In this document: piece by piece, positions 1-64,000 of the stretch | Layout of the letters: every line of letters begins with the position of its first letter | Numbering within the stretch: the first letter of the stretch is position 1 | Notes under the pieces: generated by a model | Seen by the model: only the letters and a program-made list of their open reading frames with translations | Database searches by the model: none | What the model was told of the DNA's origin: nothing | Assembly (NCBI GenBank): GCA_016787785.1 | Contig: JAEUTO010000009.1 | Coordinates: 1 to 64,000 of the forward strand | DNA from: Bacteroidia bacterium | GTDB lineage: Bacteria > Bacteroidota > Bacteroidia > B-17B0 > Aurantibacillaceae | Direction: 5' to 3' | Length of the DNA stretch: 64,000 bases | Position numbers and translations under genes: made by a program

Positions 1-2598
1 TTGATTACTACCCGTAATTAACGCAGTAGGCTTAGCTGTATTTTGATAGATAGTTAATGTTTGCGTAGCCTTACATTTATTAATGTTATCGGTAATTGAT
101 AACGTGTAAGTAGCAACAACTGTATTCGTAGTATTTGTTGTAGTAAATACAGTTAAGGTATCATTTGGTAACTGACCAGCAGGTGGGCCCGGGAAAGCCC
201 AGCTAAATGCTACATTAGTATTTGTACTTGTACCTTGTAATAAAGTACTTGGTACATTACAAGTTAATGTTGGGTTATTAGCCGCAGCGGTAATTTGTGG
301 TGCAAATGTATTTTGAATAATGGACACCGGAATTTTTGTTTCACAGTTATTTGTATTATCATGTACAATTACAGTGTATTGACCCGGTACGTTTGCCGTA
401 TAGGTAGCAGAACCACCTACAGTATAACCCGGACCAGCGAATGTTGGAGGTAATACTGTATAAGATACAGGTCCGCCAGGTGTTGGAGCGGTTGTTACGT
501 TAGATATGTTTATGGTTGCTAAACTCGTTGTAGAACAGCCAATTGTAAATTGTTGCGGACTTGTAATAGTATAAGTAGGGAATCCACTTGAAGAAGTAAT
601 CGTTACAGTTTTACAAACCGAACAACCATTAATGTTATTAGTTACACAATATGTATAAGTGCCTGGCGCAGTTGAATTATAAATCGAAACTGTACCACCA
701 TTACAAGCAGCTCCCGGTGAAAATGGAGATGTCCAGCATTGTGTTATATTCGTCATTGTACTTGTTGTAACACCTGTAAATGTTGCGGGTGAACCAACAG
801 GGCAAACGATGTTTTGTGCAAGAGGTGTAACCGTTGATGTAGGTGCAGTTGTATTTATACCAATGGCAAAGATCGAGAACGAGCTACATCCTGTTAAGGC
901 ATCGGTTGCAGTAACTGTGTATTGCGCAGGATTACTAAAGTTCACATTTGTTCCACTGGCAGTACCACTTAAACTAACCCATGTATAAGTTAACGGACCA
1001 TACGTATAGCTACTTGCCGCAATAAAATTAATTGTTGGGTTTCCACAGGTTATACTTCCTGATCCCGTTACATTTGTAATGGTTAATGTTGGTACAGGTG
1101 GTGCGCCATTAATGTTTACAGTAGCACTTGCAGAACAACCAATTTGATCGGTAACAGTGACTGTACATGGACCGGTGCCAATAGGATAGGTTGCCTGTGT
1201 TGTGGATGCGTTTAAAGAAAGTGGGTTAGGCGACCAGGTAATAACTGCAGGTACCGAGGCCGAACCAGCTGCTGTACAAGATGCAACGGCAACTGTTCCG
1301 CCGCAAGGTGCCTGAGCAACTGATGCAAATACTTGTGGCGCGGGAGTAATAGAAACGGTGATCACACGAATGATAGGAAAACACGAGCCCGGAGGATTCA
1401 TTGTTAAAGTATAATTAGCTGAAATATTTGTAGTATAAGTTTGATTGGTCATGGAAGGAGTTGTGTACGGAGGATTAACGCCCGGACCAGCCCATGAGTA
1501 TGGCCCTAGTCCTGCTGGAGCAATGATAGAAGCACCAGTTGCGCCGCAAGTAGGTAAAGTAATAGATGGCGTGCCCGCAGGAAAAGGAATACCATTACCA
1601 ATAATTGTCATCGGAGCGCATTTCGCGTCAAAATAAATATAAGCACCGTGTCCGCCAAAAGCACAATCAACAACTGTTACATCTATTTGAATAAGATTAT
1701 TTAAGTATCCTGAAAGATCGATAGCAGAAGCAATCCAGTTAGAATAAACCCACGATCCACCGCCTACAGCAGGAACAAAAACAGGTCCTCCAGGAGGAAC
1801 TGTAAATGAACAACCTGCACCCGGCACAGCTACAGAAATATTTGGACAAGCTAAAACAGTAGAGGTATTTGTAACTGTATTTGTAACTGTAACTTTAATA
1901 CTAAAACCCGGTTGATCGCAGCAGGCGTGCGTTCCATCCTGAATAACGGGTAAATAAGCATATTGAAATAAAGCATTGTTTGGATTTACTATAAATGCTT
2001 TGGAGGCTTGCGCCGCTTTTGCGCCGGCGGTTGCATCATTTAATTTTAAAAAACTATTTCCCGCAGGAGTTGTGTTTACTTGTGAATCAAAATAGGAAGA
2101 AATCTGTCCAGGTATTTTTGGATCGATGGTTGGGGCGGAAAATACAGTATAGGTATTATTACCAAAAAAAGTTGGAGACACGCAACCGCCATTGTATGAA
2201 CCTGATTGCAATGTCCATCCCTGAACGGCGCCAGGCGCATTTATTTGTGAAGCTGCTAATTCAAAATCTTCATTGTTACACGCTCCGCCAGGAGGAAGCA
2301 AAGATGTTTTAAACGAATTAGGATTTTGAAAAACAGAAAGGTTCTTAGAACTTTTTGTTTTTAAATTATATTTCTGTTTTACGTAAATTCTTTTTTGGTT
2401 ATAAAGGAATACTTTAAATTCCTTACCATAACATCCATTTGCTAATGCGGCAGATGATGCAGCAGTCTCATCAAAACCCGAAACCGAATCGCTTGTGAAA
2501 ATGTATGTGGATTTAAATTCCACTTGTCCTATACTTTTATTTGCAAATGCTGCGATAAAAGTTAAAAGGATGATGATGATCTTTTTAGTTGGTTTCAT
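1..2598 (-). CDS. giant secreted Ig/SprB-like repeat protein (partial, C-terminus outside window)
   Basis: The minus frame is open from an ATG at 2598 to the window edge, so about 866 N-terminal residues are visible and no stop is reached. Residues 1-25 form a signal peptide (two lysines, an Ile/Leu core, end at SIGQ). Residues 25 to about 330 form a unique head with few repeats. After that come cysteine-containing Ig/PKD-like modules of roughly 80 residues. One around residues 420-490 resembles SprB repeats (CTVTVTDQIGCSASATV). By analogy with the three large genes at 24-37 kb it is probably exported by type IX secretion, but the C-terminal sorting domain is not visible. Role is unknown; adhesin or matrix protein is an inference. 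Short plus-strand frames here are shadows. Confidence 0.85.
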   Translation of the reverse strand, partial: MKPTKKIIIILLTFIAAFANKSIGQVEFKSTYIFTSDSVSGFDETAASSAALANGCYGKEFKVFLYNQKRIYVKQKYNLKTKSSKNLSVFQNPNSFKTSLLPPGGACNNEDFELAASQINAPGAVQGWTLQSGSYNGGCVSPTFFGNNTYTVFSAPTIDPKIPGQISSYFDSQVNTTPAGNSFLKLNDATAGAKAAQASKAFIVNPNNALFQYAYLPVIQDGTHACCDQPGFSIKVTVTNTVTNTSTVLACPNISVAVPGAGCSFTVPPGGPVFVPAVGGGSWVYSNWIASAIDLSGYLNNLIQIDVTVVDCAFGGHGAYIYFDAKCAPMTIIGNGIPFPAGTPSITLPTCGATGASIIAPAGLGPYSWAGPGVNPPYTTPSMTNQTYTTNISANYTLTMNPPGSCFPIIRVITVSITPAPQVFASVAQAPCGGTVAVASCTAAGSASVPAVITWSPNPLSLNASTTQATYPIGTGPCTVTVTDQIGCSASATVNINGAPPVPTLTITNVTGSGSITCGNPTINFIAASSYTYGPLTYTWVSLSGTASGTNVNFSNPAQYTVTATDALTGCSSFSIFAIGINTTAPTSTVTPLAQNIVCPVGSPATFTGVTTSTMTNITQCWTSPFSPGAACNGGTVSIYNSTAPGTYTYCVTNNINGCSVCKTVTITSSSGFPTYTITSPQQFTIGCSTTSLATINISNVTTAPTPGGPVSYTVLPPTFAGPGYTVGGSATYTANVPGQYTVIVHDNTNNCETKIPVSIIQNTFAPQITAAANNPTLTCNVPSTLLQGTSTNTNVAFSWAFPGPPAGQLPNDTLTVFTTTNTTNTVVATYTLSITDNINKCKATQTLTIYQNTAKPTALITGSNQ

Positions 2599-2766
2599 AT
2601 ATCGTTGTTTTAAATTGATTGTTATCCGAACCACATTCACAACAACCGTGCCAGAAATATAAAATATGTTAAAATGCTGTATTGACGGGCTATACAGAAA
2701 TCGTTAAAAAAAACTATTTCAACTGTTTCAGAAATTTTGAGCACATTTACCTGAAAAAAACTTATT

Positions 2767-3312
2767 GTGAACGATAGTTTAATAATAGAACAAACTCAAA
2801 AATGGATCAAGTCGGTGGTTATTGATCTTAATTTTTGTCCTTTTGCTGCTAAAGTGTTACTTAAAAAAAGTATTCACTATGTTGTTGTATCCAACGCTGA
2901 TCTTGAAGCCAGTCTTGAAACATTAATTAAAGAAATGCACTATTTGGATAGTAATGAAGAAATAGAAACAACCTTTATTGTTTTTCGAAAAGCGTATGCT
3001 GACTTTGATGAGTATTTAGATCTTGTTGATAAGGCAGAGGACTTATTAGAGCGTGAAGGTTACGAAGGTGTTTATCAAGTAGCGAGTTTTCATCCCGACT
3101 ATTGTTTTGAAGGAGCAGAAAAAGATGATGCGGCAAATTATACAAATCGTTCTGTTTATCCAATGCTACATTTATTACGTGAAGAGAGTATTACAAAAGC
3201 ACTGGCTTTATATAAGAACCCTGAACTAATTCCGGAACACAATATTAAAGTCGCAAGAGAAAAAGGATTACACTATATGCAAATGCTCCGGGTAGCATGT
3301 TTAAATATTTAA
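2767..3312 (+). CDS. DUF1415 family protein
   Basis: A 181-residue cytoplasmic protein of the DUF1415 family, whose function is not established. The family pattern is recognisable: an early NFCPFA segment (residues 22-27), a central FHPDYCFEG segment and a NRSVYPMLHLLRE segment near residue 135. Length is typical. The start is GTG at 2767; no upstream ATG lies in frame. The stop codon TAA at 3310-3312 overlaps the left end of an inverted-repeat stretch (3311-3396). It faces the DUF3817 gene, so it is probably transcribed alone. Family assignment is confident; biochemical role is not claimed. Confidence 0.85.
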   Translation: MNDSLIIEQTQKWIKSVVIDLNFCPFAAKVLLKKSIHYVVVSNADLEASLETLIKEMHYLDSNEEIETTFIVFRKAYADFDEYLDLVDKAEDLLEREGYEGVYQVASFHPDYCFEGAEKDDAANYTNRSVYPMLHLLREESITKALALYKNPELIPEHNIKVAREKGLHYMQMLRVACLNI

Positions 3313-3396
3313 CCACAAATGCTACTAAGAAGGCGCGGAGTTCACAAAAAATTTTCCTTGCGTTCTTCGTGAAATAACTTTGTGTTCTTTGTGGTT
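3311..3396. repeat. intergenic element with 9-bp inverted ends
   Basis: AACCACAAA at 3311-3319 is matched by its reverse complement TTTGTGGTT at 3388-3396. Between them are related short words (cgttcttcgtg, tgttctttgtg). The element fills the gap between two convergent genes and could act as a bidirectional terminator or be a dispersed small repeat. Copy number in the genome cannot be seen from here. Confidence 0.45.
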
Positions 3397-3410
3397 AGAA
3401 ATTCTGAAAA

Positions 3411-3713
3411 TTATTTATTTTCTCTCAGTTGTTTATCTAAAATAAAAGTACCAAAGGGTAAAAGCGAAGCAATGAATGCGAATACAACTTTTTTGAAAGA
3501 CCAGTTATACTGTTTCCAAACTTTTAAAAGTAAAACAATGTATGCTATAAACAAGACGCCGTGCGCCCAGCCGGTGTATTTAACGGCCGCTTCAAAACCA
3601 AATTTATATTTTAAGGGCATGGCAACGCACAAAAGCACCAGATAAGAAATTCCTTCAAGTAAGGCTATTAACCTGAACCGGCTTAAGTTTGTATTTGTAA
3701 ATTCTGAGGGCAT
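3411..3713 (-). CDS. DUF3817 family small membrane protein
   Basis: A 100-residue integral membrane protein with three predicted hydrophobic segments (about residues 12-32, 47-65 and 75-92). The opening FRLIALLEGISYLVLL segment and the central GWAHGVLFIAY segment are typical of DUF3817 (YdzA-like) proteins. The function is unknown. It lies 18 bp downstream of the histidine kinase gene on the same strand and may be co-transcribed with it. No signal peptide separate from the first membrane helix. Confidence 0.75.
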   Translation of the reverse strand: MPSEFTNTNLSRFRLIALLEGISYLVLLCVAMPLKYKFGFEAAVKYTGWAHGVLFIAYIVLLLKVWKQYNWSFKKVVFAFIASLLPFGTFILDKQLRENK

Positions 3714-3731
3714 AATTTCTTAAAGATACAA

Positions 3732-5201
3732 CTATCGATCTGCATTATCGGTTTTTTTAATAGCCGTATTAAAATGCAAAGTAAAGGCGCTGCCTTTTTT
3801 TCTGTCGATGGTTAATTTTGCATCTATTTGATCTGCTAATAAATGTATCAATTGTATCCCAAAACTATCTCTCTCATTTTTATCGTAGTTCTTTGGTAAT
3901 CCCTTACCGTTATCTGAAATTGTTAGGGTGTTTTTTTTGAGTGAAATGAAGATCTTTCCTTTATTTTCTTTAAAGGCGTATTTAAATGCATTGCTTATTA
4001 TCTCGTTCATTATTAATCCTATCGGGATCATTTTATCTATTTCAAATGAAAAATCTTTTGGAACAGACAGGTCAAGTTTCACAAGTTTGGCATTATAAGT
4101 ACTTTTTAATTGATTAAAAATGGAGGCAGAATATTCGGCCAGATTGATATTACTAAAATTTGAGTTTGCATACAGCATCTCGTGAATTAAAGCCATAGAA
4201 GTTATGCGGTTTTGGCTTTCTGCAACCAGTTCCGAAAAATGAAGGTTATTTTCTTTGTCGGCATGCAAGCGCAATAAACTGGTAATGATCTGTAAATTAT
4301 TTTTTACGCGGTGATGTACTTCCTTTAAAAGTGTTTCTTTCTCCTTTAAGGCATTGTTTAATTTTTCCTCTACCTTTTTTCTTTCAAAAAATAACGGTAC
4401 ATCGTATTTTCTTACTCTTTTATATTTTACTGATTCTTTTTGTAGGTATACATTTATTTTATTGGGCGGCGCCATAATAAAGGTACAATTCTTATCACCT
4501 TTTGCGCGACAGGTAACTTCTACTGCTGTTAAGTTAATACCGTAACTTTCTTCACACCAACCCGAAGAGTAACCGGCATTCATGGTGCAAACAGGAAAAT
4601 CCACTTTTTCTTTTGATCTTATCCAGGAGTCAGCTTCAAACGAAAAAGGGTGATTATATTTAAGATAAAAATTTTCGTCGGGGCTTGGTTTACTTTCTTC
4701 CAGGATATCAACAAGTGCCCAACCAGTATATGCAAAATGCACCGGCCCTGCAGATAATTTCGAAAGAGGATCTTTTAATTTCATTTTAGAATGAAAATTT
4801 TTAGCATCCTCCATTCCAATCAGGTGAGCCATGTCAAATAATAAATTCCTGCCAATTTTTATTGCTTCGGGTAAAGGCCTGTCGGCATATAATTTAATGA
4901 TGTTCTTAAAAAAATCGTTTGCTAAAGATTCTGCACGCATTAAAATGTAACGTTGCCCATTTACTTCAATTTTAGATAAGCTTGGATTAGCTTTAAAGGA
5001 TTCAAAATATTTTTTAACCGTTAAAGAGGCGGCATCAAAAAGTGGTTTTATTTCTTTAGGAGCTTTTACAGTTGGTTTATCTGTAAAAAAAACATCTTTC
5101 TTTTTTTTTAATACCTTATTCTCTTTCTCAAGTTCCTTTATCCTTTTTTTTAATTTTAATATGGGATCGTTTGACTTCAAATTGATATTTTGGCTTATCA
5201 A
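3732..5201 (-). CDS. V4R-domain sensor histidine kinase (HisKA_2 type)
   Basis: A 489-residue soluble kinase. Residues 1-40 are a lysine-rich coiled coil. Residues about 80-245 form a XylR_N/V4R-like ligand-binding module with conserved cysteines (C205, C216, C231, C239) and the V4R-like ending CRAKGDKNCTF. A short coiled linker follows, then the HisKA_2 dimerisation box EVHHRVKNNLQ (His296/297, phosphoacceptor) and a HATPase_c domain with an N box and the G1 loop DNGKGLP. No membrane segment or signal peptide is seen, so it should sense a cytoplasmic small molecule, by analogy with XylR/DmpR possibly an aromatic or other hydrophobic compound. The start is a TTG at 5201; no ATG is available in frame after the upstream stop. 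No response regulator gene is adjacent. Confidence 0.82.
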   Translation of the reverse strand: MISQNINLKSNDPILKLKKRIKELEKENKVLKKKKDVFFTDKPTVKAPKEIKPLFDAASLTVKKYFESFKANPSLSKIEVNGQRYILMRAESLANDFFKNIIKLYADRPLPEAIKIGRNLLFDMAHLIGMEDAKNFHSKMKLKDPLSKLSAGPVHFAYTGWALVDILEESKPSPDENFYLKYNHPFSFEADSWIRSKEKVDFPVCTMNAGYSSGWCEESYGINLTAVEVTCRAKGDKNCTFIMAPPNKINVYLQKESVKYKRVRKYDVPLFFERKKVEEKLNNALKEKETLLKEVHHRVKNNLQIITSLLRLHADKENNLHFSELVAESQNRITSMALIHEMLYANSNFSNINLAEYSASIFNQLKSTYNAKLVKLDLSVPKDFSFEIDKMIPIGLIMNEIISNAFKYAFKENKGKIFISLKKNTLTISDNGKGLPKNYDKNERDSFGIQLIHLLADQIDAKLTIDRKKGSAFTLHFNTAIKKTDNADR

Positions 5202-5239
5202 AAGTATGAAAATTTCTTAGATTCCATTCTTATAGGAAC

Positions 5240-5272
5240 AAAAAAAGCGAACCGTTAAGATCCGCTTTTTTA
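5240..5272 (-). terminator. intrinsic terminator of the HtrA gene
   Basis: The stem AAAAAAGCG (5241-5249) pairs with CGCTTTTTT (5263-5271) around a 13-base loop. Read on the minus strand it ends in a T run just after the protease gene, and it separates that gene from the kinase gene. Confidence 0.65.
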
Positions 5273-5290
5273 TTGGCATTTACCTTTGAT

Positions 5291-6751
5291 TTATAATGAA
5301 AATCCATAATAGGCGCGGGCGCCATTAGGATAAAAACCTTCGATCAAGACTGTGCCTGACTTATTCTCTAATAAGTTAGTTATATCCTGCGTGTTGCTTA
5401 CTTTTTTCTTATCAATACTGGTAATAATAAAACCTTCTTTTATACCTACCTGAGATAATTTTCCAACGGAAAGTTTTTTAATTTTTACACCATTATTGAT
5501 CCTGAATTTAGCAAGGTCTTCCGAACTCATTTCTTCAAAATCAGCTCCTAAGGCCGAAAGTGATTTTTTTGTGATCTCGCTTTTCTTAACTAAGCTGGTT
5601 GTATTGTCTAAACTTTTTAAAACTACGGCCATATTCATTTCTTTATTATTTCTTGTTGTAACAACATTAATTTTGTCGCCCGGTCTGTATTTACTTAATT
5701 GCTCTTGTAATTCGCTCACACTTCCAACATTGGCATTCTCAATTTTAGTGATCACGTCACCTTCCTGTATACCAGCGTCTTCAGCACTTCCGCCAAGCGT
5801 TACACCATTTACGTAAATACCTTTTAAAAGCTTAATGTTTTTTTCGGCAGCAAATTTAGAATCAAGATCGCGGATGCTTACGCCAAAATAAGCTCTCTGT
5901 ACGACACCAAATTCTACCAGATCGCTCACGATTTTTTTAACGATATTCACCGGTACTGCAAACGAGTAGCCTTGGTAAGCACCATTGTTAGAAGCAATGG
6001 CCGTATTAATGCCAATTAATTCACCGCTTACGTTAACCAGGGCGCCGCCACTATTACCCGGGTTTACAGCGGCATCTGTTTGGATAAACGATTCGATGGG
6101 GCGTTTATTTACATCTAAAATATTACTTCTTCCCTTTGCGCTAATGATACCGGCTGTAACAGTACTTTCAAGGTTAAAAGGATTTCCTACAGCTAAAGCC
6201 CATTCGCCAACCTTTACAGTTTCGCTATTACCATAGGGTAAGAATGGAAGTCCTTTTTCTTTAATTCTTATTAAGGCAACATCCGTACTTGCATCGGCAC
6301 CAATTATTTCGCCAACATAAGTTCTCTTATCGTTAAGAACTACTTCAATTTTATCGGCACCACTAACCACATGGTTGTTGGTTACAATATAACCATCATC
6401 GCTTATGATAACACCGCTACCGCTTCCTTCCATACTATAATTTTGTTGCCTTTTTTGTGGTCCGTAGAACCACTCGGCAAAAGGATCGTAGTTTAAATTA
6501 TTTACCTGTTCGCTGGTGGTCTTTATGTGAACTACGGCGTTAACCGATCTTTCGGCAGCATTTGTAAAATCTGTAGTAAGCGCAGCTCCCTGACTTTCTA
6601 TGTAGTTAGCCAGCTTAACGTTAGGTTGCTGAAATGGTTTTGTTATTTGACTGACACTATTTTTATCCGCTGAATAAAAATAACGGGCGGCACCTAAGGA
6701 TATTAATCCACCTAAACACGCCACAAACATGGTTGACAACAACTTTTTCAT
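5291..6751 (-). CDS. htrA: Do/HtrA family periplasmic serine protease
   Basis: A 486-residue trypsin-like protease with two PDZ domains, acting in periplasmic protein quality control. Residues 1-27 form a signal peptide or anchor. The catalytic triad is visible: His127 (TNNHVV), Asp157 (STDVALIRI) and Ser234 (NPGNSGGAL). PDZ1 spans about residues 285-380 and PDZ2 about 395-480. Length agrees with the DegP/DegQ family. The gene has its own terminator and a possible promoter -7 box on the minus strand at 6782-6789, so it is probably monocistronic. No key residue is missing. Whether it is DegP-like or DegQ-like cannot be told. Confidence 0.93.
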   Translation of the reverse strand: MKKLLSTMFVACLGGLISLGAARYFYSADKNSVSQITKPFQQPNVKLANYIESQGAALTTDFTNAAERSVNAVVHIKTTSEQVNNLNYDPFAEWFYGPQKRQQNYSMEGSGSGVIISDDGYIVTNNHVVSGADKIEVVLNDKRTYVGEIIGADASTDVALIRIKEKGLPFLPYGNSETVKVGEWALAVGNPFNLESTVTAGIISAKGRSNILDVNKRPIESFIQTDAAVNPGNSGGALVNVSGELIGINTAIASNNGAYQGYSFAVPVNIVKKIVSDLVEFGVVQRAYFGVSIRDLDSKFAAEKNIKLLKGIYVNGVTLGGSAEDAGIQEGDVITKIENANVGSVSELQEQLSKYRPGDKINVVTTRNNKEMNMAVVLKSLDNTTSLVKKSEITKKSLSALGADFEEMSSEDLAKFRINNGVKIKKLSVGKLSQVGIKEGFIITSIDKKKVSNTQDITNLLENKSGTVLIEGFYPNGARAYYGFSL

Positions 6752-6781
6752 ACTTCTTTTTAGTTTTTAAGATTAATAACG

Positions 6782-6789
6782 CAAAGTTA
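6782..6789 (-). promoter_or_regulatory. possible promoter -7 box for the HtrA gene
   Basis: CAAAGTTA on the plus strand reads TAACTTTG on the minus strand, matching the Bacteroidota -7 consensus TAnnTTTG. It lies about 30 bp upstream of the ATG at 6751. No matching -33 TTTG is seen at the usual spacing, so support is partial. Confidence 0.3.
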
Positions 6790-6874
6790 ATATCGTTGTT
6801 ACGTTTTTGCATTCTTTTTAACAATCCTTAACCGGCGCAACAAAAAAAATGCTAAATTTACTCTTGAAAATTAA

Positions 6875-7507
6875 ATGAGATTCAGTCGTAAAATACCCAC
6901 TTTTGTTTTTGGATTATCAATTGGTCTTTTAGTGGGCGTTGGTTTTTTTGTTTTTAAAATAAACGATCTTTTTAATAAAATGAAAGATTCGGCAAAATCG
7001 CAAATTACAGTTGTCCAACAGCCTGTAAAAAATACCGATGATGAAGATGAAGTGAAAAAGAAAGATAAAGAACGTTTTAAAATTAATCTTGGAAAAACGA
7101 ACAAAGTAAATTATTCAGAAGTGGATAGTCTTATTAGAGACAACTCTGAAATTAATATTGCTACTGATGAGATGCTATCTATTAAAAATGTAAAGATCAT
7201 TCGAATTAGCCCTACAGTTTCAGCAAATGATTCTTTGGCCGCAGATATTGCGGGGGTTAAAGACAATACATCTGATCTTTATTTTATAGAGTTTTGGAAA
7301 ACGCCGTTAAATTCAAAAGGATATAGATTTTCAAAGAACAAAGTAATGCTATATGGTTTCATGGATTACAATAACGTATCTCTTTACGAACTAGATAAAT
7401 CGTATTACATCAAAAGTTCTGACCAGGTTTACAAACTTTTTTACGGTTCCGACTTTAGATCTCTTGAAAGAGTTGTTGATTCAGATCTATTAGCAAAAAT
7501 TAACTAA
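6875..7507 (+). CDS. membrane-anchored protein of unknown function
   Basis: A 210-residue protein with one N-terminal membrane anchor (about residues 9-28, rich in Gly/Val/Leu/Phe). A charged lysine/aspartate-rich linker follows (about residues 50-70), then a soluble domain of about 130 residues presumably in the periplasm. I do not recognise a family. The domain ends with a segment containing YKLFYGSDFRSLERV. It starts the run that includes dapF, with 9 bp between its stop and the dapF start, so co-transcription is likely. A role at the cell envelope is only suggested by this context (dapF, mltG downstream). Confidence 0.7.
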   Translation: MRFSRKIPTFVFGLSIGLLVGVGFFVFKINDLFNKMKDSAKSQITVVQQPVKNTDDEDEVKKKDKERFKINLGKTNKVNYSEVDSLIRDNSEINIATDEMLSIKNVKIIRISPTVSANDSLAADIAGVKDNTSDLYFIEFWKTPLNSKGYRFSKNKVMLYGFMDYNNVSLYELDKSYYIKSSDQVYKLFYGSDFRSLERVVDSDLLAKIN

Positions 7508-7516
7508 ACTTTATTT

Positions 7517-8302
7517 ATGCAACTTTCGTTCTATAAATACCAGGGCACAGGTAATGATTTTATTTTGATAGACAACCGTCAGAATAACGTTTTGCTCACC
7601 AACGAACAGGTAAAATTAGTATGTGATCGTCGATTTGGTATTGGCGCAGATGGCTTAATGTTACTGGAACTTGAACCAGGTTCTGATTTTAAAATGGTGT
7701 ATTATAACAGCGATGGCAATCCAAGCAGCATGTGTGGTAATGGTGGACGCTGTATTACCGCGTTTGCAAAACAATTAGGTATCATAAAAAATTCGGCAAA
7801 ATTTTTAGCTATTGATGGTTTGCATGAAGCTAACATTGATGAGAACGAAATTGTAGCCTTAAAAATGCAGGATGTAAAAACGGTCGAGATAGGTGATGAC
7901 TTTTTTTATTTAAACACAGGTTCGCCACATTTTGTAAAGTTGGTAGATGATGTTGAAAATTTTGATGTGAAAAAGAACGGCGCTTTGATAAGATATAACG
8001 ATCGGTTTAAAGAAGAAGGAACCAACGTTAATTTTATTGAGAGAAAGGATGATGCACTTTTTGTGCGCACTTACGAAAGAGGGGTAGAGGATGAGACTTA
8101 TTCTTGCGGTACAGGTGTTACAGCTGCTGCTTTGGTTGCCGCAATAAAAGGGATCTCAAATGGCAAGAATAATTGTTTGATAAAAACACTTGGTGGAAAT
8201 TTGGAAGTAACATTTGAACGAGTACTGGAACAAAATTTTTATAATATTTGGTTAATTGGCCCTGCGGTAAAAGTGTTTAATGGCACCATTGAAATAGCAT
8301 GA
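7517..8302 (+). CDS. dapF: diaminopimelate epimerase
   Basis: Converts LL- to meso-diaminopimelate for lysine and peptidoglycan synthesis, in the cytoplasm. The 261-residue length and both catalytic cysteines agree with the family: Cys73 in the SSMCGNGGRC loop and Cys197 in the YSCGTG loop. The opening YQGTGNDFI segment is also typical. It overlaps the next gene by 4 bp (ATGA), so the two are translationally coupled. Further down the same run is mltG, another peptidoglycan gene. No anomaly seen. Confidence 0.96.
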   Translation: MQLSFYKYQGTGNDFILIDNRQNNVLLTNEQVKLVCDRRFGIGADGLMLLELEPGSDFKMVYYNSDGNPSSMCGNGGRCITAFAKQLGIIKNSAKFLAIDGLHEANIDENEIVALKMQDVKTVEIGDDFFYLNTGSPHFVKLVDDVENFDVKKNGALIRYNDRFKEEGTNVNFIERKDDALFVRTYERGVEDETYSCGTGVTAAALVAAIKGISNGKNNCLIKTLGGNLEVTFERVLEQNFYNIWLIGPAVKVFNGTIEIA

Positions 8303-8856
8303 TCGTTGAAACTGTAAACATAAAGTTAAGCACTGTTGATCTTCGTGAAGAAAGCCTTCATAAAGATATATGGCTTGTGTCTTTGCATGCAAACAGGGTG
8401 CCGCCACACATTGGTTTAATGATAAATGGCAATTATAATTCGTTGACCATTAAAGGCCATGAGTTAAATGTTTCTTCGGAAGCATTGCTGAAAACGATCT
8501 CACAAAAAAAGATCGAAAGCGTTTTTATAAAATTAAAAAAGAATCCTGTTTTTAGTTTCGACCATCAATTGGAAATGTTGCAGGAAATGATCTCCAATTT
8601 CGGGCCTGTAAGACAATACGAAGCAACCTGCTTATCGCCTATAAAATTATTTTTCGAGCATTTTTATGCTGTTACAAATAATGAAGAAGAGTTGTATTTT
8701 GACTTAATGAAGCGCATGAATGAGAACGAGTATTTTGAATTTGCAAGCTCTAGCAATTTTGATCTTCATAACGGTTTTTTAGAATTACCTTTTTATACTG
8801 TTGAACAATTGCACCAAACAATAAAAGAACAACGTTTACCTTATTATAAAGATTGA
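8299..8856 (+). CDS. uncharacterised protein coupled to dapF
   Basis: A 185-residue cytoplasmic protein with no signal peptide or membrane helix. I do not recognise a family. Visible features are a basic N-terminal half, a VSLHANRVPPHIGLMING segment that looks like a beta-rich core, and an acidic helical segment (NNEEELYFDLMKRMNENEY). Its start overlaps the dapF stop (ATGA) and its own stop overlaps the acetyltransferase ATG by one base (TGATG). Tight coupling suggests a conserved functional partner, but the sequence does not say of what kind. Confidence 0.75.
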   Translation: MIVETVNIKLSTVDLREESLHKDIWLVSLHANRVPPHIGLMINGNYNSLTIKGHELNVSSEALLKTISQKKIESVFIKLKKNPVFSFDHQLEMLQEMISNFGPVRQYEATCLSPIKLFFEHFYAVTNNEEELYFDLMKRMNENEYFEFASSSNFDLHNGFLELPFYTVEQLHQTIKEQRLPYYKD

Positions 8857-9386
8857 TGTTTTTAAAAGGAGAAAATATTTCTGTAAGAGCTTTAGAGCCA
8901 TCAGATGCCGACATTTTATACCGTTGGGAGAATAACCATAGCTTGTGGGAAGTGAGTTACACGCAAACACCTTTTTCAAAAGCAGTTTTGGATGAATTTG
9001 TAAATACAGCTTACCAGGATATCTACACAAATAAACAATTGCGTTTAATGATCTGCAAAGCAGATACAAACGAAACTATAGGCATTATCGATCTTTTTGA
9101 ATTTGAACCACAGCATGCACGTTGTGGTTTGGGCATTTACATTCATGATCAATTTCGTGGTAACGGCTTTGCTCTGGAGTGCATTGAACTGATGAAATTT
9201 TATTGTTTTGCAACGCTACATCTGAAACAGATTTATGTTAACGTTAACCAGTCTAACTCGGCCAGCCTTGCTTTATTTGAAAAGGCGGGTTTTGAAAAAT
9301 GTGGTTTAAAAAAAGCATGGCATAAAAAAGGTATTAATTCCTTTGAAGATGTTTGGTTCCTCCAACATATAAATACCGGTGCCTAA
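8856..9386 (+). CDS. GNAT family N-acetyltransferase
   Basis: A 176-residue acetyl-CoA-dependent acetyltransferase of the RimJ/RimL/SpeG-like GNAT group. It opens with the typical ISVRALEPSDADILYRWEN block, has the acetyl-CoA loop QFRGNGFALE (about residues 102-111), and the late NxxSxxLFEKAGFE block (about residues 131-145). The ATG at 8856 (TGATG junction) is preferred to the TTG one codon earlier. The substrate cannot be deduced; protein N-termini or polyamines are family possibilities. The gene sits in the middle of the dapF-mltG run. Confidence 0.88.
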   Translation: MFLKGENISVRALEPSDADILYRWENNHSLWEVSYTQTPFSKAVLDEFVNTAYQDIYTNKQLRLMICKADTNETIGIIDLFEFEPQHARCGLGIYIHDQFRGNGFALECIELMKFYCFATLHLKQIYVNVNQSNSASLALFEKAGFEKCGLKKAWHKKGINSFEDVWFLQHINTGA

Positions 9387-11442
9387 AAAAGTACATATAT
9401 TTTTATCAGTCGCTATTGCATTAATTGGGCTATTAAAATTTTGTGATGTGCCACATGCAAAGATCGCAGAAGAAGTTCCAAAAAAAGATACATCACTTTA
9501 TTTAAATCATTCCGATTCTGCCAAATATGTTGGCATGAATACCTGCAAACTTTGTCATCAAAATATTTACAACACTTTTATTAAAACCGGTATGGGTAAG
9601 TCGTTGGGACTTGCTACCAAAGAAAAATCTTCTGCCGATTTTTCAAAGTCCAGCATCTACGATAAATATTCTAACATGCATTACAATGCATTTTGGGATA
9701 AGGATAGTTTATTTTTTAATGAATTTCGTTTAGAAAAAAGTGACACTGTTTTTTCGAGAACAGAACAGGTTAATTACATTATTGGTTCGGGCCAACACAC
9801 CAATTCGCATTTGCAAACGGTTAATGGTTATATCAATCAAATGCCAATGACCTATTATACACAGAAAAAACATTGGGATCTTCCTCCTGGTTTTGAAAAT
9901 GGCGTAAATACACATTTTACTAGAAAGATAGGTTTGGAATGCATGAGTTGTCATAACGGCTATCCAAATTTTGTTTTAGGTTCAGAAAACAAATACACCA
10001 GTATTCCAACCGGTATAGATTGTGAACGCTGTCATGGTCCGGGTTCTGTGCACGTTGCAGAAAGACAGTCAGGAACAAAGGTAGATACCTCCAGATTAAT
10101 TGATTACACGATTGTAAATCCAGCAAAATTATCTATTGATAGGCAATTTGATCTCTGTCAGCGCTGCCATTTACAAGGTAATGCGGTTTTAAAAGAAGGC
10201 AAATCGTTTTACGATTTTAAACCCGGGCAAAAATTAAGTGATTACATTTCGGTTTTCCTGCCAAAATATAAAAATGCCGATGAGGATTTTATAATGGCCT
10301 CGCATGCCGATAGGTTAAAACAAAGCGCTTGCTTTATTAAGTCTTATGAAAAAGTAACTTCAACAAGCTCAGTCGTCAATACTCTTAAACCATATAAAGG
10401 CGCATTAACCTGTGTTACCTGCCATAACCCGCATGTAAGCGTGAAGGAAACAAATGCCGGTGTTTTTAACGAAGCTTGCAATGGCTGTCATAATTCAAAT
10501 GGAAAGTCGGTTCTTTTATGTTCTGAAAAAAATGTTGTGTTAGCCCGAAATGCAAAACAAGGCCACTCAACTTCCAAGTTTTTAAATTGCGTTTCTTGTC
10601 ACATGCCTGCAACAGGTTCTACAGATATTCCCCATGTTTCGGTGCATGATCATTATATACGCAAACCAATTTCTAAAATTGAAAAGGACAAAATTAAAAC
10701 CTTTGTAGGTTTATATTCTATTAATGAGAAAGATCCAAGTGCATTAACAAAAGCCCAGGCTTACATTAACCAATACGATAAATTTGATCAGGATAATTCT
10801 TATTTAGATTCTGCAACCACTTTATTAAAAGATAGAACAGCAAATGATCTGTTCACTAATTTACGAGCTTTGATACATTTAAATTTTATTAAGCAGGATT
10901 TTCAAAAAGTAATTGGCTATGTTAATCAGGCAGGAGAGCAAAAGTGTTTTAATATTTTATTTACTAAAGTTTCATACGATAACATAGATGCCTGGACCTG
11001 TTACCGAATTGCAGAATCGTATTATAACACCAATAATGTGCCCGGTTCGGTTAAATGGTTCAAACAGGCCGCTAAACTGGCCCCATATAACCTGGATTTC
11101 AGGAATAAATTAGCGAGTACTTTAGCGGCTTTAAACAATTTTAACGACGCGATCGAGCAATTTTCTTTTATTCTGAAAGAAAATCCGAAACATGTTTCGG
11201 CAATGACGAATTTGGGATATATACGATTGAGCCAGGGCCAGCCAGCAGAGGCATTTAGACTTTATAAAAATGCTGAAAAGATTGATCCGGATTATGAACC
11301 ATTATTATTAAATTTAGCAGGTTATTATGCTTTTATAAAAGATAAAAATTCGGCAAAAAAATATTTAGGACTTATCTTAAAGAAAAATCCTAAGAACCAA
11401 AAGGCAAAAATGGCATTAGAACAAATTGAACGTTTGTTATGA
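9379..11442 (+). CDS. heptahaem cytochrome c with C-terminal TPR domain
   Basis: A 687-residue exported protein. An N-terminal hydrophobic segment (about residues 5-20) acts as signal or anchor. Seven CXXCH c-type haem sites are visible at residues 56-60, 188-192, 215-219, 260-264, 345-349, 367-371 and 404-408. The arrangement resembles the cytochrome c554/multihaem group. From about residue 480 to the end are TPR-like helices (for example NLGYIRLSQGQPAEAFRLY). The start is GTG at 9379, overlapping the acetyltransferase by 8 bp; the stop overlaps mltG (ATGA). The redox partner or substrate is unknown. Such cytochromes need a cytochrome c maturation system, which is not in this window. Confidence 0.88.
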   Translation: MPKKVHIFLSVAIALIGLLKFCDVPHAKIAEEVPKKDTSLYLNHSDSAKYVGMNTCKLCHQNIYNTFIKTGMGKSLGLATKEKSSADFSKSSIYDKYSNMHYNAFWDKDSLFFNEFRLEKSDTVFSRTEQVNYIIGSGQHTNSHLQTVNGYINQMPMTYYTQKKHWDLPPGFENGVNTHFTRKIGLECMSCHNGYPNFVLGSENKYTSIPTGIDCERCHGPGSVHVAERQSGTKVDTSRLIDYTIVNPAKLSIDRQFDLCQRCHLQGNAVLKEGKSFYDFKPGQKLSDYISVFLPKYKNADEDFIMASHADRLKQSACFIKSYEKVTSTSSVVNTLKPYKGALTCVTCHNPHVSVKETNAGVFNEACNGCHNSNGKSVLLCSEKNVVLARNAKQGHSTSKFLNCVSCHMPATGSTDIPHVSVHDHYIRKPISKIEKDKIKTFVGLYSINEKDPSALTKAQAYINQYDKFDQDNSYLDSATTLLKDRTANDLFTNLRALIHLNFIKQDFQKVIGYVNQAGEQKCFNILFTKVSYDNIDAWTCYRIAESYYNTNNVPGSVKWFKQAAKLAPYNLDFRNKLASTLAALNNFNDAIEQFSFILKENPKHVSAMTNLGYIRLSQGQPAEAFRLYKNAEKIDPDYEPLLLNLAGYYAFIKDKNSAKKYLGLILKKNPKNQKAKMALEQIERLL

Positions 11443-12482
11443 GTAAAAAGGGAAGAGGTAAAATAATTAGTCTGATCTTGATTCTTGCATTAGCAGCAGG
11501 CGGCTACTTTATTTACCAAAAATATATTGCTGGCGCCATTCATTTAAAAGACAAAAATTACACTTACGTTTATATTGAGTCCAATGATACATTTGAAGAT
11601 GTAATAAACGATATTAACTCCGACAATATTATTGACGATCTTGAGGCTTTTGAATTCCTTGCAAAGAAAATGGATCTGGATAAAAATATCCACCCTGGCA
11701 AATACCGCATTACCAATGGCATGACCAAGCGCCAGATCATTAATCTTATTAAGTACAACAAGCAGGAAAAAGTAAAACTCACCTTCAATTCTCAAATTCA
11801 TAATTTGGAAGAGTTTGTTGCGTATGTTGATGATAAACTCGAATTGAACGAAGAGGATCTGGAGAATTATTTAAGTGATGAAAAGAAACTGCACGATGAC
11901 TTTAAATTAGATCCTGATAATGCCTTTGCTTTGATTCGCCCGGGAGTTTATGAAATTGGATGGGCAAGCAGCATAGATGAATTTATTGCAGCTTTAAAAC
12001 AAACGTACGATGCCACTTGGAGCGAAAAGCGCAAAGCATTGGCAAAAAAAATTGGTTTCTCAGTTCCCGAAATAATTACATTGGCTTCAATTGCACAATC
12101 AGAAAGTGCTATTGAAAGTGAGCAGGAAAAAATTGCGGGTGTATACATTAACCGTATACGCAAGGACATGTTGTTGCAGGCAGATCCTACTTTAAAATTT
12201 GCCAATAAAAATTTCGATGTTCAACGCGTTTTGGATGCAGATAAAGAGATCAATTCGCCTTACAATACTTATAAAAATAAAGGGTTGCCGCCGGGTCCAA
12301 TTTGCCTTGTTTCCATTCAATCTATCGATGCAGTTTTAAACCACATAAAACACAAATATATTTTCTTTTGTGCCAAGCCTGAATTGAATGGCTACTCTGA
12401 TTTTTCGTGCACCTACGAAGAACATTTAAAGTATGCCAGCGCTTACCAAAAGGCAATGAATAAAAGAGGAATTAATAGATAA
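11439..12482 (+). CDS. mltG: endolytic transglycosylase MltG
   Basis: An inner-membrane lytic transglycosylase (YceG family) that cleaves nascent glycan strands. A 347-residue protein with one N-terminal membrane helix (about residues 9-26), a LysM-like subdomain (about 45-110) and the catalytic domain. The block LASIAQSESAIESEQEKIAG aligns with the E. coli catalytic region, placing the catalytic Glu at residue 222. The later YNTYKNKGLPPGPI block is also typical. Its start overlaps the cytochrome stop by 4 bp. The link with dapF upstream is peptidoglycan metabolism; the cytochrome between them is unexpected. Confidence 0.93.
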   Translation: MSKKGRGKIISLILILALAAGGYFIYQKYIAGAIHLKDKNYTYVYIESNDTFEDVINDINSDNIIDDLEAFEFLAKKMDLDKNIHPGKYRITNGMTKRQIINLIKYNKQEKVKLTFNSQIHNLEEFVAYVDDKLELNEEDLENYLSDEKKLHDDFKLDPDNAFALIRPGVYEIGWASSIDEFIAALKQTYDATWSEKRKALAKKIGFSVPEIITLASIAQSESAIESEQEKIAGVYINRIRKDMLLQADPTLKFANKNFDVQRVLDADKEINSPYNTYKNKGLPPGPICLVSIQSIDAVLNHIKHKYIFFCAKPELNGYSDFSCTYEEHLKYASAYQKAMNKRGINR

Positions 12483-12539
12483 AATGAGTATTTTTGAAAG
12501 GCCTACAGGTTGCAAAACAAAATTTAAATACACATAGTT

Positions 12540-13547
12540 ATGGCAATAGATATCAAAACGGAAGAGAAAATAAAATTACTGGAAGATAAGTATGCCCAAA
12601 TGGGTCAGGATATAAATAGTTATTTGGATGGTTTGTTATTATCTAACTATTTAACTTATTGGGATTATACCCAGGTAGAAACGTTATTAACGCTTCAGAA
12701 TCCAAAAACGGATTTCCCCGATGAGCAGATCTTTATCATGTATCATCAAATTACCGAATTATATTTTAAATTGGCCTTGCACGAATTTGAGCAAATTGGA
12801 AACAATGGACCAAATATTTTACCCAATGGAAAACTAGTTGGTTGGAAAGATAAACTAGAGCCTGATTTTTTTGCTGAAAGAGTAGGGCGCATTAACCGTT
12901 ATTTTGAAGCACTTACAAAATCTTTTGAGATCATGATCAATGGGATGGAGAAAGAACAATTTCTGCGTTATCGCATGGCTTTACTTCCTGCCAGTGGATT
13001 TCAGAGTGCGCAATACCGTAAGATAGAAATTTGCTCTACCGATTTCTTTAATTTGGTTGATAAAGAAGTACGACCAACGTTAAAAGATAAGAACCCATCT
13101 ATTGAAGAAATGTTTAATCACATTTACTGGAATAAGGGCGCCACGGAATTAAGCACTGGTAAAAAAACATTGACATTGCTACAATTCGAAAAAAAATACG
13201 GGCAGGATTTTATTAAATTAGCTAACGAGTATAAAACAAAAAATATTTGGGCTAAGTATAAATCGCTACCGGAAGCTGATCAGAAAAGTTTGAAAGTTAT
13301 TAATGCTTTAAAAGAACTAGATGTTAATGTAAATATTAACTGGCCGTTGGTACATTACAAATCTGCCGTTCAATACCTTCAACAAAACACCGAAGATATT
13401 GCTGCAACAGGTGGTACTAACTGGCAAAAATATTTACCGCCACGTTTTCAAAAAAGAATTTTCTTTCCTGAGCTTTGGTCGGAAGCAGAAGTTGCAGATT
13501 GGGGAAAAGGTTGGGTAGTGACCAACGTGTTTAGGGAAAATAAATAA
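12540..13547 (+). CDS. kynA: tryptophan 2,3-dioxygenase
   Basis: Haem enzyme that opens the indole ring of L-tryptophan to N-formylkynurenine. The 335-residue protein contains the expected landmarks: active-site His69 in the MYHQITEL block, the substrate-binding FLRYRMALLPASGFQSAQYR block (residues 141-160), the proximal haem ligand His272 in WPLVHYKS, and Thr290 in the ATGGTNW loop. It is somewhat longer and more divergent than the Xanthomonas-type enzyme, as in other Bacteroidota. A cyclase with kynurenine-formamidase similarity lies at 38180, far away, so the next pathway step is not in the same operon. Confidence 0.93.
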   Translation: MAIDIKTEEKIKLLEDKYAQMGQDINSYLDGLLLSNYLTYWDYTQVETLLTLQNPKTDFPDEQIFIMYHQITELYFKLALHEFEQIGNNGPNILPNGKLVGWKDKLEPDFFAERVGRINRYFEALTKSFEIMINGMEKEQFLRYRMALLPASGFQSAQYRKIEICSTDFFNLVDKEVRPTLKDKNPSIEEMFNHIYWNKGATELSTGKKTLTLLQFEKKYGQDFIKLANEYKTKNIWAKYKSLPEADQKSLKVINALKELDVNVNINWPLVHYKSAVQYLQQNTEDIAATGGTNWQKYLPPRFQKRIFFPELWSEAEVADWGKGWVVTNVFRENK

Positions 13548-13585
13548 TTGTAACAGGCAAAGAAGAACACGAAACCAGAAATAGA

Positions 13586-14491
13586 ATGTCCATACTAGTA
13601 AATAATATAAGTAAACTTTACGGCGCTCAAAAAGCGCTGAATAATATTTCTTTTGAAGTTGGAAGTAACGAGATAGTTGGTTTTTTAGGTCCCAATGGTG
13701 CGGGAAAAAGCACCATGATGAAGATATTGACCTGCTATATTCCTCCAACAGAAGGTACAGCTAAGGTTTGTGGTTTTGATATTACGCAACAGAGTTTAGA
13801 AGTAAGAAAACAAATTGGTTATTTACCGGAACACAATCCATTGTATTTGGATATGTACGTAAAGGAATTTTTAGAATTTGTAGGTGGCATTTATAAAATA
13901 AAAAACAGTAAGAACCGTGTTAAGGAAATGATAGACATGACCGGTTTGCAATTAGAACAGAATAAAAAAATTGGGGCTTTAAGCAAAGGGTACAGGCAAC
14001 GTGTTGGTTTAGCGCAGGCCATTATTCATGATCCAAAAGTATTGATCATGGATGAGCCTACAACGGGGTTGGACCCAAATCAACTGGAGGAAATTCGCGG
14101 ACTCATAAAAGCCTTAGGAAAAGAAAAAACAGTAATGTTAAGTACACACATTATGCAGGAAGTAGAAGCTATCTGCGACCGTGTAATTATCATTAACAAA
14201 GGAGAAATTGTGGCGAATGACGAAACAAAGAATCTTCAAAAAAATACTACCCAACAAATTATTACTGTTGAGTTTGATAAAGAAGTGTCAGAAAAATTAC
14301 TTCATAAAATAACCAATATCGAAAAGGTAAGTCATTTACAGGGCAATACCTGGCAATTGGTTTCTACCTCTAAAGAAGACGTGCGTAAAGACATTTTTAA
14401 TTTTGCCGTTGCTAATAATTTAAGTGTGTTAACCTTAAATAAAGAAGAGCAAAAGATGGAAGATGTGTTTAAGGAGTTGACGAAAAAATAA
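13586..14491 (+). CDS. gldA: GldA-like ABC transporter ATP-binding protein
   Basis: A 301-residue ATPase subunit with Walker A GPNGAGKST (residues 35-43), a degenerate signature LSKGYRQR, Walker B VLIMDEPTTGLD and the switch histidine in LSTH. Sequence style and length match GldA, the ATPase of the gliding-motility-associated GldA/GldFG exporter. GldF and GldG are not adjacent, as is common. It could also be a related multidrug or copper-type exporter ATPase, but the match around the YLPEHNPLY and LSKGYRQRVGLAQA segments favours GldA. The gene ends before an inverted-repeat region shared with a convergent gene. Confidence 0.78.
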   Translation: MSILVNNISKLYGAQKALNNISFEVGSNEIVGFLGPNGAGKSTMMKILTCYIPPTEGTAKVCGFDITQQSLEVRKQIGYLPEHNPLYLDMYVKEFLEFVGGIYKIKNSKNRVKEMIDMTGLQLEQNKKIGALSKGYRQRVGLAQAIIHDPKVLIMDEPTTGLDPNQLEEIRGLIKALGKEKTVMLSTHIMQEVEAICDRVIIINKGEIVANDETKNLQKNTTQQIITVEFDKEVSEKLLHKITNIEKVSHLQGNTWQLVSTSKEDVRKDIFNFAVANNLSVLTLNKEEQKMEDVFKELTKK

Positions 14492-14504
14492 TCATTTCAC
14501 AATT

Positions 14505-14633
14505 CTACGAATTACGAATTTTATACGAACTTACGAATCTTGAATAGGCGGTTAGATTCGTATTATTCGTACCTATTAGTAATTCGTACACGAAGTATTA
14601 GATTCGTAAATTCGTAATGATTGGTATTCGTAG
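14505..14633. repeat. long imperfect inverted repeat built from TACGAAT/ATTCGTA words
   Basis: The left arm 14505-14540 contains TACGAAT-type words; the right arm 14600-14633 contains ATTCGTA-type words and is largely its reverse complement (shared ends CTACGAAT and ATTCGTAG, inner ends GAATCT and AGATTC). The 59-bp centre has further copies (ATTCGTATTATTCGTA). It occupies the whole gap between two convergent genes. It could fold as a long hairpin and act as a bidirectional terminator, or be a palindromic dispersed repeat. Confidence 0.65.
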
Positions 14634-14638
14634 AAAGT

Positions 14639-16027
14639 TTATGGTCTGTACAATACCTTATAAGGAAACAAACCTTTTGCGCCTGGATTTACCGAGAAAT
14701 TAAATTTACATAAGGTCTTTAAAATTTTAGTAACCTCTTCTTTTTGTTTTGCAGTAAGATCGTAAGAATTTATATAATCCACTTTTTCTACAGCTTTCTT
14801 TTCATTCACAAAAAGTGTTGCGTCAAATTTTTGGTCTATATCTTTACCTTTTAATTTAGCTCTCAAATCAGTTGTAACTGCACTTTCGCCACCGGTGTAA
14901 TAACATGCTATGGTTTCTATTTGCGTTTCAGCTGCCGCAGTATTACCAGAGGTAGTTTCAAGAACAATAGCATCTTTTGTTGTTGTTGTATTTGGCGAGC
15001 CTGGTTTGTAATCGTTGTTTCCAACCACCATACCCGCAGAACTTTGTTTGTTATTTGCTCTTTTTGATTTTTTTCCGGCTTTTTCTTCCCTGTTAACTGT
15101 AGCGTTCTTATCCATGTTAACTGCCACAGGTTGATTTAAATTTTCTTCAGCATCATTATCATCCCTATCCGCTTTTTTTGCTTTTTCTTTCGGACTTCCA
15201 AATGCAAGTTCATTTTTTGGTGTTGATTCTGTCTCAGCTGATTTTATTTTTTGATCAGGTGATGATTTAGTAGTAACCGATTTAAAAACTTCGCCTTCTT
15301 TATCTTTTGAACCTTTTGCAAGATCATCTAAATAACCACCGGCTGCATTGTTTTTTGAATTTGTGCCACTTCCCGTTGCAACAATTTCATCAGCAACTTC
15401 TTCTTTTTTTCTTTCAGATTTTTCTTTTTCAAACTGTTTAACGTCTACAGGTCCTTTTGAAGCAGCAACTATCATTCTTGGCTTTGCTTCTTTCTCATCT
15501 TCTACAATTTTGCCATCAGAAGCCACCATATCTTTTTCCGCGGCCTGAGTTTGTTCGTCTAATTTAGCTAATTTTAATTTTCCTTCAGATTTTTTTGCTG
15601 GGCTTTCTTCGTCTGAAACAGTTACTGCTTCAGTTGGAGGTGCAATGGCTTGTTCTTTTAATTCTACTTTACTGTCGGGCAAAACATTCTTCTCACTTTC
15701 CTGAACATTATTTACAATAGCAACATCATGACCGTTAGAAAGCGATTCATTATTATTTCGGATAAATAAAACAGTTAAACCAATAACTAAGATCAAACCT
15801 GCAGCGGCAAACCAATAAACTTTTGGATTTTTTTCTTCTTCCTTAGCAAACAGTTCTTTTTGAATACGTGTATCCAAAGCAGCTTTAAGATCACTAGCTT
15901 CCTGTTCAGATTCTAACATATCAAAACCCTCAATAGCATCTTTTTCAAAGTCATCCAAACCTTGCTTACCCGCTTTTGCTTTATTAAAAAGTTGATCTAA
16001 ATTATCGTTATTTGTTGGGGTCTTCAT
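14639..16027 (-). CDS. membrane anti-sigma-like protein with possible TonB-like C-terminus
   Basis: A 462-residue protein overlapping the end of the sigma factor gene by 20 bp, so probably its membrane-bound regulator. Residues 1-65 are cytoplasmic and helical, residues 70-89 are a single membrane helix, and residues about 95-375 are a low-complexity linker rich in Lys, Glu, Ala, Ser and Asn. The last 85 residues form a compact domain beginning CYYTGGESAV, with an alternating pattern ending FPYKVLYRP. This ending recalls the TonB C-terminal fold, which is only an impression from spacing. Anti-sigma function is inferred from gene position, not from a recognised zinc-binding motif (no HxxxCxxC is present). 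Confidence 0.7.
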   Translation of the reverse strand: MKTPTNNDNLDQLFNKAKAGKQGLDDFEKDAIEGFDMLESEQEASDLKAALDTRIQKELFAKEEEKNPKVYWFAAAGLILVIGLTVLFIRNNNESLSNGHDVAIVNNVQESEKNVLPDSKVELKEQAIAPPTEAVTVSDEESPAKKSEGKLKLAKLDEQTQAAEKDMVASDGKIVEDEKEAKPRMIVAASKGPVDVKQFEKEKSERKKEEVADEIVATGSGTNSKNNAAGGYLDDLAKGSKDKEGEVFKSVTTKSSPDQKIKSAETESTPKNELAFGSPKEKAKKADRDDNDAEENLNQPVAVNMDKNATVNREEKAGKKSKRANNKQSSAGMVVGNNDYKPGSPNTTTTKDAIVLETTSGNTAAAETQIETIACYYTGGESAVTTDLRAKLKGKDIDQKFDATLFVNEKKAVEKVDYINSYDLTAKQKEEVTKILKTLCKFNFSVNPGAKGLFPYKVLYRP

Positions 16028-16595
16028 TAATTAGTATTTCCATTTTTAATTTCAAATTTCTTTTGCCATTTTGTATGTGGCTTTTTACTTCGTTTGCTGT
16101 GTAACCAGTAATTTCAACAATTTCGATGTATGACTTGTTCTTTAAATAAAAGAGATCTATACATTTTTTTTGTTCAATATTCAACAGTTCCATAGCTTTT
16201 TCCATTATCACAATTTGCTTCTCTTTTTCATTGAGATGCTCAGGATTTGAAAAATCCATAATTAAGTGCACATTTTCTTTTAATTCCAGCTCTTTCTTAA
16301 GCATACTCTGCCTTTTACGCAGTTCCATGAGGCAAAAATTCTTGCTGTAAACGTATAACCAGCTTTTAAAGAACTCAATTTTGTGCTTTTTAAGGTCTTT
16401 CATTAAACCCGTAAATATTTGAATTACTGCATCTTGCGCCTCATCTTTGTTCTTAAGGTATTTTATGCATAAACCTAAAACAAGGTGTCCGTAACGCTCG
16501 TAAAGGATCCCAACGATATTATTATCATCTTTTTCTAAAAAAACGTTAATTAAATCGTTATCAGAGTAACTGCTGTATTTGTTGTTGGCACTCAA
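16008..16595 (-). CDS. ECF-type RNA polymerase sigma factor
   Basis: A sigma-70 family factor with region 2 (LYERYGHLVLGLCIKYL and KDEAQDAVIQIF) and region 4 (helix-turn-helix near SYIEIVEITGYTANEVKSHI). About 195 residues when started at TTG 16595, giving SANNKYSSYSDNDL after the initiator. A longer reading from TTG 16634 would add a hydrophobic stretch uncommon at the start of sigma factors. A weak minus-strand -7-like word (TATTTTAG) near 16610-16620 would also lie inside that extension. The partner membrane protein follows with overlap. It is divergent from the YfiR/SpoIIE set, which may be among its targets (inference). Confidence 0.82.
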   Translation of the reverse strand: MSANNKYSSYSDNDLINVFLEKDDNNIVGILYERYGHLVLGLCIKYLKNKDEAQDAVIQIFTGLMKDLKKHKIEFFKSWLYVYSKNFCLMELRKRQSMLKKELELKENVHLIMDFSNPEHLNEKEKQIVIMEKAMELLNIEQKKCIDLFYLKNKSYIEIVEITGYTANEVKSHIQNGKRNLKLKMEILINEDPNK

Positions 16596-16658
16596 TTGTG
16601 ATACGATTTTAAGACTAAAATATAAAAATAACAATAAAAGCTATTAAAAAGCAATAAT

Positions 16659-16666
16659 TATATTTG
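16659..16666 (+). promoter_or_regulatory. possible promoter -7 box for the YfiR-like gene
   Basis: TATATTTG matches TAnnTTTG. It lies 13 bp before the proposed ATT start at 16679, so the transcript would be nearly leaderless. No TTTG is seen at the -33 position. Confidence 0.3.
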
Positions 16667-16678
16667 TAAATTAGATAA

Positions 16679-17218
16679 ATTTTTAAAAAACTGGCCAAAA
16701 GTTTTAAATATTGGGTACTATTATTTTGCGTTATCTCACTTAGATTTCAACAACCATCTAATTACGATACCAACGCAAAGATCAAGGCTGTATTCCTTTA
16801 TAATTTTACGCGTTATTTTGAATGGTCTGACAAAAAGAAGGCTGGCAATTTTGTAATTTATGTTGTTGGTAAGAACGAAAATCTTATTTCAGAATTAAAA
16901 ACCTTAGCAAGCAAAAAAAAGGTAGGTAATCAGGATATTGAGGTTAAAAATTCTTACACTTTTGATGCAGCTGTTGCAGCACAAATAATTTACTTGTTAC
17001 CCGAAGTTTCAAAAACGGTAGCAGATGTTTCTTCTAAAAACAAATCAAAAGGTACTTTGATCGTTGCCGAAAGTCCTAATGCCTGCAAAACAGGATCGAG
17101 TATAAATTTTGTAGTAATTGATAATAAATTAAAATTTGAATACAATAAAAATAATGCCGTAAAAGCCGGCTTGAAAACAAATGATGATTTTAAAGCACTA
17201 GCAATTAATGTTGAGTAA
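16679..17218 (+). CDS. YfiR family (DUF4154) periplasmic protein, non-canonical start
   Basis: The frame runs from a TAA stop at 16676 to the stop at 17216. It encodes about 179 residues with a good signal peptide (KKLAKSFKYWVLLFCVISL) followed by IKAVFLYNFTRYFEW and, near the end, SSINFVVIDNKLKFE and a KAGLK motif, the hallmarks of YfiR/DUF4154. YfiR proteins are periplasmic repressors of membrane signalling partners such as the diguanylate cyclase YfiN. No ATG, GTG or TTG occurs in frame before 16994, which is too late for the fold. Initiation is probably at ATT 16679 or CTG 16691. A TPR gene and a SpoIIE phosphatase follow. Confidence 0.75.
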   Translation: MFKKLAKSFKYWVLLFCVISLRFQQPSNYDTNAKIKAVFLYNFTRYFEWSDKKKAGNFVIYVVGKNENLISELKTLASKKKVGNQDIEVKNSYTFDAAVAAQIIYLLPEVSKTVADVSSKNKSKGTLIVAESPNACKTGSSINFVVIDNKLKFEYNKNNAVKAGLKTNDDFKALAINVE

Positions 17219-17235
17219 AATTAAAACAAATTAAA

Positions 17236-18138
17236 ATGAGCAAATGGCGCAACATAGTAAAAACCTTTACATATAGCATTTTATTGCTGTGTGTTGTAAA
17301 TGGTTTTGCGCAGAATGATAAGCTTAACCGAGCCCAACAATTACTGCAATCTAAAAATGCTGACATGGCCAAGCTTGCCATTGACAGTGTTATCGTTCAT
17401 CCTGAAACAAAAGGTGACTTTGTGGCCTGGACAACACGCGCATATATTTATTTTGAAATATACAAACGCACCGACAAACTGAAATTAAATTCTTCTTTAC
17501 GCGATACCATTCTTTCTTCACTTAAAACATCTGGTGCATTAAAACCAGATGAGACCTTTGCTACTAATAATAAAAAATTAATTTCAAATATTGCAGCCGG
17601 TTATTTTAACCTGTCTAAATTTTTGCTAATGGATTCTGTTAATTACACACGCAGTCTGGTTGCCTATAACAGGTTTAAAGAAAATTTTGCGATAGCAGAA
17701 CCGGGAACAAATTTTACCGCGAGAGATATAGAATATTATTTAGCTGTTGGAAGTTTATACTCTGATATTTTTAATAAGGACAACAAAAATACCGCTGCGC
17801 AAGACATTGCTAAAGTTGCTCTGCTAAAAGTGTTAGATATTCAGCCAGAGAATCCTTCGGCAAACATTAACCTCGGCATTATGTACTATAATCAGGCCGT
17901 GAATTTAGGTAAGGGTCTGGATTACGGGGCAGACTTCTCGCAGATTGATGTTGTGCAGGAAAATATTATCAAGCTTGCAAAACAGGCCGAGCAATTTATT
18001 ATTAAAGTTTATAAAGTTGATAATAAAAACGTGAAAGCAGTTGAAGCGCTTCACAGTATTTACAAAATGCTGAACGATAAAGCGAAGGAAGAAGAGTTTA
18101 AAAAGAAATGTAAAGAGTTAAATATTAAAATAGACTAA
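17236..18138 (+). CDS. secreted TPR-like protein
   Basis: A 300-residue periplasmic protein. Residues 1-26 are a signal peptide ending NGFAQ. The rest is helical, with TPR-like blocks (NINLGIMYYNQAVNLGKGL near residue 215, KAVEALHSIYKMLNDKAKEE near 275). It lies 17 bp after the YfiR-like gene, and its stop overlaps the ATG of the SpoIIE gene (TAATG), so the set is translationally coupled. It may be a scaffold between the YfiR-like protein and the periplasmic part of the phosphatase; this is inferred from position only. Confidence 0.75.
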   Translation: MSKWRNIVKTFTYSILLLCVVNGFAQNDKLNRAQQLLQSKNADMAKLAIDSVIVHPETKGDFVAWTTRAYIYFEIYKRTDKLKLNSSLRDTILSSLKTSGALKPDETFATNNKKLISNIAAGYFNLSKFLLMDSVNYTRSLVAYNRFKENFAIAEPGTNFTARDIEYYLAVGSLYSDIFNKDNKNTAAQDIAKVALLKVLDIQPENPSANINLGIMYYNQAVNLGKGLDYGADFSQIDVVQENIIKLAKQAEQFIIKVYKVDNKNVKAVEALHSIYKMLNDKAKEEEFKKKCKELNIKID

Positions 18139-19919
18139 TGGCAATTAGATTCACGATAGGAAGAAAAATTGGATTAGGATTTGGCTCATTTATTGTTTTA
18201 ACAATGGTAGCCTTTATTTTAACGGTTCTTACTTTAAACGACAGCAAGAGACAAACCGAGACAGTGGTAGGACAGGTAACACCAAGTGTTGCCGAGTTAA
18301 AAGAATTAAACCTTTTATTACAGCGTTCGCACACAAATGTTTCAAAATGGTTTTACAATAAAAGTTTTAATGATATTGAATTTAGAGATGAATTAAAAAA
18401 TATCATTCGGGTAGAGTATCCTGAGAAGAAGAAGTTACTACTAGCTTTATCGCAAACATGGTCTACAGATGAGAAAACACAGCTACGCGTAATTTTTGGC
18501 AGAGTAGAAACGTTATTTAAAGTTTATCAAAACGAAATTATTGGTCAGTTAAATTCTGCAGAAGCATACGAAGACCCAAACATTTATATGATGGCGCGAT
18601 TGCCTTACGAAGATTCTGAGGTGAACATCAAAACCATTTACCGTAACCTTAATTCATTAATTGCTTTTAAACAAGAGGCTGCCGAGAAAGTAAAAGACGA
18701 GATGTTCGATTCTTTTAAATTCTTAAAGGGATTTGTACAATTGCTTGGTATTACGCTTGTAATTGGTGGAATATTTATTGCCCTATACACTACGCGTTCT
18801 ATTACAAAACCAATACAGGTGCTTAAGAAAATGTTGCTTTCTATGGGTCTTGGTATCCTGCCTAAAGAACGCATTCAAACAAGAAACGATGAAGTTGGTG
18901 AAATGGGCGTCGCGCTAACCGACCTTATTCACTCGATGGAGCAAACCACAGAGTTTGCTAAAGAAACGGGTGCCGGAAAATTTGACGCTAATTACAAGCC
19001 ATTAAGTAAGGACGATACTTTAGGGCATGCATTGCTTAAAATGAGGGATGACCTTGCAGAGAACGAACGTAGTTTGGAGCGCAAGGTAATGGAGCGTACA
19101 GAAGAAGTTGTGCGCCAAAAGTCGGAGATCGAAAATAAAAATGAAGAGTTGGAAATACTTTACAAACAAGTAACGGACAGTATTCATTATGCAAAAAGAA
19201 TTCAGGAAGCAATATTGCCACCAAATAGTATCATAGATCAAATTCTACCAAACTCTTTTGTATTGTTTAAACCAAAAGATATTGTTAGTGGCGATTTTTA
19301 TTGGGTAGAGAAGAAAAATAACCTTACTTACTTTGCTGCCGTAGATTGCACCGGACATGGTGTGCCGGGGGCCTTTATGAGTTTGGTGGGACACAATATT
19401 TTAAAGGATATAATTAGCAATACGAATATAATTAAGCCATCTGAAATATTAGACAAATTGCGCGAAGGTGTGATAAATACGCTGCACGTAAGTAATAAAG
19501 GCACACAATCTAAAGATGGTATGGACATAACTCTGTGCTGCATTAATTATGACACATTGGAATTGCAATACGCTGCTGCATACAACCCACTTTATATTGT
19601 AAGAAATGGAGAATTAATTCAGTATAGTGCAAACAAATTTCCTATTGGAGCGTTTATAGGAGAGAAAGAGAATTTTGATAACGTTACCATTCAACTGCAA
19701 AAGAACGATCAGTTATACGTGTTTAGTGACGGCTATGCCGATCAGTTTGGCGGACCAAAAGGCAAAAAATTTATGGTTGGAAACTTCAGGAAATTGTTGA
19801 CACAGATTGCCACCAAACCAGTTAAAGAACAGATGAACTATCTCGATAAGAAACTTGCCGATTGGCAGGGTGATCTGGAGCAGGTAGACGATGTTCTGAT
19901 AATTGGATTAAGAGTTTAA
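18138..19919 (+). CDS. membrane SpoIIE-type protein phosphatase with HAMP domain
   Basis: A 593-residue two-helix membrane signalling protein. TM1 at about 11-32, a periplasmic four-helix-bundle sensor (about 35-190), TM2 at about 198-217, HAMP to about 270, a coiled coil (about 300-350, EIENKNEELEILYKQ), then the typical linker SIHYAKRIQEAILP and a SpoIIE/PP2C domain to the end. Metal-binding acidic motifs are visible: GDFYW, DCTGHGVPGAFMS and DDVLIIG. It should dephosphorylate a serine or threonine on a partner such as an anti-sigma-factor antagonist; none is encoded nearby. The upstream YfiR-like and TPR proteins could control its periplasmic sensor. Confidence 0.9.
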   Translation: MAIRFTIGRKIGLGFGSFIVLTMVAFILTVLTLNDSKRQTETVVGQVTPSVAELKELNLLLQRSHTNVSKWFYNKSFNDIEFRDELKNIIRVEYPEKKKLLLALSQTWSTDEKTQLRVIFGRVETLFKVYQNEIIGQLNSAEAYEDPNIYMMARLPYEDSEVNIKTIYRNLNSLIAFKQEAAEKVKDEMFDSFKFLKGFVQLLGITLVIGGIFIALYTTRSITKPIQVLKKMLLSMGLGILPKERIQTRNDEVGEMGVALTDLIHSMEQTTEFAKETGAGKFDANYKPLSKDDTLGHALLKMRDDLAENERSLERKVMERTEEVVRQKSEIENKNEELEILYKQVTDSIHYAKRIQEAILPPNSIIDQILPNSFVLFKPKDIVSGDFYWVEKKNNLTYFAAVDCTGHGVPGAFMSLVGHNILKDIISNTNIIKPSEILDKLREGVINTLHVSNKGTQSKDGMDITLCCINYDTLELQYAAAYNPLYIVRNGELIQYSANKFPIGAFIGEKENFDNVTIQLQKNDQLYVFSDGYADQFGGPKGKKFMVGNFRKLLTQIATKPVKEQMNYLDKKLADWQGDLEQVDDVLIIGLRV

Positions 19920-19935
19920 TTTTTAAAATAATTTT

Positions 19936-21462
19936 ATGAGATACATTTTTAGTTTACTTCTTTTTGTTTGCATAGGTTTTTACGGTGTCGCGCAAACACA
20001 AATGAATTATTACAAATCTTTTACTAAAGATCTTGGTATTTCAGCAACAAGTATAAAAACAATTACCGCTAAAACATTTAGCTTAAGCTCACCTGTATAT
20101 GATTACCAATCTGATACTGCTTCTAATCAATTAATTTTTTCTACGCGCAAAAAAGATCCTTCCGGTAGGTTATACATTAATAAAGGATTTATTGCAGGTT
20201 TAAATTGCGCTACCGACTCAATTAACTGGTTATACGAAAGCCTGCGTTTTGATCTGAATTTAACCGGCGATTTTTTGCTTTTTTCGAACGAAACAAAAAC
20301 CAGTCGCTATGACAAGAAACATGGCTTTGAGGTTTATGATTTTAAAGACCGGATCGTGTATGCCATTCCTGCAAATAGCTCAGGCCTAACATATGATGAT
20401 CCCAAAAAACCCGATGAACTAAACTGCATAAGTTTATTAAACGGCGCTGTTTACTGGAAAGCTAACCTATCACACAAGGAAGATTGGATGGATGTAAAAT
20501 ATTTAAACGATACAACCATTATCATTGCTGCAAATGGGCTACATGCCATTAATATTCATACAGGTTTACTTTGGTCGCATCCGCTTGTTACCGCAGAAAA
20601 AAATCAAAAAACATTGGTGTACTCTGTTGTTCATAAAGAAAATGTTCAAAAAATAAATTCGTCTCAGAAAACAACTAAAGAAGACAATTTATTAACGCAT
20701 CTGGGATCTAATATTCTTATAGATGGGGATGTGGTTTATTTTGCAGGGAAAGAAAAAATAATTGCTGTTAAAGCAAGTGGCGAATTATTGTGGGAATTAG
20801 ATCTAAAAGAATTACCTACTTCTAAAATGATAATTACTAAAAGTGGTTCTGCAATTACTTTAATTAATTTAGGGCTTAGCCAATTCAAAGATAATTATGT
20901 TCTATACGGTAAACCTTTTGTAATGAATATTGACGCTAGTACGGGAAAGATCAACTCTCAAAGCAAATTTACCTCGTCTGAGAACTTAATTGATTTTTTA
21001 CCACAAAAACAATCGTATTTATTAGCTGATAAAAAAAATATTATACAAACAAATTCCAACAACGAGTCGTTTGAGAACCTTATTCCGCTCGACGATCACA
21101 AGTATGGTCGTTTTGTGGAGTTTATTAATGGTGACGAGTATTATGTTGAAAAAGAAGGGTATTATGTACCATTGAATTTTATTAATGATAATGTTGTTTA
21201 TTTTAAAACTGAGAATAATAAAGTTTATGGTGTGGATAAAGTTGACGTTCAGTACGAATACCATTTCACAGAATTATTTAAACGCGATAAAGTATATAAG
21301 GACAAAACAGTGATCTTTAATTATAAGAACACTTACGTAATAAATAAGAATTTTGAGTTGCTTGCTACACTTAATTTAGTGGAACAAAGTATAGTAATGA
21401 AAAACAAGATCTATTTTTTTGGAGGAAGATTGTTGAATATTGTTGATCTTGACGATCTGTAA
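19936..21462 (+). CDS. secreted PQQ-like beta-propeller protein
   Basis: A 508-residue periplasmic protein with a signal peptide (residues 1-19, ending YGVAQ). The body has repeated PQQ-type blade patterns, such as LNGAVYWKANLSHKEDW, HTGLLWSHPL, VKASGELLWELDL and DASTGKI. These blades bind no obvious cofactor here; the fold may serve in protein interaction, as in BamB. It starts 16 bp after the phosphatase gene, so it is the fourth member of that transcription unit. Specific function unknown. Confidence 0.72.
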   Translation: MRYIFSLLLFVCIGFYGVAQTQMNYYKSFTKDLGISATSIKTITAKTFSLSSPVYDYQSDTASNQLIFSTRKKDPSGRLYINKGFIAGLNCATDSINWLYESLRFDLNLTGDFLLFSNETKTSRYDKKHGFEVYDFKDRIVYAIPANSSGLTYDDPKKPDELNCISLLNGAVYWKANLSHKEDWMDVKYLNDTTIIIAANGLHAINIHTGLLWSHPLVTAEKNQKTLVYSVVHKENVQKINSSQKTTKEDNLLTHLGSNILIDGDVVYFAGKEKIIAVKASGELLWELDLKELPTSKMIITKSGSAITLINLGLSQFKDNYVLYGKPFVMNIDASTGKINSQSKFTSSENLIDFLPQKQSYLLADKKNIIQTNSNNESFENLIPLDDHKYGRFVEFINGDEYYVEKEGYYVPLNFINDNVVYFKTENNKVYGVDKVDVQYEYHFTELFKRDKVYKDKTVIFNYKNTYVINKNFELLATLNLVEQSIVMKNKIYFFGGRLLNIVDLDDL

Positions 21463-21466
21463 AAAA

Positions 21467-21889
21467 TTATTTTTCAAAATCCTCTATTAGTTTTCTCCAT
21501 TCCGTAGGAATATCAATACTTATTTTCTTTAAATAATCCATTGCTACTAAAATGCCAATGCCTTTAGCAGCTTCAATTAACTGTTCGTTTTCTTTTTTTA
21601 AGATCACATTATCTATCGTCATGCTTTTTGTGCCAAGTTTTTTTATTTTGGTACAGCAATACACTTCGTCTAGCAAATAAAGCGGTGTAATATGATCTAT
21701 TTCAGTTCTTGCAGTGATAAAGCCTTTTTCGTTCCAGTTAATGGCGTTGCTTAAAACCTCATTAAAATAGTTTACACGGCCTAATTCAAAAAAACTTAAG
21801 TAGCAGGCATTATTTACATGATCAAGCCGATCAATATCATTAAAGCGTAACTGAATTGGTATAATATGTTTGTAATCCTGGTAGGTCAT
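21467..21889 (-). CDS. hotdog-fold acyl-CoA thioesterase
   Basis: A 140-residue protein of the 4-hydroxybenzoyl-CoA thioesterase/YbgC-like group. The N-terminal block RFNDIDRLDHVNNACYLSFF (residues 15-34) contains the conserved Asp and HVNN of the family. It hydrolyses a CoA thioester in the cytoplasm; the acyl group is unknown. The start lies next to the stop of the polyprenyl synthetase gene, so both belong to one minus-strand unit. It converges with the PQQ-like gene with 4 bp between stops and no obvious terminator. Confidence 0.85.
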   Translation of the reverse strand: MTYQDYKHIIPIQLRFNDIDRLDHVNNACYLSFFELGRVNYFNEVLSNAINWNEKGFITARTEIDHITPLYLLDEVYCCTKIKKLGTKSMTIDNVILKKENEQLIEAAKGIGILVAMDYLKKISIDIPTEWRKLIEDFEK

Positions 21890-21890
21890 A

Positions 21891-22871
21891 TTACGCCTGG
21901 CGATTTAAAAGTTCTTTAGCATAACTTTTTAACGCTTCCTTTTTTGAAGAGTTAGCATTTACTTTGTTTAAAAGATCAATCGCTTGCAACGTGTGTCTGT
22001 CTGCTTCCTGCTGACATAATTTTTTAATGTTGAGAGCATTGTAGATAGCCAGAACACCTTCTATCTTTTTTGTTTGATCTTTTAATTTTAATAATTTTTT
22101 AAGTTCCTTTTTCTGTTTTTCGTTTGCAAGCTCAAGTGTTTTTAAATACAAAAATGTTTTTTTGTTTGCTATAATATCGCCACCAATTTGTTTCCCGAAT
22201 TTTTTTGGATCTGTAGCAAATGCATCTAAAAGATCATCCATTAATTGAAAAGCAACACCTAAATGTTTTCCAAAAGCGTATAAATTATTTTGATCTTCCT
22301 CTTTTGCATTGGCATTAATAGCACCCATCTTTAAGCTACAACCCAATAATACCGCGGTTTTATTCGTTATCATATCAATGTAGTTTGTTACATGCACATG
22401 CTCGTTGTTCTCGAAATTCATGTCGTGTTGTTGTCCTTCGCAAACTTCAATAGCCGTTTTATTTAAAAGCACATTTAGTTTTTTGAATTCTTTAAAGTCG
22501 TAATGTTCCAAAACTTGTTTTGCTTTTATAAGCATTACATCACCGCTTAAAATGGCAATATTGGTATTCCATTTTACATGCACCGTTTCTTTATTTCTGC
22601 GAAGAGGAGCAGCATCTAAGATATCGTCATGTATCAACGAAAAATTATGAAAGAGCTCAACAGAGAGTGCTGAATTTAAAGCGAGCTTTGGGTCTTTATC
22701 AAAAAGATCGCAGGCAATTAGCGCGAGTAGAGGACGCAATCTTTTTCCGCCAAGAGATAAAATATAATTTTCGGGCTCATAAAGCTCTTTTGGCGACCGT
22801 GAATTTAAACCCGATTGATGATCCTCTAAATGTTTTAAGAAAAGATCGAATAATGCCTGATAATTATTCAC
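21891..22871 (-). CDS. polyprenyl (isoprenyl diphosphate) synthetase
   Basis: A 326-residue trans-isoprenyl diphosphate synthase. The first aspartate-rich motif is in HDDILDAAPLRRN, the second in QLMDDLLDAF, and the substrate KRLRPLL block lies near residue 40. It condenses isopentenyl diphosphate with allylic diphosphates; chain length cannot be read reliably. The start is GTG at 22871, 9 bp after the rfbA stop. Candidate products are precursors of menaquinone or carotenoids. Confidence 0.9.
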   Translation of the reverse strand: MNNYQALFDLFLKHLEDHQSGLNSRSPKELYEPENYILSLGGKRLRPLLALIACDLFDKDPKLALNSALSVELFHNFSLIHDDILDAAPLRRNKETVHVKWNTNIAILSGDVMLIKAKQVLEHYDFKEFKKLNVLLNKTAIEVCEGQQHDMNFENNEHVHVTNYIDMITNKTAVLLGCSLKMGAINANAKEEDQNNLYAFGKHLGVAFQLMDDLLDAFATDPKKFGKQIGGDIIANKKTFLYLKTLELANEKQKKELKKLLKLKDQTKKIEGVLAIYNALNIKKLCQQEADRHTLQAIDLLNKVNANSSKKEALKSYAKELLNRQA

Positions 22872-22880
22872 GAAAAAAAA

Positions 22881-23747
22881 TTAAGAGTTTTTTGCAACAT
22901 CTAACAGATATGTGCCATAACCACTTTTAGTTAATGGCGTGGCAACTTTTATCAATTGTTCTTTATTTATATAACCCATTTTAAAAGCAACCTCTTCAAT
23001 ACAACCAATTTTTAATCCCTGCCGCTCTTCAATAACCTGCACAAATTGGCCGGCTTGCATAAGCGAAGGAAAAGTTCCTGTATCTAACCATGCAGTTCCG
23101 CGATCCATAATAGAAACTTTTAATTTGCCCTGTTTTAAATATTCTTTATTCACATCGGTAATTTCGTATTCCCCGCGCGGACTAGGTTTTAGGTCTTTAG
23201 CAATTTGTACAACAGTGTTGTCATAAAAATATAAACCCGGTACAGCGTAATTTGATTTTGGTTCTTTTGGTTTTTCTTCAATAGACAGTACTTTAAATGA
23301 TTTATCAAACTCAACAACTCCATAACGTTCGGGATCGCTTACATGATATGCAAAAACAACACCACCCACAGGATTATTTATTTGTCGTAATGCACCACCA
23401 AGACCAATGCCATAAAAAATATTATCGCCTAAAATTAAAGCAACTTTATCGTTACCAATAAATTTTTCGCCCAAAACAAATGCCTGAGCTAAACCGTTTG
23501 GCACTTCTTGTACGATGTAAGAAAATTTACAACCAATACTTTCACCCGTTCCTAAAAGTCTTTCGAAATGGGGCAGATCATGTGGTGTAGAAATTATTAA
23601 GATCTCGTTTATGCCTGCCATCATTAAAACCGACAGAGGGTAATAGATCATTGGTTTATCATAAATGGGCATCATTTGTTTACTCATTGCCAGAGTAAGT
23701 GGATGTAAACGTGTGCCAGAGCCTCCTGCTAAAATAATTCCCTTCAT
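22881..23747 (-). CDS. rfbA: glucose-1-phosphate thymidylyltransferase
   Basis: Makes dTDP-glucose from glucose 1-phosphate and dTTP, the first step to dTDP-rhamnose and related sugars of surface polysaccharide. A 288-residue protein with nucleotide-binding [11 protein letters not shown] (residues 8-18), the [18 protein letters not shown] block and the GDNIFYG block. Length fits RmlA. rfbB, rfbC and rfbD are not beside it; instead polyprenyl synthetase and a thioesterase gene follow, so the arrangement is unusual for an O-antigen locus. Confidence 0.95.
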
Positions 23748-23861
23748 AGTTTTAAGTTAAATGGTTTGGAAAGGTACAAAATTTTTAAAATCAACAAAGT
23801 TTAAAATTTGGCAATAAGTTAAAAATGGCCTTTCGCAAAAATTTAGTATTTTTATGCTAAA

Positions 23862-24470
23862 ATGATGCCAAAATCATACAAAACTGCTCTTTTTTGCCTT
23901 TTTTTTGCGATTTTTTCGTTCAAACAAGAAAGCTCCTTTTTTCAAAAACTGGTTGTTCAGGCGGTAAACCAAACTAAAATAAAAGTAACCTATGTTCCTG
24001 CTTATGTTCAGATAAAATATCCAAATGGAGACGTTCCGGCAAACACTGGTGTTTGCACCGACCTTGTTATCAGGGCCTATCGGGGTGTTGGAATTGATCT
24101 CCAAAAAGAAGTGCATGAGGATATGGTGAAACACTTTAAGAATTACCCTAAATTATGGAAGCTGAAAGCACCGGATACCAATATCGATCACAGAAGGGTG
24201 CCCAATCTAATGACCTATTTTAAAAATAAAAAAGCCGAATTAACAGTAACGGAGAATGCTGAAGATTATAAACCCGGTGATCTGGTTACCTGGAACCTTC
24301 AAAATAAAAAGGTAATGAGCGGTATTACTCACATTGGTATTATTACTGACCAGCGATCACTTGATGGTAAACGTTATCTTGTTGCCCATAACATTGGAGG
24401 CGGCAATACCATTGAGGATATGCTCTTTTCTTATACCATAATCGGGCATTATCGATTTAAAGGGCAGTAG
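23862..24470 (+). CDS. DUF1287 family secreted protein
   Basis: A 202-residue exported protein with an N-terminal signal (first 20 residues, FCLFFAIFSF core). The DUF1287 pattern is clear: NTGVCTDLVIRAYRGVGIDL (Cys, Asp), DTNIDHRRVPNL, GDLVTWNL, HIGIITDQ and NIGGG. The fold resembles NlpC/P60 cysteine peptidases, with the Cys in GVCTD and the His in THIGI as likely catalytic pair. Activity on peptidoglycan is a family-level guess. Divergent from rfbA and upstream of the giant genes. Confidence 0.85.
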   Translation: MMPKSYKTALFCLFFAIFSFKQESSFFQKLVVQAVNQTKIKVTYVPAYVQIKYPNGDVPANTGVCTDLVIRAYRGVGIDLQKEVHEDMVKHFKNYPKLWKLKAPDTNIDHRRVPNLMTYFKNKKAELTVTENAEDYKPGDLVTWNLQNKKVMSGITHIGIITDQRSLDGKRYLVAHNIGGGNTIEDMLFSYTIIGHYRFKGQ

Positions 24471-24573
24471 AAGCTATTTGTTAAAATTCAAAAGCTAAAC
24501 TTTAGGCCTGATTTGATTGAGTAAACCCCCCTTTTGACTTACTGAAAAAAGCAACGATCAGGGCTTTAATGTT

Positions 24574-24581
24574 TACCTTTG
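24574..24581 (+). promoter_or_regulatory. possible promoter -7 box for the first giant gene
   Basis: TACCTTTG matches TAnnTTTG, about 100 bp before the preferred ATG at 24679. A 7-bp inverted repeat (24595-24601 and 24608-24614) lies in the would-be leader. No -33 box at the expected spacing. Confidence 0.3.
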
Positions 24582-24678
24582 TTTATCAGTGATAAGTTAA
24601 TTTTTAGATTAACTAATATCAAGAAAACAACAAATGAAAAAAAGAGAGCTTAAATATAAATTCGTTGAAAGAAATCTT

Positions 24679-27600
24679 ATGAAAAAGTTTATCATATCTT
24701 TATTAGTAATAGTGGCATTTACCAGTGTTCGTGGGCAAGTTTTGGCACCAATCGCTCCATCTGCCACATCTTTAAATTTCGCATTTACCGGTGGAATTCA
24801 AACATTTACCGTTCCAAGTACCCTGTGCGTAACTACGGTTACATTTGTTGTTAGGGGTGCACGAGGCGGTGGCGGTGGCGGCGGTTTAGGAGCTGCAATA
24901 CAAGCAACTTATGCAGTAACACCCGGTCAGGTATTTCAAATTATGGTAGGTGGTGCCGGAACTCAGGGAGCTGCTTCAGGCGGTTTTAATGGTGGTGGTA
25001 CTGGTCAAGCCTCTACTGGCGCTGCGGCTTATGCATCATTTGGAGGTGGAGGTGCTTCGGATGTTAGGGTAGCACCTTTCGCTTTAGCAAACAGAATATT
25101 AGTTGCCGGTGGCGGCGGCGGTGCTGGCGGCGGTTCAGGTTCGGTATGCGGCGGAGCAGCAAATTGCAATAACGGCGCTCCAGGATGTAATACTTATGGT
25201 TCTGGTGGCGGTGGCGGAACACAAGTTGCTGGTGGTGTTGGTGGCACACCTTGGGCAGGAACTCCTCCCGGAGGTTCTCCCGGAGCATTAGGTATTGGCG
25301 GTCAAGGTGGTCCGTGGCAAACTGCATCTGGCGGCGGCGGCGGCGGCGGTTATTACGGCGGCGGCGGCGGCGGAAACGACGGTTGTTGTACCGGTGCAAA
25401 CGGCGGCGGCGGCGGCGGCGGCGGATCAAGTTTTTATCCAGCAGGCTCATTATGTGCACCTGCAGCTCAAAATGGAAATGGAAGTGTAACCGTTTATTAT
25501 CTCCCAGGTATAAAACCAACTGTTAATGAAAGCTATGCAATGTGCTCTCGTTCAGCACCTGCATTAAATACATTAAGTTTATCAGCTCAAATAACAACAA
25601 CAGCTACAGGTGTTTTAACTTTCTCTTGGACAGGACCGGGCGGCTTTAGTAGTGTTGTAAATTCAACAGCAACGGCTGTTAACCCAGTTCCAACACCAAC
25701 TACTGGAAATTATATGACCCAGACAACCCCGGGTCCGGGTACTGTAATAACTACACAATTTTTATATACTCCCAACCCAACTTCATTAGCTAGTGGTATT
25801 TACACTGTTTATGCTGGCTCAAATGGTACAGTTGGCGCTTGCGCAAGTACAGTGCAAGTTATGGTAAATCCAACACCTACAATTTCGGTATTTGCCGTAA
25901 ATGCACCAGCTTGTCAAGGCACAACCTTAAACTTTTCATTAACACCAATAAACCCTACGGTTGCTGCAGCCGGTCAGACTGTAAGTTCTCTTTACTCTTG
26001 GTTAGGTCCAAATAGTTTTGCTTCAAATACGCAATCACCATCCATTGTAAACTCCAGCTCATTAAATGCCGGAACATACAGCGGATCTGCTGTTTACAAT
26101 TATACGCAGGCTTTGGCAAGTACAGTTTTTACCACTGCACCAAATACGCCTTTAATATTTACATCAACATTAACCTGTAAAAAAGATACAAGTTTAGTGG
26201 CAGTTATTATTAATACGGCTACGCCTTCCAGTGCAAATTACACGCTTTGCCCGGGATCCACCCTAAACTTAAATACGACTATACCTTTACAGCCTACAGC
26301 TTTTTCTTGGGTTGGTCCTGCAGGTTACACTTCAACTGCTCAAAGTCCGGTTATTAGTAATGTAACGCCGGTTAATTCGGGTAATTATAGTTTAACTGCT
26401 CTGTTTACGAACCCTACCACTACGTTAGTTTGTTTCCAGACATCGGTAAGCAATTTATCGGTTGTTCCAACGTCGCCAGTTGCTGTTAACGTGACAAATA
26501 ACTTATGTCAGTTTACAACAGCAAATCTCAGCGCATTAGCGCCTGGTGCTATTGGGTATTCGTGGGTTGGTCCAAACAACTTTACATCTAATTTACAAGC
26601 TACTACGATTAGTAACATTCAACCAGTTTCTTCGGGAGTTTATTTTTCAACGGCTACGTTTGCAATTGGATCTGTTAGTTGTACTACCACCGGATCTAAT
26701 CAAATAAACGTGGTGCCTGTTAATCCTATTGTTGTGACGCCTACAATAAGTATTTGCGAGCCCGCAAATGCACAGTTATCTGCAAGTTCAAATGGTGCAG
26801 CAACTTATTCTTGGACTGGTCCAAATAGTTTTAGTGCAACAGCTGCTAACCCTACAATGTACTTCAGTACGCCATCTCTTACGGGTATATATACGGTTAC
26901 CGCTTCTTATAATAATGGTGCTTTAATATGTTACAATACAAATACAACTCAATTAACTGTTAATCCACGATTGACATTTACATTAGTGCCATATAAACAA
27001 ATGTGTTATAACTCACTATTAAATGTAGCTGGTCCTGCAGGTGCAACGTCTTATTCTTGGACAAGTTCTACTGGATATACATCTAATTCTCAAAACCTTG
27101 TAATACCGGGTATCCAACCAAATCAATCAGGTTCGTATACTTTAAATGTTTCGTTAGGGCCATGTGTTACCACGCAAAAAATTGATATTGATGTACTAAA
27201 TCCAATATCATTTACTTTAACACCGCAAGACAGAACTATCTGTAGAGGTGATAGCGTTAAATTAGTTGCAGGATCAACAGGTGGAAGTCAGAACTACGCA
27301 TATGTTTGGACACCGGGTGTATTCCTAGGTTCTCCTACAGGTAGTGTACAATACGGTCATCCTTTGGGAACAACTATTTACAATCTTGCAGGTTATGATA
27401 TTGCTTGTCCTAACTATACTGTTTTCCATACATTCACAGTTACAGTTAATCAACCGCCAATGGTAGATCTTCAACTGAATAAAGAGCAAGGCTGCGAACC
27501 GTTATGTTTATTTTATAACACTAAAACACAAAATAGTGCGGCAATTACAACTTACGATTTCGGTGGCACTAATATCATGCAGGCGGATAGCTTTAGCTAC

Positions 27601-28251
27601 TGTCTTGATCAACCGGGAACTTATAACTTAAGAATTACTTCTTTAGGTAAGAATGGATGTAAAGGTGTTTACGATCATCCAATGCCAATAGTTGTTTGGC
27701 CAAAACCGCATTCAGATTTTAACTGGACGCCAGATGTAGTAACTACCAGCAACAATCAGGTAACCTTTAATCCAATGTCTAAATACGGCCCTGTAACAAG
27801 CTTGAACTGGATGTTCTCTGGTACTGGAATTAGTGGATACGATTCTTCGAATGTTCAACATCCTGAACGTGTTTTCGAAAATCCGGGTTTTTATCCTATC
27901 ATGTTGATCCAAAGAACAGACAAAGGTTGTGTGGATTCAGTGATCAAAAATATTGAAGTTGTTGAAGACTTTAATGTTTACATTCCAAATTCATTTACAC
28001 CAAATGGTGATGGATTAAATGATATGTTCATTGTAAAAGGTTTAGGATTTAAAACGGAAGGTTTTAGTATGGAAATGTTCGATCGTTGGGGTAATTCTTT
28101 ATTCTTTAGTAAAGATTGCACGAAAGGGTGGGATGGAACGGTAAAAGGAATTCAGTCGCAAGATGGTGTTTATATTTACAAGATCAGAGCAGTTGGAGCT
28201 AATGGACAAGGACGCAAAGAATACGTTGGCCATGTTACGTTAATGAAGTAA
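24679..28251 (+). CDS. giant type IX-secreted protein 1 with ALK-like glycine-rich head
   Basis: A 1190-residue protein. The ATG at 24679 is preferred because it gives a clean signal peptide (residues 1-20, ending SVRGQ); an upstream ATG at 24634 would add 15 residues. Residues about 34-275 form a glycine-rich domain with the segment order of the ALK/LTK glycine-rich (PF12810-type) domain. Next come Ig-like modules marked by SW-GP motifs (for example AIGYSWVGPNNFTSN), a PKD-like region, and the last 91 residues form the gliding-motility-associated C-terminal domain (VYIPNSFTPNGDGLND, RWGN, GWDG, DGVYIYKI), a type B sorting signal. The last roughly 690 residues parallel those of the next gene. 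Adhesion or matrix role is inferred. Confidence 0.88.
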   Translation: MKKFIISLLVIVAFTSVRGQVLAPIAPSATSLNFAFTGGIQTFTVPSTLCVTTVTFVVRGARGGGGGGGLGAAIQATYAVTPGQVFQIMVGGAGTQGAASGGFNGGGTGQASTGAAAYASFGGGGASDVRVAPFALANRILVAGGGGGAGGGSGSVCGGAANCNNGAPGCNTYGSGGGGGTQVAGGVGGTPWAGTPPGGSPGALGIGGQGGPWQTASGGGGGGGYYGGGGGGNDGCCTGANGGGGGGGGSSFYPAGSLCAPAAQNGNGSVTVYYLPGIKPTVNESYAMCSRSAPALNTLSLSAQITTTATGVLTFSWTGPGGFSSVVNSTATAVNPVPTPTTGNYMTQTTPGPGTVITTQFLYTPNPTSLASGIYTVYAGSNGTVGACASTVQVMVNPTPTISVFAVNAPACQGTTLNFSLTPINPTVAAAGQTVSSLYSWLGPNSFASNTQSPSIVNSSSLNAGTYSGSAVYNYTQALASTVFTTAPNTPLIFTSTLTCKKDTSLVAVIINTATPSSANYTLCPGSTLNLNTTIPLQPTAFSWVGPAGYTSTAQSPVISNVTPVNSGNYSLTALFTNPTTTLVCFQTSVSNLSVVPTSPVAVNVTNNLCQFTTANLSALAPGAIGYSWVGPNNFTSNLQATTISNIQPVSSGVYFSTATFAIGSVSCTTTGSNQINVVPVNPIVVTPTISICEPANAQLSASSNGAATYSWTGPNSFSATAANPTMYFSTPSLTGIYTVTASYNNGALICYNTNTTQLTVNPRLTFTLVPYKQMCYNSLLNVAGPAGATSYSWTSSTGYTSNSQNLVIPGIQPNQSGSYTLNVSLGPCVTTQKIDIDVLNPISFTLTPQDRTICRGDSVKLVAGSTGGSQNYAYVWTPGVFLGSPTGSVQYGHPLGTTIYNLAGYDIACPNYTVFHTFTVTVNQPPMVDLQLNKEQGCEPLCLFYNTKTQNSAAITTYDFGGTNIMQADSFSYCLDQPGTYNLRITSLGKNGCKGVYDHPMPIVVWPKPHSDFNWTPDVVTTSNNQVTFNPMSKYGPVTSLNWMFSGTGISGYDSSNVQHPERVFENPGFYPIMLIQRTDKGCVDSVIKNIEVVEDFNVYIPNSFTPNGDGLNDMFIVKGLGFKTEGFSMEMFDRWGNSLFFSKDCTKGWDGTVKGIQSQDGVYIYKIRAVGANGQGRKEYVGHVTLMK
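25320..25430 (+). repeat. GGC trinucleotide runs in the glycine-rich head
   Basis: Three close runs of GGC/GGT codons occur, coding for 5-8 consecutive glycines each, in otherwise AT-rich DNA. Changes in copy number would keep the frame. All other frames stay open here by composition only. Confidence 0.7.
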
Positions 28252-28270
28252 ATATTTTAAAATTTTTATA

Positions 28271-28308
28271 AAGATCCTGCTCGTTTTTTACGGGCGGGAT
28301 CTTTTATT
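28271..28308 (+). terminator. intrinsic terminator after giant gene 1
   Basis: A 13-bp stem (28271-28283 with 28291-28303, two G-T type mismatches) closes a 7-base loop and is followed by TTTATTTT. It separates giant genes 1 and 2, so each is probably transcribed on its own. The rest of 28310-28490 shows no gene. Confidence 0.8.
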
Positions 28309-28490
28309 TTAATGACATTCTATTGTTTCTTTTTAAAGTGTTAAAAACTGACTTTCACAGGCTTTTTGTGAATTAAAACGGTTTAAGTAAAAAACGTGTC
28401 TTCGCATACTTCGTGAATAGCCCCTTAAAATGAGGGAATAATTTGTTAAGCGCTCTCTGAAACAATATCTTTATATAAACATCTACCCTA

Positions 28491-31400
28491 ATGAAAAACT
28501 CCATAAAATTTCTCTTCGTTTGTTTGTTGCTAAATGTCTCGGTATTTGCGCAAACATACACCAATCCGCTGCCGGGCACTCCTTGTCCTACTTGTTATAT
28601 TGCCCCTCCAACATCAAGCGGACCAAAAGGGGGAAATTCGAACAATAGCGTAATGAATGGTAATGGATCTCTTGCTACTACTTACACGCAAACAGCTTGT
28701 GGATTAGGGTTTACACAGGTTTCTGCGAGATTGCATAAAAGGGTATTTGGTGGTGTTCCTCCGGGAACAGGTACCACTCAACCTTGTCCAATTGTAGTTT
28801 CAGGCATTCCTGCAGGTGCAATTATTCAGGCAGCCTTCTTATATGCTGGTGGTTCTGGTGCAACAGGCTCAGGAAATTTTAATGCTACTATAACTAATCC
28901 TTCTGCAATTAGTCAGGTTTTTGCAATGACACAGATAGGTTTCCACACTGATAAATGCTGGGGCTATGGCGGCACTTGGACATCGCGTGCTAACGTTACA
29001 TCAATCATAACAGGAAACGGTACATATTCTCTTAGTGGTTGTCCGGTTATGCCTCAGGCTCCTTCTAAAGATACAGACGGTGCAACTTTATTTATCGTTT
29101 ATGTAGACCCCGCTTTAAATATTACGGGAAGTATAGTCATTGCCGACGGTTGTTTAGTTGGTATTGGTGGTACAGTTAACAATGTTATTTCTGGTTTTAA
29201 TGTTTGTGGTAATCCTACGAGCACTTCAAATTTTATGGTTGTTGGCGATCTTCAAAAGATCTCTGCTCCAAATATCCGCATGAACAGTCTTGTAAATAAT
29301 GCAACTTATCCTGTTGCTTCACAACAATGCTGGGATTATATTCAAGCACCTGGTGCACCTGCGGTAAACGGACAAACTACAGCAAACTATGGTCTTACAA
29401 GTACTGGTGATTGTTATTCAATAAATATGTGTGGCATGTTCTATCAAACGGGTCCTTGCTTAACAGTTACAGCAATGAGTACACCATCTTGTCCAACTTC
29501 AAACGCAACTGTAACTGTTTTAGGCGGTAATCCTGCATATACTTACACCTGGACACCGACAGCTCAAAGCACGTCTGTTGCTACAAATCTTTTATCCGGC
29601 AGTTACACTGTAGTTGTTAAAGATAATTTAGGTTGTAAAACCGGTAGCGCAGTAGTTTCAGTAACAACCACTCCTTTAAACCCAATAACTATTACAGGCG
29701 GTACAATTTGTAGCGGTAATTCTGTGAACTTAACAGCTAACGGCGCACCAACATATACATGGGCTCCGCCAGCAACATTAAATACTATAAGCGGTCCAAA
29801 CGTTACGGCTAATCCTATGGCCACAACGGTTTACTCTGTGTCGTTTACAAATACTGCCGGTTGTGTGGGTACACAAACCACACAGGTTATAGTTAATGCT
29901 ACACCAACAATTGCAACTGTCACCAATAACGGTCCGGTTTGCCAGGGTTTACCGGTAACACTATCTGTTAACAGCACTGTTGCGGGCGCAACAACTTACG
30001 CATGGACAGGGCCAAATGGTTACAATGCAAACACCCAAAATCCTTCTATCGCAAGCCCTGTACCAAATGATTCAGGAACATATTCTGTAACAGTAACAAA
30101 TACATTTACTAACGGAGGGGTCTGTCAGGCTTCCGGCTCAACAAACATGGCTGTTGTGCCTGTGTCACAAGTTGCAGTAACGCCAAGCTTCACACTTTGT
30201 CAGGCGGCAAACTTAAGTCTCGTTTCAAATGCGCCAGGTGCAACTTCATATTCATGGACCGGTCCGGCACCATTTACATCTGTGATACAAAATCCAAGCA
30301 TTCCAAATTTGATGCCCGCTAACTCAGGTAACTATAGTGTAACAGCTTATTTTACAAGCCCTGTAACAACTTTAGTTTGTACTTCGAATGCGGTAACAAA
30401 CGTATCGGTAGTTCCAACGTCACCGGTAGCAGTTACTGTTCCAAACAATCTTTGTCAGTTTGCTACTGCTAACATCAGTGCTTTAGCACCAGGTGCGGTA
30501 GGTTATTCTTGGATAGGACCAAACAACTTTAGTTCTAATTTACAGGCAACATCAATTCCAAATATTCAACCTGCCAATGCAGGAGTTTATTTTTCAACTG
30601 CAACTTTTGCAATTGGAACTGTAAGTTGCACAATTACCGGTTCAAATCAAATATCGGTTGTACCAGTTAATCCAGTTAATGTTACACCAACCGTGAGCGT
30701 TTGTGAGCCAAGTAATGCGTCATTAAATTCAGCTTCACAAGGTGCTGCTACTTATTCATGGTCTGGTCCGAATGGTTATAATGCACAAGGCGCTAACGTT
30801 ACCTTGTATCTTCCAACATCAGCCGCTACGGGCATTTATACTGTGTTCACTTCTTACAATAACGGCTCGCTTATTTGCTACAATCAAAACACAGTGCAGT
30901 TAACTGTAAATCCTATCATAACATTTACAATGGATGCTTACAGACAAATGTGTTATAACAGTTTATTGAATGTTGCAGGTCCGGGGGGAGCAACAACTTA
31001 CACGTGGGTTGGTTCAACAGGATTTACATCTAACTCTCAAAACCTTACTATTCCTTCAATTCAGCCGAATCAATCAGGAACATATACTTTAAATGTTCAA
31101 CTAGGACCTTGTATCACATCTCAAAAAATACAAATAGATGTGTTAACGCCACTAGCTTATACCTTAACGCCGCCAAATCAAACAATTTGTAGAGGAGACA
31201 GTGTTAAGTTAATTGTTGGATCTACAGGTGGTAGTCAGAATTACGCTTACGTTTGGACGCCGGGAGTATTCCTGGGCTCGCCTACCGGTAGTGTACAATA
31301 TGGCCATCCTTTAGGAACAACAGTATATAATCTGGCTGGGTACGATATTGCTTGCCCTAACTACACAGTTTTCTACACATTTACAGTTACTGTTGGTCAA

Positions 31401-32198
31401 CCTCCAATGCCGGATCTTCAATTAGGAAAAGACCAAGGCTGTGAACCGTTATGTTTATTTTATAACACTAAAACGCAAAATGAAGCAGCTGTAACGACTT
31501 TTGATTTTGGTGGCGGACAAATAATGCAGGCAGATAGTTTCTACCACTGTCTTACAGAGCCGGGCATTTACAATTTAAAAATTTCTTCGTTAGGTAAAAA
31601 TGGTTGTAGAGGTGTTTACGATTATCCTAATCCAATTGTTGTTTGGCCAAAACCACGTTCGGATTTTAATTGGGATCCGGATGTAGTTACTACAAGTAAT
31701 AACCAGGTGACTTTTAACCCAATGTCTCAGTACGGCCCAATAACCAGTATTAACTGGATGTTCAGTGGAACCGGTGTTAATGGTTATGATACTGCTAACG
31801 TACAACATCCACAACGTATCTTCGAAACGCCGGGTAAGTACCCTGTGATGTTAATTCAAAGAACCGATAAGGGTTGTGTTGACACTGTGGTTAAATTCCT
31901 TGATATTGTTGAAGACTTTAATGTATTCATCCCAAATACGTTTACGCCAAATGGTGATGGAAATAACGAGGTGTTTAACGTAAAAGGCTTAGGCCTTAAA
32001 GCAACAGGTTACAGTATGGAAATATTTGATCGTTGGGGTCATTTGATCTACCAATCTAAAGATGTTACTAAAGGCTGGGATGGCACTGTTAAAGGGGTTG
32101 CGGCACAAGACGGTGTTTATATTTATAAGATCTTTGCAACAGGAGCTAATAATGAAGGACGCAAACAATATGTAGGTCACGTTACTTTAATGAAATAG
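28491..32198 (+). CDS. giant type IX-secreted protein 2
   Basis: A 1235-residue protein with a signal peptide (residues 1-21, ending SVFAQ). The head (about residues 22-325) has paired cysteines and the segment IIQAAFLYAGGSG, resembling DUF3344-like secreted domains. A SprB-type repeat follows (about 330-395, ending TVVVKDNLGCKTGSA), then Ig-like modules with YSWTGP/YSWIGP motifs. From about residue 545 on the order of modules is the same as in giant protein 1, and blocks such as GSPTGSVQYGHPLGTT are identical. The last 91 residues are the type B C-terminal sorting domain (VFIPNTFTPNGDGNNE, DGVYIYKI). The head is unrelated to those of its neighbours. Confidence 0.9.
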   Translation: MKNSIKFLFVCLLLNVSVFAQTYTNPLPGTPCPTCYIAPPTSSGPKGGNSNNSVMNGNGSLATTYTQTACGLGFTQVSARLHKRVFGGVPPGTGTTQPCPIVVSGIPAGAIIQAAFLYAGGSGATGSGNFNATITNPSAISQVFAMTQIGFHTDKCWGYGGTWTSRANVTSIITGNGTYSLSGCPVMPQAPSKDTDGATLFIVYVDPALNITGSIVIADGCLVGIGGTVNNVISGFNVCGNPTSTSNFMVVGDLQKISAPNIRMNSLVNNATYPVASQQCWDYIQAPGAPAVNGQTTANYGLTSTGDCYSINMCGMFYQTGPCLTVTAMSTPSCPTSNATVTVLGGNPAYTYTWTPTAQSTSVATNLLSGSYTVVVKDNLGCKTGSAVVSVTTTPLNPITITGGTICSGNSVNLTANGAPTYTWAPPATLNTISGPNVTANPMATTVYSVSFTNTAGCVGTQTTQVIVNATPTIATVTNNGPVCQGLPVTLSVNSTVAGATTYAWTGPNGYNANTQNPSIASPVPNDSGTYSVTVTNTFTNGGVCQASGSTNMAVVPVSQVAVTPSFTLCQAANLSLVSNAPGATSYSWTGPAPFTSVIQNPSIPNLMPANSGNYSVTAYFTSPVTTLVCTSNAVTNVSVVPTSPVAVTVPNNLCQFATANISALAPGAVGYSWIGPNNFSSNLQATSIPNIQPANAGVYFSTATFAIGTVSCTITGSNQISVVPVNPVNVTPTVSVCEPSNASLNSASQGAATYSWSGPNGYNAQGANVTLYLPTSAATGIYTVFTSYNNGSLICYNQNTVQLTVNPIITFTMDAYRQMCYNSLLNVAGPGGATTYTWVGSTGFTSNSQNLTIPSIQPNQSGTYTLNVQLGPCITSQKIQIDVLTPLAYTLTPPNQTICRGDSVKLIVGSTGGSQNYAYVWTPGVFLGSPTGSVQYGHPLGTTVYNLAGYDIACPNYTVFYTFTVTVGQPPMPDLQLGKDQGCEPLCLFYNTKTQNEAAVTTFDFGGGQIMQADSFYHCLTEPGIYNLKISSLGKNGCRGVYDYPNPIVVWPKPRSDFNWDPDVVTTSNNQVTFNPMSQYGPITSINWMFSGTGVNGYDTANVQHPQRIFETPGKYPVMLIQRTDKGCVDTVVKFLDIVEDFNVFIPNTFTPNGDGNNEVFNVKGLGLKATGYSMEIFDRWGHLIYQSKDVTKGWDGTVKGVAAQDGVYIYKIFATGANNEGRKQYVGHVTLMK

Positions 32199-32217
32199 TC
32201 ACAATACAATTTATGTG

Positions 32218-32252
32218 AATCCCTCTCGCTAAAACGGGAGGGATTTTCTTTT
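32218..32252 (+). terminator. intrinsic terminator after giant gene 2
   Basis: An 11-bp perfect stem AATCCCTCTCG (32218-32228) with CGGGAGGGATT (32235-32245) around a 6-base loop, followed by TTCTTTT. The remaining gap to 32418 holds a possible -7 box TAACTTTG at 32350-32357 and no gene. Confidence 0.85.
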
Positions 32253-32417
32253 ATACCCACAGAGGGGTATTTTCGTGTTCGGGTGGCTGCAAACTGAGTA
32301 AAACCGCGGTTTTGCTTAGGGAAAACAGCCTTCTTCTCAATAAAATGCATAACTTTGTGTGGTCAATTTTGCACAGTTTGTTAAAACCTTTTAGGAAAGA
32401 AAATACTTTAGTATTTA

Positions 32418-35400
32418 ATGAATAAAATTTTCTTTAAAATAGTTATCATCTGTATGTTGATCGTAGGATCACAGCGTAATTTTTATTCTCAAAATCCGGC
32501 TGCCTGTGCTAATACTCAAAATCTTTGCACCAATTCTCTTTTTAGTTTTTCGGCAAGTGCAGGAACAGGTTTAACACCGGGTTTAAATATCAGTAACCCC
32601 TTTGGTAATCCACAAGCTGTAAACGCAGGTTGTATGTTTACGAATGTTGCCAATCCGCAATGGTTAATGATAAACATTACTTCATCCGGAAATTTAGGTT
32701 TTTCTTTTGGTGCCTTTGGTTCAGCATTTCCTCAAGCTGGAAATTATGATTGGATCATGTGGCCATACTCGCCAACGGCATGTAACGATATTTTTAATAA
32801 CACCTTGCCCCCCGTTGCGTGTAATTGGAACTGCACAGGCTCTGGTGGTACAGGCATGGGAACAGTTCCTCCGGGTGGTTCGTTTTGCAATTTTCAACCT
32901 TCTATTCCGGTAGTACAAGGACAACAATTTATTATTTTAATTACCAATCCAAGTGGCGTAAATACACCCGTTTCATTTGCCAATACCGGTACCGCAGGCA
33001 TGTCGTGTAACCCATTATTGTTCCCTAACCTTACGGCATGCCCCGGACAGTTAGCGGTTTTTACAGGAACCTGGGTTAATGCAAGCAGCGGAACGTATAC
33101 ACTTTATCCTGGCGCCATTGTACAGACAAGCCCTTCGTTCACAGTTAGCTCTTTGGTTAATCAGGTTTATACAGTACAGGCACAGGGTTTAAATACTTCT
33201 GCTGTACCTATTGCAGATCAAACAACATTTACGTTAACGATCAATCCCGTTATTCCAATTTCGGTTACAACACCAACTAACTTTTGTTACGGAAGTAACG
33301 CAACCTTCACAATAAATCCAACAGGGAGTGGTTCGTTTAGTGTTACCGGACCTGCGTCTCCAACATCCACATTTGCTACAACTTCTATCTCTGTTCCAAA
33401 TATCACTACTCCAAATATTGGCACGTTCTCAATAACAGCAAGTTACACGAATGGTTGCACGGGTACACAAACCACGCAAGTGAATGTGGCGCCAAATCAT
33501 TCAATTACGGTAAGCACAAGTAGCAATGCATGTCAAGGCGCCACAGTAAACTTAACATCATCCATGCCAACCGCTACAGCTTATGCTTGGACAGGGCCGG
33601 GGGCTTATTCATCGGCATTGCAAAACCCATCTATCAATACGATTCAACCTACGTCGTCAGGAATTTATACGGTGAGTTCAAATATTAACTTTAATGGCAT
33701 CGCATGTGCTAAAACAAACACCATGCAAATTGACGTGGTTGCAACTAATACTGTGGCCATCACACCAAACTTTACATTATGCGAGGGTGCTAATTTAAAT
33801 TTAACCGCCAGCGCTGTGCCAGCAGTTTCTTATTCATGGTCAGGCCCGGGAACATATACTTCCGGTTTGCAAAATCCAACACGTGCCGGGATCGTACCTT
33901 CAGATGCCGGTAATTATTCTGTCACGGCTCTTTTCACGAATGGTTCTATTACCTGCACAACCGGTGCTGTCTCAAACGTGTCAGTTGTGGCTACCTCGCC
34001 GGTAACAGTTACTGTGCCAAATAACATTTGTCAGAATGCCACAGCTAATTTGTTGGCTAATACTGTTCCTGCGCCTTTGTCGTACGTTTGGGCAGGACCA
34101 AATTCTTTTACTTCAAATATTGCCGCTCCGTTTATTTCCAGTATTCAAACTAACGGTTCTGGGATTTATACAACCACGGCAACTTTTGCAATTGGAACAG
34201 TGAGTTGTGCCACTACAGGTACGAATCAAATTAGCGTTGTTGGCACCAATACAGTGGCAGTTACTCCTAACTTTACCGTGTGTGAAGGTGCAAATTTAAA
34301 TTTAACTTCAAGTGCAACTTCTGCAGTTTCGTATTCCTGGAATGGACCTGCAAGCTATACATCAGCAACACAAAACCCAATTATAAATAATATTGTTCCT
34401 ACTGGTTCAGGTAATTATACTGCAACTGCTTATTTTAACAATGGCGTTTTAACCTGCACTACTTCTGCGGTTTCCAATGTATCTGTTGTTCCTATTTCTA
34501 CTGTAAGTGTTATTGTTCCTGCAAATATTTGTCAGAATGCTACTGCTAACATGACTGCCAGTGCTACAGGTGCTATAGGTTACACATGGTCTGGACCAAA
34601 TACTTTTACTTCAAACATTGCATCGCCTTCAATCGTAAATATTCAACCTGCTGGTTCGGGCGTTTACACTGCAACTGCTACTTTCGCCATTGGAACTGTA
34701 AGTTGCGCAACAGCAGGCACCAATCAAATTTCTGTAGTTGCAACTAATCCTGTAACAGTAACACCAACATTTACCTTATGTGAAGGCGCAAATTTAAATT
34801 TGCTTTCAAGTGCTACATCCGCAGCCTCTTATTCATGGAATGGTCCGGGCGTATTTACTTCTGCATTGCAAAACCCAACAGTTACATCTGTTTTACCTAC
34901 CGCTTCGGGTAACTATACTGCAACAGCCTTTTTCACGAATGGTTTTTTAACCTGCACTACTTCTGCGGTCTCTAATGTATCAGTTGTACCAACTCCTACT
35001 ATTACGGTTACTTATCCTGCAAACATCTGTCAGAATACAACGCTTAACTTATCAGCAGCTGCCCCCGGCGCTTTATCTTACGCCTGGGCCGGACCAAACG
35101 GATTTATTTCAAACATTACCGCACCTAACATTCCAAACATTCAAACAGTTGGCGCAGGGGTGTATTCAACTACAGCTTTCTTCTCAATTGGAACGGTTAC
35201 CTGTTCAAATACTTCTACCAACCAAATAAATGTGGTGGGTACGAGCACAGTTAACGTCACACCAACATTTACTGTGTGCGAAGGTGCTAATATAAATTTA
35301 ACGGCAAATGCTGCTTCTGCCATATCTTATTCATGGGCGGGAGTGGGCAGTTACACATCGGCTATTCAAAACGCAACCGTAGCGGGTGTGTTACCAACCA

Positions 35401-37277
35401 GTGCAGGCAACTATACTGCCACCGCACTTTTTAGTAATGGAAGTTTAACCTGCGCTACTACAGGTGTATCTAACGTTTCGGTGGTTGCCACACCTGCTGT
35501 AAATGTAATTATTCCTGCAAATATTTGTCAAAATGCAACAGCTACACTTTCTACAAGTGCGGTTGGCGCTATTTCTTATTCCTGGAACGGACCTAATAGT
35601 TTCTCTTCAAACTTAGCGTCTACTTCAATTGTCAATATACAACCCAATGGCGCGGGCGTATATACCTCCACAGCCATGTTCTCTATTGGTTCTGTAAGTT
35701 GCACAAACACAGGAACAAATCAATTAGCTGTTGTAGCAATTAATTCTATAACCGTTAATTCAATAATGAATGGTTGTGCTTTACAAACAAATGTTTTACA
35801 AGCAAATTCAATTGGTGCTGTGTCTTATTTTTGGAATGGACCAGCTAGTTACACCGCTGCTGTTGCTAATGCAACTATTTACAACACACCTGTTACCGCA
35901 GCGGGTATCTATACAATTACAACACAATACACAAATGGTTTCTTAACCTGTACAAACTCAAACACCTTAAACTTAATTGTTAACCCGGTAATTTCTTTCA
36001 CGTTACCTACATCACAGTTTGCCTGTTATAATTCAGTATTAACTATTCCGGGCCCTGCTGGCGCAACATCTTATACCTGGCAAAATGCAAGCGGCGTTAT
36101 TGCAAGCACACAAAACCTTGTTATTCCAAATGTAAATCTTACTAATTCGGGTACTTACAGCTTAACAGCATCCATTGGTTTTTGTGCAACAACCGAAACA
36201 ATTGTGGTGAATGTTTCTACACCTATTCAATATACCTTAGTGCCAACCAATACAACAATTTGCAGGGGTGATAGTGTTAAACTTAAAGTTGGTTCTCATG
36301 GCGGCTCAGCAAACTATGCCTATACATGGAATCCCGGAAGTTTTTTAAGTTCTCCAACAGGTAGCATTCAAACGGCTGTTCCATTTGGAACAGTGATCTA
36401 TAATATTTACGCTTACGATATTGCTTGTCCTTCTTATACAATTGCACACACATTTACTATTAATGTGAAACAACCGCCAATACCGGATCTGCGTATGGAA
36501 AATGCTATTGGTTGCGAACCTTTCTGTGCTTTTTATAATGCAAAGATCGGTACAGATGCGGTTTCTGTGACCTACGATTTTGGAAATGGTGTTTCACCGG
36601 TTGAAGCGGATAGTTTTTATTATTGCCTTCCTAATGCGGGAACATATACACTCAATATCTTAACCAAAGGTACAAATGGTTGCTCCGGTAAATTTCAGTA
36701 CTTAGATCCGATCGTTGTAAATCCGAGCCCTAAGGCAGATTTTCGTTATTTGCCCGAACAGCCTACAGTTGCCAGTAACCAGGTTATCTTTTTCCCAAGC
36801 GCGCAAAACGGTCCAATTGTAACGCAAACCTGGATGTTTACCGGTACAGGGCAAAGCGGTTACGATTCAACTTCCAATACATTAAATCCTATTCGTTATT
36901 TTTCTGAAGTAGGGAAATATCCCGTAATGCTTATCTCTATTACCGATCTTGGTTGTGCAGACACAGTATTTAAATTGGTTGAAGTGATAGATGATTATGT
37001 TGTGTACATTCCAAACACGTTTACACCAAACGGTGACGGTAAAAATGACCTTTTTATTGCGCAGGGCATTGGTTTTTCTAAAGACGATTTTATAATGGAA
37101 CTATTTGCACACAATGGTAACCAGGTGTATTTTTCAAGAGATTACAGCAAAGGCTGGGATGGTACAATAAAAGGCAAAGATGCCGAGGTTGGTACTTATA
37201 TTTACAAGATAAAAGTGCTTGGAACGCACGGCGAAGGCTATAAAGAGTATATGGGCTATATAAATCTTATACGGTAA
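32418..37277 (+). CDS. giant type IX-secreted protein 3 with alternating Ig repeats
   Basis: A 1619-residue protein with a signal peptide (residues 1-25). The head (about 26-245) contains a block widespread in Bacteroidota adhesins (NPQWLMINITSSGNLGFSF, YDWIMWPY, QGQQFIILITNPS). About twelve Ig-like modules follow. Eight of them (about residues 437-1104) alternate between two types, A (CEGANLNL) and B (CQNATANL), as four A-B pairs. Then come modules shared with giants 1 and 2 (ICRGDSVKL, GCEPFCAFYN, PKADF) and the C-terminal type B sorting domain (VYIPNTFTPNGDGKND, GTYIYKIKV). The stalk is longer than in the other two, mainly through the A-B pairs. Confidence 0.9.
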   Translation: MNKIFFKIVIICMLIVGSQRNFYSQNPAACANTQNLCTNSLFSFSASAGTGLTPGLNISNPFGNPQAVNAGCMFTNVANPQWLMINITSSGNLGFSFGAFGSAFPQAGNYDWIMWPYSPTACNDIFNNTLPPVACNWNCTGSGGTGMGTVPPGGSFCNFQPSIPVVQGQQFIILITNPSGVNTPVSFANTGTAGMSCNPLLFPNLTACPGQLAVFTGTWVNASSGTYTLYPGAIVQTSPSFTVSSLVNQVYTVQAQGLNTSAVPIADQTTFTLTINPVIPISVTTPTNFCYGSNATFTINPTGSGSFSVTGPASPTSTFATTSISVPNITTPNIGTFSITASYTNGCTGTQTTQVNVAPNHSITVSTSSNACQGATVNLTSSMPTATAYAWTGPGAYSSALQNPSINTIQPTSSGIYTVSSNINFNGIACAKTNTMQIDVVATNTVAITPNFTLCEGANLNLTASAVPAVSYSWSGPGTYTSGLQNPTRAGIVPSDAGNYSVTALFTNGSITCTTGAVSNVSVVATSPVTVTVPNNICQNATANLLANTVPAPLSYVWAGPNSFTSNIAAPFISSIQTNGSGIYTTTATFAIGTVSCATTGTNQISVVGTNTVAVTPNFTVCEGANLNLTSSATSAVSYSWNGPASYTSATQNPIINNIVPTGSGNYTATAYFNNGVLTCTTSAVSNVSVVPISTVSVIVPANICQNATANMTASATGAIGYTWSGPNTFTSNIASPSIVNIQPAGSGVYTATATFAIGTVSCATAGTNQISVVATNPVTVTPTFTLCEGANLNLLSSATSAASYSWNGPGVFTSALQNPTVTSVLPTASGNYTATAFFTNGFLTCTTSAVSNVSVVPTPTITVTYPANICQNTTLNLSAAAPGALSYAWAGPNGFISNITAPNIPNIQTVGAGVYSTTAFFSIGTVTCSNTSTNQINVVGTSTVNVTPTFTVCEGANINLTANAASAISYSWAGVGSYTSAIQNATVAGVLPTSAGNYTATALFSNGSLTCATTGVSNVSVVATPAVNVIIPANICQNATATLSTSAVGAISYSWNGPNSFSSNLASTSIVNIQPNGAGVYTSTAMFSIGSVSCTNTGTNQLAVVAINSITVNSIMNGCALQTNVLQANSIGAVSYFWNGPASYTAAVANATIYNTPVTAAGIYTITTQYTNGFLTCTNSNTLNLIVNPVISFTLPTSQFACYNSVLTIPGPAGATSYTWQNASGVIASTQNLVIPNVNLTNSGTYSLTASIGFCATTETIVVNVSTPIQYTLVPTNTTICRGDSVKLKVGSHGGSANYAYTWNPGSFLSSPTGSIQTAVPFGTVIYNIYAYDIACPSYTIAHTFTINVKQPPIPDLRMENAIGCEPFCAFYNAKIGTDAVSVTYDFGNGVSPVEADSFYYCLPNAGTYTLNILTKGTNGCSGKFQYLDPIVVNPSPKADFRYLPEQPTVASNQVIFFPSAQNGPIVTQTWMFTGTGQSGYDSTSNTLNPIRYFSEVGKYPVMLISITDLGCADTVFKLVEVIDDYVVYIPNTFTPNGDGKNDLFIAQGIGFSKDDFIMELFAHNGNQVYFSRDYSKGWDGTIKGKDAEVGTYIYKIKVLGTHGEGYKEYMGYINLIR
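33730..35735 (+). repeat. four-copy A-B higher-order repeat, period 498-501 bp
   Basis: The type-A cysteine codon recurs at 33780, 34281, 34779 and 35277; the type-B cysteine codon at 34029, 34530, 35028 and 35526. Spacings are 501, 498 and 498 bp in both series. Within a pair A and B differ more than A from A or B from B, so pairs were duplicated as units. Confidence 0.85.
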
Positions 37278-37305
37278 TTGTAGTTAAAATCTAAAAACTT
37301 TTTAT

Positions 37306-37340
37306 AAATCCCCCTGTTATTAAACCGGGGGATTTTTATT
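37306..37340 (+). terminator. intrinsic terminator after giant gene 3
   Basis: AAATCCCCC (37306-37314) pairs with GGGGGATTT (37327-37335), followed by a T run. Its end overlaps a possible -7 box of thyA. Confidence 0.8.
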
Positions 37341-37344
37341 TTTG
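37337..37344 (+). promoter_or_regulatory. possible promoter -7 box for thyA
   Basis: TATTTTTG matches TAnnTTTG and ends 4 bp before the thyA ATG, so the transcript would be almost leaderless. It coincides with the T run of the preceding terminator, and there is no clear -33 box, so chance is possible. Confidence 0.25.
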
Positions 37345-37348
37345 TAGT

Positions 37349-38143
37349 ATGAGACAGTATCACGATCTAATGCAACATGTTTTAAATGTTGGCGCCACAA
37401 AAACAGACCGTACCGGAACAGGCACCGTTAGTGTTTTTGGTTATCAAATGCGTTTTAATTTACAAGACGGTTTTCCATTATGCACCACTAAAAAATTACA
37501 TACAAAAAGTATTATTCACGAATTGCTTTGGTTCTTAAAAGGCGATACAAATATTAAATATTTAAAAGATAATGGCGTAAGTATTTGGGACGATTGGGCA
37601 GATGAAAACGGAAACCTTGGTCCCGTATATGGCTACCAATGGCGCAACTGGCCTACACCAAATGGTGGGCATATTGATCAGATCACGCAGGTTATTGACA
37701 TGATCAAAAAAAATCCTGACTCTCGTCGTTTAATTGTGAGTGCCTGGAATGTTGCCGATATTAATACAATGAAATTACCGCCTTGCCACGCTTTCTTTCA
37801 ATTTTATGTGGCCGATGGAAAATTAAGTTGCCAGTTATACCAACGCAGTGCCGATATTTTTTTGGGAGTACCTTTTAATATTGCGTCGTATGCATTGTTA
37901 ACCATGATGGTAGCGCAAGTATGTAATTTAAAAGTAGGTGAGTTTATTCATACTTTGGGCGATGCACATTTGTATTCTAACCATATCGATCAGGCTAAAT
38001 TGCAGTTGTCACGCGACTTAAGGCCTTTACCAGTTATGAAAATAAATCCGGAGGTGAAGTCTATTTTTGATTTTAAATTCGAAGATTTTTCTTTGGAGAA
38101 TTACGATCCGCATCCACACATCAAAGCTGCAGTTGCGGTATAG
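37349..38143 (+). CDS. thyA: thymidylate synthase
   Basis: Makes dTMP from dUMP with methylenetetrahydrofolate. The 264-residue length equals the E. coli enzyme, and the catalytic cysteine is at the same position (Cys146 in KLPPCHAFF). The opening [15 protein letters not shown] and the block FNIASYALL are typical. No dihydrofolate reductase gene follows; the next gene is a cyclase-type hydrolase 36 bp downstream. Confidence 0.97.
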
Positions 38144-38179
38144 CTTTTAAATTTTGAATTATAAATTTTGAATTAAGTA

Positions 38180-38932
38180 ATGATCGCAACTATTTTTCAT
38201 TTAGGTAGAGAATTCAGAGTTGACTTTTTTAAACCCATAGATATTTCTATTCCCTTACACACCGGTAAAGATTGCACCAGCGCCTGGTATGTAGAACCTA
38301 TGAAATTAGAACCAGTAGTAATGGGCGATTGGGTAGGGGATGTGAACAAAGGTGGCAGCGTCAACTTCCGAAACGTTAGCTTTAACCCGCATGGGAATGG
38401 CACGCATACAGAATGCGTTGGCCACATTAGCAAAGAATTTTATACCATTAATAAAAATTTAGACCGCTTTATGTTCATTGCTGAGGTAGTTACTGTTTTA
38501 CCCGAGCAATTAGATAACGGTGATTTTGTAATTACACGCAGAGCTTTAGAAACTCTATTAAAAGACAGCGGCAAGTTTGAAGCTATTGTCATCAGGACCT
38601 TAAGCAACGGTTTGAATAAATTAAGCATGCATTATAGCAATACCAACCCGCCCTATGTTTTAAAAGAAGCTATTGAGTATTTAAATGAAATTGGTGTGAT
38701 GCATTTATTGATAGATATGCCCAGCATAGATAAAGAGCAGGACGGCGGCAAATTAGAAGGGCACCATGCTTTTTGGAATTACCCAAACAATACACAACTA
38801 CACAAAACCATTACCGAATTTATTTATGTGCCCAACGAAGTTTACGACGGCACCTACATTTTAAATTTACAAATTGCTCCTTTTGAGAATGATGCCAGTC
38901 CTAGTAAGCCGGTGTTGTATAAGGTGGTGTAA
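38180..38932 (+). CDS. cyclase family protein (kynurenine formamidase-like)
   Basis: A 250-residue metal-dependent hydrolase of the cyclase family, which includes bacterial kynurenine formamidase KynB. The metal motif appears as HGNGTHTE followed by GHI, close to the usual HxGTHxD, and the later segment HLLIDMPSIDKEQDGG carries further conserved acidic residues. Since tryptophan 2,3-dioxygenase is encoded at 12.5 kb, it could hydrolyse N-formylkynurenine. Substitution of Glu for the final Asp of the motif and the extra length leave other substrates possible. Confidence 0.8.
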   Translation: MIATIFHLGREFRVDFFKPIDISIPLHTGKDCTSAWYVEPMKLEPVVMGDWVGDVNKGGSVNFRNVSFNPHGNGTHTECVGHISKEFYTINKNLDRFMFIAEVVTVLPEQLDNGDFVITRRALETLLKDSGKFEAIVIRTLSNGLNKLSMHYSNTNPPYVLKEAIEYLNEIGVMHLLIDMPSIDKEQDGGKLEGHHAFWNYPNNTQLHKTITEFIYVPNEVYDGTYILNLQIAPFENDASPSKPVLYKVV

Positions 38933-39031
38933 TAGTTAATTGAACAAACAAAAAATTAAATTGTTCTCCAATAAGATATCTGCTTTGGATAACATCTTTA
39001 AAAGAGAAATAAGTTTGAGTAATTTTTGAAA

Positions 39032-39982
39032 TTACTTCTTCTTCAAAAACCGTTCATCACTTAAACTCAGCATAAAATTCTCAATGTCTTTTTTCTCTGT
39101 TTCAGTAAGCCCTAAAGGCTTGTTCATACTGGTATCACGGTTAATGGCGCCTTTTACAAATTTATCGGGTTGGTCGTAATGTTCTATTACCTGCGCTAAT
39201 GTTTTAAACATACCGTTATGCATGTAAGGTGCGGTTTGTGCAATGTTGCGCAGGCCCGGTGTTTTAAAGGCACCAAGATCTTTTGGGTCTTTTGTAATTT
39301 CAAAACGGCCTTTGTCGTTTAGCTCTTTTCCGTTGTACAGTCCAATGTTCTTAAATTTATCGTTGCCGCTAAAGTCAACACCAAAGTGGCAATCAAAGCA
39401 TTTAGCTTTGCCGTTAAATAAATTTAAACCCCTTTTGGCACTTTCGGTAAATAAAGTGGTGTCGCTTTCATTCATGTATTTATCAAATGCGGTATTGTTG
39501 GTTTCAAGCGTTTTTTCAAATCCTGATAAAGCCTGCGCCAGCAATTTTGCGTCGGGTAGTTTACCGTAAATACTTACAAAAGCGTTCTTGTATCTTTCAT
39601 GGCGTATCAAGCGCCTAACGGCAATCGATATGGGTAGGTCCATTTCTATGGGGTTCTCAATCGGGCCAAGGGCCTGGTCTTCGAGGGTTTCGGCACGGCC
39701 ATCCCAAAAGTAGGCGTTTCGCTCTGTTTGGTTCATAGATGATGGCGTATTGCGGCTGCCTTTTTTATGATAAATACCAACACTCACTGGTGTATTATCT
39801 GCAAAGGCAAACTCGGGCTTATGGCAACTGGCGCAGCTTACAGTGCTATCGCGCGAAAGTATGGGATCAAAATATAAGGCTTCGCCTAGTTCAGCCTCTG
39901 TTGTAAGCGGGTGTTCTTTTTTTGTTTCAGAACAGGAAATAATGAGGAAAAGTGTAGGTATTAAAATGTGTGAATATTTCAT
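39032..39982 (-). CDS. dihaem cytochrome c peroxidase (lipoprotein)
   Basis: A 316-residue member of the CcpA/MauG family that reduces hydrogen peroxide in the periplasm with electrons from cytochrome c. Two haem-binding sites are visible, CASCH at residues 50-54 and CFDCH at 195-199, plus the family blocks SRNTPS and FKTPGLRN. Residues 1-17 look like a lipoprotein signal (LFLIISC, Cys17). The conserved MHNG near residue 254 and the Met of the high-potential haem region are present. MauG-like modification activity cannot be excluded. Confidence 0.92.
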   Translation of the reverse strand: MKYSHILIPTLFLIISCSETKKEHPLTTEAELGEALYFDPILSRDSTVSCASCHKPEFAFADNTPVSVGIYHKKGSRNTPSSMNQTERNAYFWDGRAETLEDQALGPIENPIEMDLPISIAVRRLIRHERYKNAFVSIYGKLPDAKLLAQALSGFEKTLETNNTAFDKYMNESDTTLFTESAKRGLNLFNGKAKCFDCHFGVDFSGNDKFKNIGLYNGKELNDKGRFEITKDPKDLGAFKTPGLRNIAQTAPYMHNGMFKTLAQVIEHYDQPDKFVKGAINRDTSMNKPLGLTETEKKDIENFMLSLSDERFLKKK

Positions 39983-40094
39983 GTTATTTAAGACTGTTGA
40001 TGATTGAGATTACTAAATTTTAGATATATTTATACGATATATTTGACCGTAAATTTATTTTAAAAACCTATCAATTGCCTCTTTTTAACGTTTA

Positions 40095-41069
40095 ATGGAT
40101 AATATAGAACAAGATACGCCCAAAAAAGACCTTCCATTTAATAATTTGTATTTATTATCGGGCATGGTTACCGGTAATAATACTTTTGGGATGTATGTTT
40201 TTACAATTATCTTAATGATAGTTGGTTATCTTGGTTTCGGCGCCATTTTAACCATTCCTTTACTTTCACGCGCGCTAGAGAATGGCGCAACTATGACACA
40301 GATAACCGAAAATTCGAACATGCTATTTAACAGCGATGTGGTAAAACTCGATCGCAATATAATTTTGTTAATTCAGTTTGGTCTTTTTGTTTTTGGCGCC
40401 ATTGGTTTTTATGCCGGAATAAAATTTTTACACAAAAAAACACTGACCAGCGTTTTAACAGGTTTTCAAAAATTCAGATTCAACCGTTTTTGGTTTGCTT
40501 TTGTTGTTTGGGGAATCTTAGTTTCAGCAGCAGTTGCTGTAAAATATTTTTCCAGTCCTGGTAACATGGTATTTGATCTTCAAATGCCCGGCTTTTTATT
40601 TTCTTTAGTATTGATGGTAATTTTTATGCCAATACAAACCGGCATTGAAGAAGTAATTTTCAGAGGTTATTTGATACAGGGTTTATCGCAACTATTTAAA
40701 AGCGGTATAATTCCTTTAGCAATAACGTCTTTGTTATTTGGCTTAGCACATATGAGTAACCCGGAGGTACAGGCTTATGGTTGGCCAATAATGCTTACTT
40801 ATTTTGTTTTCTTTGCATTGTTCATGGGCGCTTTAACGCTTTTGGATGAGGGACTTGAACTGGCATTCGGCATACATTTTGCCAACAACATCGTTAGCTC
40901 TGTTTTAGTAAATTCACAAGATTCTGTCATAAAACCTTATTCTGTTTTCACAGAAAAAACAAGTAACCCTTACATCGAAATTGCATTATGGTTTTGTATG
41001 GCTTTAATTACTTTCGGCATTTTTTGGAAACGTTACCGTTGGACTAATTTTAAATTAATACTAAAATAA
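40095..41069 (+). CDS. CPBP family intramembrane metalloprotease
   Basis: A 324-residue membrane protein of the CPBP (CAAX protease/Abi) family with about eight membrane segments. The catalytic motif EEVIFRGYL (near residue 193), the second motif FGLAHM (near residue 216) and the third HFANN motif (near 263) are all present, so it should be active. Substrate unknown. A possible -7 box TATATTTG lies at 40038-40045. The M61 gene follows after 5 bp, indicating one transcription unit. Confidence 0.88.
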   Translation: MDNIEQDTPKKDLPFNNLYLLSGMVTGNNTFGMYVFTIILMIVGYLGFGAILTIPLLSRALENGATMTQITENSNMLFNSDVVKLDRNIILLIQFGLFVFGAIGFYAGIKFLHKKTLTSVLTGFQKFRFNRFWFAFVVWGILVSAAVAVKYFSSPGNMVFDLQMPGFLFSLVLMVIFMPIQTGIEEVIFRGYLIQGLSQLFKSGIIPLAITSLLFGLAHMSNPEVQAYGWPIMLTYFVFFALFMGALTLLDEGLELAFGIHFANNIVSSVLVNSQDSVIKPYSVFTEKTSNPYIEIALWFCMALITFGIFWKRYRWTNFKLILK

Positions 41070-41074
41070 TTTTT

Positions 41075-42931
41075 ATGAGGAATTTAATTCTTGTTGTGTC
41101 ATTTTTGTTGAGTAGTGTAATAATTGCCGACGATAATTACCGTTATTACATTAACCTTACAAAGGTGGTGAATGATAAAGTGCCGGTAACGCTTACGCCG
41201 CCAACTATTGCGCAAAACGAAATTGAATTTTCTTTCCCTGCCATGGTACCGGGTACTTACGAAGTTTACAATTTTGGAAGGTTCATTTCTAATTTTAAAG
41301 TAACTGGTAAGAATGGTGCAGCCATTAAAGTAACAAAAGTAGATGTGAACACATATAAGATCTCTCCAGCCGCTTCTATTGATAAAATTACTTACGATGT
41401 AGATGATACATGGGATAAGACAGACTTGCCTGACACTAAAGACAAAGTTGTTTTTGAACCGGGTGGAACAAATTTTGAAGACGGCAAGAACTTTGCTATG
41501 AACACACACAGCATGTTTGGTTTTATTAAAGGCATGCTTAACAAGAATTTTATTTTAGAATTCGAAAAACCAAAAGGCTTTTATCCTGCAACCGGTTTGT
41601 CGGATATAAAGCTGGGGGATACCAAAGATGTTATCTCTGTATTTGATTATCATGATCTGGTTGATTCTCCGATAATGTATTCGTTGCCAGATACAACAAC
41701 TATTTTAGTGGCAAATACAAAAGTGCTCGTAGCCAATTATTCGCCCAACAAAAAAATTAGCGCGCGCTTTATTGCCGCAACATTGAGCGAATTATTAAAT
41801 GCGCAAAAAGATTATTTGGGGGGAGAATTACCGGTAAGCAAATACGCATTTCTTTTTTATTTTATTGATAAGGCCACGCAGTCTGGATCTAACGGTGCTT
41901 TAGAACATTCGTATTCTTCTTTTTATGTGTTGCAGGAATTTGACAGTCTTAGTTTACAGCAAGAGATAAGAGATGTGGCAGCGCACGAATTTTTTCATAT
42001 TGTAACGCCCTTAAATATTCACTCAAAAGAAATTGGTGATTTTGATTTCTCTAAACCAGTAATGAGCGAACATTTATGGTTGTATGAGGGCATGACAGAA
42101 TACGCCGCGCACCACGCTCAAACAAAAGGCGGCATTACCGATATTGATAAGTTGATCGGTACCATGATGCAGAAGTATGAGAACAGCATTACAAGTTATA
42201 ACGATACCATGAGTTTTACCTATATGAGTAAACATGTGTTGGAAGAAAAAATTCATGTACAGTATTCTAACGTTTACGAAAAGGGTGCTGTAATTGGCAT
42301 GTGTTTGGATATTTTATTGCGCCACTACAGCGATGGAAAATATGGTACACAAAATTTAATGAAAGATCTTGCAACCAAGTATGGAAAAAATAAATCTTTT
42401 AATGACGCAGATCTTTTTAATGATATTGAAAAGTTTACCTACCCACAAATTGGTGAGTTCTTAAGAAAACATGTTTCGGGCACAACGCCATTGCCCATGA
42501 AGGATGTGTTAGATAAGATAGGCATTGATTTCTCAAAAGAGTTGGTGGCTTACGAATTTTCTTTAGGTAGTACCGATCTTAACTTTAACGAAAAAACTAG
42601 CCGTTTGTATATTGCCGGTGTTGACGAGATGGATGAGTTTGGTAAACAAATGGGTTTTAAAATAAACGACGAGTTAGCAAAACTAAATGGTGTAGAATTA
42701 AAGATGGATAACATTAAAGAGACCATTACCAATTATTACGAAACTGTAAAAGAAGGCGATAAGGTTACCATTGAGATCTACCGCCCAAAAGGAAAAGCTG
42801 GTAAATACAAAGTTAAAACCCTAACTGCAGTCGCTAAGAAAATTAAGATCACGCGTAAAAACCAAATCAATTTACAACAACAACTAAGCGAAAAACAAAA
42901 ACAAACTTTAAGGGCCTGGGTTGGATTATAA
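41075..42931 (+). CDS. M61 family metallopeptidase with PDZ domain
   Basis: A 618-residue exported glycyl-aminopeptidase-like enzyme. Signal peptide at residues 1-18. The zinc motif is HEFFH (residues 304-308), with the third ligand Glu338 in LYEGMTEY. A PDZ-like domain spans about residues 500-590. Length fits the Bacteroidota M61 group. It is downstream of the CPBP protease gene and 24 bp upstream of the PD40-OmpA gene, suggesting a joint cell-envelope role. Confidence 0.9.
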   Translation: MRNLILVVSFLLSSVIIADDNYRYYINLTKVVNDKVPVTLTPPTIAQNEIEFSFPAMVPGTYEVYNFGRFISNFKVTGKNGAAIKVTKVDVNTYKISPAASIDKITYDVDDTWDKTDLPDTKDKVVFEPGGTNFEDGKNFAMNTHSMFGFIKGMLNKNFILEFEKPKGFYPATGLSDIKLGDTKDVISVFDYHDLVDSPIMYSLPDTTTILVANTKVLVANYSPNKKISARFIAATLSELLNAQKDYLGGELPVSKYAFLFYFIDKATQSGSNGALEHSYSSFYVLQEFDSLSLQQEIRDVAAHEFFHIVTPLNIHSKEIGDFDFSKPVMSEHLWLYEGMTEYAAHHAQTKGGITDIDKLIGTMMQKYENSITSYNDTMSFTYMSKHVLEEKIHVQYSNVYEKGAVIGMCLDILLRHYSDGKYGTQNLMKDLATKYGKNKSFNDADLFNDIEKFTYPQIGEFLRKHVSGTTPLPMKDVLDKIGIDFSKELVAYEFSLGSTDLNFNEKTSRLYIAGVDEMDEFGKQMGFKINDELAKLNGVELKMDNIKETITNYYETVKEGDKVTIEIYRPKGKAGKYKVKTLTAVAKKIKITRKNQINLQQQLSEKQKQTLRAWVGL

Positions 42932-42955
42932 CAAATTCTAAATTCTAAATTCTAA

Positions 42956-44923
42956 ATGAGAAATTTTAAGCATATTTTTTTAATTCTGTTTTTTGGTTTT
43001 AGCTGTGCGTTTGGACAAATGGCGCCGGGCCAATACACGAGCACTAACAAAAAAGCCATTAAGTACCTGGAAGAAGGAAAGCAGGCTTACGAAATGAAGA
43101 AGGATGACGATGCCGAAAAATATTTTAAGAAAGCTTTAGATGAGGACAAGAATTTTATTGAAGCAGCCCTAGGTTTGGCAAATTTATACCAGGTAACTAA
43201 CAGGCATCCCGAAGCAATAACATATTTTAAACGCGCTATTGAAATTAACCCAAAGTTTTTTGCTAACAGTTTTTATTTTTTATCCTTGTCGCAATTAGCA
43301 ATTGGCCAGTACCAGGATGCTAAAACAAGTCTTGAAACTTTTTTGAAGTTCGAACGCATTAATCCAAACACAAAAGAAAGCGCGCAAAAATATTTAGCCA
43401 ATGCAAACTTTGGAGCAGATGCAGTAAAAAATCCAAAACCTTTTAACCCTGTAAATGCCGGCCCGGGAATTAACACAGAGTATGGCGAATATTTTCCGGC
43501 AATTACCGGCGATGGAAAGCAGTTCTTGTTTACGCGTGGCTTGCCGCGCGAAGGTATGCCCGGTTTTTTTAACGAAGATTTTTTTACTAGTAATAACGTA
43601 TCGAATGTTTGGCAAACGGCAACGCCAATAACTGTCATTAATAGTTGGGGTAACGAAGGTGCGCCTTCGCTTTCGGCAGATGGTAATGTAATGTTCTTTG
43701 CGTCCTGCAGTGATGAGACCGGAGATTACGGCTCACCAGATAGAAAGGGTTATGGCAGTTGTGATATTTTCTATTCTCAAAAAGTAAATGGTAAATGGAC
43801 CAAGCCGCGGAATGCGGGCCCGGCAATTAACACCGCCAACTTTGAATCGCAGCCAAGTTTTAGCAGCGATGGCAGGGAACTTTATTTTGTACGCGGCATT
43901 CTTCACCGCGGTGCGGCAAAAGAGTATGATATTTATGTAAGTAAAATTTCTGATGATGGAAAATTTACACCGCCCGTTAAATTGGGCCCAAATGTAAATA
44001 CCACCGAAACGGAAGAATCTGTTTTTATCCATCCAGATAACATGACCTTATACTTTAGCAGCGCAGGGCATCCAGGAATGGGCGGCCTTGATATTTTTAT
44101 GAGCAAGCGTCAGCCAAATGGTGAGTGGGGTAAAGCAATTAATTTAGGTTACCCAATAAATTCTTTTGTAGATGATAACAGTTTGTTGGTGAATCCGGGA
44201 GGAAAGATCGCTTATTTTGCAAGTAACAGAACAGGTGGTTACGGTGATCTGGATATATACCAATTCGATCTTCCGGAAGACCTTAGACCTGAGAAGATCA
44301 CTTATGTTAAGGGAAAAGTATATAATTCAAAAACAAAAGAAACGTTAGAGGCAAATTTTGAATTGGTAGATCTTGAAACACAAGCATCGGTAACAAAATC
44401 GTATACCCAAAAAAATGGCGAATTTTTTGTAACCCTAACCGCCAACAAAAATTATTTGGTGAATGTGAATAAAGATGGCTTTTTATTTTACAGCGATAAT
44501 TTTAGCTTAAAAGGTAAAGAAACCGATTTCTCGAAACCTTTTTTATTGGACATTCCTTTAGACCCAATTGATACAGGCAGTGTGGTAGAATTGCGAAACG
44601 TTTTCTTTGATGTTGGCAAATGGGATCTAAAACCCGAAAGTAAAGCAGAGTTGGATAAATTGGGCGCTTTTCTTACAAAAAATGCAAGTTTAAAGATCGA
44701 ATTGGGTGGCCACACAGATAGCGATGGTATTAGAAAGAGTAATATTACTTTATCTGAGAACAGGGCCAAAGCGGTTTACAATTATTTGATAACCACCAGT
44801 AAGATCTCTGAAGCCCGCTTAAAATATAAGGGTTATGCTGATCTTAAGCCAAAAGTGAAGAATGATACGCCTGAGAACAAGGCTAAGAACAGACGTACGG
44901 AGTTTAAGATCCTTTCAAAATAA
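42956..44923 (+). CDS. OmpA family protein with TPR and PD40 repeats
   Basis: A 655-residue outer-membrane-associated protein. Signal peptide at 1-20. TPR region at about 30-140 (EEGKQAYEMKKDDDAEKYF), WD40-like PD40 beta-propeller at about 160-435 (repeated SADGNVMFFAS, SSDGRELYF, YFSSAGHPGMGGLDIF), a carboxypeptidase-regulatory-like domain (about 440-530), and a C-terminal OmpA peptidoglycan-binding domain (about 540-655; IELGGHTDSDG and NRRTEF). This architecture is common in Bacteroidota and resembles the PorE-type protein of type IX secretion; whether this is PorE itself is not certain. Confidence 0.9.
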   Translation: MRNFKHIFLILFFGFSCAFGQMAPGQYTSTNKKAIKYLEEGKQAYEMKKDDDAEKYFKKALDEDKNFIEAALGLANLYQVTNRHPEAITYFKRAIEINPKFFANSFYFLSLSQLAIGQYQDAKTSLETFLKFERINPNTKESAQKYLANANFGADAVKNPKPFNPVNAGPGINTEYGEYFPAITGDGKQFLFTRGLPREGMPGFFNEDFFTSNNVSNVWQTATPITVINSWGNEGAPSLSADGNVMFFASCSDETGDYGSPDRKGYGSCDIFYSQKVNGKWTKPRNAGPAINTANFESQPSFSSDGRELYFVRGILHRGAAKEYDIYVSKISDDGKFTPPVKLGPNVNTTETEESVFIHPDNMTLYFSSAGHPGMGGLDIFMSKRQPNGEWGKAINLGYPINSFVDDNSLLVNPGGKIAYFASNRTGGYGDLDIYQFDLPEDLRPEKITYVKGKVYNSKTKETLEANFELVDLETQASVTKSYTQKNGEFFVTLTANKNYLVNVNKDGFLFYSDNFSLKGKETDFSKPFLLDIPLDPIDTGSVVELRNVFFDVGKWDLKPESKAELDKLGAFLTKNASLKIELGGHTDSDGIRKSNITLSENRAKAVYNYLITTSKISEARLKYKGYADLKPKVKNDTPENKAKNRRTEFKILSK

Positions 44924-44997
44924 ATTGTTTTTGGCGTAGGGTAATTGGTTTTTAAAACGACATATAGGTATAAAACCCACATTTGAACAAATATTTT

Positions 44998-45681
44998 ATG
45001 AAAAAAGTATACTTAAGTAGCCTGCTTATTATTATCTCGCTTGTTTTAAACGCCCAATCCTTTTACAAAGGAGCCCTGGTAACCGAAGTAAATACAGGTT
45101 TCGAAATTTATAACACCGTTCTTAAGATCAAGATAAAAGATCCCAACAGAGAGCGCGATACCGTACAGGAAGATAAGGCAGGCAATACCAATTTTGGTTT
45201 GGCGGCTGAATACGGTTTGCATAAAAATTTTGGAGTAGGCGTTCGTTATAAGAACAATAAATATTTTACCGACCGCGATTCGGTAACACATATAAAACCC
45301 GAAGTAAAAACAAACGATATTTTGGTGATGTTAAATTATCACCCCGTTTCAACAAAACACTTCGATCTTGTTTTAGGAGCTGATGTTGGTTACTCTACGT
45401 TTAAATATAAAGCTAACGATAGTTTAAATATCATTATTTCGGGAGGTGGTAGTTATGTTTCGCTATATCTTAATCCGAGAATCTATTTTGGAAGATTTGG
45501 TATCAATTTTAAAATTTACGCCCCGTTTACCAATTACAATAAGCTAACTACCAACAACGACGATTTTAATAAATACATTGCTATTACAAAATGGAAAGGT
45601 CAGGGTTTTGGTATGGGCTTTGGTATTCAGTATTGCTTTTTAGAGAACAAAGGTGGCGATTCGAAGCCAATGCATAATTAA
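44998..45681 (+). CDS. outer membrane beta-barrel protein
   Basis: A 227-residue exported protein. The ATG at 44998 gives a good signal peptide (MKKVYLSSLLIIISLVLNAQ); an upstream TTG at 44983 is less likely. The body alternates hydrophobic and polar residues with turns, such as NFGLAAEYGLHKNFGVGVRY and YVSLYLNPRIYFGRFGINF, as in small porin-like barrels. Function unknown. It follows the PD40-OmpA gene by 74 bp and its 3' end overlaps the convergent asnB gene by 4 bp. Confidence 0.75.
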   Translation: MKKVYLSSLLIIISLVLNAQSFYKGALVTEVNTGFEIYNTVLKIKIKDPNRERDTVQEDKAGNTNFGLAAEYGLHKNFGVGVRYKNNKYFTDRDSVTHIKPEVKTNDILVMLNYHPVSTKHFDLVLGADVGYSTFKYKANDSLNIIISGGGSYVSLYLNPRIYFGRFGINFKIYAPFTNYNKLTTNNDDFNKYIAITKWKGQGFGMGFGIQYCFLENKGGDSKPMHN

Positions 45682-47591
45682 GCAAACAGTTTTTGCCAAC
45701 GACTTAACACAAATAATTTAAAGAATAATTTATTGTGGAAAGCGTTTTTGCTGTCCGATTTTTCAAGATCGGTATAATTTACAAATTCAAAATTAGCTGC
45801 TTTAATTTCTGAGAGGAGTTGTGGCCTTAATTTTTGCATCCATTGCTGCATGGGCGTTTCAAAACCTTTTTTATCGTAACGTGCGTAGATCTCTTTCGGT
45901 AATTTATTTTTTACAGCTTCGCGCAATAGATATTTTGAAACGCCATCTTTTATTTTTTTATTACCGTTAAAAGAAAACAACAGATTAATTAATTCCACAT
46001 CATCCGCAAAAGGCGTGCGGCTTTCTACGCTGTGCCACATCCCGCAACGATCTTCGCACTTTAGGAAGGATTTTAAACGGGTGTGGTATATATCATCGGC
46101 TAACTGATCGTTAACCGAGTTAAAATAAACCGAAGGATTTTTTGTTTCGCCTGAGTTTATAAAGTCGGTTTTAAAGAATAAGGAGAAATGTTTTTTATTG
46201 AAGTAATTCTTTTGTTTTGCTTTTTCCTTTAAATAAAATTGTAAAGGGTTCGCAATTGTTTTTTTACTTGCAATAACCTCATTCATACCCGACACATAAT
46301 TTCCTTGCGAAAACAAATTATTCCATTTAGCTAAAAAATGGTGGTGGTAACCGGCAAATAGTTCATCGGCGCCTTGTCCATCCAAAACTACTTTAATAGT
46401 GTTTTGTTTGGCAAGTTGCATTACTTTGTATTGTGCATAAGTACTGGTATCCCAAATAGGCACATCCTGCGAATAGATCAGATCATCTACCTCTTCTAAA
46501 AAACCATTCAAAGTTGGTTCAACTTTAAAATGTTTTGCTTTAATTTTTTCTGCAACAACATCTGCAAAATGTTCTTCGCTAATAGAGTTATTTTTAAAAA
46601 TAGAAGTAAAGCAAAATAAGGGTTGTTTGGTTATTTCCGAAATTGTAACTGCTAACGCGCTGCTGTCAACGCCGCCACTTAAACAGGTGCCAACTTCTAC
46701 ATCGCTGCGAAGTCTCAGTTTTACTGAGTTCTCAAAGGTATCAGAAATTTTTTCAATGAGTTCGTTTTCATTTAACCCATCATTCTTTAAAGTAATGTGC
46801 TCGGTTAAATTATAATAAGTGTGTGTTGCGATCTCGTGTGACTTAAAATTATATACCAGATTATTCCCCGGCATTAATTCAGTTATGCCTTCAAAAAAAT
46901 TAGCCGGCCCGGTTTCAAGTAAACCGTTTATTAAATAAGCATGTAATGCGCTTTGATCTATTTTTGAAGTGATCAGCCCTGCTTTTACAAAGGCTTTTTG
47001 CTCGCTTGCAAAAGAAAAGGTCGTTCTATCGTTAATAAAATAAAAAGGCTTAACACCAAATCTATCGCGCGAGGCAAAGCATATTTGTTTTTCGCTGTCG
47101 TAAATGCAAAAGGCCCACATGCCATTAAAATGCTCAACGCATTTAAAGCCCCATTCTTTATAAGCAGCTAAAATAACTTCCGTATCACTTTCTGAAATAA
47201 ACGCGTGGCCCAGTTTTTTTAATTCAGCCCGTATCTCTAAATAGTTATAGATCTCGCCGTTAAAAACGATCCAGGTCTTTGCAGTTTGCTCACACATGGG
47301 TTGGTGACCGGTATCACTCAGATCAATTATAGATAATCTTCTATGACCAAAAGCTAAAAAAGAATTCGCCTCAGCGCTTTCTAAATTTTTTTTTGGAATA
47401 TAGTTGAGGTCTTTGCGTTGGTAATTTTGTTGTTGTACATTAAAATGTGGTGTGATCGTATCTTCGCCTGCTAAAACAAAACCTTCACCATCTGGTCCGC
47501 GATGGCTGATGGCGTTGGTCATTAACGCAATTTTTTTATTCAGATCAAAACCTGCTTTTTGTTTTAGAATTATTCCGGCAATACCGCACAT
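45678..47591 (-). CDS. asnB: asparagine synthetase (glutamine-hydrolysing)
   Basis: A 637-residue enzyme making asparagine from aspartate, ATP and glutamine. Cys2 after the initiator (MCGIAGI) is the glutaminase nucleophile; the N-terminal domain has HRRLSIIDLS and FNGEIYNY blocks. The synthetase domain has the ATP-binding SGGVDSSALA motif and the QGADELFAGY block. Length is that of the long AsnB form found also in surface-polysaccharide clusters, so an amidotransferase with another substrate is possible but less likely. Confidence 0.93.
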   Translation of the reverse strand: MCGIAGIILKQKAGFDLNKKIALMTNAISHRGPDGEGFVLAGEDTITPHFNVQQQNYQRKDLNYIPKKNLESAEANSFLAFGHRRLSIIDLSDTGHQPMCEQTAKTWIVFNGEIYNYLEIRAELKKLGHAFISESDTEVILAAYKEWGFKCVEHFNGMWAFCIYDSEKQICFASRDRFGVKPFYFINDRTTFSFASEQKAFVKAGLITSKIDQSALHAYLINGLLETGPANFFEGITELMPGNNLVYNFKSHEIATHTYYNLTEHITLKNDGLNENELIEKISDTFENSVKLRLRSDVEVGTCLSGGVDSSALAVTISEITKQPLFCFTSIFKNNSISEEHFADVVAEKIKAKHFKVEPTLNGFLEEVDDLIYSQDVPIWDTSTYAQYKVMQLAKQNTIKVVLDGQGADELFAGYHHHFLAKWNNLFSQGNYVSGMNEVIASKKTIANPLQFYLKEKAKQKNYFNKKHFSLFFKTDFINSGETKNPSVYFNSVNDQLADDIYHTRLKSFLKCEDRCGMWHSVESRTPFADDVELINLLFSFNGNKKIKDGVSKYLLREAVKNKLPKEIYARYDKKGFETPMQQWMQKLRPQLLSEIKAANFEFVNYTDLEKSDSKNAFHNKLFFKLFVLSRWQKLFA

Positions 47592-47603
47592 AATTGTTTG
47601 TGG

Positions 47604-48038
47604 TTAATTTACCCACATAAATACTTTTTTGTTATCAATGTATCTTGTTTCGTCTTTATCCAATACCAACACACAAAAATCAATAAATGGTAACACACCA
47701 AAAACGCCACCTAAACTTGCAATGTAAGCAACAGGCACGTAGGGTGCCGTTCCTAAATAAATTCTATGCAAACCAACAATGCCAAATGGAAAAGGAAAAG
47801 CTAAAATGGCGGCCGTTATTCGTTTATTTTTTTTTTGCTTGTTCTTAAAGAAACTTAATAACGGATTTGGGCGTTGTTTATTTTCAATAACAGCATTTAT
47901 TTCAGAGCTGCTTACCGAATCTACAATTTCAAAATTAGCGTTAACCAAATAGTATTTTTGCTCGGCTGTTTCGTGGCCAAAACCCAACTTTTGTATCAAA
48001 AGAAGGCAAATAACTATAAATAGACCTTTACTGCTCAT
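47604..48038 (-). CDS. TM2-like small membrane protein
   Basis: A 144-residue protein with a signal peptide (residues 1-21), a short polar region, a basic stretch (KNKQKKNKR) and a C-terminal pair of membrane segments with the TM2-type motif GIVGLHRIYLGT. This form with a secreted N-terminal region is frequent in Bacteroidota; its function is unknown. It lies 12 bp upstream of asnB on the same strand. Confidence 0.75.
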   Translation of the reverse strand: MSSKGLFIVICLLLIQKLGFGHETAEQKYYLVNANFEIVDSVSSSEINAVIENKQRPNPLLSFFKNKQKKNKRITAAILAFPFPFGIVGLHRIYLGTAPYVPVAYIASLGGVFGVLPFIDFCVLVLDKDETRYIDNKKVFMWVN

Positions 48039-48191
48039 TAACGCGGAGTATGGCTAAAATTCGTAATAATAACGCTTGTAAAGGCAGTATTTTAAACAAA
48101 AAATGAACAAATTTTGTTAACTATCGGTCTCTAAATTGATTTTATAGATGCAGCACTTTTCTTATCTTTACGACTCAAAATTTTATTTATT

Positions 48192-49589
48192 GTGACTCTA
48201 ATAAAAAGCATATCGGGTATAAGAGGTACTATTGGCGGCAAACCGGACGAGGGTTTAACGCCTTTAGATGTTGTAAAATTCACATCGGCCTACGGAACCT
48301 GGGTTATAAATAACCACCCTAAAAAAACAAAAATAACGGTTGTTATTGGCCGCGATGCCAGGCTGAGCGGTCAAATGGTCTCAAATATTGTCTCAGGAAC
48401 CTTAATTGGGCTTGGTATAAACGTGATAGATCTGGAATTAAGTACAACGCCAACCGTTGAAATGGCTGTGACAGAATTTAAAGCGCACGGCGGCATTATT
48501 TTAACGGCCAGTCATAATCCAAAGCAATGGAATGCTTTAAAACTGCTGAATGAAAAAGGCGAGTTTATTAGCGAAGCAAATGGACAGGATATTTTGAAAT
48601 TGGCCGAGAAAACAGATTTTAATTACGCAGAAGTTGGTGATCTTGGTACTTATGTAACTGATTCTGATTTCATAAATACGCATTTCAAAAAGATAATTGA
48701 TCTGCCTTATGTTGATATTGCTGCCATAAAAAAGGCAGATTTTACAATTGTTGTAGATGCTATCAACTCAAGTGGTGGAATTGTTGTGCCGGCATTATTA
48801 GAAAAACTAGGTGTAAAAAACATCACCGTTATTCATGGCGACCCAACCGGAAATTTTGCACATAACCCCGAACCGTTACCTGAACATTTAGCTGACCTGA
48901 GTAAGGCAGTTAAAAAACAAAAAGCGCATTTGGGCATTTCTGTTGACCCCGATGTTGACCGTTTAGCATTTGTTTGCGAAGATGGAGAAATGTTTGGCGA
49001 GGAGTATACGCTGGTAGCGGTTGCAGATTATATTTTAAAGAAAAATAAAAAAGGCAATACAGTAAGTAATTTATCAAGTACCCGTGCATTGCGCGATGTT
49101 ACTGAGGCGCAAGGAGGCAGCTATTCTGCCTCGGCTGTTGGCGAGGTAAATGTGGTGAAAATGATGAAGGACACAAAAGCTGTTATTGGCGGCGAAGGTA
49201 ACGGCGGAATTATTTTGCCGGAATTACACTATGGTAGAGATGCTTTAGTGGGCATCGCCATTTTTTTAACGCACCTTGCAAAATACGGTAAAACCGTTTC
49301 AATGTTGCGTAAGTCTTACCCCGGCTATTTTATCTCTAAAAATAAAATTGAGTTAACGCCTCAAATAGATGTGGATAAGGTTTTAGCTAAAGTAAAAGAA
49401 AAGTATAAAAAACAACCCATCAATAGTATTGACGGTGTAAAAATAGAATTTGATAAAGAGTGGGTGCACTTACGTAAAAGTAATACCGAACCTATTATAA
49501 GAATTTATAGCGAAAGCGAATCAGCATCTACAGCAGATAGTTTGGCAAATAAAATTATTTCCGATATCAAAGAAATTATTAAGAATTAG
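48192..49589 (+). CDS. glmM: phosphoglucosamine mutase / phosphomannomutase family
   Basis: A 465-residue alpha-D-phosphohexomutase. The phosphoserine loop is TASHNP (Ser107), the magnesium loop is DPDVDRL (near residue 258), the sugar loop is GEGNGG, and the phosphate loop is RKSNTEPIIRIY at the C-terminus. It probably interconverts glucosamine 6- and 1-phosphate for UDP-GlcNAc synthesis, as in other Bacteroidota. Start is GTG at 48192. The near-consensus word TATCTTTA upstream (about 48172) may be its -7 box. A cysteine desulfurase gene follows after 12 bp. Confidence 0.9.
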   Translation: MTLIKSISGIRGTIGGKPDEGLTPLDVVKFTSAYGTWVINNHPKKTKITVVIGRDARLSGQMVSNIVSGTLIGLGINVIDLELSTTPTVEMAVTEFKAHGGIILTASHNPKQWNALKLLNEKGEFISEANGQDILKLAEKTDFNYAEVGDLGTYVTDSDFINTHFKKIIDLPYVDIAAIKKADFTIVVDAINSSGGIVVPALLEKLGVKNITVIHGDPTGNFAHNPEPLPEHLADLSKAVKKQKAHLGISVDPDVDRLAFVCEDGEMFGEEYTLVAVADYILKKNKKGNTVSNLSSTRALRDVTEAQGGSYSASAVGEVNVVKMMKDTKAVIGGEGNGGIILPELHYGRDALVGIAIFLTHLAKYGKTVSMLRKSYPGYFISKNKIELTPQIDVDKVLAKVKEKYKKQPINSIDGVKIEFDKEWVHLRKSNTEPIIRIYSESESASTADSLANKIISDIKEIIKN

Positions 49590-49601
49590 AATTACAGATA
49601 A

Positions 49602-50756
49602 ATGAAAGTATATTTAGATAACGCCGCTACAACCAAATTAGATGAGAATGTATTAAAGGCTATGATGCCTTTGATGCTGGAAGATTTCGGAAATCCATCT
49701 TCTATTCATGCCTTTGGCAGAAAGACCCGCGCGGCAATTGAAAATGCGCGCAAAACGGTTGCTAAATTACTGAACGTTACACCGGCTGAAATATTTTTTA
49801 CCTCAGGCGGTACAGAGGCTGATAACATGGCCATTAACCAATCTATTACTACATTCGATATTAAGCATGTAATATCAAGTGTGATAGAACATCATGCGGT
49901 AGAACATACTTTAAAAATGCTCGAAAAAGCAGGTAAGATAAAAGTAAGTTGGGTAAAATTAGATAAGAAAGGAAATGTTGATCTTGCCGATCTTGAAGAA
50001 CTTTTAAAAAACAATTCGCGCAGCCTGGTTTCTTTGATGCATGCCAATAACGAATTAGGAACTCTTTTGCCCTTAAAGGAAGTAGGCGAACTTTGTGAAA
50101 AATACAAAGCCATTTTTCATAGTGATACAGTGCAAACCATGGGTCATTATAAAATGGACCTTCGTGATATAAAAGTTCATTTTGTTACCTGTGCTGCACA
50201 TAAATTTCACGGACCAAAAGGTGTTGGCTTTTTATACATCAATCATTTGCATAAAATTTCACCATTTATTCACGGTGGGGCGCAAGAACGTAACATGCGC
50301 GGCGGTACAGAAAATGTTTATGGTATTGTTGGTCTTGCAAAAGCACTAGAAATTTGTTTTGATGAAATGGAAGAACACCAAAAACATATTAGAGGTTTGA
50401 AAAATTACATGCGCGAGCAGTTAGAAAAAAATATACCGGGCATGGCTTTTAACGGTGAGATCTCTGACGAGAAATCGTTGTACACTGTTTTAAATTGTTG
50501 TTTCCCTAAACATCCTGATGCGGAAATGTTATTGTTTAATCTGGATATTTTAGGAATAGCAGCAAGTGGAGGAAGTGCCTGTAGCAGTGGTAGCAACCAG
50601 GGAAGTCATGTGTTGAGAGGCATTGGCAGCGATATGGAAAGACCATCGGTACGTTTTAGTTTTAGTAAATACACTACCAAAGAAGAAATTGATTTTACTG
50701 TAAAACATTTGATAGAACTTTTTAAAGTAGAGACCAAAGAAGCAATAAAAAATTAA
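49602..50756 (+). CDS. cysteine desulfurase
   Basis: A 384-residue PLP enzyme of the NifS/IscS group, supplying sulfur for iron-sulfur clusters or tRNA thiolation. The PLP lysine is Lys201 in CAAHKFHGPKG, and the active cysteine is Cys327 in SGGSACSSGS, so both are present. It is IscS-like rather than SufS-like by the loop sequence SACSSGS. No scaffold gene lies nearby; glmM and frr flank it and a shared transcript is likely (12 and 18 bp gaps). Confidence 0.93.
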   Translation: MKVYLDNAATTKLDENVLKAMMPLMLEDFGNPSSIHAFGRKTRAAIENARKTVAKLLNVTPAEIFFTSGGTEADNMAINQSITTFDIKHVISSVIEHHAVEHTLKMLEKAGKIKVSWVKLDKKGNVDLADLEELLKNNSRSLVSLMHANNELGTLLPLKEVGELCEKYKAIFHSDTVQTMGHYKMDLRDIKVHFVTCAAHKFHGPKGVGFLYINHLHKISPFIHGGAQERNMRGGTENVYGIVGLAKALEICFDEMEEHQKHIRGLKNYMREQLEKNIPGMAFNGEISDEKSLYTVLNCCFPKHPDAEMLLFNLDILGIAASGGSACSSGSNQGSHVLRGIGSDMERPSVRFSFSKYTTKEEIDFTVKHLIELFKVETKEAIKN

Positions 50757-50774
50757 TTTTGTAAAAATAAAGTT

Positions 50775-51335
50775 ATGAGCAATATAAATTCGGTATTAGA
50801 AAACGCAAAAATAGCAATGGACAAAGCCATTAGCCATTTAGAAGCTGAACTTCAAAAAGTTAGAGCTGGCAAGGCAAGCCCGGCGATGCTAGAAAATATC
50901 CAGGTAGATTACTACGGTAGTATGGTACCGTTAAGTAATACGGCAAGTGTTAATACGCAAGATTCGCGCACACTTATTATTCAGCCATGGGAAAAATCAA
51001 TGTTAACGCCAATTGAGAAAGCGATACAGGCTGCCAACCTTGGTTTTAATCCGCAAAATGATGGTATCATTATTCGCATTATGGTTCCGCCATTAACAGA
51101 AGAACGTCGTAAACAATTAAGCAAAACGGCAAAAGGTTTTGGCGAAGATGCAAAGGTTGGTATTCGTACGGTGCGTAAAGACAGTATGGAGCAAATTAAA
51201 AAATTGCAAAAAGATGGCTTGCCTGAAGATGAGGCTAAGAGCGGTGAAACAAAGATCCAAACATTGACCGATGCATCCGTTGCAAAAGTTGATAAACATA
51301 TTGAACAAAAAGAAAAAGAGATAATGACGGTTTAA
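50775..51335 (+). CDS. frr: ribosome recycling factor
   Basis: Splits ribosomes after termination together with EF-G. A 186-residue protein of typical length, with VRAGKASPAMLENIQVDYYG and the PWEKSML and VPPLTEERRKQL blocks. Usually pyrH is adjacent, but here the upstream neighbour is a cysteine desulfurase. A strong terminator follows. Confidence 0.97.
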   Translation: MSNINSVLENAKIAMDKAISHLEAELQKVRAGKASPAMLENIQVDYYGSMVPLSNTASVNTQDSRTLIIQPWEKSMLTPIEKAIQAANLGFNPQNDGIIIRIMVPPLTEERRKQLSKTAKGFGEDAKVGIRTVRKDSMEQIKKLQKDGLPEDEAKSGETKIQTLTDASVAKVDKHIEQKEKEIMTV

Positions 51336-51348
51336 AATACGAGTCACA

Positions 51349-51382
51349 AAAAAACCCTCTCAGTAATGAGAGGGTTTTTTGT
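51349..51382. terminator. intrinsic terminator after frr
   Basis: A 14-bp stem (51349-51362 with 51367-51380) around a 4-base loop GTAA. A and T runs on both sides would also let it end the convergent cold-shock transcript. Confidence 0.9.
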
Positions 51383-51456
51383 TAATTAAAATTGTGTACT
51401 GATATTATATATTTATAAATTATGTAAGCGCAATTATTTAATTAACTAAAAAAGAA

Positions 51457-51648
51457 TTATGCTAACTTAACGTTAACAGCGTTCAATCCTTTTTTGCCTT
51501 CTTGAATTTCAAACACAACTTCGTCGTTCTCGCGAATTTCTTCTTTAATGCCAGATACGTGTACGAATACTTCTTTTCCTGATCCTTCAACTTTAATGAA
51601 TCCGAATCCTTTTGTTTGGTTGAAAAACTTTACTGTTCCTTTTTCCAT
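51457..51648 (-). CDS. cold-shock domain protein
   Basis: A 63-residue CSD protein that binds single-stranded RNA or DNA and melts RNA structure. RNP1 is KGFGFIKV (residues 13-20) and RNP2 is VFVHV (near residue 27). It has the standard start MEKGTVKFFNQTKGFG. The likely promoter at 51894-51927 gives a leader of about 240 nt. Confidence 0.95.
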   Translation of the reverse strand: MEKGTVKFFNQTKGFGFIKVEGSGKEVFVHVSGIKEEIRENDEVVFEIQEGKKGLNAVNVKLA

Positions 51649-52104
51649 TTTTTTTATTTTTTATTTTTTCCCTTTTTATATTATTTAATTAAACAGTTTT
51701 GAGAAAAAGGGTGTGACTCAAACCTGCTTATTTCTTTATATTGTTTTAAATTTTTCAAGACAAAACATTTTCCCAAACGTATTTGCAATTCTAAGAATCC
51801 TATAAATTTTAAAAAATTAAACGAATTGCAAATGATGGAGGGATTGTTGAGCGTATTGAAGAATTTAAATTTTATTCGTTTTAAAGATTTAAACAAATAT
51901 ATTGCAAAATGGATTAATTTGCAAAAACTTACATAAGTAATTGATTTTTAAATAGTTAAAATTATACTTATTAACAATTCTTCAAGATTTTGGTAAAATA
52001 GCCGAAATACGAAAATCGGTGAAACGCCTTTAATTAAGGATGAAAAAGAGATTTTAGATCTGCTTTTTCAAATTGTTTAGGTATTTTAGGTGCTGTACAT
52101 AAAT
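51649..52104 (-). other. intergenic region with probable cold-shock mRNA leader
   Basis: A 456-bp gap between the divergent cold-shock and LytTR genes. It holds the promoter at 51894-51927, a 51650-51680 A-rich (minus-strand) stretch before the ATG, and AT-rich sequence of no coding appearance. A frame of 71 codons at 51681-51896 (minus) has no family features and is not called. No tRNA seen. Confidence 0.5.
51894..51927 (-). promoter_or_regulatory. promoter of the cold-shock gene
   Basis: On the minus strand TATATTTG (51901 to 51894) matches the -7 consensus and TTTTTG (51927 to 51922) the -33 box, with 20 bp between, as in Bacteroidota housekeeping promoters. A second -7-like word lies at 51781-51774 but without a -33 box. 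Confidence 0.45.
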
Positions 52105-53037
52105 ATGCTTCTTTCTTTTTTAAATAAGCCCTTTCCAAGATCCGAGGTTGATAAGCGAGCCGTTATCACAAATTTTTTCGTTGGTTGTTTTGTAGCATTA
52201 TTTTTAATTGTATTCGAACCCTTTGACCTTGCACACTGGCAAACCGATAAAAAGGAATTAAAATTAATTGGCTTTGGTGCCGTATCTTTTGTAATACCAA
52301 TTTTTGTAAGCGTTATTATTGCGCAAATTATTCATAAGAAACCTATTGAAGATAGCTGGACAATAGGCAAGGAAATAGTAGTTATACTTATTATATTATT
52401 ATGTATTGCTTTTGGTAATATGATATACGGCAGGTTATTCTACATCATGCCGTTTACCTGGAATGGTTTTTTATTTGCGTTTGCGTCTGTTTTATTGATC
52501 GGTATTTTTCCGGTAACGCTGCATGTTTTGAGAAAACACAACAAACTTTTAAAAATTAATTTGGAAAAAGCAACTGTTGTAAATGAGCATTTACATCCTG
52601 AAGAAATAAAAAAAACTGAAGATCATATTCCTCGGGAAATGCCGCTTCCAAATATGCCGGATAACCTTGTTGATGAAATAAAAATTGTTCCTAAAATAAT
52701 TTTTGTTGCCGAGAATGAAAAAGATAAATTAGAGATCCTTCCCGAACAACTTTTATACATTGAGGCTGCTGATAATTATTCGAACATCGTTTTTACTGAA
52801 GGTGAAAAAATAAAAAAACAACTTATCCGTAGCAGTCTTAAAAGAATAGAGTCGCAGATAAATTTTAACTTTATTGTACGTTGCCACCGTACTTTTGTTG
52901 TGAACCTTAAGAATGTAAAAAATGTGGAGGGTAATGCTGCGGGCTATAAATTGTACTTTAATAAGGATAGCTACTTTGTATCGGTGTCGAGGAATTATGG
53001 AAATTCTGTACTCGAAAAACTCAAAAACATGGTGTAG
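52105..53037 (+). CDS. membrane-anchored LytTR transcription regulator
   Basis: A 310-residue protein. The ATG at 52105 is preferred to an upstream GTG at 52090. Four membrane segments (about residues 20-40, 58-82, 92-115 and 125-145) are followed by a linker and a LytTR DNA-binding domain (about 205-310), with the typical LYIEAADNYSNIVF and FIVRCHRTFVVNLKNV blocks. No receiver domain is present, so the signal probably comes from the membrane part. Targets unknown. Confidence 0.87.
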   Translation: MLLSFLNKPFPRSEVDKRAVITNFFVGCFVALFLIVFEPFDLAHWQTDKKELKLIGFGAVSFVIPIFVSVIIAQIIHKKPIEDSWTIGKEIVVILIILLCIAFGNMIYGRLFYIMPFTWNGFLFAFASVLLIGIFPVTLHVLRKHNKLLKINLEKATVVNEHLHPEEIKKTEDHIPREMPLPNMPDNLVDEIKIVPKIIFVAENEKDKLEILPEQLLYIEAADNYSNIVFTEGEKIKKQLIRSSLKRIESQINFNFIVRCHRTFVVNLKNVKNVEGNAAGYKLYFNKDSYFVSVSRNYGNSVLEKLKNMV

Positions 53038-53129
53038 TTACCAATTTGCCCCAAAATGTTCTTTCTTTGCCTTGTCATTCGTCCCAAAAGTTTACCGTTG
53101 TCCCAAAGTCTTGCATTTCAGCCCTTTAA

Positions 53130-53162
53130 TTTGACATTGGGTGTTATGTGAAAGTACATTTG
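53130..53162 (+). promoter_or_regulatory. promoter of the DUF2306-like gene
   Basis: TTTG at 53130-53133 and TACATTTG at 53155-53162 are spaced by 21 bp and fit the -33/-7 consensus. The ATG at 53180 follows by 17 bp, which rejects the longer reading from 53141. Confidence 0.5.
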
Positions 53163-53179
53163 TAAAAAAAGAAAACATT

Positions 53180-53854
53180 ATGACATTCAAAATTATTCTT
53201 ATCATCCATATTATTGCCGGTTCGCTGGCCTTATTAAGCGGACTCTTTGCTATTATTTTTCGCAACAAAGTAAAGATCCATAAACCAATAGGCAAGATCT
53301 ATTTTTGGGCTATGACGGTGATATTTGTAAGCGCTATTTATATGTCAATAGCGCACATAAATCCTTTTTTATTTTGCGTTGCCTTTTTTACATATTATTC
53401 CTGCTTAACGGCCTATCGTTCTTTAAAATTAAAAAAACTGCACTTAGATCAGCAGCCAACAAAATTTGATTGGGCAATTGAAATATTTTTTGGACTCGCG
53501 CACGTTGCTTTTATAATAGTTGGTACTGTTTTATTTTTTAAAGAAAACATAGCCTTTGCTGTTATTAGTTTGGTATTTGGTATTAGTGGTGTTCGCGGAA
53601 ATTATATTACTATAAAGCGTTTCAGAAAAAAACTTGTGTACCGCAATTATTGGCTGTTAGCGCATATAGGTGGCATGTTGGGCAGTTACATTGGTGCCAT
53701 TACAGCATTTGTTGTTAATAATTCAGCTATAATCCCGGCGCCACCAATTGTTTTATGGTTGGGCCCTGCGGCTTTTATTGTACCATTAATAATATTTGAA
53801 GTTAAAAAGCACGAGAAGAAAGCGGGGAAGTTTAAAACGGAGGTAGCAGCTTAA
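53180..53854 (+). CDS. DUF2306-like integral membrane protein
   Basis: A 224-residue protein with about six membrane segments. The start HIIAGSLALLSGLFAI, the HKPIGKIYFWAMTVIF segment with a conserved His, and the later HIGGMLGSYIGAITAF resemble DUF2306-type membrane proteins, which carry conserved histidines and might bind haem or act in redox; this is not proven. The start is ATG 53180 because a promoter box ends at 53162. The convergent cupin gene overlaps its end by 4 bp. Confidence 0.72.
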   Translation: MTFKIILIIHIIAGSLALLSGLFAIIFRNKVKIHKPIGKIYFWAMTVIFVSAIYMSIAHINPFLFCVAFFTYYSCLTAYRSLKLKKLHLDQQPTKFDWAIEIFFGLAHVAFIIVGTVLFFKENIAFAVISLVFGISGVRGNYITIKRFRKKLVYRNYWLLAHIGGMLGSYIGAITAFVVNNSAIIPAPPIVLWLGPAAFIVPLIIFEVKKHEKKAGKFKTEVAA

Positions 53855-54192
53855 GCTCTCAAAAAATCACCGTCAACGATCAGCAATTTTACTCCGTTCT
53901 TTGAGAACGAGCGATGAGAACTTAATTCATCAGATACAACATAACTTTTTCCTTTTGAAAGTGATATTTTTTCTCCCGTTTTTAATTCGGTAATAAAATC
54001 TCCTTCAAGACAATGTACTACATGACCCTTTTCGCACCAGTGGTCAGCGAGATAACCCTCGGTATATTCAACAATGCGAATACGCAGGCCACCAAATTGT
54101 AAGGTTTGCCAATAGGAAGTTCCTGTTTCGCCTTTGTGTTCAACTTTTTCAATGGCTGTCCAATCGATGGTAGTAAAGGGGATCTTACTCAT
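53851..54192 (-). CDS. DHCW-type cupin protein
   Basis: A 113-residue single-domain cupin. The motif DHWCEKGHVVHCLEGDF (near residues 50-66) matches the group named for its DHCW motif, and supplies His and Cys residues for a metal site. The late block SHRSFSKNGVKLLIVDGDF is the second cupin motif. Enzymatic role unknown. It lies 2 bp downstream of the exporter gene on the same strand, so co-transcribed. Confidence 0.82.
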   Translation of the reverse strand: MSKIPFTTIDWTAIEKVEHKGETGTSYWQTLQFGGLRIRIVEYTEGYLADHWCEKGHVVHCLEGDFITELKTGEKISLSKGKSYVVSDELSSHRSFSKNGVKLLIVDGDFLRA

Positions 54193-54194
54193 TT

Positions 54195-56546
54195 TTATTC
54201 AATATTCTCATCAATATCAATAAGAGGTGCCTCTGTAATTTCCTTCTTGGTTTTTTTGGTGTGGATAGAAAGTAAAATGGCCGGTAACAAAATTAAATTG
54301 GTGAACATGCTCATTAATAAGGTTAATGATACTAAAACACCCAAAGCTACAGTACCACCAAAACTCGAAGCGGCAAAGATGGCAAAGCCACAAAATAAAA
54401 TAATAGATGTGTATACCATACTTAATCCGGTATCATGTATGGCCGCCGAAATAGCTTCTGCAGCGCCTTTCATTTTTTTTAATTCCTGTCTGTACTTGGT
54501 TAAAAAATAAATAGTGCCATCGGAGGAAATACCAAAGGCAATACTAAAAATTAAAATAGTAGACGGTTTAAAACGTATGTCTAAAAAGCCCATGATACCA
54601 GCCGTAATAATTAGCGGAATTAAACATGGTATTTTCGACAGTACAATAATTCTTACCGAACGGAATAAGGCAATCCCAACAATTGCAATTAAAATGATCT
54701 CTATTAATAAACTCTCCAGTAAATTAGAAAGTAAATAATCGTTGTTCTTTAAAAACACCAAACTATGTCCTGTTGTAACTACATTATATTCTTTAGGGTC
54801 AAAAATAGAATCGATCTTAGGACGCAGTTCTTTCATGAGCAATTTCATTTTTTTAGAACCTACATCGGCTACCTGGTAACTCACACGTGTAACCTGTTTA
54901 CTGGTATCCATAAATGTTTGAAGGCGGTTACCTTGTCCTTTTAACGAACCTGAATAAGCCGTAAGTGTTTTAAGATCGCCAATGCTTGGTAATGAATAAA
55001 ATTTAGGATCACCATCGTTATACGCCTGGTAAGAAAACTTAAGACCTTCAACAACCGACAATGGTTTTGAGAAGATCGGGTATTCGCCAAGCATTTTTTG
55101 TAAACGCTTTATTTTATAAATAGCCCTCGCATTATTTTCAACTAAGCCATTTGGATGCTTAGCATCAATACTTATTTCAAAAGGTAATACACCTTTAAAG
55201 TTACTTTCAAAAAAACTAAGGTCGGTATAAACCGGATCTTTCTCAGGAAGATCATCTACTACATAACCATTCATGTCTATCGACATCATTCCCCAAAGAG
55301 AAATAACTGTAATAACGGTTGTAATAAGATAAATAGCCATGCGGTGTTTTTGCACCAACATATCAATGATATCTAATATTTTATTAATGCGTTTGCCTTC
55401 CTGGTGCTTGGTATGTTTTGGTTTTGGAGTAGGTAAGTAATTTAAAATTACCGGTATTAGAATTAAGGTAATTAAATAAGTTGCCATAACACTTATAGCC
55501 GCAACAACACCAAATTCAACCAGCATAGAGCTTTTTGTAAAATATAACACTCCAAAACCAATAGCTGTTGTAATATTGGCTAAAAATAAAGTAACACCAA
55601 TAGTTTCAATACTCCTGGCAAGTGCTTTTATTTTATTGCCATGTGCCAAAAATTCACTTTGATATTTATTAATAAGAAAGATACAATTAGGCAAACCAAT
55701 AACCATGATCAACGGTGCAATTAAACCCGAGAGAACGGTGATCTTGTACCCAAACATGTACATAATACCGATAGACCAAACCACACCCATTATTACAACT
55801 ATCAAAGAAAAGATAACAGTTGAAAAAGATCTGAAGAATAACCACAAAATAATAGCTGTAACAATTACAGCAAGAATTAAGAACAGTGTCATCTCAGCTC
55901 TTACTTTCGTCATTAACTGCGAGCGAATGTATGGCATGCCCGAATAATGAACATCTACATTATATTTTTTTGAGAACTCGTCCCCAAGGGCTTTTATCTC
56001 TTTCACCATATCCAAACGACGCTTTGAGTCGAGATCTTTTTTGGTAAAAGTAATGGCAACTAAATTTGCACCTGTTTCTTTATTATAGATAATACCTTCA
56101 TAAAAAGGCATATTTAAAATTTCCTTCCTGAAGCTATCAACTTCTTGTTGTGTTGTTATTGGATTTTGAATGAGCGGAACAAAATTAAACTTCTCTAAAC
56201 TATCATCTTTAACCAGCCTGAAACAGGTTGGCAACGACATAATAGCTTTTACACCCTGTATATTTTTAAGATCATTGTTTAATTTGGTCCAGTCTTTAAA
56301 TTTTTCTAATTGAAAAAGATTCTTGTCGGCAAAACCCATTACCATTACGTTACCATCTTCGCCAAAACGTTTTTTAAAAGTTTGGTATTCAATAAACGTG
56401 CTGTCGGTATCCGGTAAAATTTTCGCGAATTCATACGAAAGCTCCATTTTTGCAGCTTCATAACCCATAAAAGCTGTTAAGAGCACAACACTTATTGTAA
56501 ACGCTAATTTATTTCTTAATAAGATCCCTGAGAAATATTTCCACAT
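54195..56546 (-). CDS. RND/MMPL family exporter
   Basis: A 783-residue inner-membrane transporter with the two-fold RND plan: TM1, a periplasmic domain (about residues 30-215), TM2-6, a short cytoplasmic region (about 375-400), TM7, a second periplasmic domain (about 430-605), and TM8-12. The fragment LFRSFSTVIFSLIVVI and the GISSDGTIYFLTKYRQEL segment with charged residues in TM10 are typical of proton-driven MMPL proteins. Substrate may be lipid or hopanoid-like; no partner membrane-fusion protein is encoded nearby. Confidence 0.9.
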   Translation of the reverse strand: MWKYFSGILLRNKLAFTISVVLLTAFMGYEAAKMELSYEFAKILPDTDSTFIEYQTFKKRFGEDGNVMVMGFADKNLFQLEKFKDWTKLNNDLKNIQGVKAIMSLPTCFRLVKDDSLEKFNFVPLIQNPITTQQEVDSFRKEILNMPFYEGIIYNKETGANLVAITFTKKDLDSKRRLDMVKEIKALGDEFSKKYNVDVHYSGMPYIRSQLMTKVRAEMTLFLILAVIVTAIILWLFFRSFSTVIFSLIVVIMGVVWSIGIMYMFGYKITVLSGLIAPLIMVIGLPNCIFLINKYQSEFLAHGNKIKALARSIETIGVTLFLANITTAIGFGVLYFTKSSMLVEFGVVAAISVMATYLITLILIPVILNYLPTPKPKHTKHQEGKRINKILDIIDMLVQKHRMAIYLITTVITVISLWGMMSIDMNGYVVDDLPEKDPVYTDLSFFESNFKGVLPFEISIDAKHPNGLVENNARAIYKIKRLQKMLGEYPIFSKPLSVVEGLKFSYQAYNDGDPKFYSLPSIGDLKTLTAYSGSLKGQGNRLQTFMDTSKQVTRVSYQVADVGSKKMKLLMKELRPKIDSIFDPKEYNVVTTGHSLVFLKNNDYLLSNLLESLLIEIILIAIVGIALFRSVRIIVLSKIPCLIPLIITAGIMGFLDIRFKPSTILIFSIAFGISSDGTIYFLTKYRQELKKMKGAAEAISAAIHDTGLSMVYTSIILFCGFAIFAASSFGGTVALGVLVSLTLLMSMFTNLILLPAILLSIHTKKTKKEITEAPLIDIDENIE

Positions 56547-56752
56547 ATATTAATTCTGCAATAAGTTTTGAAGGCTAAAGATACATTAATATTAGAATTT
56601 TTTTCAAGAATTTCCTTATTAATTCTCCCCGTTTTTTGCCTGATAATACCGTTAATTTATTAAAATATGTACGATTAAATGCTCAAAGAGGATTTTCACC
56701 TCAAAAGGGGGATATACAGCCACAACCCAATACGTAATTTAGTGCAGGAAAT

Positions 56753-59188
56753 ATGAAAAAAGCCCAGGTTATACTTCTAATTTTTGTTTCATTTTATAGC
56801 ATTTTTGCTCAGCAAAAATCTGTGAATGCTGTTCGCACAACTATAAGTCCAAAAATTGATGGCGTGTTAGATGATACCTGCTGGGCAAAAGCGGAAATAG
56901 CTGATGGCTTTATTCAACGCGACCTACACCCCGGACAGCCAACTGAGCAAAAAACAGAAGTAAAGATCTTATATGATGATGTAGCATTATATATTGGTGC
57001 TAATTTGTATGACACATCACCCGATAGTATTTTAAGAGAACTAAGTACGCGTGATAATGAAGCAAACGCCGAATTATTTGGTGTTTTTTTTGACACCTAT
57101 AATGATGACATTAATGCTTATGGTTTTTTTGTAACCTCTGCCGGTACGCAAATAGACGCGCGTTATAGCACCGACAGCCAGGATTTTGATTGGAACTCGG
57201 TTTGGATGAGTTCTGTTAAGATAAATGACAAAGGTTGGACGGTTGAAATGCGTATCCCTTATTCTGCTTTACGTTTTGCTGAAAAAGAAATTCAAACATG
57301 GGGACTTAATTTTATTCGCAAAGTGCGAAGGTTGCGCGAAAATTCTTTTTGGAATCCGATTGACCCTAAGATCAGTGCCCTGGTAAGACAATTTGGCGAT
57401 CTAACAGGTTTAAAGAATATTAAACCACCGGTGCGTTTATCTTTTTCGCCATATATAGCGAGTATAATCAATCACTATCCTTATAATGATGTTGCGGTAA
57501 AAGACCTAACCTATAATTTGAGCGGAGGAATGGATGTGAAATATGGTTTATCTGATGCATTCACCTTAGATATGACGCTGGTGCCGGATTTTAGCCAGGT
57601 TCAGTCAGACAACCAAGTGCTTAACCTTTCTCCTTTTGAGGTGCAGTTCCAGGAACGCCGACCTTTTTTTACCGAAGGTACTGAGCTCTTCAATAAAGGC
57701 GGGTTATTTTATTCTCGACGTGTTGGCGGAACACCTTTAAATTATAACGCAGTATATTCAGAACTAAGAGATGGTGAAAAAATAATTAAGAACCCGGCGC
57801 AGACACAATTATTAAATGCTACAAAACTCTCGGGTCGAACAAGTAATAAATTAGGTATAGGTGTTTTTAATTCGCTGGCAAACAGCACTTATGCTACGGC
57901 GCACGATACATTAGAAAATACGCGTACGATATTAACTTCGCCAATTACCAATTATAACATTGTCGTATTAGATCAGGCGCTAAAAAATAATTCTTTCGTT
58001 AATTTTATAAATACAAATGTTACACGCGAAGGGCATTTTTATGACGCCAATGTTACGGGTGCGGGGTTTAGATTTAATGATAAAGCAAATATCTATACAA
58101 TAGGAGGAAGCGCTGTAACAAGCAATCTTTTGTTTCCTGATAGCGCTAAACCTCACACGGGTTATAGTGCAAAGCTCGATTTTGGAAAAAGTGGGGGTAA
58201 TTTTAAATGGAACATTTATAATTCTATTAACACAGATAAATATGATCCCAACGATCTTGGTATTTTATTACTTACAAATAATATGGAAACGGGCCTAGAC
58301 CTTAACTATAATATTTACAAACCTTTTTGGAAGGTGAATAACATTTATAATAACATTTATATTACCTACCAACGTATGTATGTGCCCGATGCTTTCTGGA
58401 ATTTTGGGATTTATGGTAATCATACTACAACATTCACAAAACAATTTTTTACCTGCGGTTTAAATTATGGTCTTGAGCCAATTATAACTTACGATTATTA
58501 TGAGCCGCGTATTTTTGGAAGGTTTTACACTTTTCCTGTAAATTACAATATCGGTGGATTTATTTCAAGTGATTATCGCAAACCATTTGCACTGGATATT
58601 TCAACCAACTACCGCATATTTAATGAGAACAGCAGGAATTATTTTAACCTGGCTGTAACACCACGCTACAGGGCAAGTAACAAATTATCTTTTGTTTATG
58701 AAGCCGCTAATAATTTAAAAACAGATGATATAGGTTTTGTAAATTATGATCCTTATAGTGATACAATAACTTTTGGACGTCGCAATACGCAAACCGTTAG
58801 TAATACTTTTACAAGTGTTTACAAATTCACGAATAAAATGTCCTTGTCATTTCGTTTAAGACATTACTGGTCAAAAGCAAGGTATAGTGAGTATTATCAA
58901 TTAGGTGACAATGGTTATCTAAATTCTTATGCATATCAAAATGATCATAACGTTAACTTCAACGCCTTTAACATCGACATGGTTTATTTTTGGCAGTTTG
59001 CTCCTGGTAGTGAGCTAAATATTGTTTGGAAGAACTCCGTGTTAAAGCGCGAGAACCAGATCAATAATGATTATTATGATAATTTTAGAGGTTCTTTTAG
59101 TACCGCCCAAAACAACATGATATCTATAAAAGTGTTGTATTATATCGATTATCTGTATATCAAAAAGGCTTTTAGTAAAACAAGCTAA
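56753..59188 (+). CDS. DUF5916 protein with CBM9-like domain (outer membrane barrel)
   Basis: An 811-residue exported protein. Signal peptide at 1-20. Residues about 25-215 are a carbohydrate-binding family-9-like domain (ISPKIDGVLDDTCWAKAE, TEVKILYDDVALYIGANL, WTVEMRIPYSALRF). Residues from about 230 to the end belong to the DUF5916 barrel, with FSQVQSDNQVLNLSPFEVQF and RRPFFTEGTELF blocks and aromatic-rich strands. Function unknown; outer-membrane barrel with an external binding module is inferred from the pattern. Confidence 0.88.
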   Translation: MKKAQVILLIFVSFYSIFAQQKSVNAVRTTISPKIDGVLDDTCWAKAEIADGFIQRDLHPGQPTEQKTEVKILYDDVALYIGANLYDTSPDSILRELSTRDNEANAELFGVFFDTYNDDINAYGFFVTSAGTQIDARYSTDSQDFDWNSVWMSSVKINDKGWTVEMRIPYSALRFAEKEIQTWGLNFIRKVRRLRENSFWNPIDPKISALVRQFGDLTGLKNIKPPVRLSFSPYIASIINHYPYNDVAVKDLTYNLSGGMDVKYGLSDAFTLDMTLVPDFSQVQSDNQVLNLSPFEVQFQERRPFFTEGTELFNKGGLFYSRRVGGTPLNYNAVYSELRDGEKIIKNPAQTQLLNATKLSGRTSNKLGIGVFNSLANSTYATAHDTLENTRTILTSPITNYNIVVLDQALKNNSFVNFINTNVTREGHFYDANVTGAGFRFNDKANIYTIGGSAVTSNLLFPDSAKPHTGYSAKLDFGKSGGNFKWNIYNSINTDKYDPNDLGILLLTNNMETGLDLNYNIYKPFWKVNNIYNNIYITYQRMYVPDAFWNFGIYGNHTTTFTKQFFTCGLNYGLEPIITYDYYEPRIFGRFYTFPVNYNIGGFISSDYRKPFALDISTNYRIFNENSRNYFNLAVTPRYRASNKLSFVYEAANNLKTDDIGFVNYDPYSDTITFGRRNTQTVSNTFTSVYKFTNKMSLSFRLRHYWSKARYSEYYQLGDNGYLNSYAYQNDHNVNFNAFNIDMVYFWQFAPGSELNIVWKNSVLKRENQINNDYYDNFRGSFSTAQNNMISIKVLYYIDYLYIKKAFSKTS

Positions 59189-59326
59189 AGCCTAAAAACC
59201 AGCAAAAAAATATTTTTTGGAGCAATAGGGGTAACTTCTTTTCCGATTGTCTTATAATTGTTAGGGCATATTGTTTTTTGCAAAAGCCTCATAAACACAA
59301 AGCTTTGGGCTAATTATCAGCTTTCG

Positions 59327-59357
59327 TTTTTGTGGTTTGGGTTAAAATGTATCTTTG
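59327..59357 (+). promoter_or_regulatory. promoter of the ECF sigma-FecR operon
   Basis: TTTTTG at 59327-59332 and TATCTTTG at 59350-59357 fit -33 and -7 boxes with a 17-bp spacer, slightly short. Transcription would begin near 59364, just before the TTG start at 59378. Confidence 0.45.
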
Positions 59358-59377
59358 TAGGGAATTTTCCCGAAAAA

Positions 59378-59950
59378 TTGGAGCAAAGCGAACAACAATA
59401 TTGGCAGTTAATAAGCGAAGGCAATAAAAATGCGTTTGAACAAGTGTTTAAGGCATATTATAAACCTTTATGCAATTATGCCTGCTCAATAATTAAAGAT
59501 ATTGACGAATCGGAGGAAGTGGTACAAAACATGTTTTATAATCTTTGGAATAAAAGAGAGGCAATACAAATAAATAGTTCTGTAAAGTCCTACCTATACC
59601 GGGCTGTGCATAACGATTGTTTAAATAAGATAAGACACGGAAAAATAAAAAGTGTATATGCCGAAGATTATAAAAAGACAGCAGATGCGAGTTTTGATGA
59701 TGCTTCTAAAGCACTACAGGCGAAAGAACTAAGCAAACAAATAAACGACGCCATTGCTTCTTTACCCGAGCAATGTGGTATTGTTTTTAAACTGAGCCGC
59801 TTCGAGAATTTAAAATATTCAGAGATCGCTGAACAACTCAACATTTCTGTAAAAACAGTAGAGAACCACATGGGCAAGGCTTTAAAGATCATGAGAGAGA
59901 GATTAAAAGATCATTTGCACGTATTAATTTGGTTATTATTAATTAATTAA
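59378..59950 (+). CDS. ECF sigma factor (FecI-like)
   Basis: A 190-residue sigma factor. Region 2 includes AFEQVFKAYYKPLCNYACSI and the DESEEVVQNMFYNLW block; region 4 includes LPEQCGIVFKLSRFENLKYS and the helix-turn-helix IAEQLNISVKTVENHMGKAL. The TTG at 59378 is preferred because a promoter lies at 59327-59357; the longer reading from 59258 would contain that promoter and 40 residues of non-family sequence. It is followed after 17 bp by a FecR anti-sigma gene, so the two form a transmembrane signalling pair. Confidence 0.88.
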   Translation: MEQSEQQYWQLISEGNKNAFEQVFKAYYKPLCNYACSIIKDIDESEEVVQNMFYNLWNKREAIQINSSVKSYLYRAVHNDCLNKIRHGKIKSVYAEDYKKTADASFDDASKALQAKELSKQINDAIASLPEQCGIVFKLSRFENLKYSEIAEQLNISVKTVENHMGKALKIMRERLKDHLHVLIWLLLIN

Positions 59951-59967
59951 TTGTTGATATAGCGAAC

Positions 59968-60948
59968 ATGGAAAATAGAGACGATTTAATTGCAAAAGTG
60001 CTTTCAGGAGAAGCAAGCGCGGAGGAGATTGCCATAGTCGAAGCGTGGAAAAATGGATCTGCGGAGAACAACGACTATTTTGAATTAAGTAAAAAACTAT
60101 TTTCTGCCATTAATGATGTAAAAATTGAATATGATGTAAATACTGCTGCTGCCTGGAATAAATTAGATGGACGTATTTCGGGAGAAGCAAAAATTATTCC
60201 CTTATATAAAAGTGCAACATTTATGCGTGTTGCCGCTTCATTGATCTTACTTGTTGCGTTGGGTTTTGTAATAAAATTCTTTATTGATCCGAACGACGTT
60301 CGCCCAATGCAATACACCGCTTTAAATAAAACAGTTTTGGATACCCTGCCAGATGGCAGTAAAGTTTTTATCAATAAAAATTCAGAATTGAGTTATGTTG
60401 CAGATAAAGATACCCGCCGTGTAGAATTAAAGGGCGAAGCTTTTTTTGAGGTAGTGCATAACGAAAAACAACCTTTCGAAATTGTTATTAATGATGTAGT
60501 GATAAAGGACATTGGTACAGCTTTTAACGTAAAAGCCTTACCGGGAAACAATACAATTGAAGTAACAGTTGAAAGTGGCGAAGTGCAATTTTATACTTCA
60601 ACGGATTCAGGCTTGAATTTAAAAAAGGGACAAAAAGCTATTTATAACATTACTACCAAACAATTTGTAAAAGGTGTATTAGAGCCTGCAGAAACTATAG
60701 CAAGTTACCGTTCAAGGACCTTCAATTTTAACGGAACCCCATTGAATGAAGTTATAAAACAGATCAATAATGTATACGATGTAAATATCGATCTTGATGA
60801 CGAACAGATAGGAAATAAAGAATTATCGGTTGAATTTAATAACGAGCCTGTTGATGTTGTTATTAGTATTATTGCTGAAACGCTGGATCTTGAAATCGAG
60901 AAGCGGGATAGCTCTGTTGTTCTTAAAAGCAAAACCAAAGTGCAATAA
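59968..60948 (+). CDS. FecR family anti-sigma factor
   Basis: A 326-residue inner-membrane regulator of the sigma factor upstream. Cytoplasmic N-terminal part (residues 1-85), one membrane helix (about 86-106), a FecR domain (about 115-215; LPDGSKVFINKNSELSY and VELKGEAFFEV blocks) and a DUF4974 domain (about 250-320; FNGTPLNEVIKQINNVYDV). It would receive a signal in the periplasm from an STN-domain protein, and the next gene encodes exactly such a domain. Confidence 0.95.
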   Translation: MENRDDLIAKVLSGEASAEEIAIVEAWKNGSAENNDYFELSKKLFSAINDVKIEYDVNTAAAWNKLDGRISGEAKIIPLYKSATFMRVAASLILLVALGFVIKFFIDPNDVRPMQYTALNKTVLDTLPDGSKVFINKNSELSYVADKDTRRVELKGEAFFEVVHNEKQPFEIVINDVVIKDIGTAFNVKALPGNNTIEVTVESGEVQFYTSTDSGLNLKKGQKAIYNITTKQFVKGVLEPAETIASYRSRTFNFNGTPLNEVIKQINNVYDVNIDLDDEQIGNKELSVEFNNEPVDVVISIIAETLDLEIEKRDSSVVLKSKTKVQ

Positions 60949-60955
60949 CAAACTC

Positions 60956-62722
60956 ATGCAAAGGTTTATTTTTCTTTTTAGTTTTTTGCTGAGCTCGGTT
61001 TTCTGCTTCTCAGCTAATCCTCCTCTGGAAAGGGAAGTATCTTTATTGCTTAATAACGAAAGGGTTGTTGTAGCCTTAAATAAAATAGCCGATCAAACCG
61101 GTTTGGTGTTTTCATATTCCTCTAATATCATTAATGATCTTCCACCGGTATCTATAAATATCAAACACAAAACGGTGCGCGAAGCCTTGGCATTATTACT
61201 TCCAGGTTCTATTTCTTATAAGGCAAAAAATAATTATATTATTTTAAAAGAAAGGGGCATAGAAAAAAATCCAAAGAAAACAGAGCTGAAAGGTTATGTA
61301 TACGATAAAACAACCGATAAAAAATTAGCAAATGTTACTATTTACGATAAAACAACTTTGCAATCGGTAACCACTGATGATTATGGTTATTATTCAATGT
61401 TGATCCCAATAAAAAATCAAAGCATTATTATTAATAAAGAAAATTATAAAGATACCTCTATTGCCCTGGCCAATCTGCAAACAAATGGCATGACCTTTAT
61501 CAATCTTAGTCCGGTTGATTCAACAAAAAAAGATTCAGTATTATGGAAACAAAAACTGAAGGAGCTTGAGAATTACACTGCTAGGATCGCTAATAAATTT
61601 TCGGCATATATAAATACTTTAAATGTAAAAGATACTTTGCACAGAAATATGCAGGTATCGTTTATTCCGTTCATTGGCACCAATCACAAGCTTTCGGGTA
61701 ATGTTGCAAATAAATACTCTTTCAATATTTTTGGCGGTTATGCGCGAGGTGTAGATGCTTTGGAGATTGGCGGTTTTTTTAATGTGGATAAAGAGTACGT
61801 ACATGGCGTACAACTGGCAGGTTTTTTTAATTTAGTTGGTGATACAGTTAAAGGCGCACAACTGGCAGGCTTTTTTAACGTAACGGGTAAAAGCATGAAT
61901 GGTTTCCAGGCCGCGGGTTTTACAAACATAAATCTGGGTGAACTGAATGGTGTAAGCGCGTCGGGTTTTGTAAATGCTAATTTAGGAAAAGTGAAGGGCG
62001 CACAATTGGCTGGTTATGTAAATTACGCAAAACAAGTTGAGGGTATACAGGGGGCAGGTTTTGTAAATTGCGCATTGCGCGAAGTAAAGGGTATACAAGT
62101 TGCAGGCTTTATAAATCACGCTAAGGAATTAGAAGGAACGCAAGTTGCAGGCTTTATAAATCACGCCAAATTTGTAAAAAAAGGGTTGCAAATAGCTGTA
62201 GTAAATATTTCCGATTCATGTAAAGGATTGCCTATTGGCGTTTTTAGTTTCGTGAAAACAGGCGTACATCAATTGGAGATATCGGGCGATGAAATTTTTA
62301 AGGCAAACATCGGTTTCAGAACAGGTGTTCCTAAATTTTACAATATTTTTAATATTAGCATTGATGGCGGAAGCAGCGAGCCTTTATGGTCTTTTGGTTA
62401 CGGGCTGGGAACTTCCTTTAAAATTAAAAATAAATTGCGTAGTGATGTTACTTTAACTGCCAATCATGTAAGTAAAGGGCAGTTTAGATTTGCCGAAAGC
62501 GAATTGTATAAATTATATTGGGGCATTGAATATAAATTTAAAAAGAAATTCTCAGTAGCTGTTGGTCCAACGCTTAATTTATATGTGTCAGACACTTATT
62601 CATCGGATTATGAAACTAATTATAGTAACATAGCACCAAACCCATTTTATAATAATACTTCTTCTGATGGCTTTAATTTTAAAAGCTGGGTGGGCGGAAA
62701 AATCTCTATACGTTTTTTCTAA
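60956..62722 (+). CDS. STN-domain protein with 16-residue solenoid repeats
   Basis: A 588-residue exported protein; ATG 60956 gives a signal peptide (MQRFIFLFSFLLSSVFCFS), and the start lies 7 bp after the FecR stop. STN domain at about residues 22-95, CarboxypepD_reg-like domain at about 105-190, a charged helix, then nine to ten repeats of a 15-16-residue unit with GF-N and G-QLA positions (for example GVQLAGFFNLVGDTVKGA) at about 270-418. A C-terminal region of beta-strand character follows. No TonB plug or large barrel is present. It is likely the sensor of the sigma/FecR pair. Confidence 0.85.
   Translation: MQRFIFLFSFLLSSVFCFSANPPLEREVSLLLNNERVVVALNKIADQTGLVFSYSSNIINDLPPVSINIKHKTVREALALLLPGSISYKAKNNYIILKERGIEKNPKKTELKGYVYDKTTDKKLANVTIYDKTTLQSVTTDDYGYYSMLIPIKNQSIIINKENYKDTSIALANLQTNGMTFINLSPVDSTKKDSVLWKQKLKELENYTARIANKFSAYINTLNVKDTLHRNMQVSFIPFIGTNHKLSGNVANKYSFNIFGGYARGVDALEIGGFFNVDKEYVHGVQLAGFFNLVGDTVKGAQLAGFFNVTGKSMNGFQAAGFTNINLGELNGVSASGFVNANLGKVKGAQLAGYVNYAKQVEGIQGAGFVNCALREVKGIQVAGFINHAKELEGTQVAGFINHAKFVKKGLQIAVVNISDSCKGLPIGVFSFVKTGVHQLEISGDEIFKANIGFRTGVPKFYNIFNISIDGGSSEPLWSFGYGLGTSFKIKNKLRSDVTLTANHVSKGQFRFAESELYKLYWGIEYKFKKKFSVAVGPTLNLYVSDTYSSDYETNYSNIAPNPFYNNTSSDGFNFKSWVGGKISIRFF
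61768..62208 (+). repeat. coding repeat array (AGFxN unit, about 48 bp)
   Basis: Nine to ten tandem copies of a 45-48-bp unit, encoding GFFN/GFVN/GFIN followed about ten residues later by GxQLA. Similar GxQLAGFxN repeats occur in surface proteins of Bacteroidota and Leptospira. Confidence 0.75.
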
Positions 62723-62789
62723 ATATTTTACTTTTTATTAGGGGTAAACGTTTTCATAATTGTCTTTAAGTTATAAAGGCAGATAATTT

Positions 62790-62885
62790 ATGAAGCTTAC
62801 AATTTTTTTTCTTTTAGCTATAACTGTTTATGTTGTATCCAACATAGCAGTTAAAGAAATTTCAAAAGATCAGGATCATATTTAA
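62790..62885 (+). CDS. very small hydrophobic peptide (31 residues)
   Basis: The frame ATG 62790 to TAA 62883-62885 encodes 31 residues: a short signal-like or membrane segment (KLTIFFLLAITVYVVS) and a polar tail. One base separates its stop from the next start at 62887. Coding status rests only on this arrangement and the hydrophobic pattern. Confidence 0.35.
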   Translation: MKLTIFFLLAITVYVVSNIAVKEISKDQDHI

Positions 62886-62886
62886 T

Positions 62887-63186
62887 ATGAAAATTTTTAA
62901 ACAGATAATCTTTAGCACAAGCTTTATTTTTGCGTTGCACACAAATATGTTGGCGCAGAATGGCCCTCTTGTAGTTTTAAAAAACTCGTCCGATAAAGCA
63001 CTTCTTGCTTCAAATAAAAAGCTTAAATTATTGCAGATATCTGCCAGCGCATCTTCGCTGAAGTTTCCGCCATTACTGAATACAAAAAATGTTAAGCAAC
63101 GCACAATGACACAAGTCCTTGGATGGGACATGAAATTTAAATTCCGGTTATCACACAATTTAAATATCATTTTTAGCTATAATTAA
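62887..63186 (+). CDS. small secreted protein of unknown function
   Basis: A 99-residue protein with a signal peptide (residues 1-24, ending NMLAQ). The mature part is basic, and I do not recognise a family. It lies between the STN protein gene and the DUF2807 gene, in the same direction, with one base after a 31-codon frame. Possibly an accessory of the upstream locus, but nothing in the sequence tells what it does. Confidence 0.55.
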   Translation: MKIFKQIIFSTSFIFALHTNMLAQNGPLVVLKNSSDKALLASNKKLKLLQISASASSLKFPPLLNTKNVKQRTMTQVLGWDMKFKFRLSHNLNIIFSYN

Positions 63187-63252
63187 TTTAATAAGAAGTA
63201 GGGGTAAGGTTAATATGAAATGTCTCTAGTATATAACAATAAAACAAACAAA

Positions 63253-63975
63253 ATGAAAACATTTAAATTTTTGATACCGGCAATAATTGTCCTTTTGAGT
63301 ATACAGGCTTGTAACAAAGGAAGGATCTGGGGAATTCACGGAAAAGGAAGTAACATCAGTGAAACCAGGAACGCCGGCGCATTTATAGGAATTGATCTGC
63401 GTTGTGATGCAGATGTGGAACTCGTTCGCGATTCAACCTTTAGTATTGAAATAACAGGACAGGGCAATATCTTAAAAGTATTAGACACAAAAGTAGATAA
63501 TGGTAATTTGGTTATAGATTACAAAAAGCGTGTGTGGCATCATAATAAAATAAAGATGATCGTGCATATAGGTAATATTCAATCAGTTTTTTTAAGCGGC
63601 AGTGGTAATATCACTATTCAAAGTAACCTTAGTGCAAGTAGTATGGATATTAAAATAAATGGCTCAGGAAATATTAACACTTCGGCATTAAATGTAAACA
63701 CGCTTACTGCACATATCAGCGGCAGCGGAAATATAAAGATCGCTTCAGGTTCTGTTCAAACGGGAAGATTTAGTATAAGTGGCTCCGGTAACATAAGTTC
63801 TGAAGATGTTAACTCAGCAGCAATGGATGCACAGATCAGCGGTTCAGGAAATATTACCGTAAACGTGAGCGAAACTCTAAACGCTTCTATATCTGGTAGT
63901 GGTGATATAAAATACAGGGGTAACCCAATTGTTACAGTAAACATCAGCGGGTCAGGTAAAGTAACCCATATTTAA
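63253..63975 (+). CDS. head GIN domain (DUF2807) lipoprotein
   Basis: A 240-residue lipoprotein. The ATG at 63253 gives a signal with lipobox LLSIQAC; an upstream start at 63220 would only lengthen the signal. The rest is a DUF2807 right-handed beta-helix-like domain with repeated SGSGNI/NGSGNI units (at least seven copies at about 20-residue spacing). Found widely in Bacteroidota; function unknown, probably cell-surface or periplasmic. It is 66 bp after the 99-residue secreted protein gene. Confidence 0.9.
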   Translation: MKTFKFLIPAIIVLLSIQACNKGRIWGIHGKGSNISETRNAGAFIGIDLRCDADVELVRDSTFSIEITGQGNILKVLDTKVDNGNLVIDYKKRVWHHNKIKMIVHIGNIQSVFLSGSGNITIQSNLSASSMDIKINGSGNINTSALNVNTLTAHISGSGNIKIASGSVQTGRFSISGSGNISSEDVNSAAMDAQISGSGNITVNVSETLNASISGSGDIKYRGNPIVTVNISGSGKVTHI

Positions 63976-64000
63976 AAAATTTAAAACAAAAGATAATGAA

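Follow-up and report, generated by a model that had tools for sequence, protein, structure and literature searches.

An ALK/LTK-type glycine-rich domain at the head of a predicted type IX-secreted protein from a Bacteroidia bacterium

The window, i.e. the whole stretch of 64,000 nucleotides from a Bacteroidia bacterium that was analyzed, harbors on its forward strand an open reading frame at 24634..28251 (+), which encodes a protein of 1205 amino acids. According to Pfam and NCBIfam, this protein is a predicted cargo of the type IX secretion system (T9SS), composed of a signal peptide, an ALK/LTK-type glycine-rich head, a stalk of Ig-like and PKD repeats and a type B sorting domain. Candidates for the start codon are located at 24634 (residue 1) and 24679 (residue 16). 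Residues 16-34 (24679..24735, +), read by eye from the second methionine, are likely to represent the signal peptide, with cleavage before Gln35, which matches the Q-rule described for signal peptides of Bacteroidetes (PMC5837995). The glycine-rich domain comprises residues 43-293 (24760..25512, +; domain residues 1-251), as delimited by PF12810, the profile of alignment A2 and AlphaFold2 (see below). It is followed by the stalk (25516..27981, +), which was assigned by Pfam and by comparison of the paralogues, and by the sorting domain at the C-terminus (27982..28245, +), which scores above the cut-off with both TIGR04131 (53.4 bits, cut-off 35) and CHU_C (60.9 bits, cut-off 27). A search of the same genome for the T9SS machinery, covering SprA and PorV, identified SprA with 2353.1 bits and four matches to the PorV family, the best with 408.5 bits, and the type B sorting domain occurs at 57 places in this genome (E ≤ 0.001), 56 of them above the cut-off. 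The protein is predicted to be a T9SS type B cargo, in agreement with the initial annotation as type IX-secreted, and not a receptor kinase; its location on the cell surface is likewise predicted, from the sorting domain and from the presence of SprA and PorV in this genome.

Three T9SS type B genes, which carry different heads on related Ig/PKD stalks, are arranged in tandem at 24634-37277. The second gene (28491..32198, +) and the third one (32418..37277, +; 1619 amino acids), both assessed by Pfam, NCBIfam and pairwise comparison, each combine another head with a stalk and tail of this type. The product of the second gene is 62% identical to the 1205-residue protein from residue 295 to the end, i.e. 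starting just past the glycine-rich domain, and the heads of these two paralogues do not match each other at E 1e-5. In the third gene, stalk and tail are 43-44% identical. Among the best stretches listed by Pfam at E ≤ 0.1, no family extends over the head of either the second or the third gene product. Because the neighbor has the same stalk but not the same head, the glycine-rich domain presents itself, at the level of sequence comparison, as a swappable tip, i.e. as the product of an exchange of heads on a shared stalk. Two more glycine-rich domains are located side by side on contig 2 of the same genome (275607-278110; L118 and L119; 117 and 25 bits), the former on a protein of 538 amino acids, where it lies between Ig-like repeats and is accompanied by a T9SS type A-like tail, as read by eye. 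A DUF1287 gene is found at 23862-24470, just upstream of the head-bearing gene. In a related metagenome-assembled genome (L031), a frame of the length and strand of the DUF1287 gene lies at the same place, and the three upstream frames are the same as in the window in length, strand and order, the frames being compared by these properties alone.

The glycine-rich region had initially been annotated at 24778-25503 (+) as a relative of the glycine-rich domain of human ALK, which was based on a common order of short segments. The region as such stands and corresponds to residues 49-290, while its former designation as residues 34-275 was counted from the second methionine, residue 16. The segments VPST, IMVGGAG, ILVAGGGGG, GGGGGGYYGG, SFY and GNGSVTVYY are all found in the 1205-residue protein, the counterparts given for ALK (VPAT, ILVGQQG, LIIAAGGGG, GGGGGGYIGG, SFI and GHGEVNIKH) are present in the ALK chain of the PDB in identical order, and the two sets are aligned to each other by a profile. 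The search with PF12810 (ALK_LTK_GRD), which had been proposed along with the annotation, gave a significant match to residues 43-293 (47.3 bits, gathering cut-off 24.5; profile positions 12-200 of 243), and PF21722 (Gly_rich_2) remained below its cut-off on the head (16.3 and 16.6 bits vs 24.3). A PF12810 profile search of the same genome returned no match, with its controls silent as well, but hmmscan does match the window protein.

For a first alignment (A1), the window domain was combined with 24 of the 30 loci obtained in a search of 100 genomes, leaving out the window itself (L001) as well as near-copies or partial loci (L003-L005, L009, L030). PF12810 is matched by 22 of the 25 members (E ≤ 0.01). 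Among 177,635 distinct PDB sequences, the A1 profile found nine at E ≤ 1: seven of ALK and one of LTK, with E values between 3e-6 and 0.008, and, at 0.069, a putative transcription initiation factor. A second alignment (A2), the relatives of which were picked without any PDB sequence and filtered for full length, a score of 40 bits, length and redundancy, comprises the window domain and 106 of 107 selected domains (L059:3556-4341 is absent). At E ≤ 0.001, 101 of its 107 members match PF12810, with a best E value of 6e-45, and six match PF21722. The A2 profile recovered the same eight ALK/LTK sequences as A1, seven of ALK and one of LTK, from the 177,635 PDB sequences (E 5.8e-16 to 3.5e-15; next E 0.09), the match running end to end (profile positions 13 to 245-246 of 251). 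The same profile retrieved the head from its own genome at 24763-25506 (E 3.7e-54). ALK of C. elegans (7lir), which is present in the PDB, is absent from the sequence matches of both A1 and A2 and was found by fold. As a single query, the window domain hit no PDB chain at E ≤ 1, and phmmer with ALK as a single sequence failed on the window domain (-61.9 bits) and found two of the 107 domains below E 1e-3. Since single-sequence searches fail both ways, the signal is detectable only with a profile.

With the A2 profile, the ALK domain obtains 60.4 bits. Full shuffles of ALK (n = 2000) reached at most 0.7 bits and the reversed ALK sequence -3.3 bits, and shuffles in which every glycine was fixed (n = 2000) reached at most 29.1 bits, with a mean of -7.1. 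We therefore conclude that a large share of the signal comes from where the non-glycine residues stand. On the basis of the shuffles, convergence via glycine content is rejected. That glycine-rich low complexity arose on both sides without common descent is an explanation to which we give very little credence: the glycine content of the head (34% for residues 43-293), the failure of the single-sequence searches with the window domain against the PDB and with ALK against the window domain, and the C. elegans ALK missed by both profiles would speak for it, but the shuffles with fixed glycines account for no more than 29.1 of the 60.4 bits, ALK and LTK are the sole PDB matches better than E 0.06 with either alignment, and the predicted fold agrees end to end, strands included.

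To model the head, AlphaFold2 was run on alignment A2 without templates, which resulted in a confident prediction (pLDDT 95.9, pTM 0.93). DSSP assigns nine strands to this model, which make up 54 of the 251 residues, the remainder including long stretches that are confidently modeled but belong to neither helices nor strands. Strands one to four of the beta sandwich lie at domain residues 3-8, 13-17, 26-32 and 44-52 (24766..24915, +), accompanied by a glycine-rich turn (domain residues 33-43). Between strands, a glycine-rich arm extends over domain residues 63-99 (24946..25056, +); it was delimited by DSSP and the map of conservation and indels and is variable near 71 and 81-93. The main glycine-rich arm (domain residues 117-230; 25108..25449, +), for which the structure match was considered in addition, contains GGGGGGGYYGGGGGG and GGGGGGGGSSFYP, and the domain ends with two closing strands (domain residues 231-237 and 242-247; 25450..25500, +; DSSP), which include GNGSVTVYY.

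Foldseek found 89 matches in the PDB at E ≤ 10, of which ranks 1-21 are all ALK/LTK (E 4.7e-8 to 4.7e-5), with loose superpositions (TM 0.39-0.49 by query length, rmsd 8.6-10.6 Å), followed by a Bxb1 tail tip protein (E 3.2e-4) and the Pam3 fiber (E 2.6e-3). Most of the ALK/LTK structures were released in late 2021, and the AlphaFold2 training set consists of PDB entries older than these releases. A second aligner, VIA, was run on the chains ranked highest by Foldseek and gave Z 16.6 for LTK (3.1 Å, 187 residues, 30% identity), Z 15.6-16.4 for other ALK entries, Z 14.8 for C. elegans ALK, and Z 9.8 and 8.9 for the phage proteins of Pam3 and Bxb1, respectively; the remaining matches listed have Z ≤ 4.7. 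The nearest solved structures are consequently LTK/ALK glycine-rich domains over the whole length, and together with PF12810 and the profile match this supports the annotated homology to the glycine-rich domain of ALK/LTK. From the model, the head is predicted to be a TNF-like sandwich with glycine-rich insertions, i.e. to adopt an ALK/LTK-like fold. The VIA alignments to ALK/LTK span 186-197 of 251 residues, more than 130 beyond the number of strand residues, and as strands account for only 54 residues of the model, the bulk of the aligned positions belongs to the glycine-rich part, which leads us to expect packed polyglycine II helices in the modeled bacterial head. For the arm at domain residues 63-99, the match to ALK/LTK likewise suggests a polyglycine II state.

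In a library of predicted viral structures, the model has 146 matches at E ≤ 0.001. Among the best 50, ten phage and algal-virus proteins bear the name 'receptor protein-tyrosine kinase'. Many of the lower rows among the best 50 have TM-scores near 0.3, so that part of these proteins may have only the glycine-rich packing in common with the model. A tblastn search of the head against phage records, with the low-complexity filter on, gave no match.

The 100 genomes searched with the domain comprised the own genome, 39 of the same genus and 60 others, and matches were obtained in 46, i.e. in the own genome, 32 of the 39 and 13 of the 60. Across the phylum the distribution is patchy: at E ≤ 1e-10, matches occur in eight of 198 genomes, one of which is the own genome. 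In a scan of genome contigs, the best 80 of at least 95 confirmed relatives were kept, viral contigs contributed six loci, and the loci listed include isolates of Dactylosporangium, Clostridium and Paenibacillus. A frame holds between one and seven matched stretches; six with nearly equal scores were observed in each of two loci (L048, L059) and seven in another (L085), apparently as tandem arrays. Proteins were compared in a set (A3) of the window protein and 66 complete distinct frames out of 99 (32 run off the locus and one is a duplicate), which contains a few fragment frames overlapping in one locus (L048, L059). C-terminal tails of these 67 proteins, the window protein included, match Por_Secre_tail in 30 and CHU_C in 20 cases, two sets that may overlap. 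For a further subset (A4), which consists of 44 of the 67 whole proteins, PF12810 was matched in 36 at E ≤ 0.001 and not in the other eight. Among the 25 of 37 partner families listed for this subset, PKD_4 is present in 13, Ig_7 in 12, SprB repeats in four and prophage tail domains in two of the 44 proteins.

The indel map of the 107 A2 rows indicates that the main insertion sites fall between the glycine blocks. Insertions after domain residues 39, 71, 127, 145, 185 and 227 are present in 84, 54, 74, 74, 42 and 90 of the 107 rows, respectively, and an insertion of one residue after residue 85 in 41; strands rarely carry insertions (eight rows after residue 236, six after residue 237). Among five orthologues, dN/dS amounts to 0.121 for the glycine-rich part, 0.157 for the strands and 0.127 for the part of the stalk that was compared, and the head is 91% identical vs 85% for the stalk. 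We asked whether the tips evolve faster in these five orthologues and saw no sign of it. With a glycine-rich part that changes no faster than the strands, and a head more conserved than the stalk, there is no indication of an arms race at the tips. The conservation of the head among orthologues is in keeping with a ligand that stays the same, or with like heads contacting each other. A turn with CCTGAN at 25372-25404 (domain residues 205-215) is unchanged among the five orthologues; domain residues 205-213 are missing in at least 40% of the A2 rows. This turn is a candidate for a contact site.

What the head does in the cell is proposed here by comparison with proteins of the same fold. The reading that we favor, and hold to be reasonably probable, is that a homologue of the ALK/LTK glycine-rich domain forms the outermost, probably ligand-binding head of a T9SS surface protein on an Ig/PKD stalk. 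By analogy, a surface-recognition head built like the tips of phage fibers appears most likely. The type IX system would export the protein, the Ig/PKD stalk would hold the head away from the cell, the conserved polyglycine bundle might serve as a rigid scaffold, and the variable outer turns of this bundle may bind the ligand, which could be a glycan, a partner cell or a particle. The idea of a rigid bundle with variable turns pointing outward is based on the analogy with the phage protein Pam3 gp24, which has a conserved glycine-rich stem and a hypervariable tip proposed to bind receptors (PMC9608196).

With fold and homology unchanged, the head might instead associate with itself, in TNF-like oligomers or in head-to-head contacts between cells, rather than with a foreign ligand. 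We regard this as unlikely, even though the Pam3 fiber of the same fold is described as a trimer (PMC9608196) and the head is as well kept among orthologues as a self-contact would be, since the several copies per chain in relatives (six in L048 and L059, seven in L085) are not obviously suited to trimers. The flat polyglycine bundle could also serve passively as a spacer, or as a plate that binds ice or minerals and resembles the antifreeze proteins of springtails; helical antifreeze proteins of the polyproline II type are indeed described for Collembola (PMC10235112), but the best structural matches of the head are domains of receptors and of phage fibers and tail tips, which excludes nothing, and we consider such a role improbable. 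That the head is a receptor for an ALKAL-like peptide, as in ALK, would be in line with the same fold of the domain, but the protein has no kinase, EGF-like or MAM domain (Pfam, E ≤ 0.1), and this explanation is the least credible of all. A search for the ALKAL family in the own genome had no match, and its controls were silent too.

Databases already contain PF12810 members from bacteria and phages, and in them the relation to ALK is not new. No report of a T9SS head of this kind was found in the literature searched, a body of literature that misses most subscription journals. Because the window protein has only an extracellular domain in common with the receptor, it seems misleading to call viral proteins of this fold 'receptor protein-tyrosine kinase'; such names were probably carried over from the animal receptors. 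As to the origin of the domain, we put forward, as a tentative scenario with the odds rather against it, that the ligand-binding core of ALK/LTK descends from a prokaryotic or phage recognition head via gene transfer and later fusion to a kinase, and that the bacterial heads retain the ancestral role, in which turns on a polyglycine bundle serve to recognize other cells. With more than 100 natural variants, and with heads naturally exchanged on one stalk, the domain offers a testable bacterial model of the rare polyglycine domain of the ALK type.

Several known systems can be compared with the protein. SprB-type gliding adhesins are, like the 1205-residue protein, long T9SS cargo; SprB repeats accompany the domain in the four relatives named above, among the families listed, and the Pfam scan found none in the 1205-residue protein. 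The glycine-rich domain of the BspA-like proteins of Trichomonas, which we take to be PF12810, resembles the head in its N-terminal position on long surface proteins, a comparison made by description. In 2010, this domain of Trichomonas vaginalis was described as also occurring in Flavobacteria bacterium MS024-3C, in phages of C. difficile and in Bacillus cereus (PMC2843621); the phrase 'anaplastic lymphoma kinase' has a count of zero in PMC2843621. Among phages, the tail tip protein of the mycobacteriophage Bxb1 (9d93_Qa; Foldseek E 3.2e-4; Z 8.9, 3.4 Å over 136 residues) differs in being a component of a phage tail and has 21% identity. Closer by Z score is gp24 of Pam3 (7ypx, 7yfw), in which a TNF-like sandwich is likewise combined with a distal glycine-rich domain (PMC9608196) and which aligns with the model by VIA at Z 9.8 and 2.6 Å over 135-137 residues; it differs as a trimeric phage fiber with a helical shaft and a chaperone, is described as structurally similar to C. 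elegans ALK (PMC9608196), and is absent from the A2 sequence matches in the PDB at E ≤ 1. Bundles of glycine-rich polyproline II helices are described for both ALK/LTK and gp38 of phage S16 (PMC13243192). The closest likeness is to the glycine-rich/TNF-like domain of ALK/LTK (7lrz, 7mzy, 7nx0, 7nx1 and, by fold only, 7lir), with which the head has the order of segments and the end-to-end profile match in common, together with a fold at Z 14.8-16.6 and 22-31% identity over 186-197 residues. The bacterial protein differs from ALK/LTK in that it is devoid of EGF-like, MAM and kinase domains and carries a T9SS sorting domain, so that only the domain is common to both, not the receptor. One fold links a domain of animal receptors, the tips of phage fibers and bacterial surface proteins.
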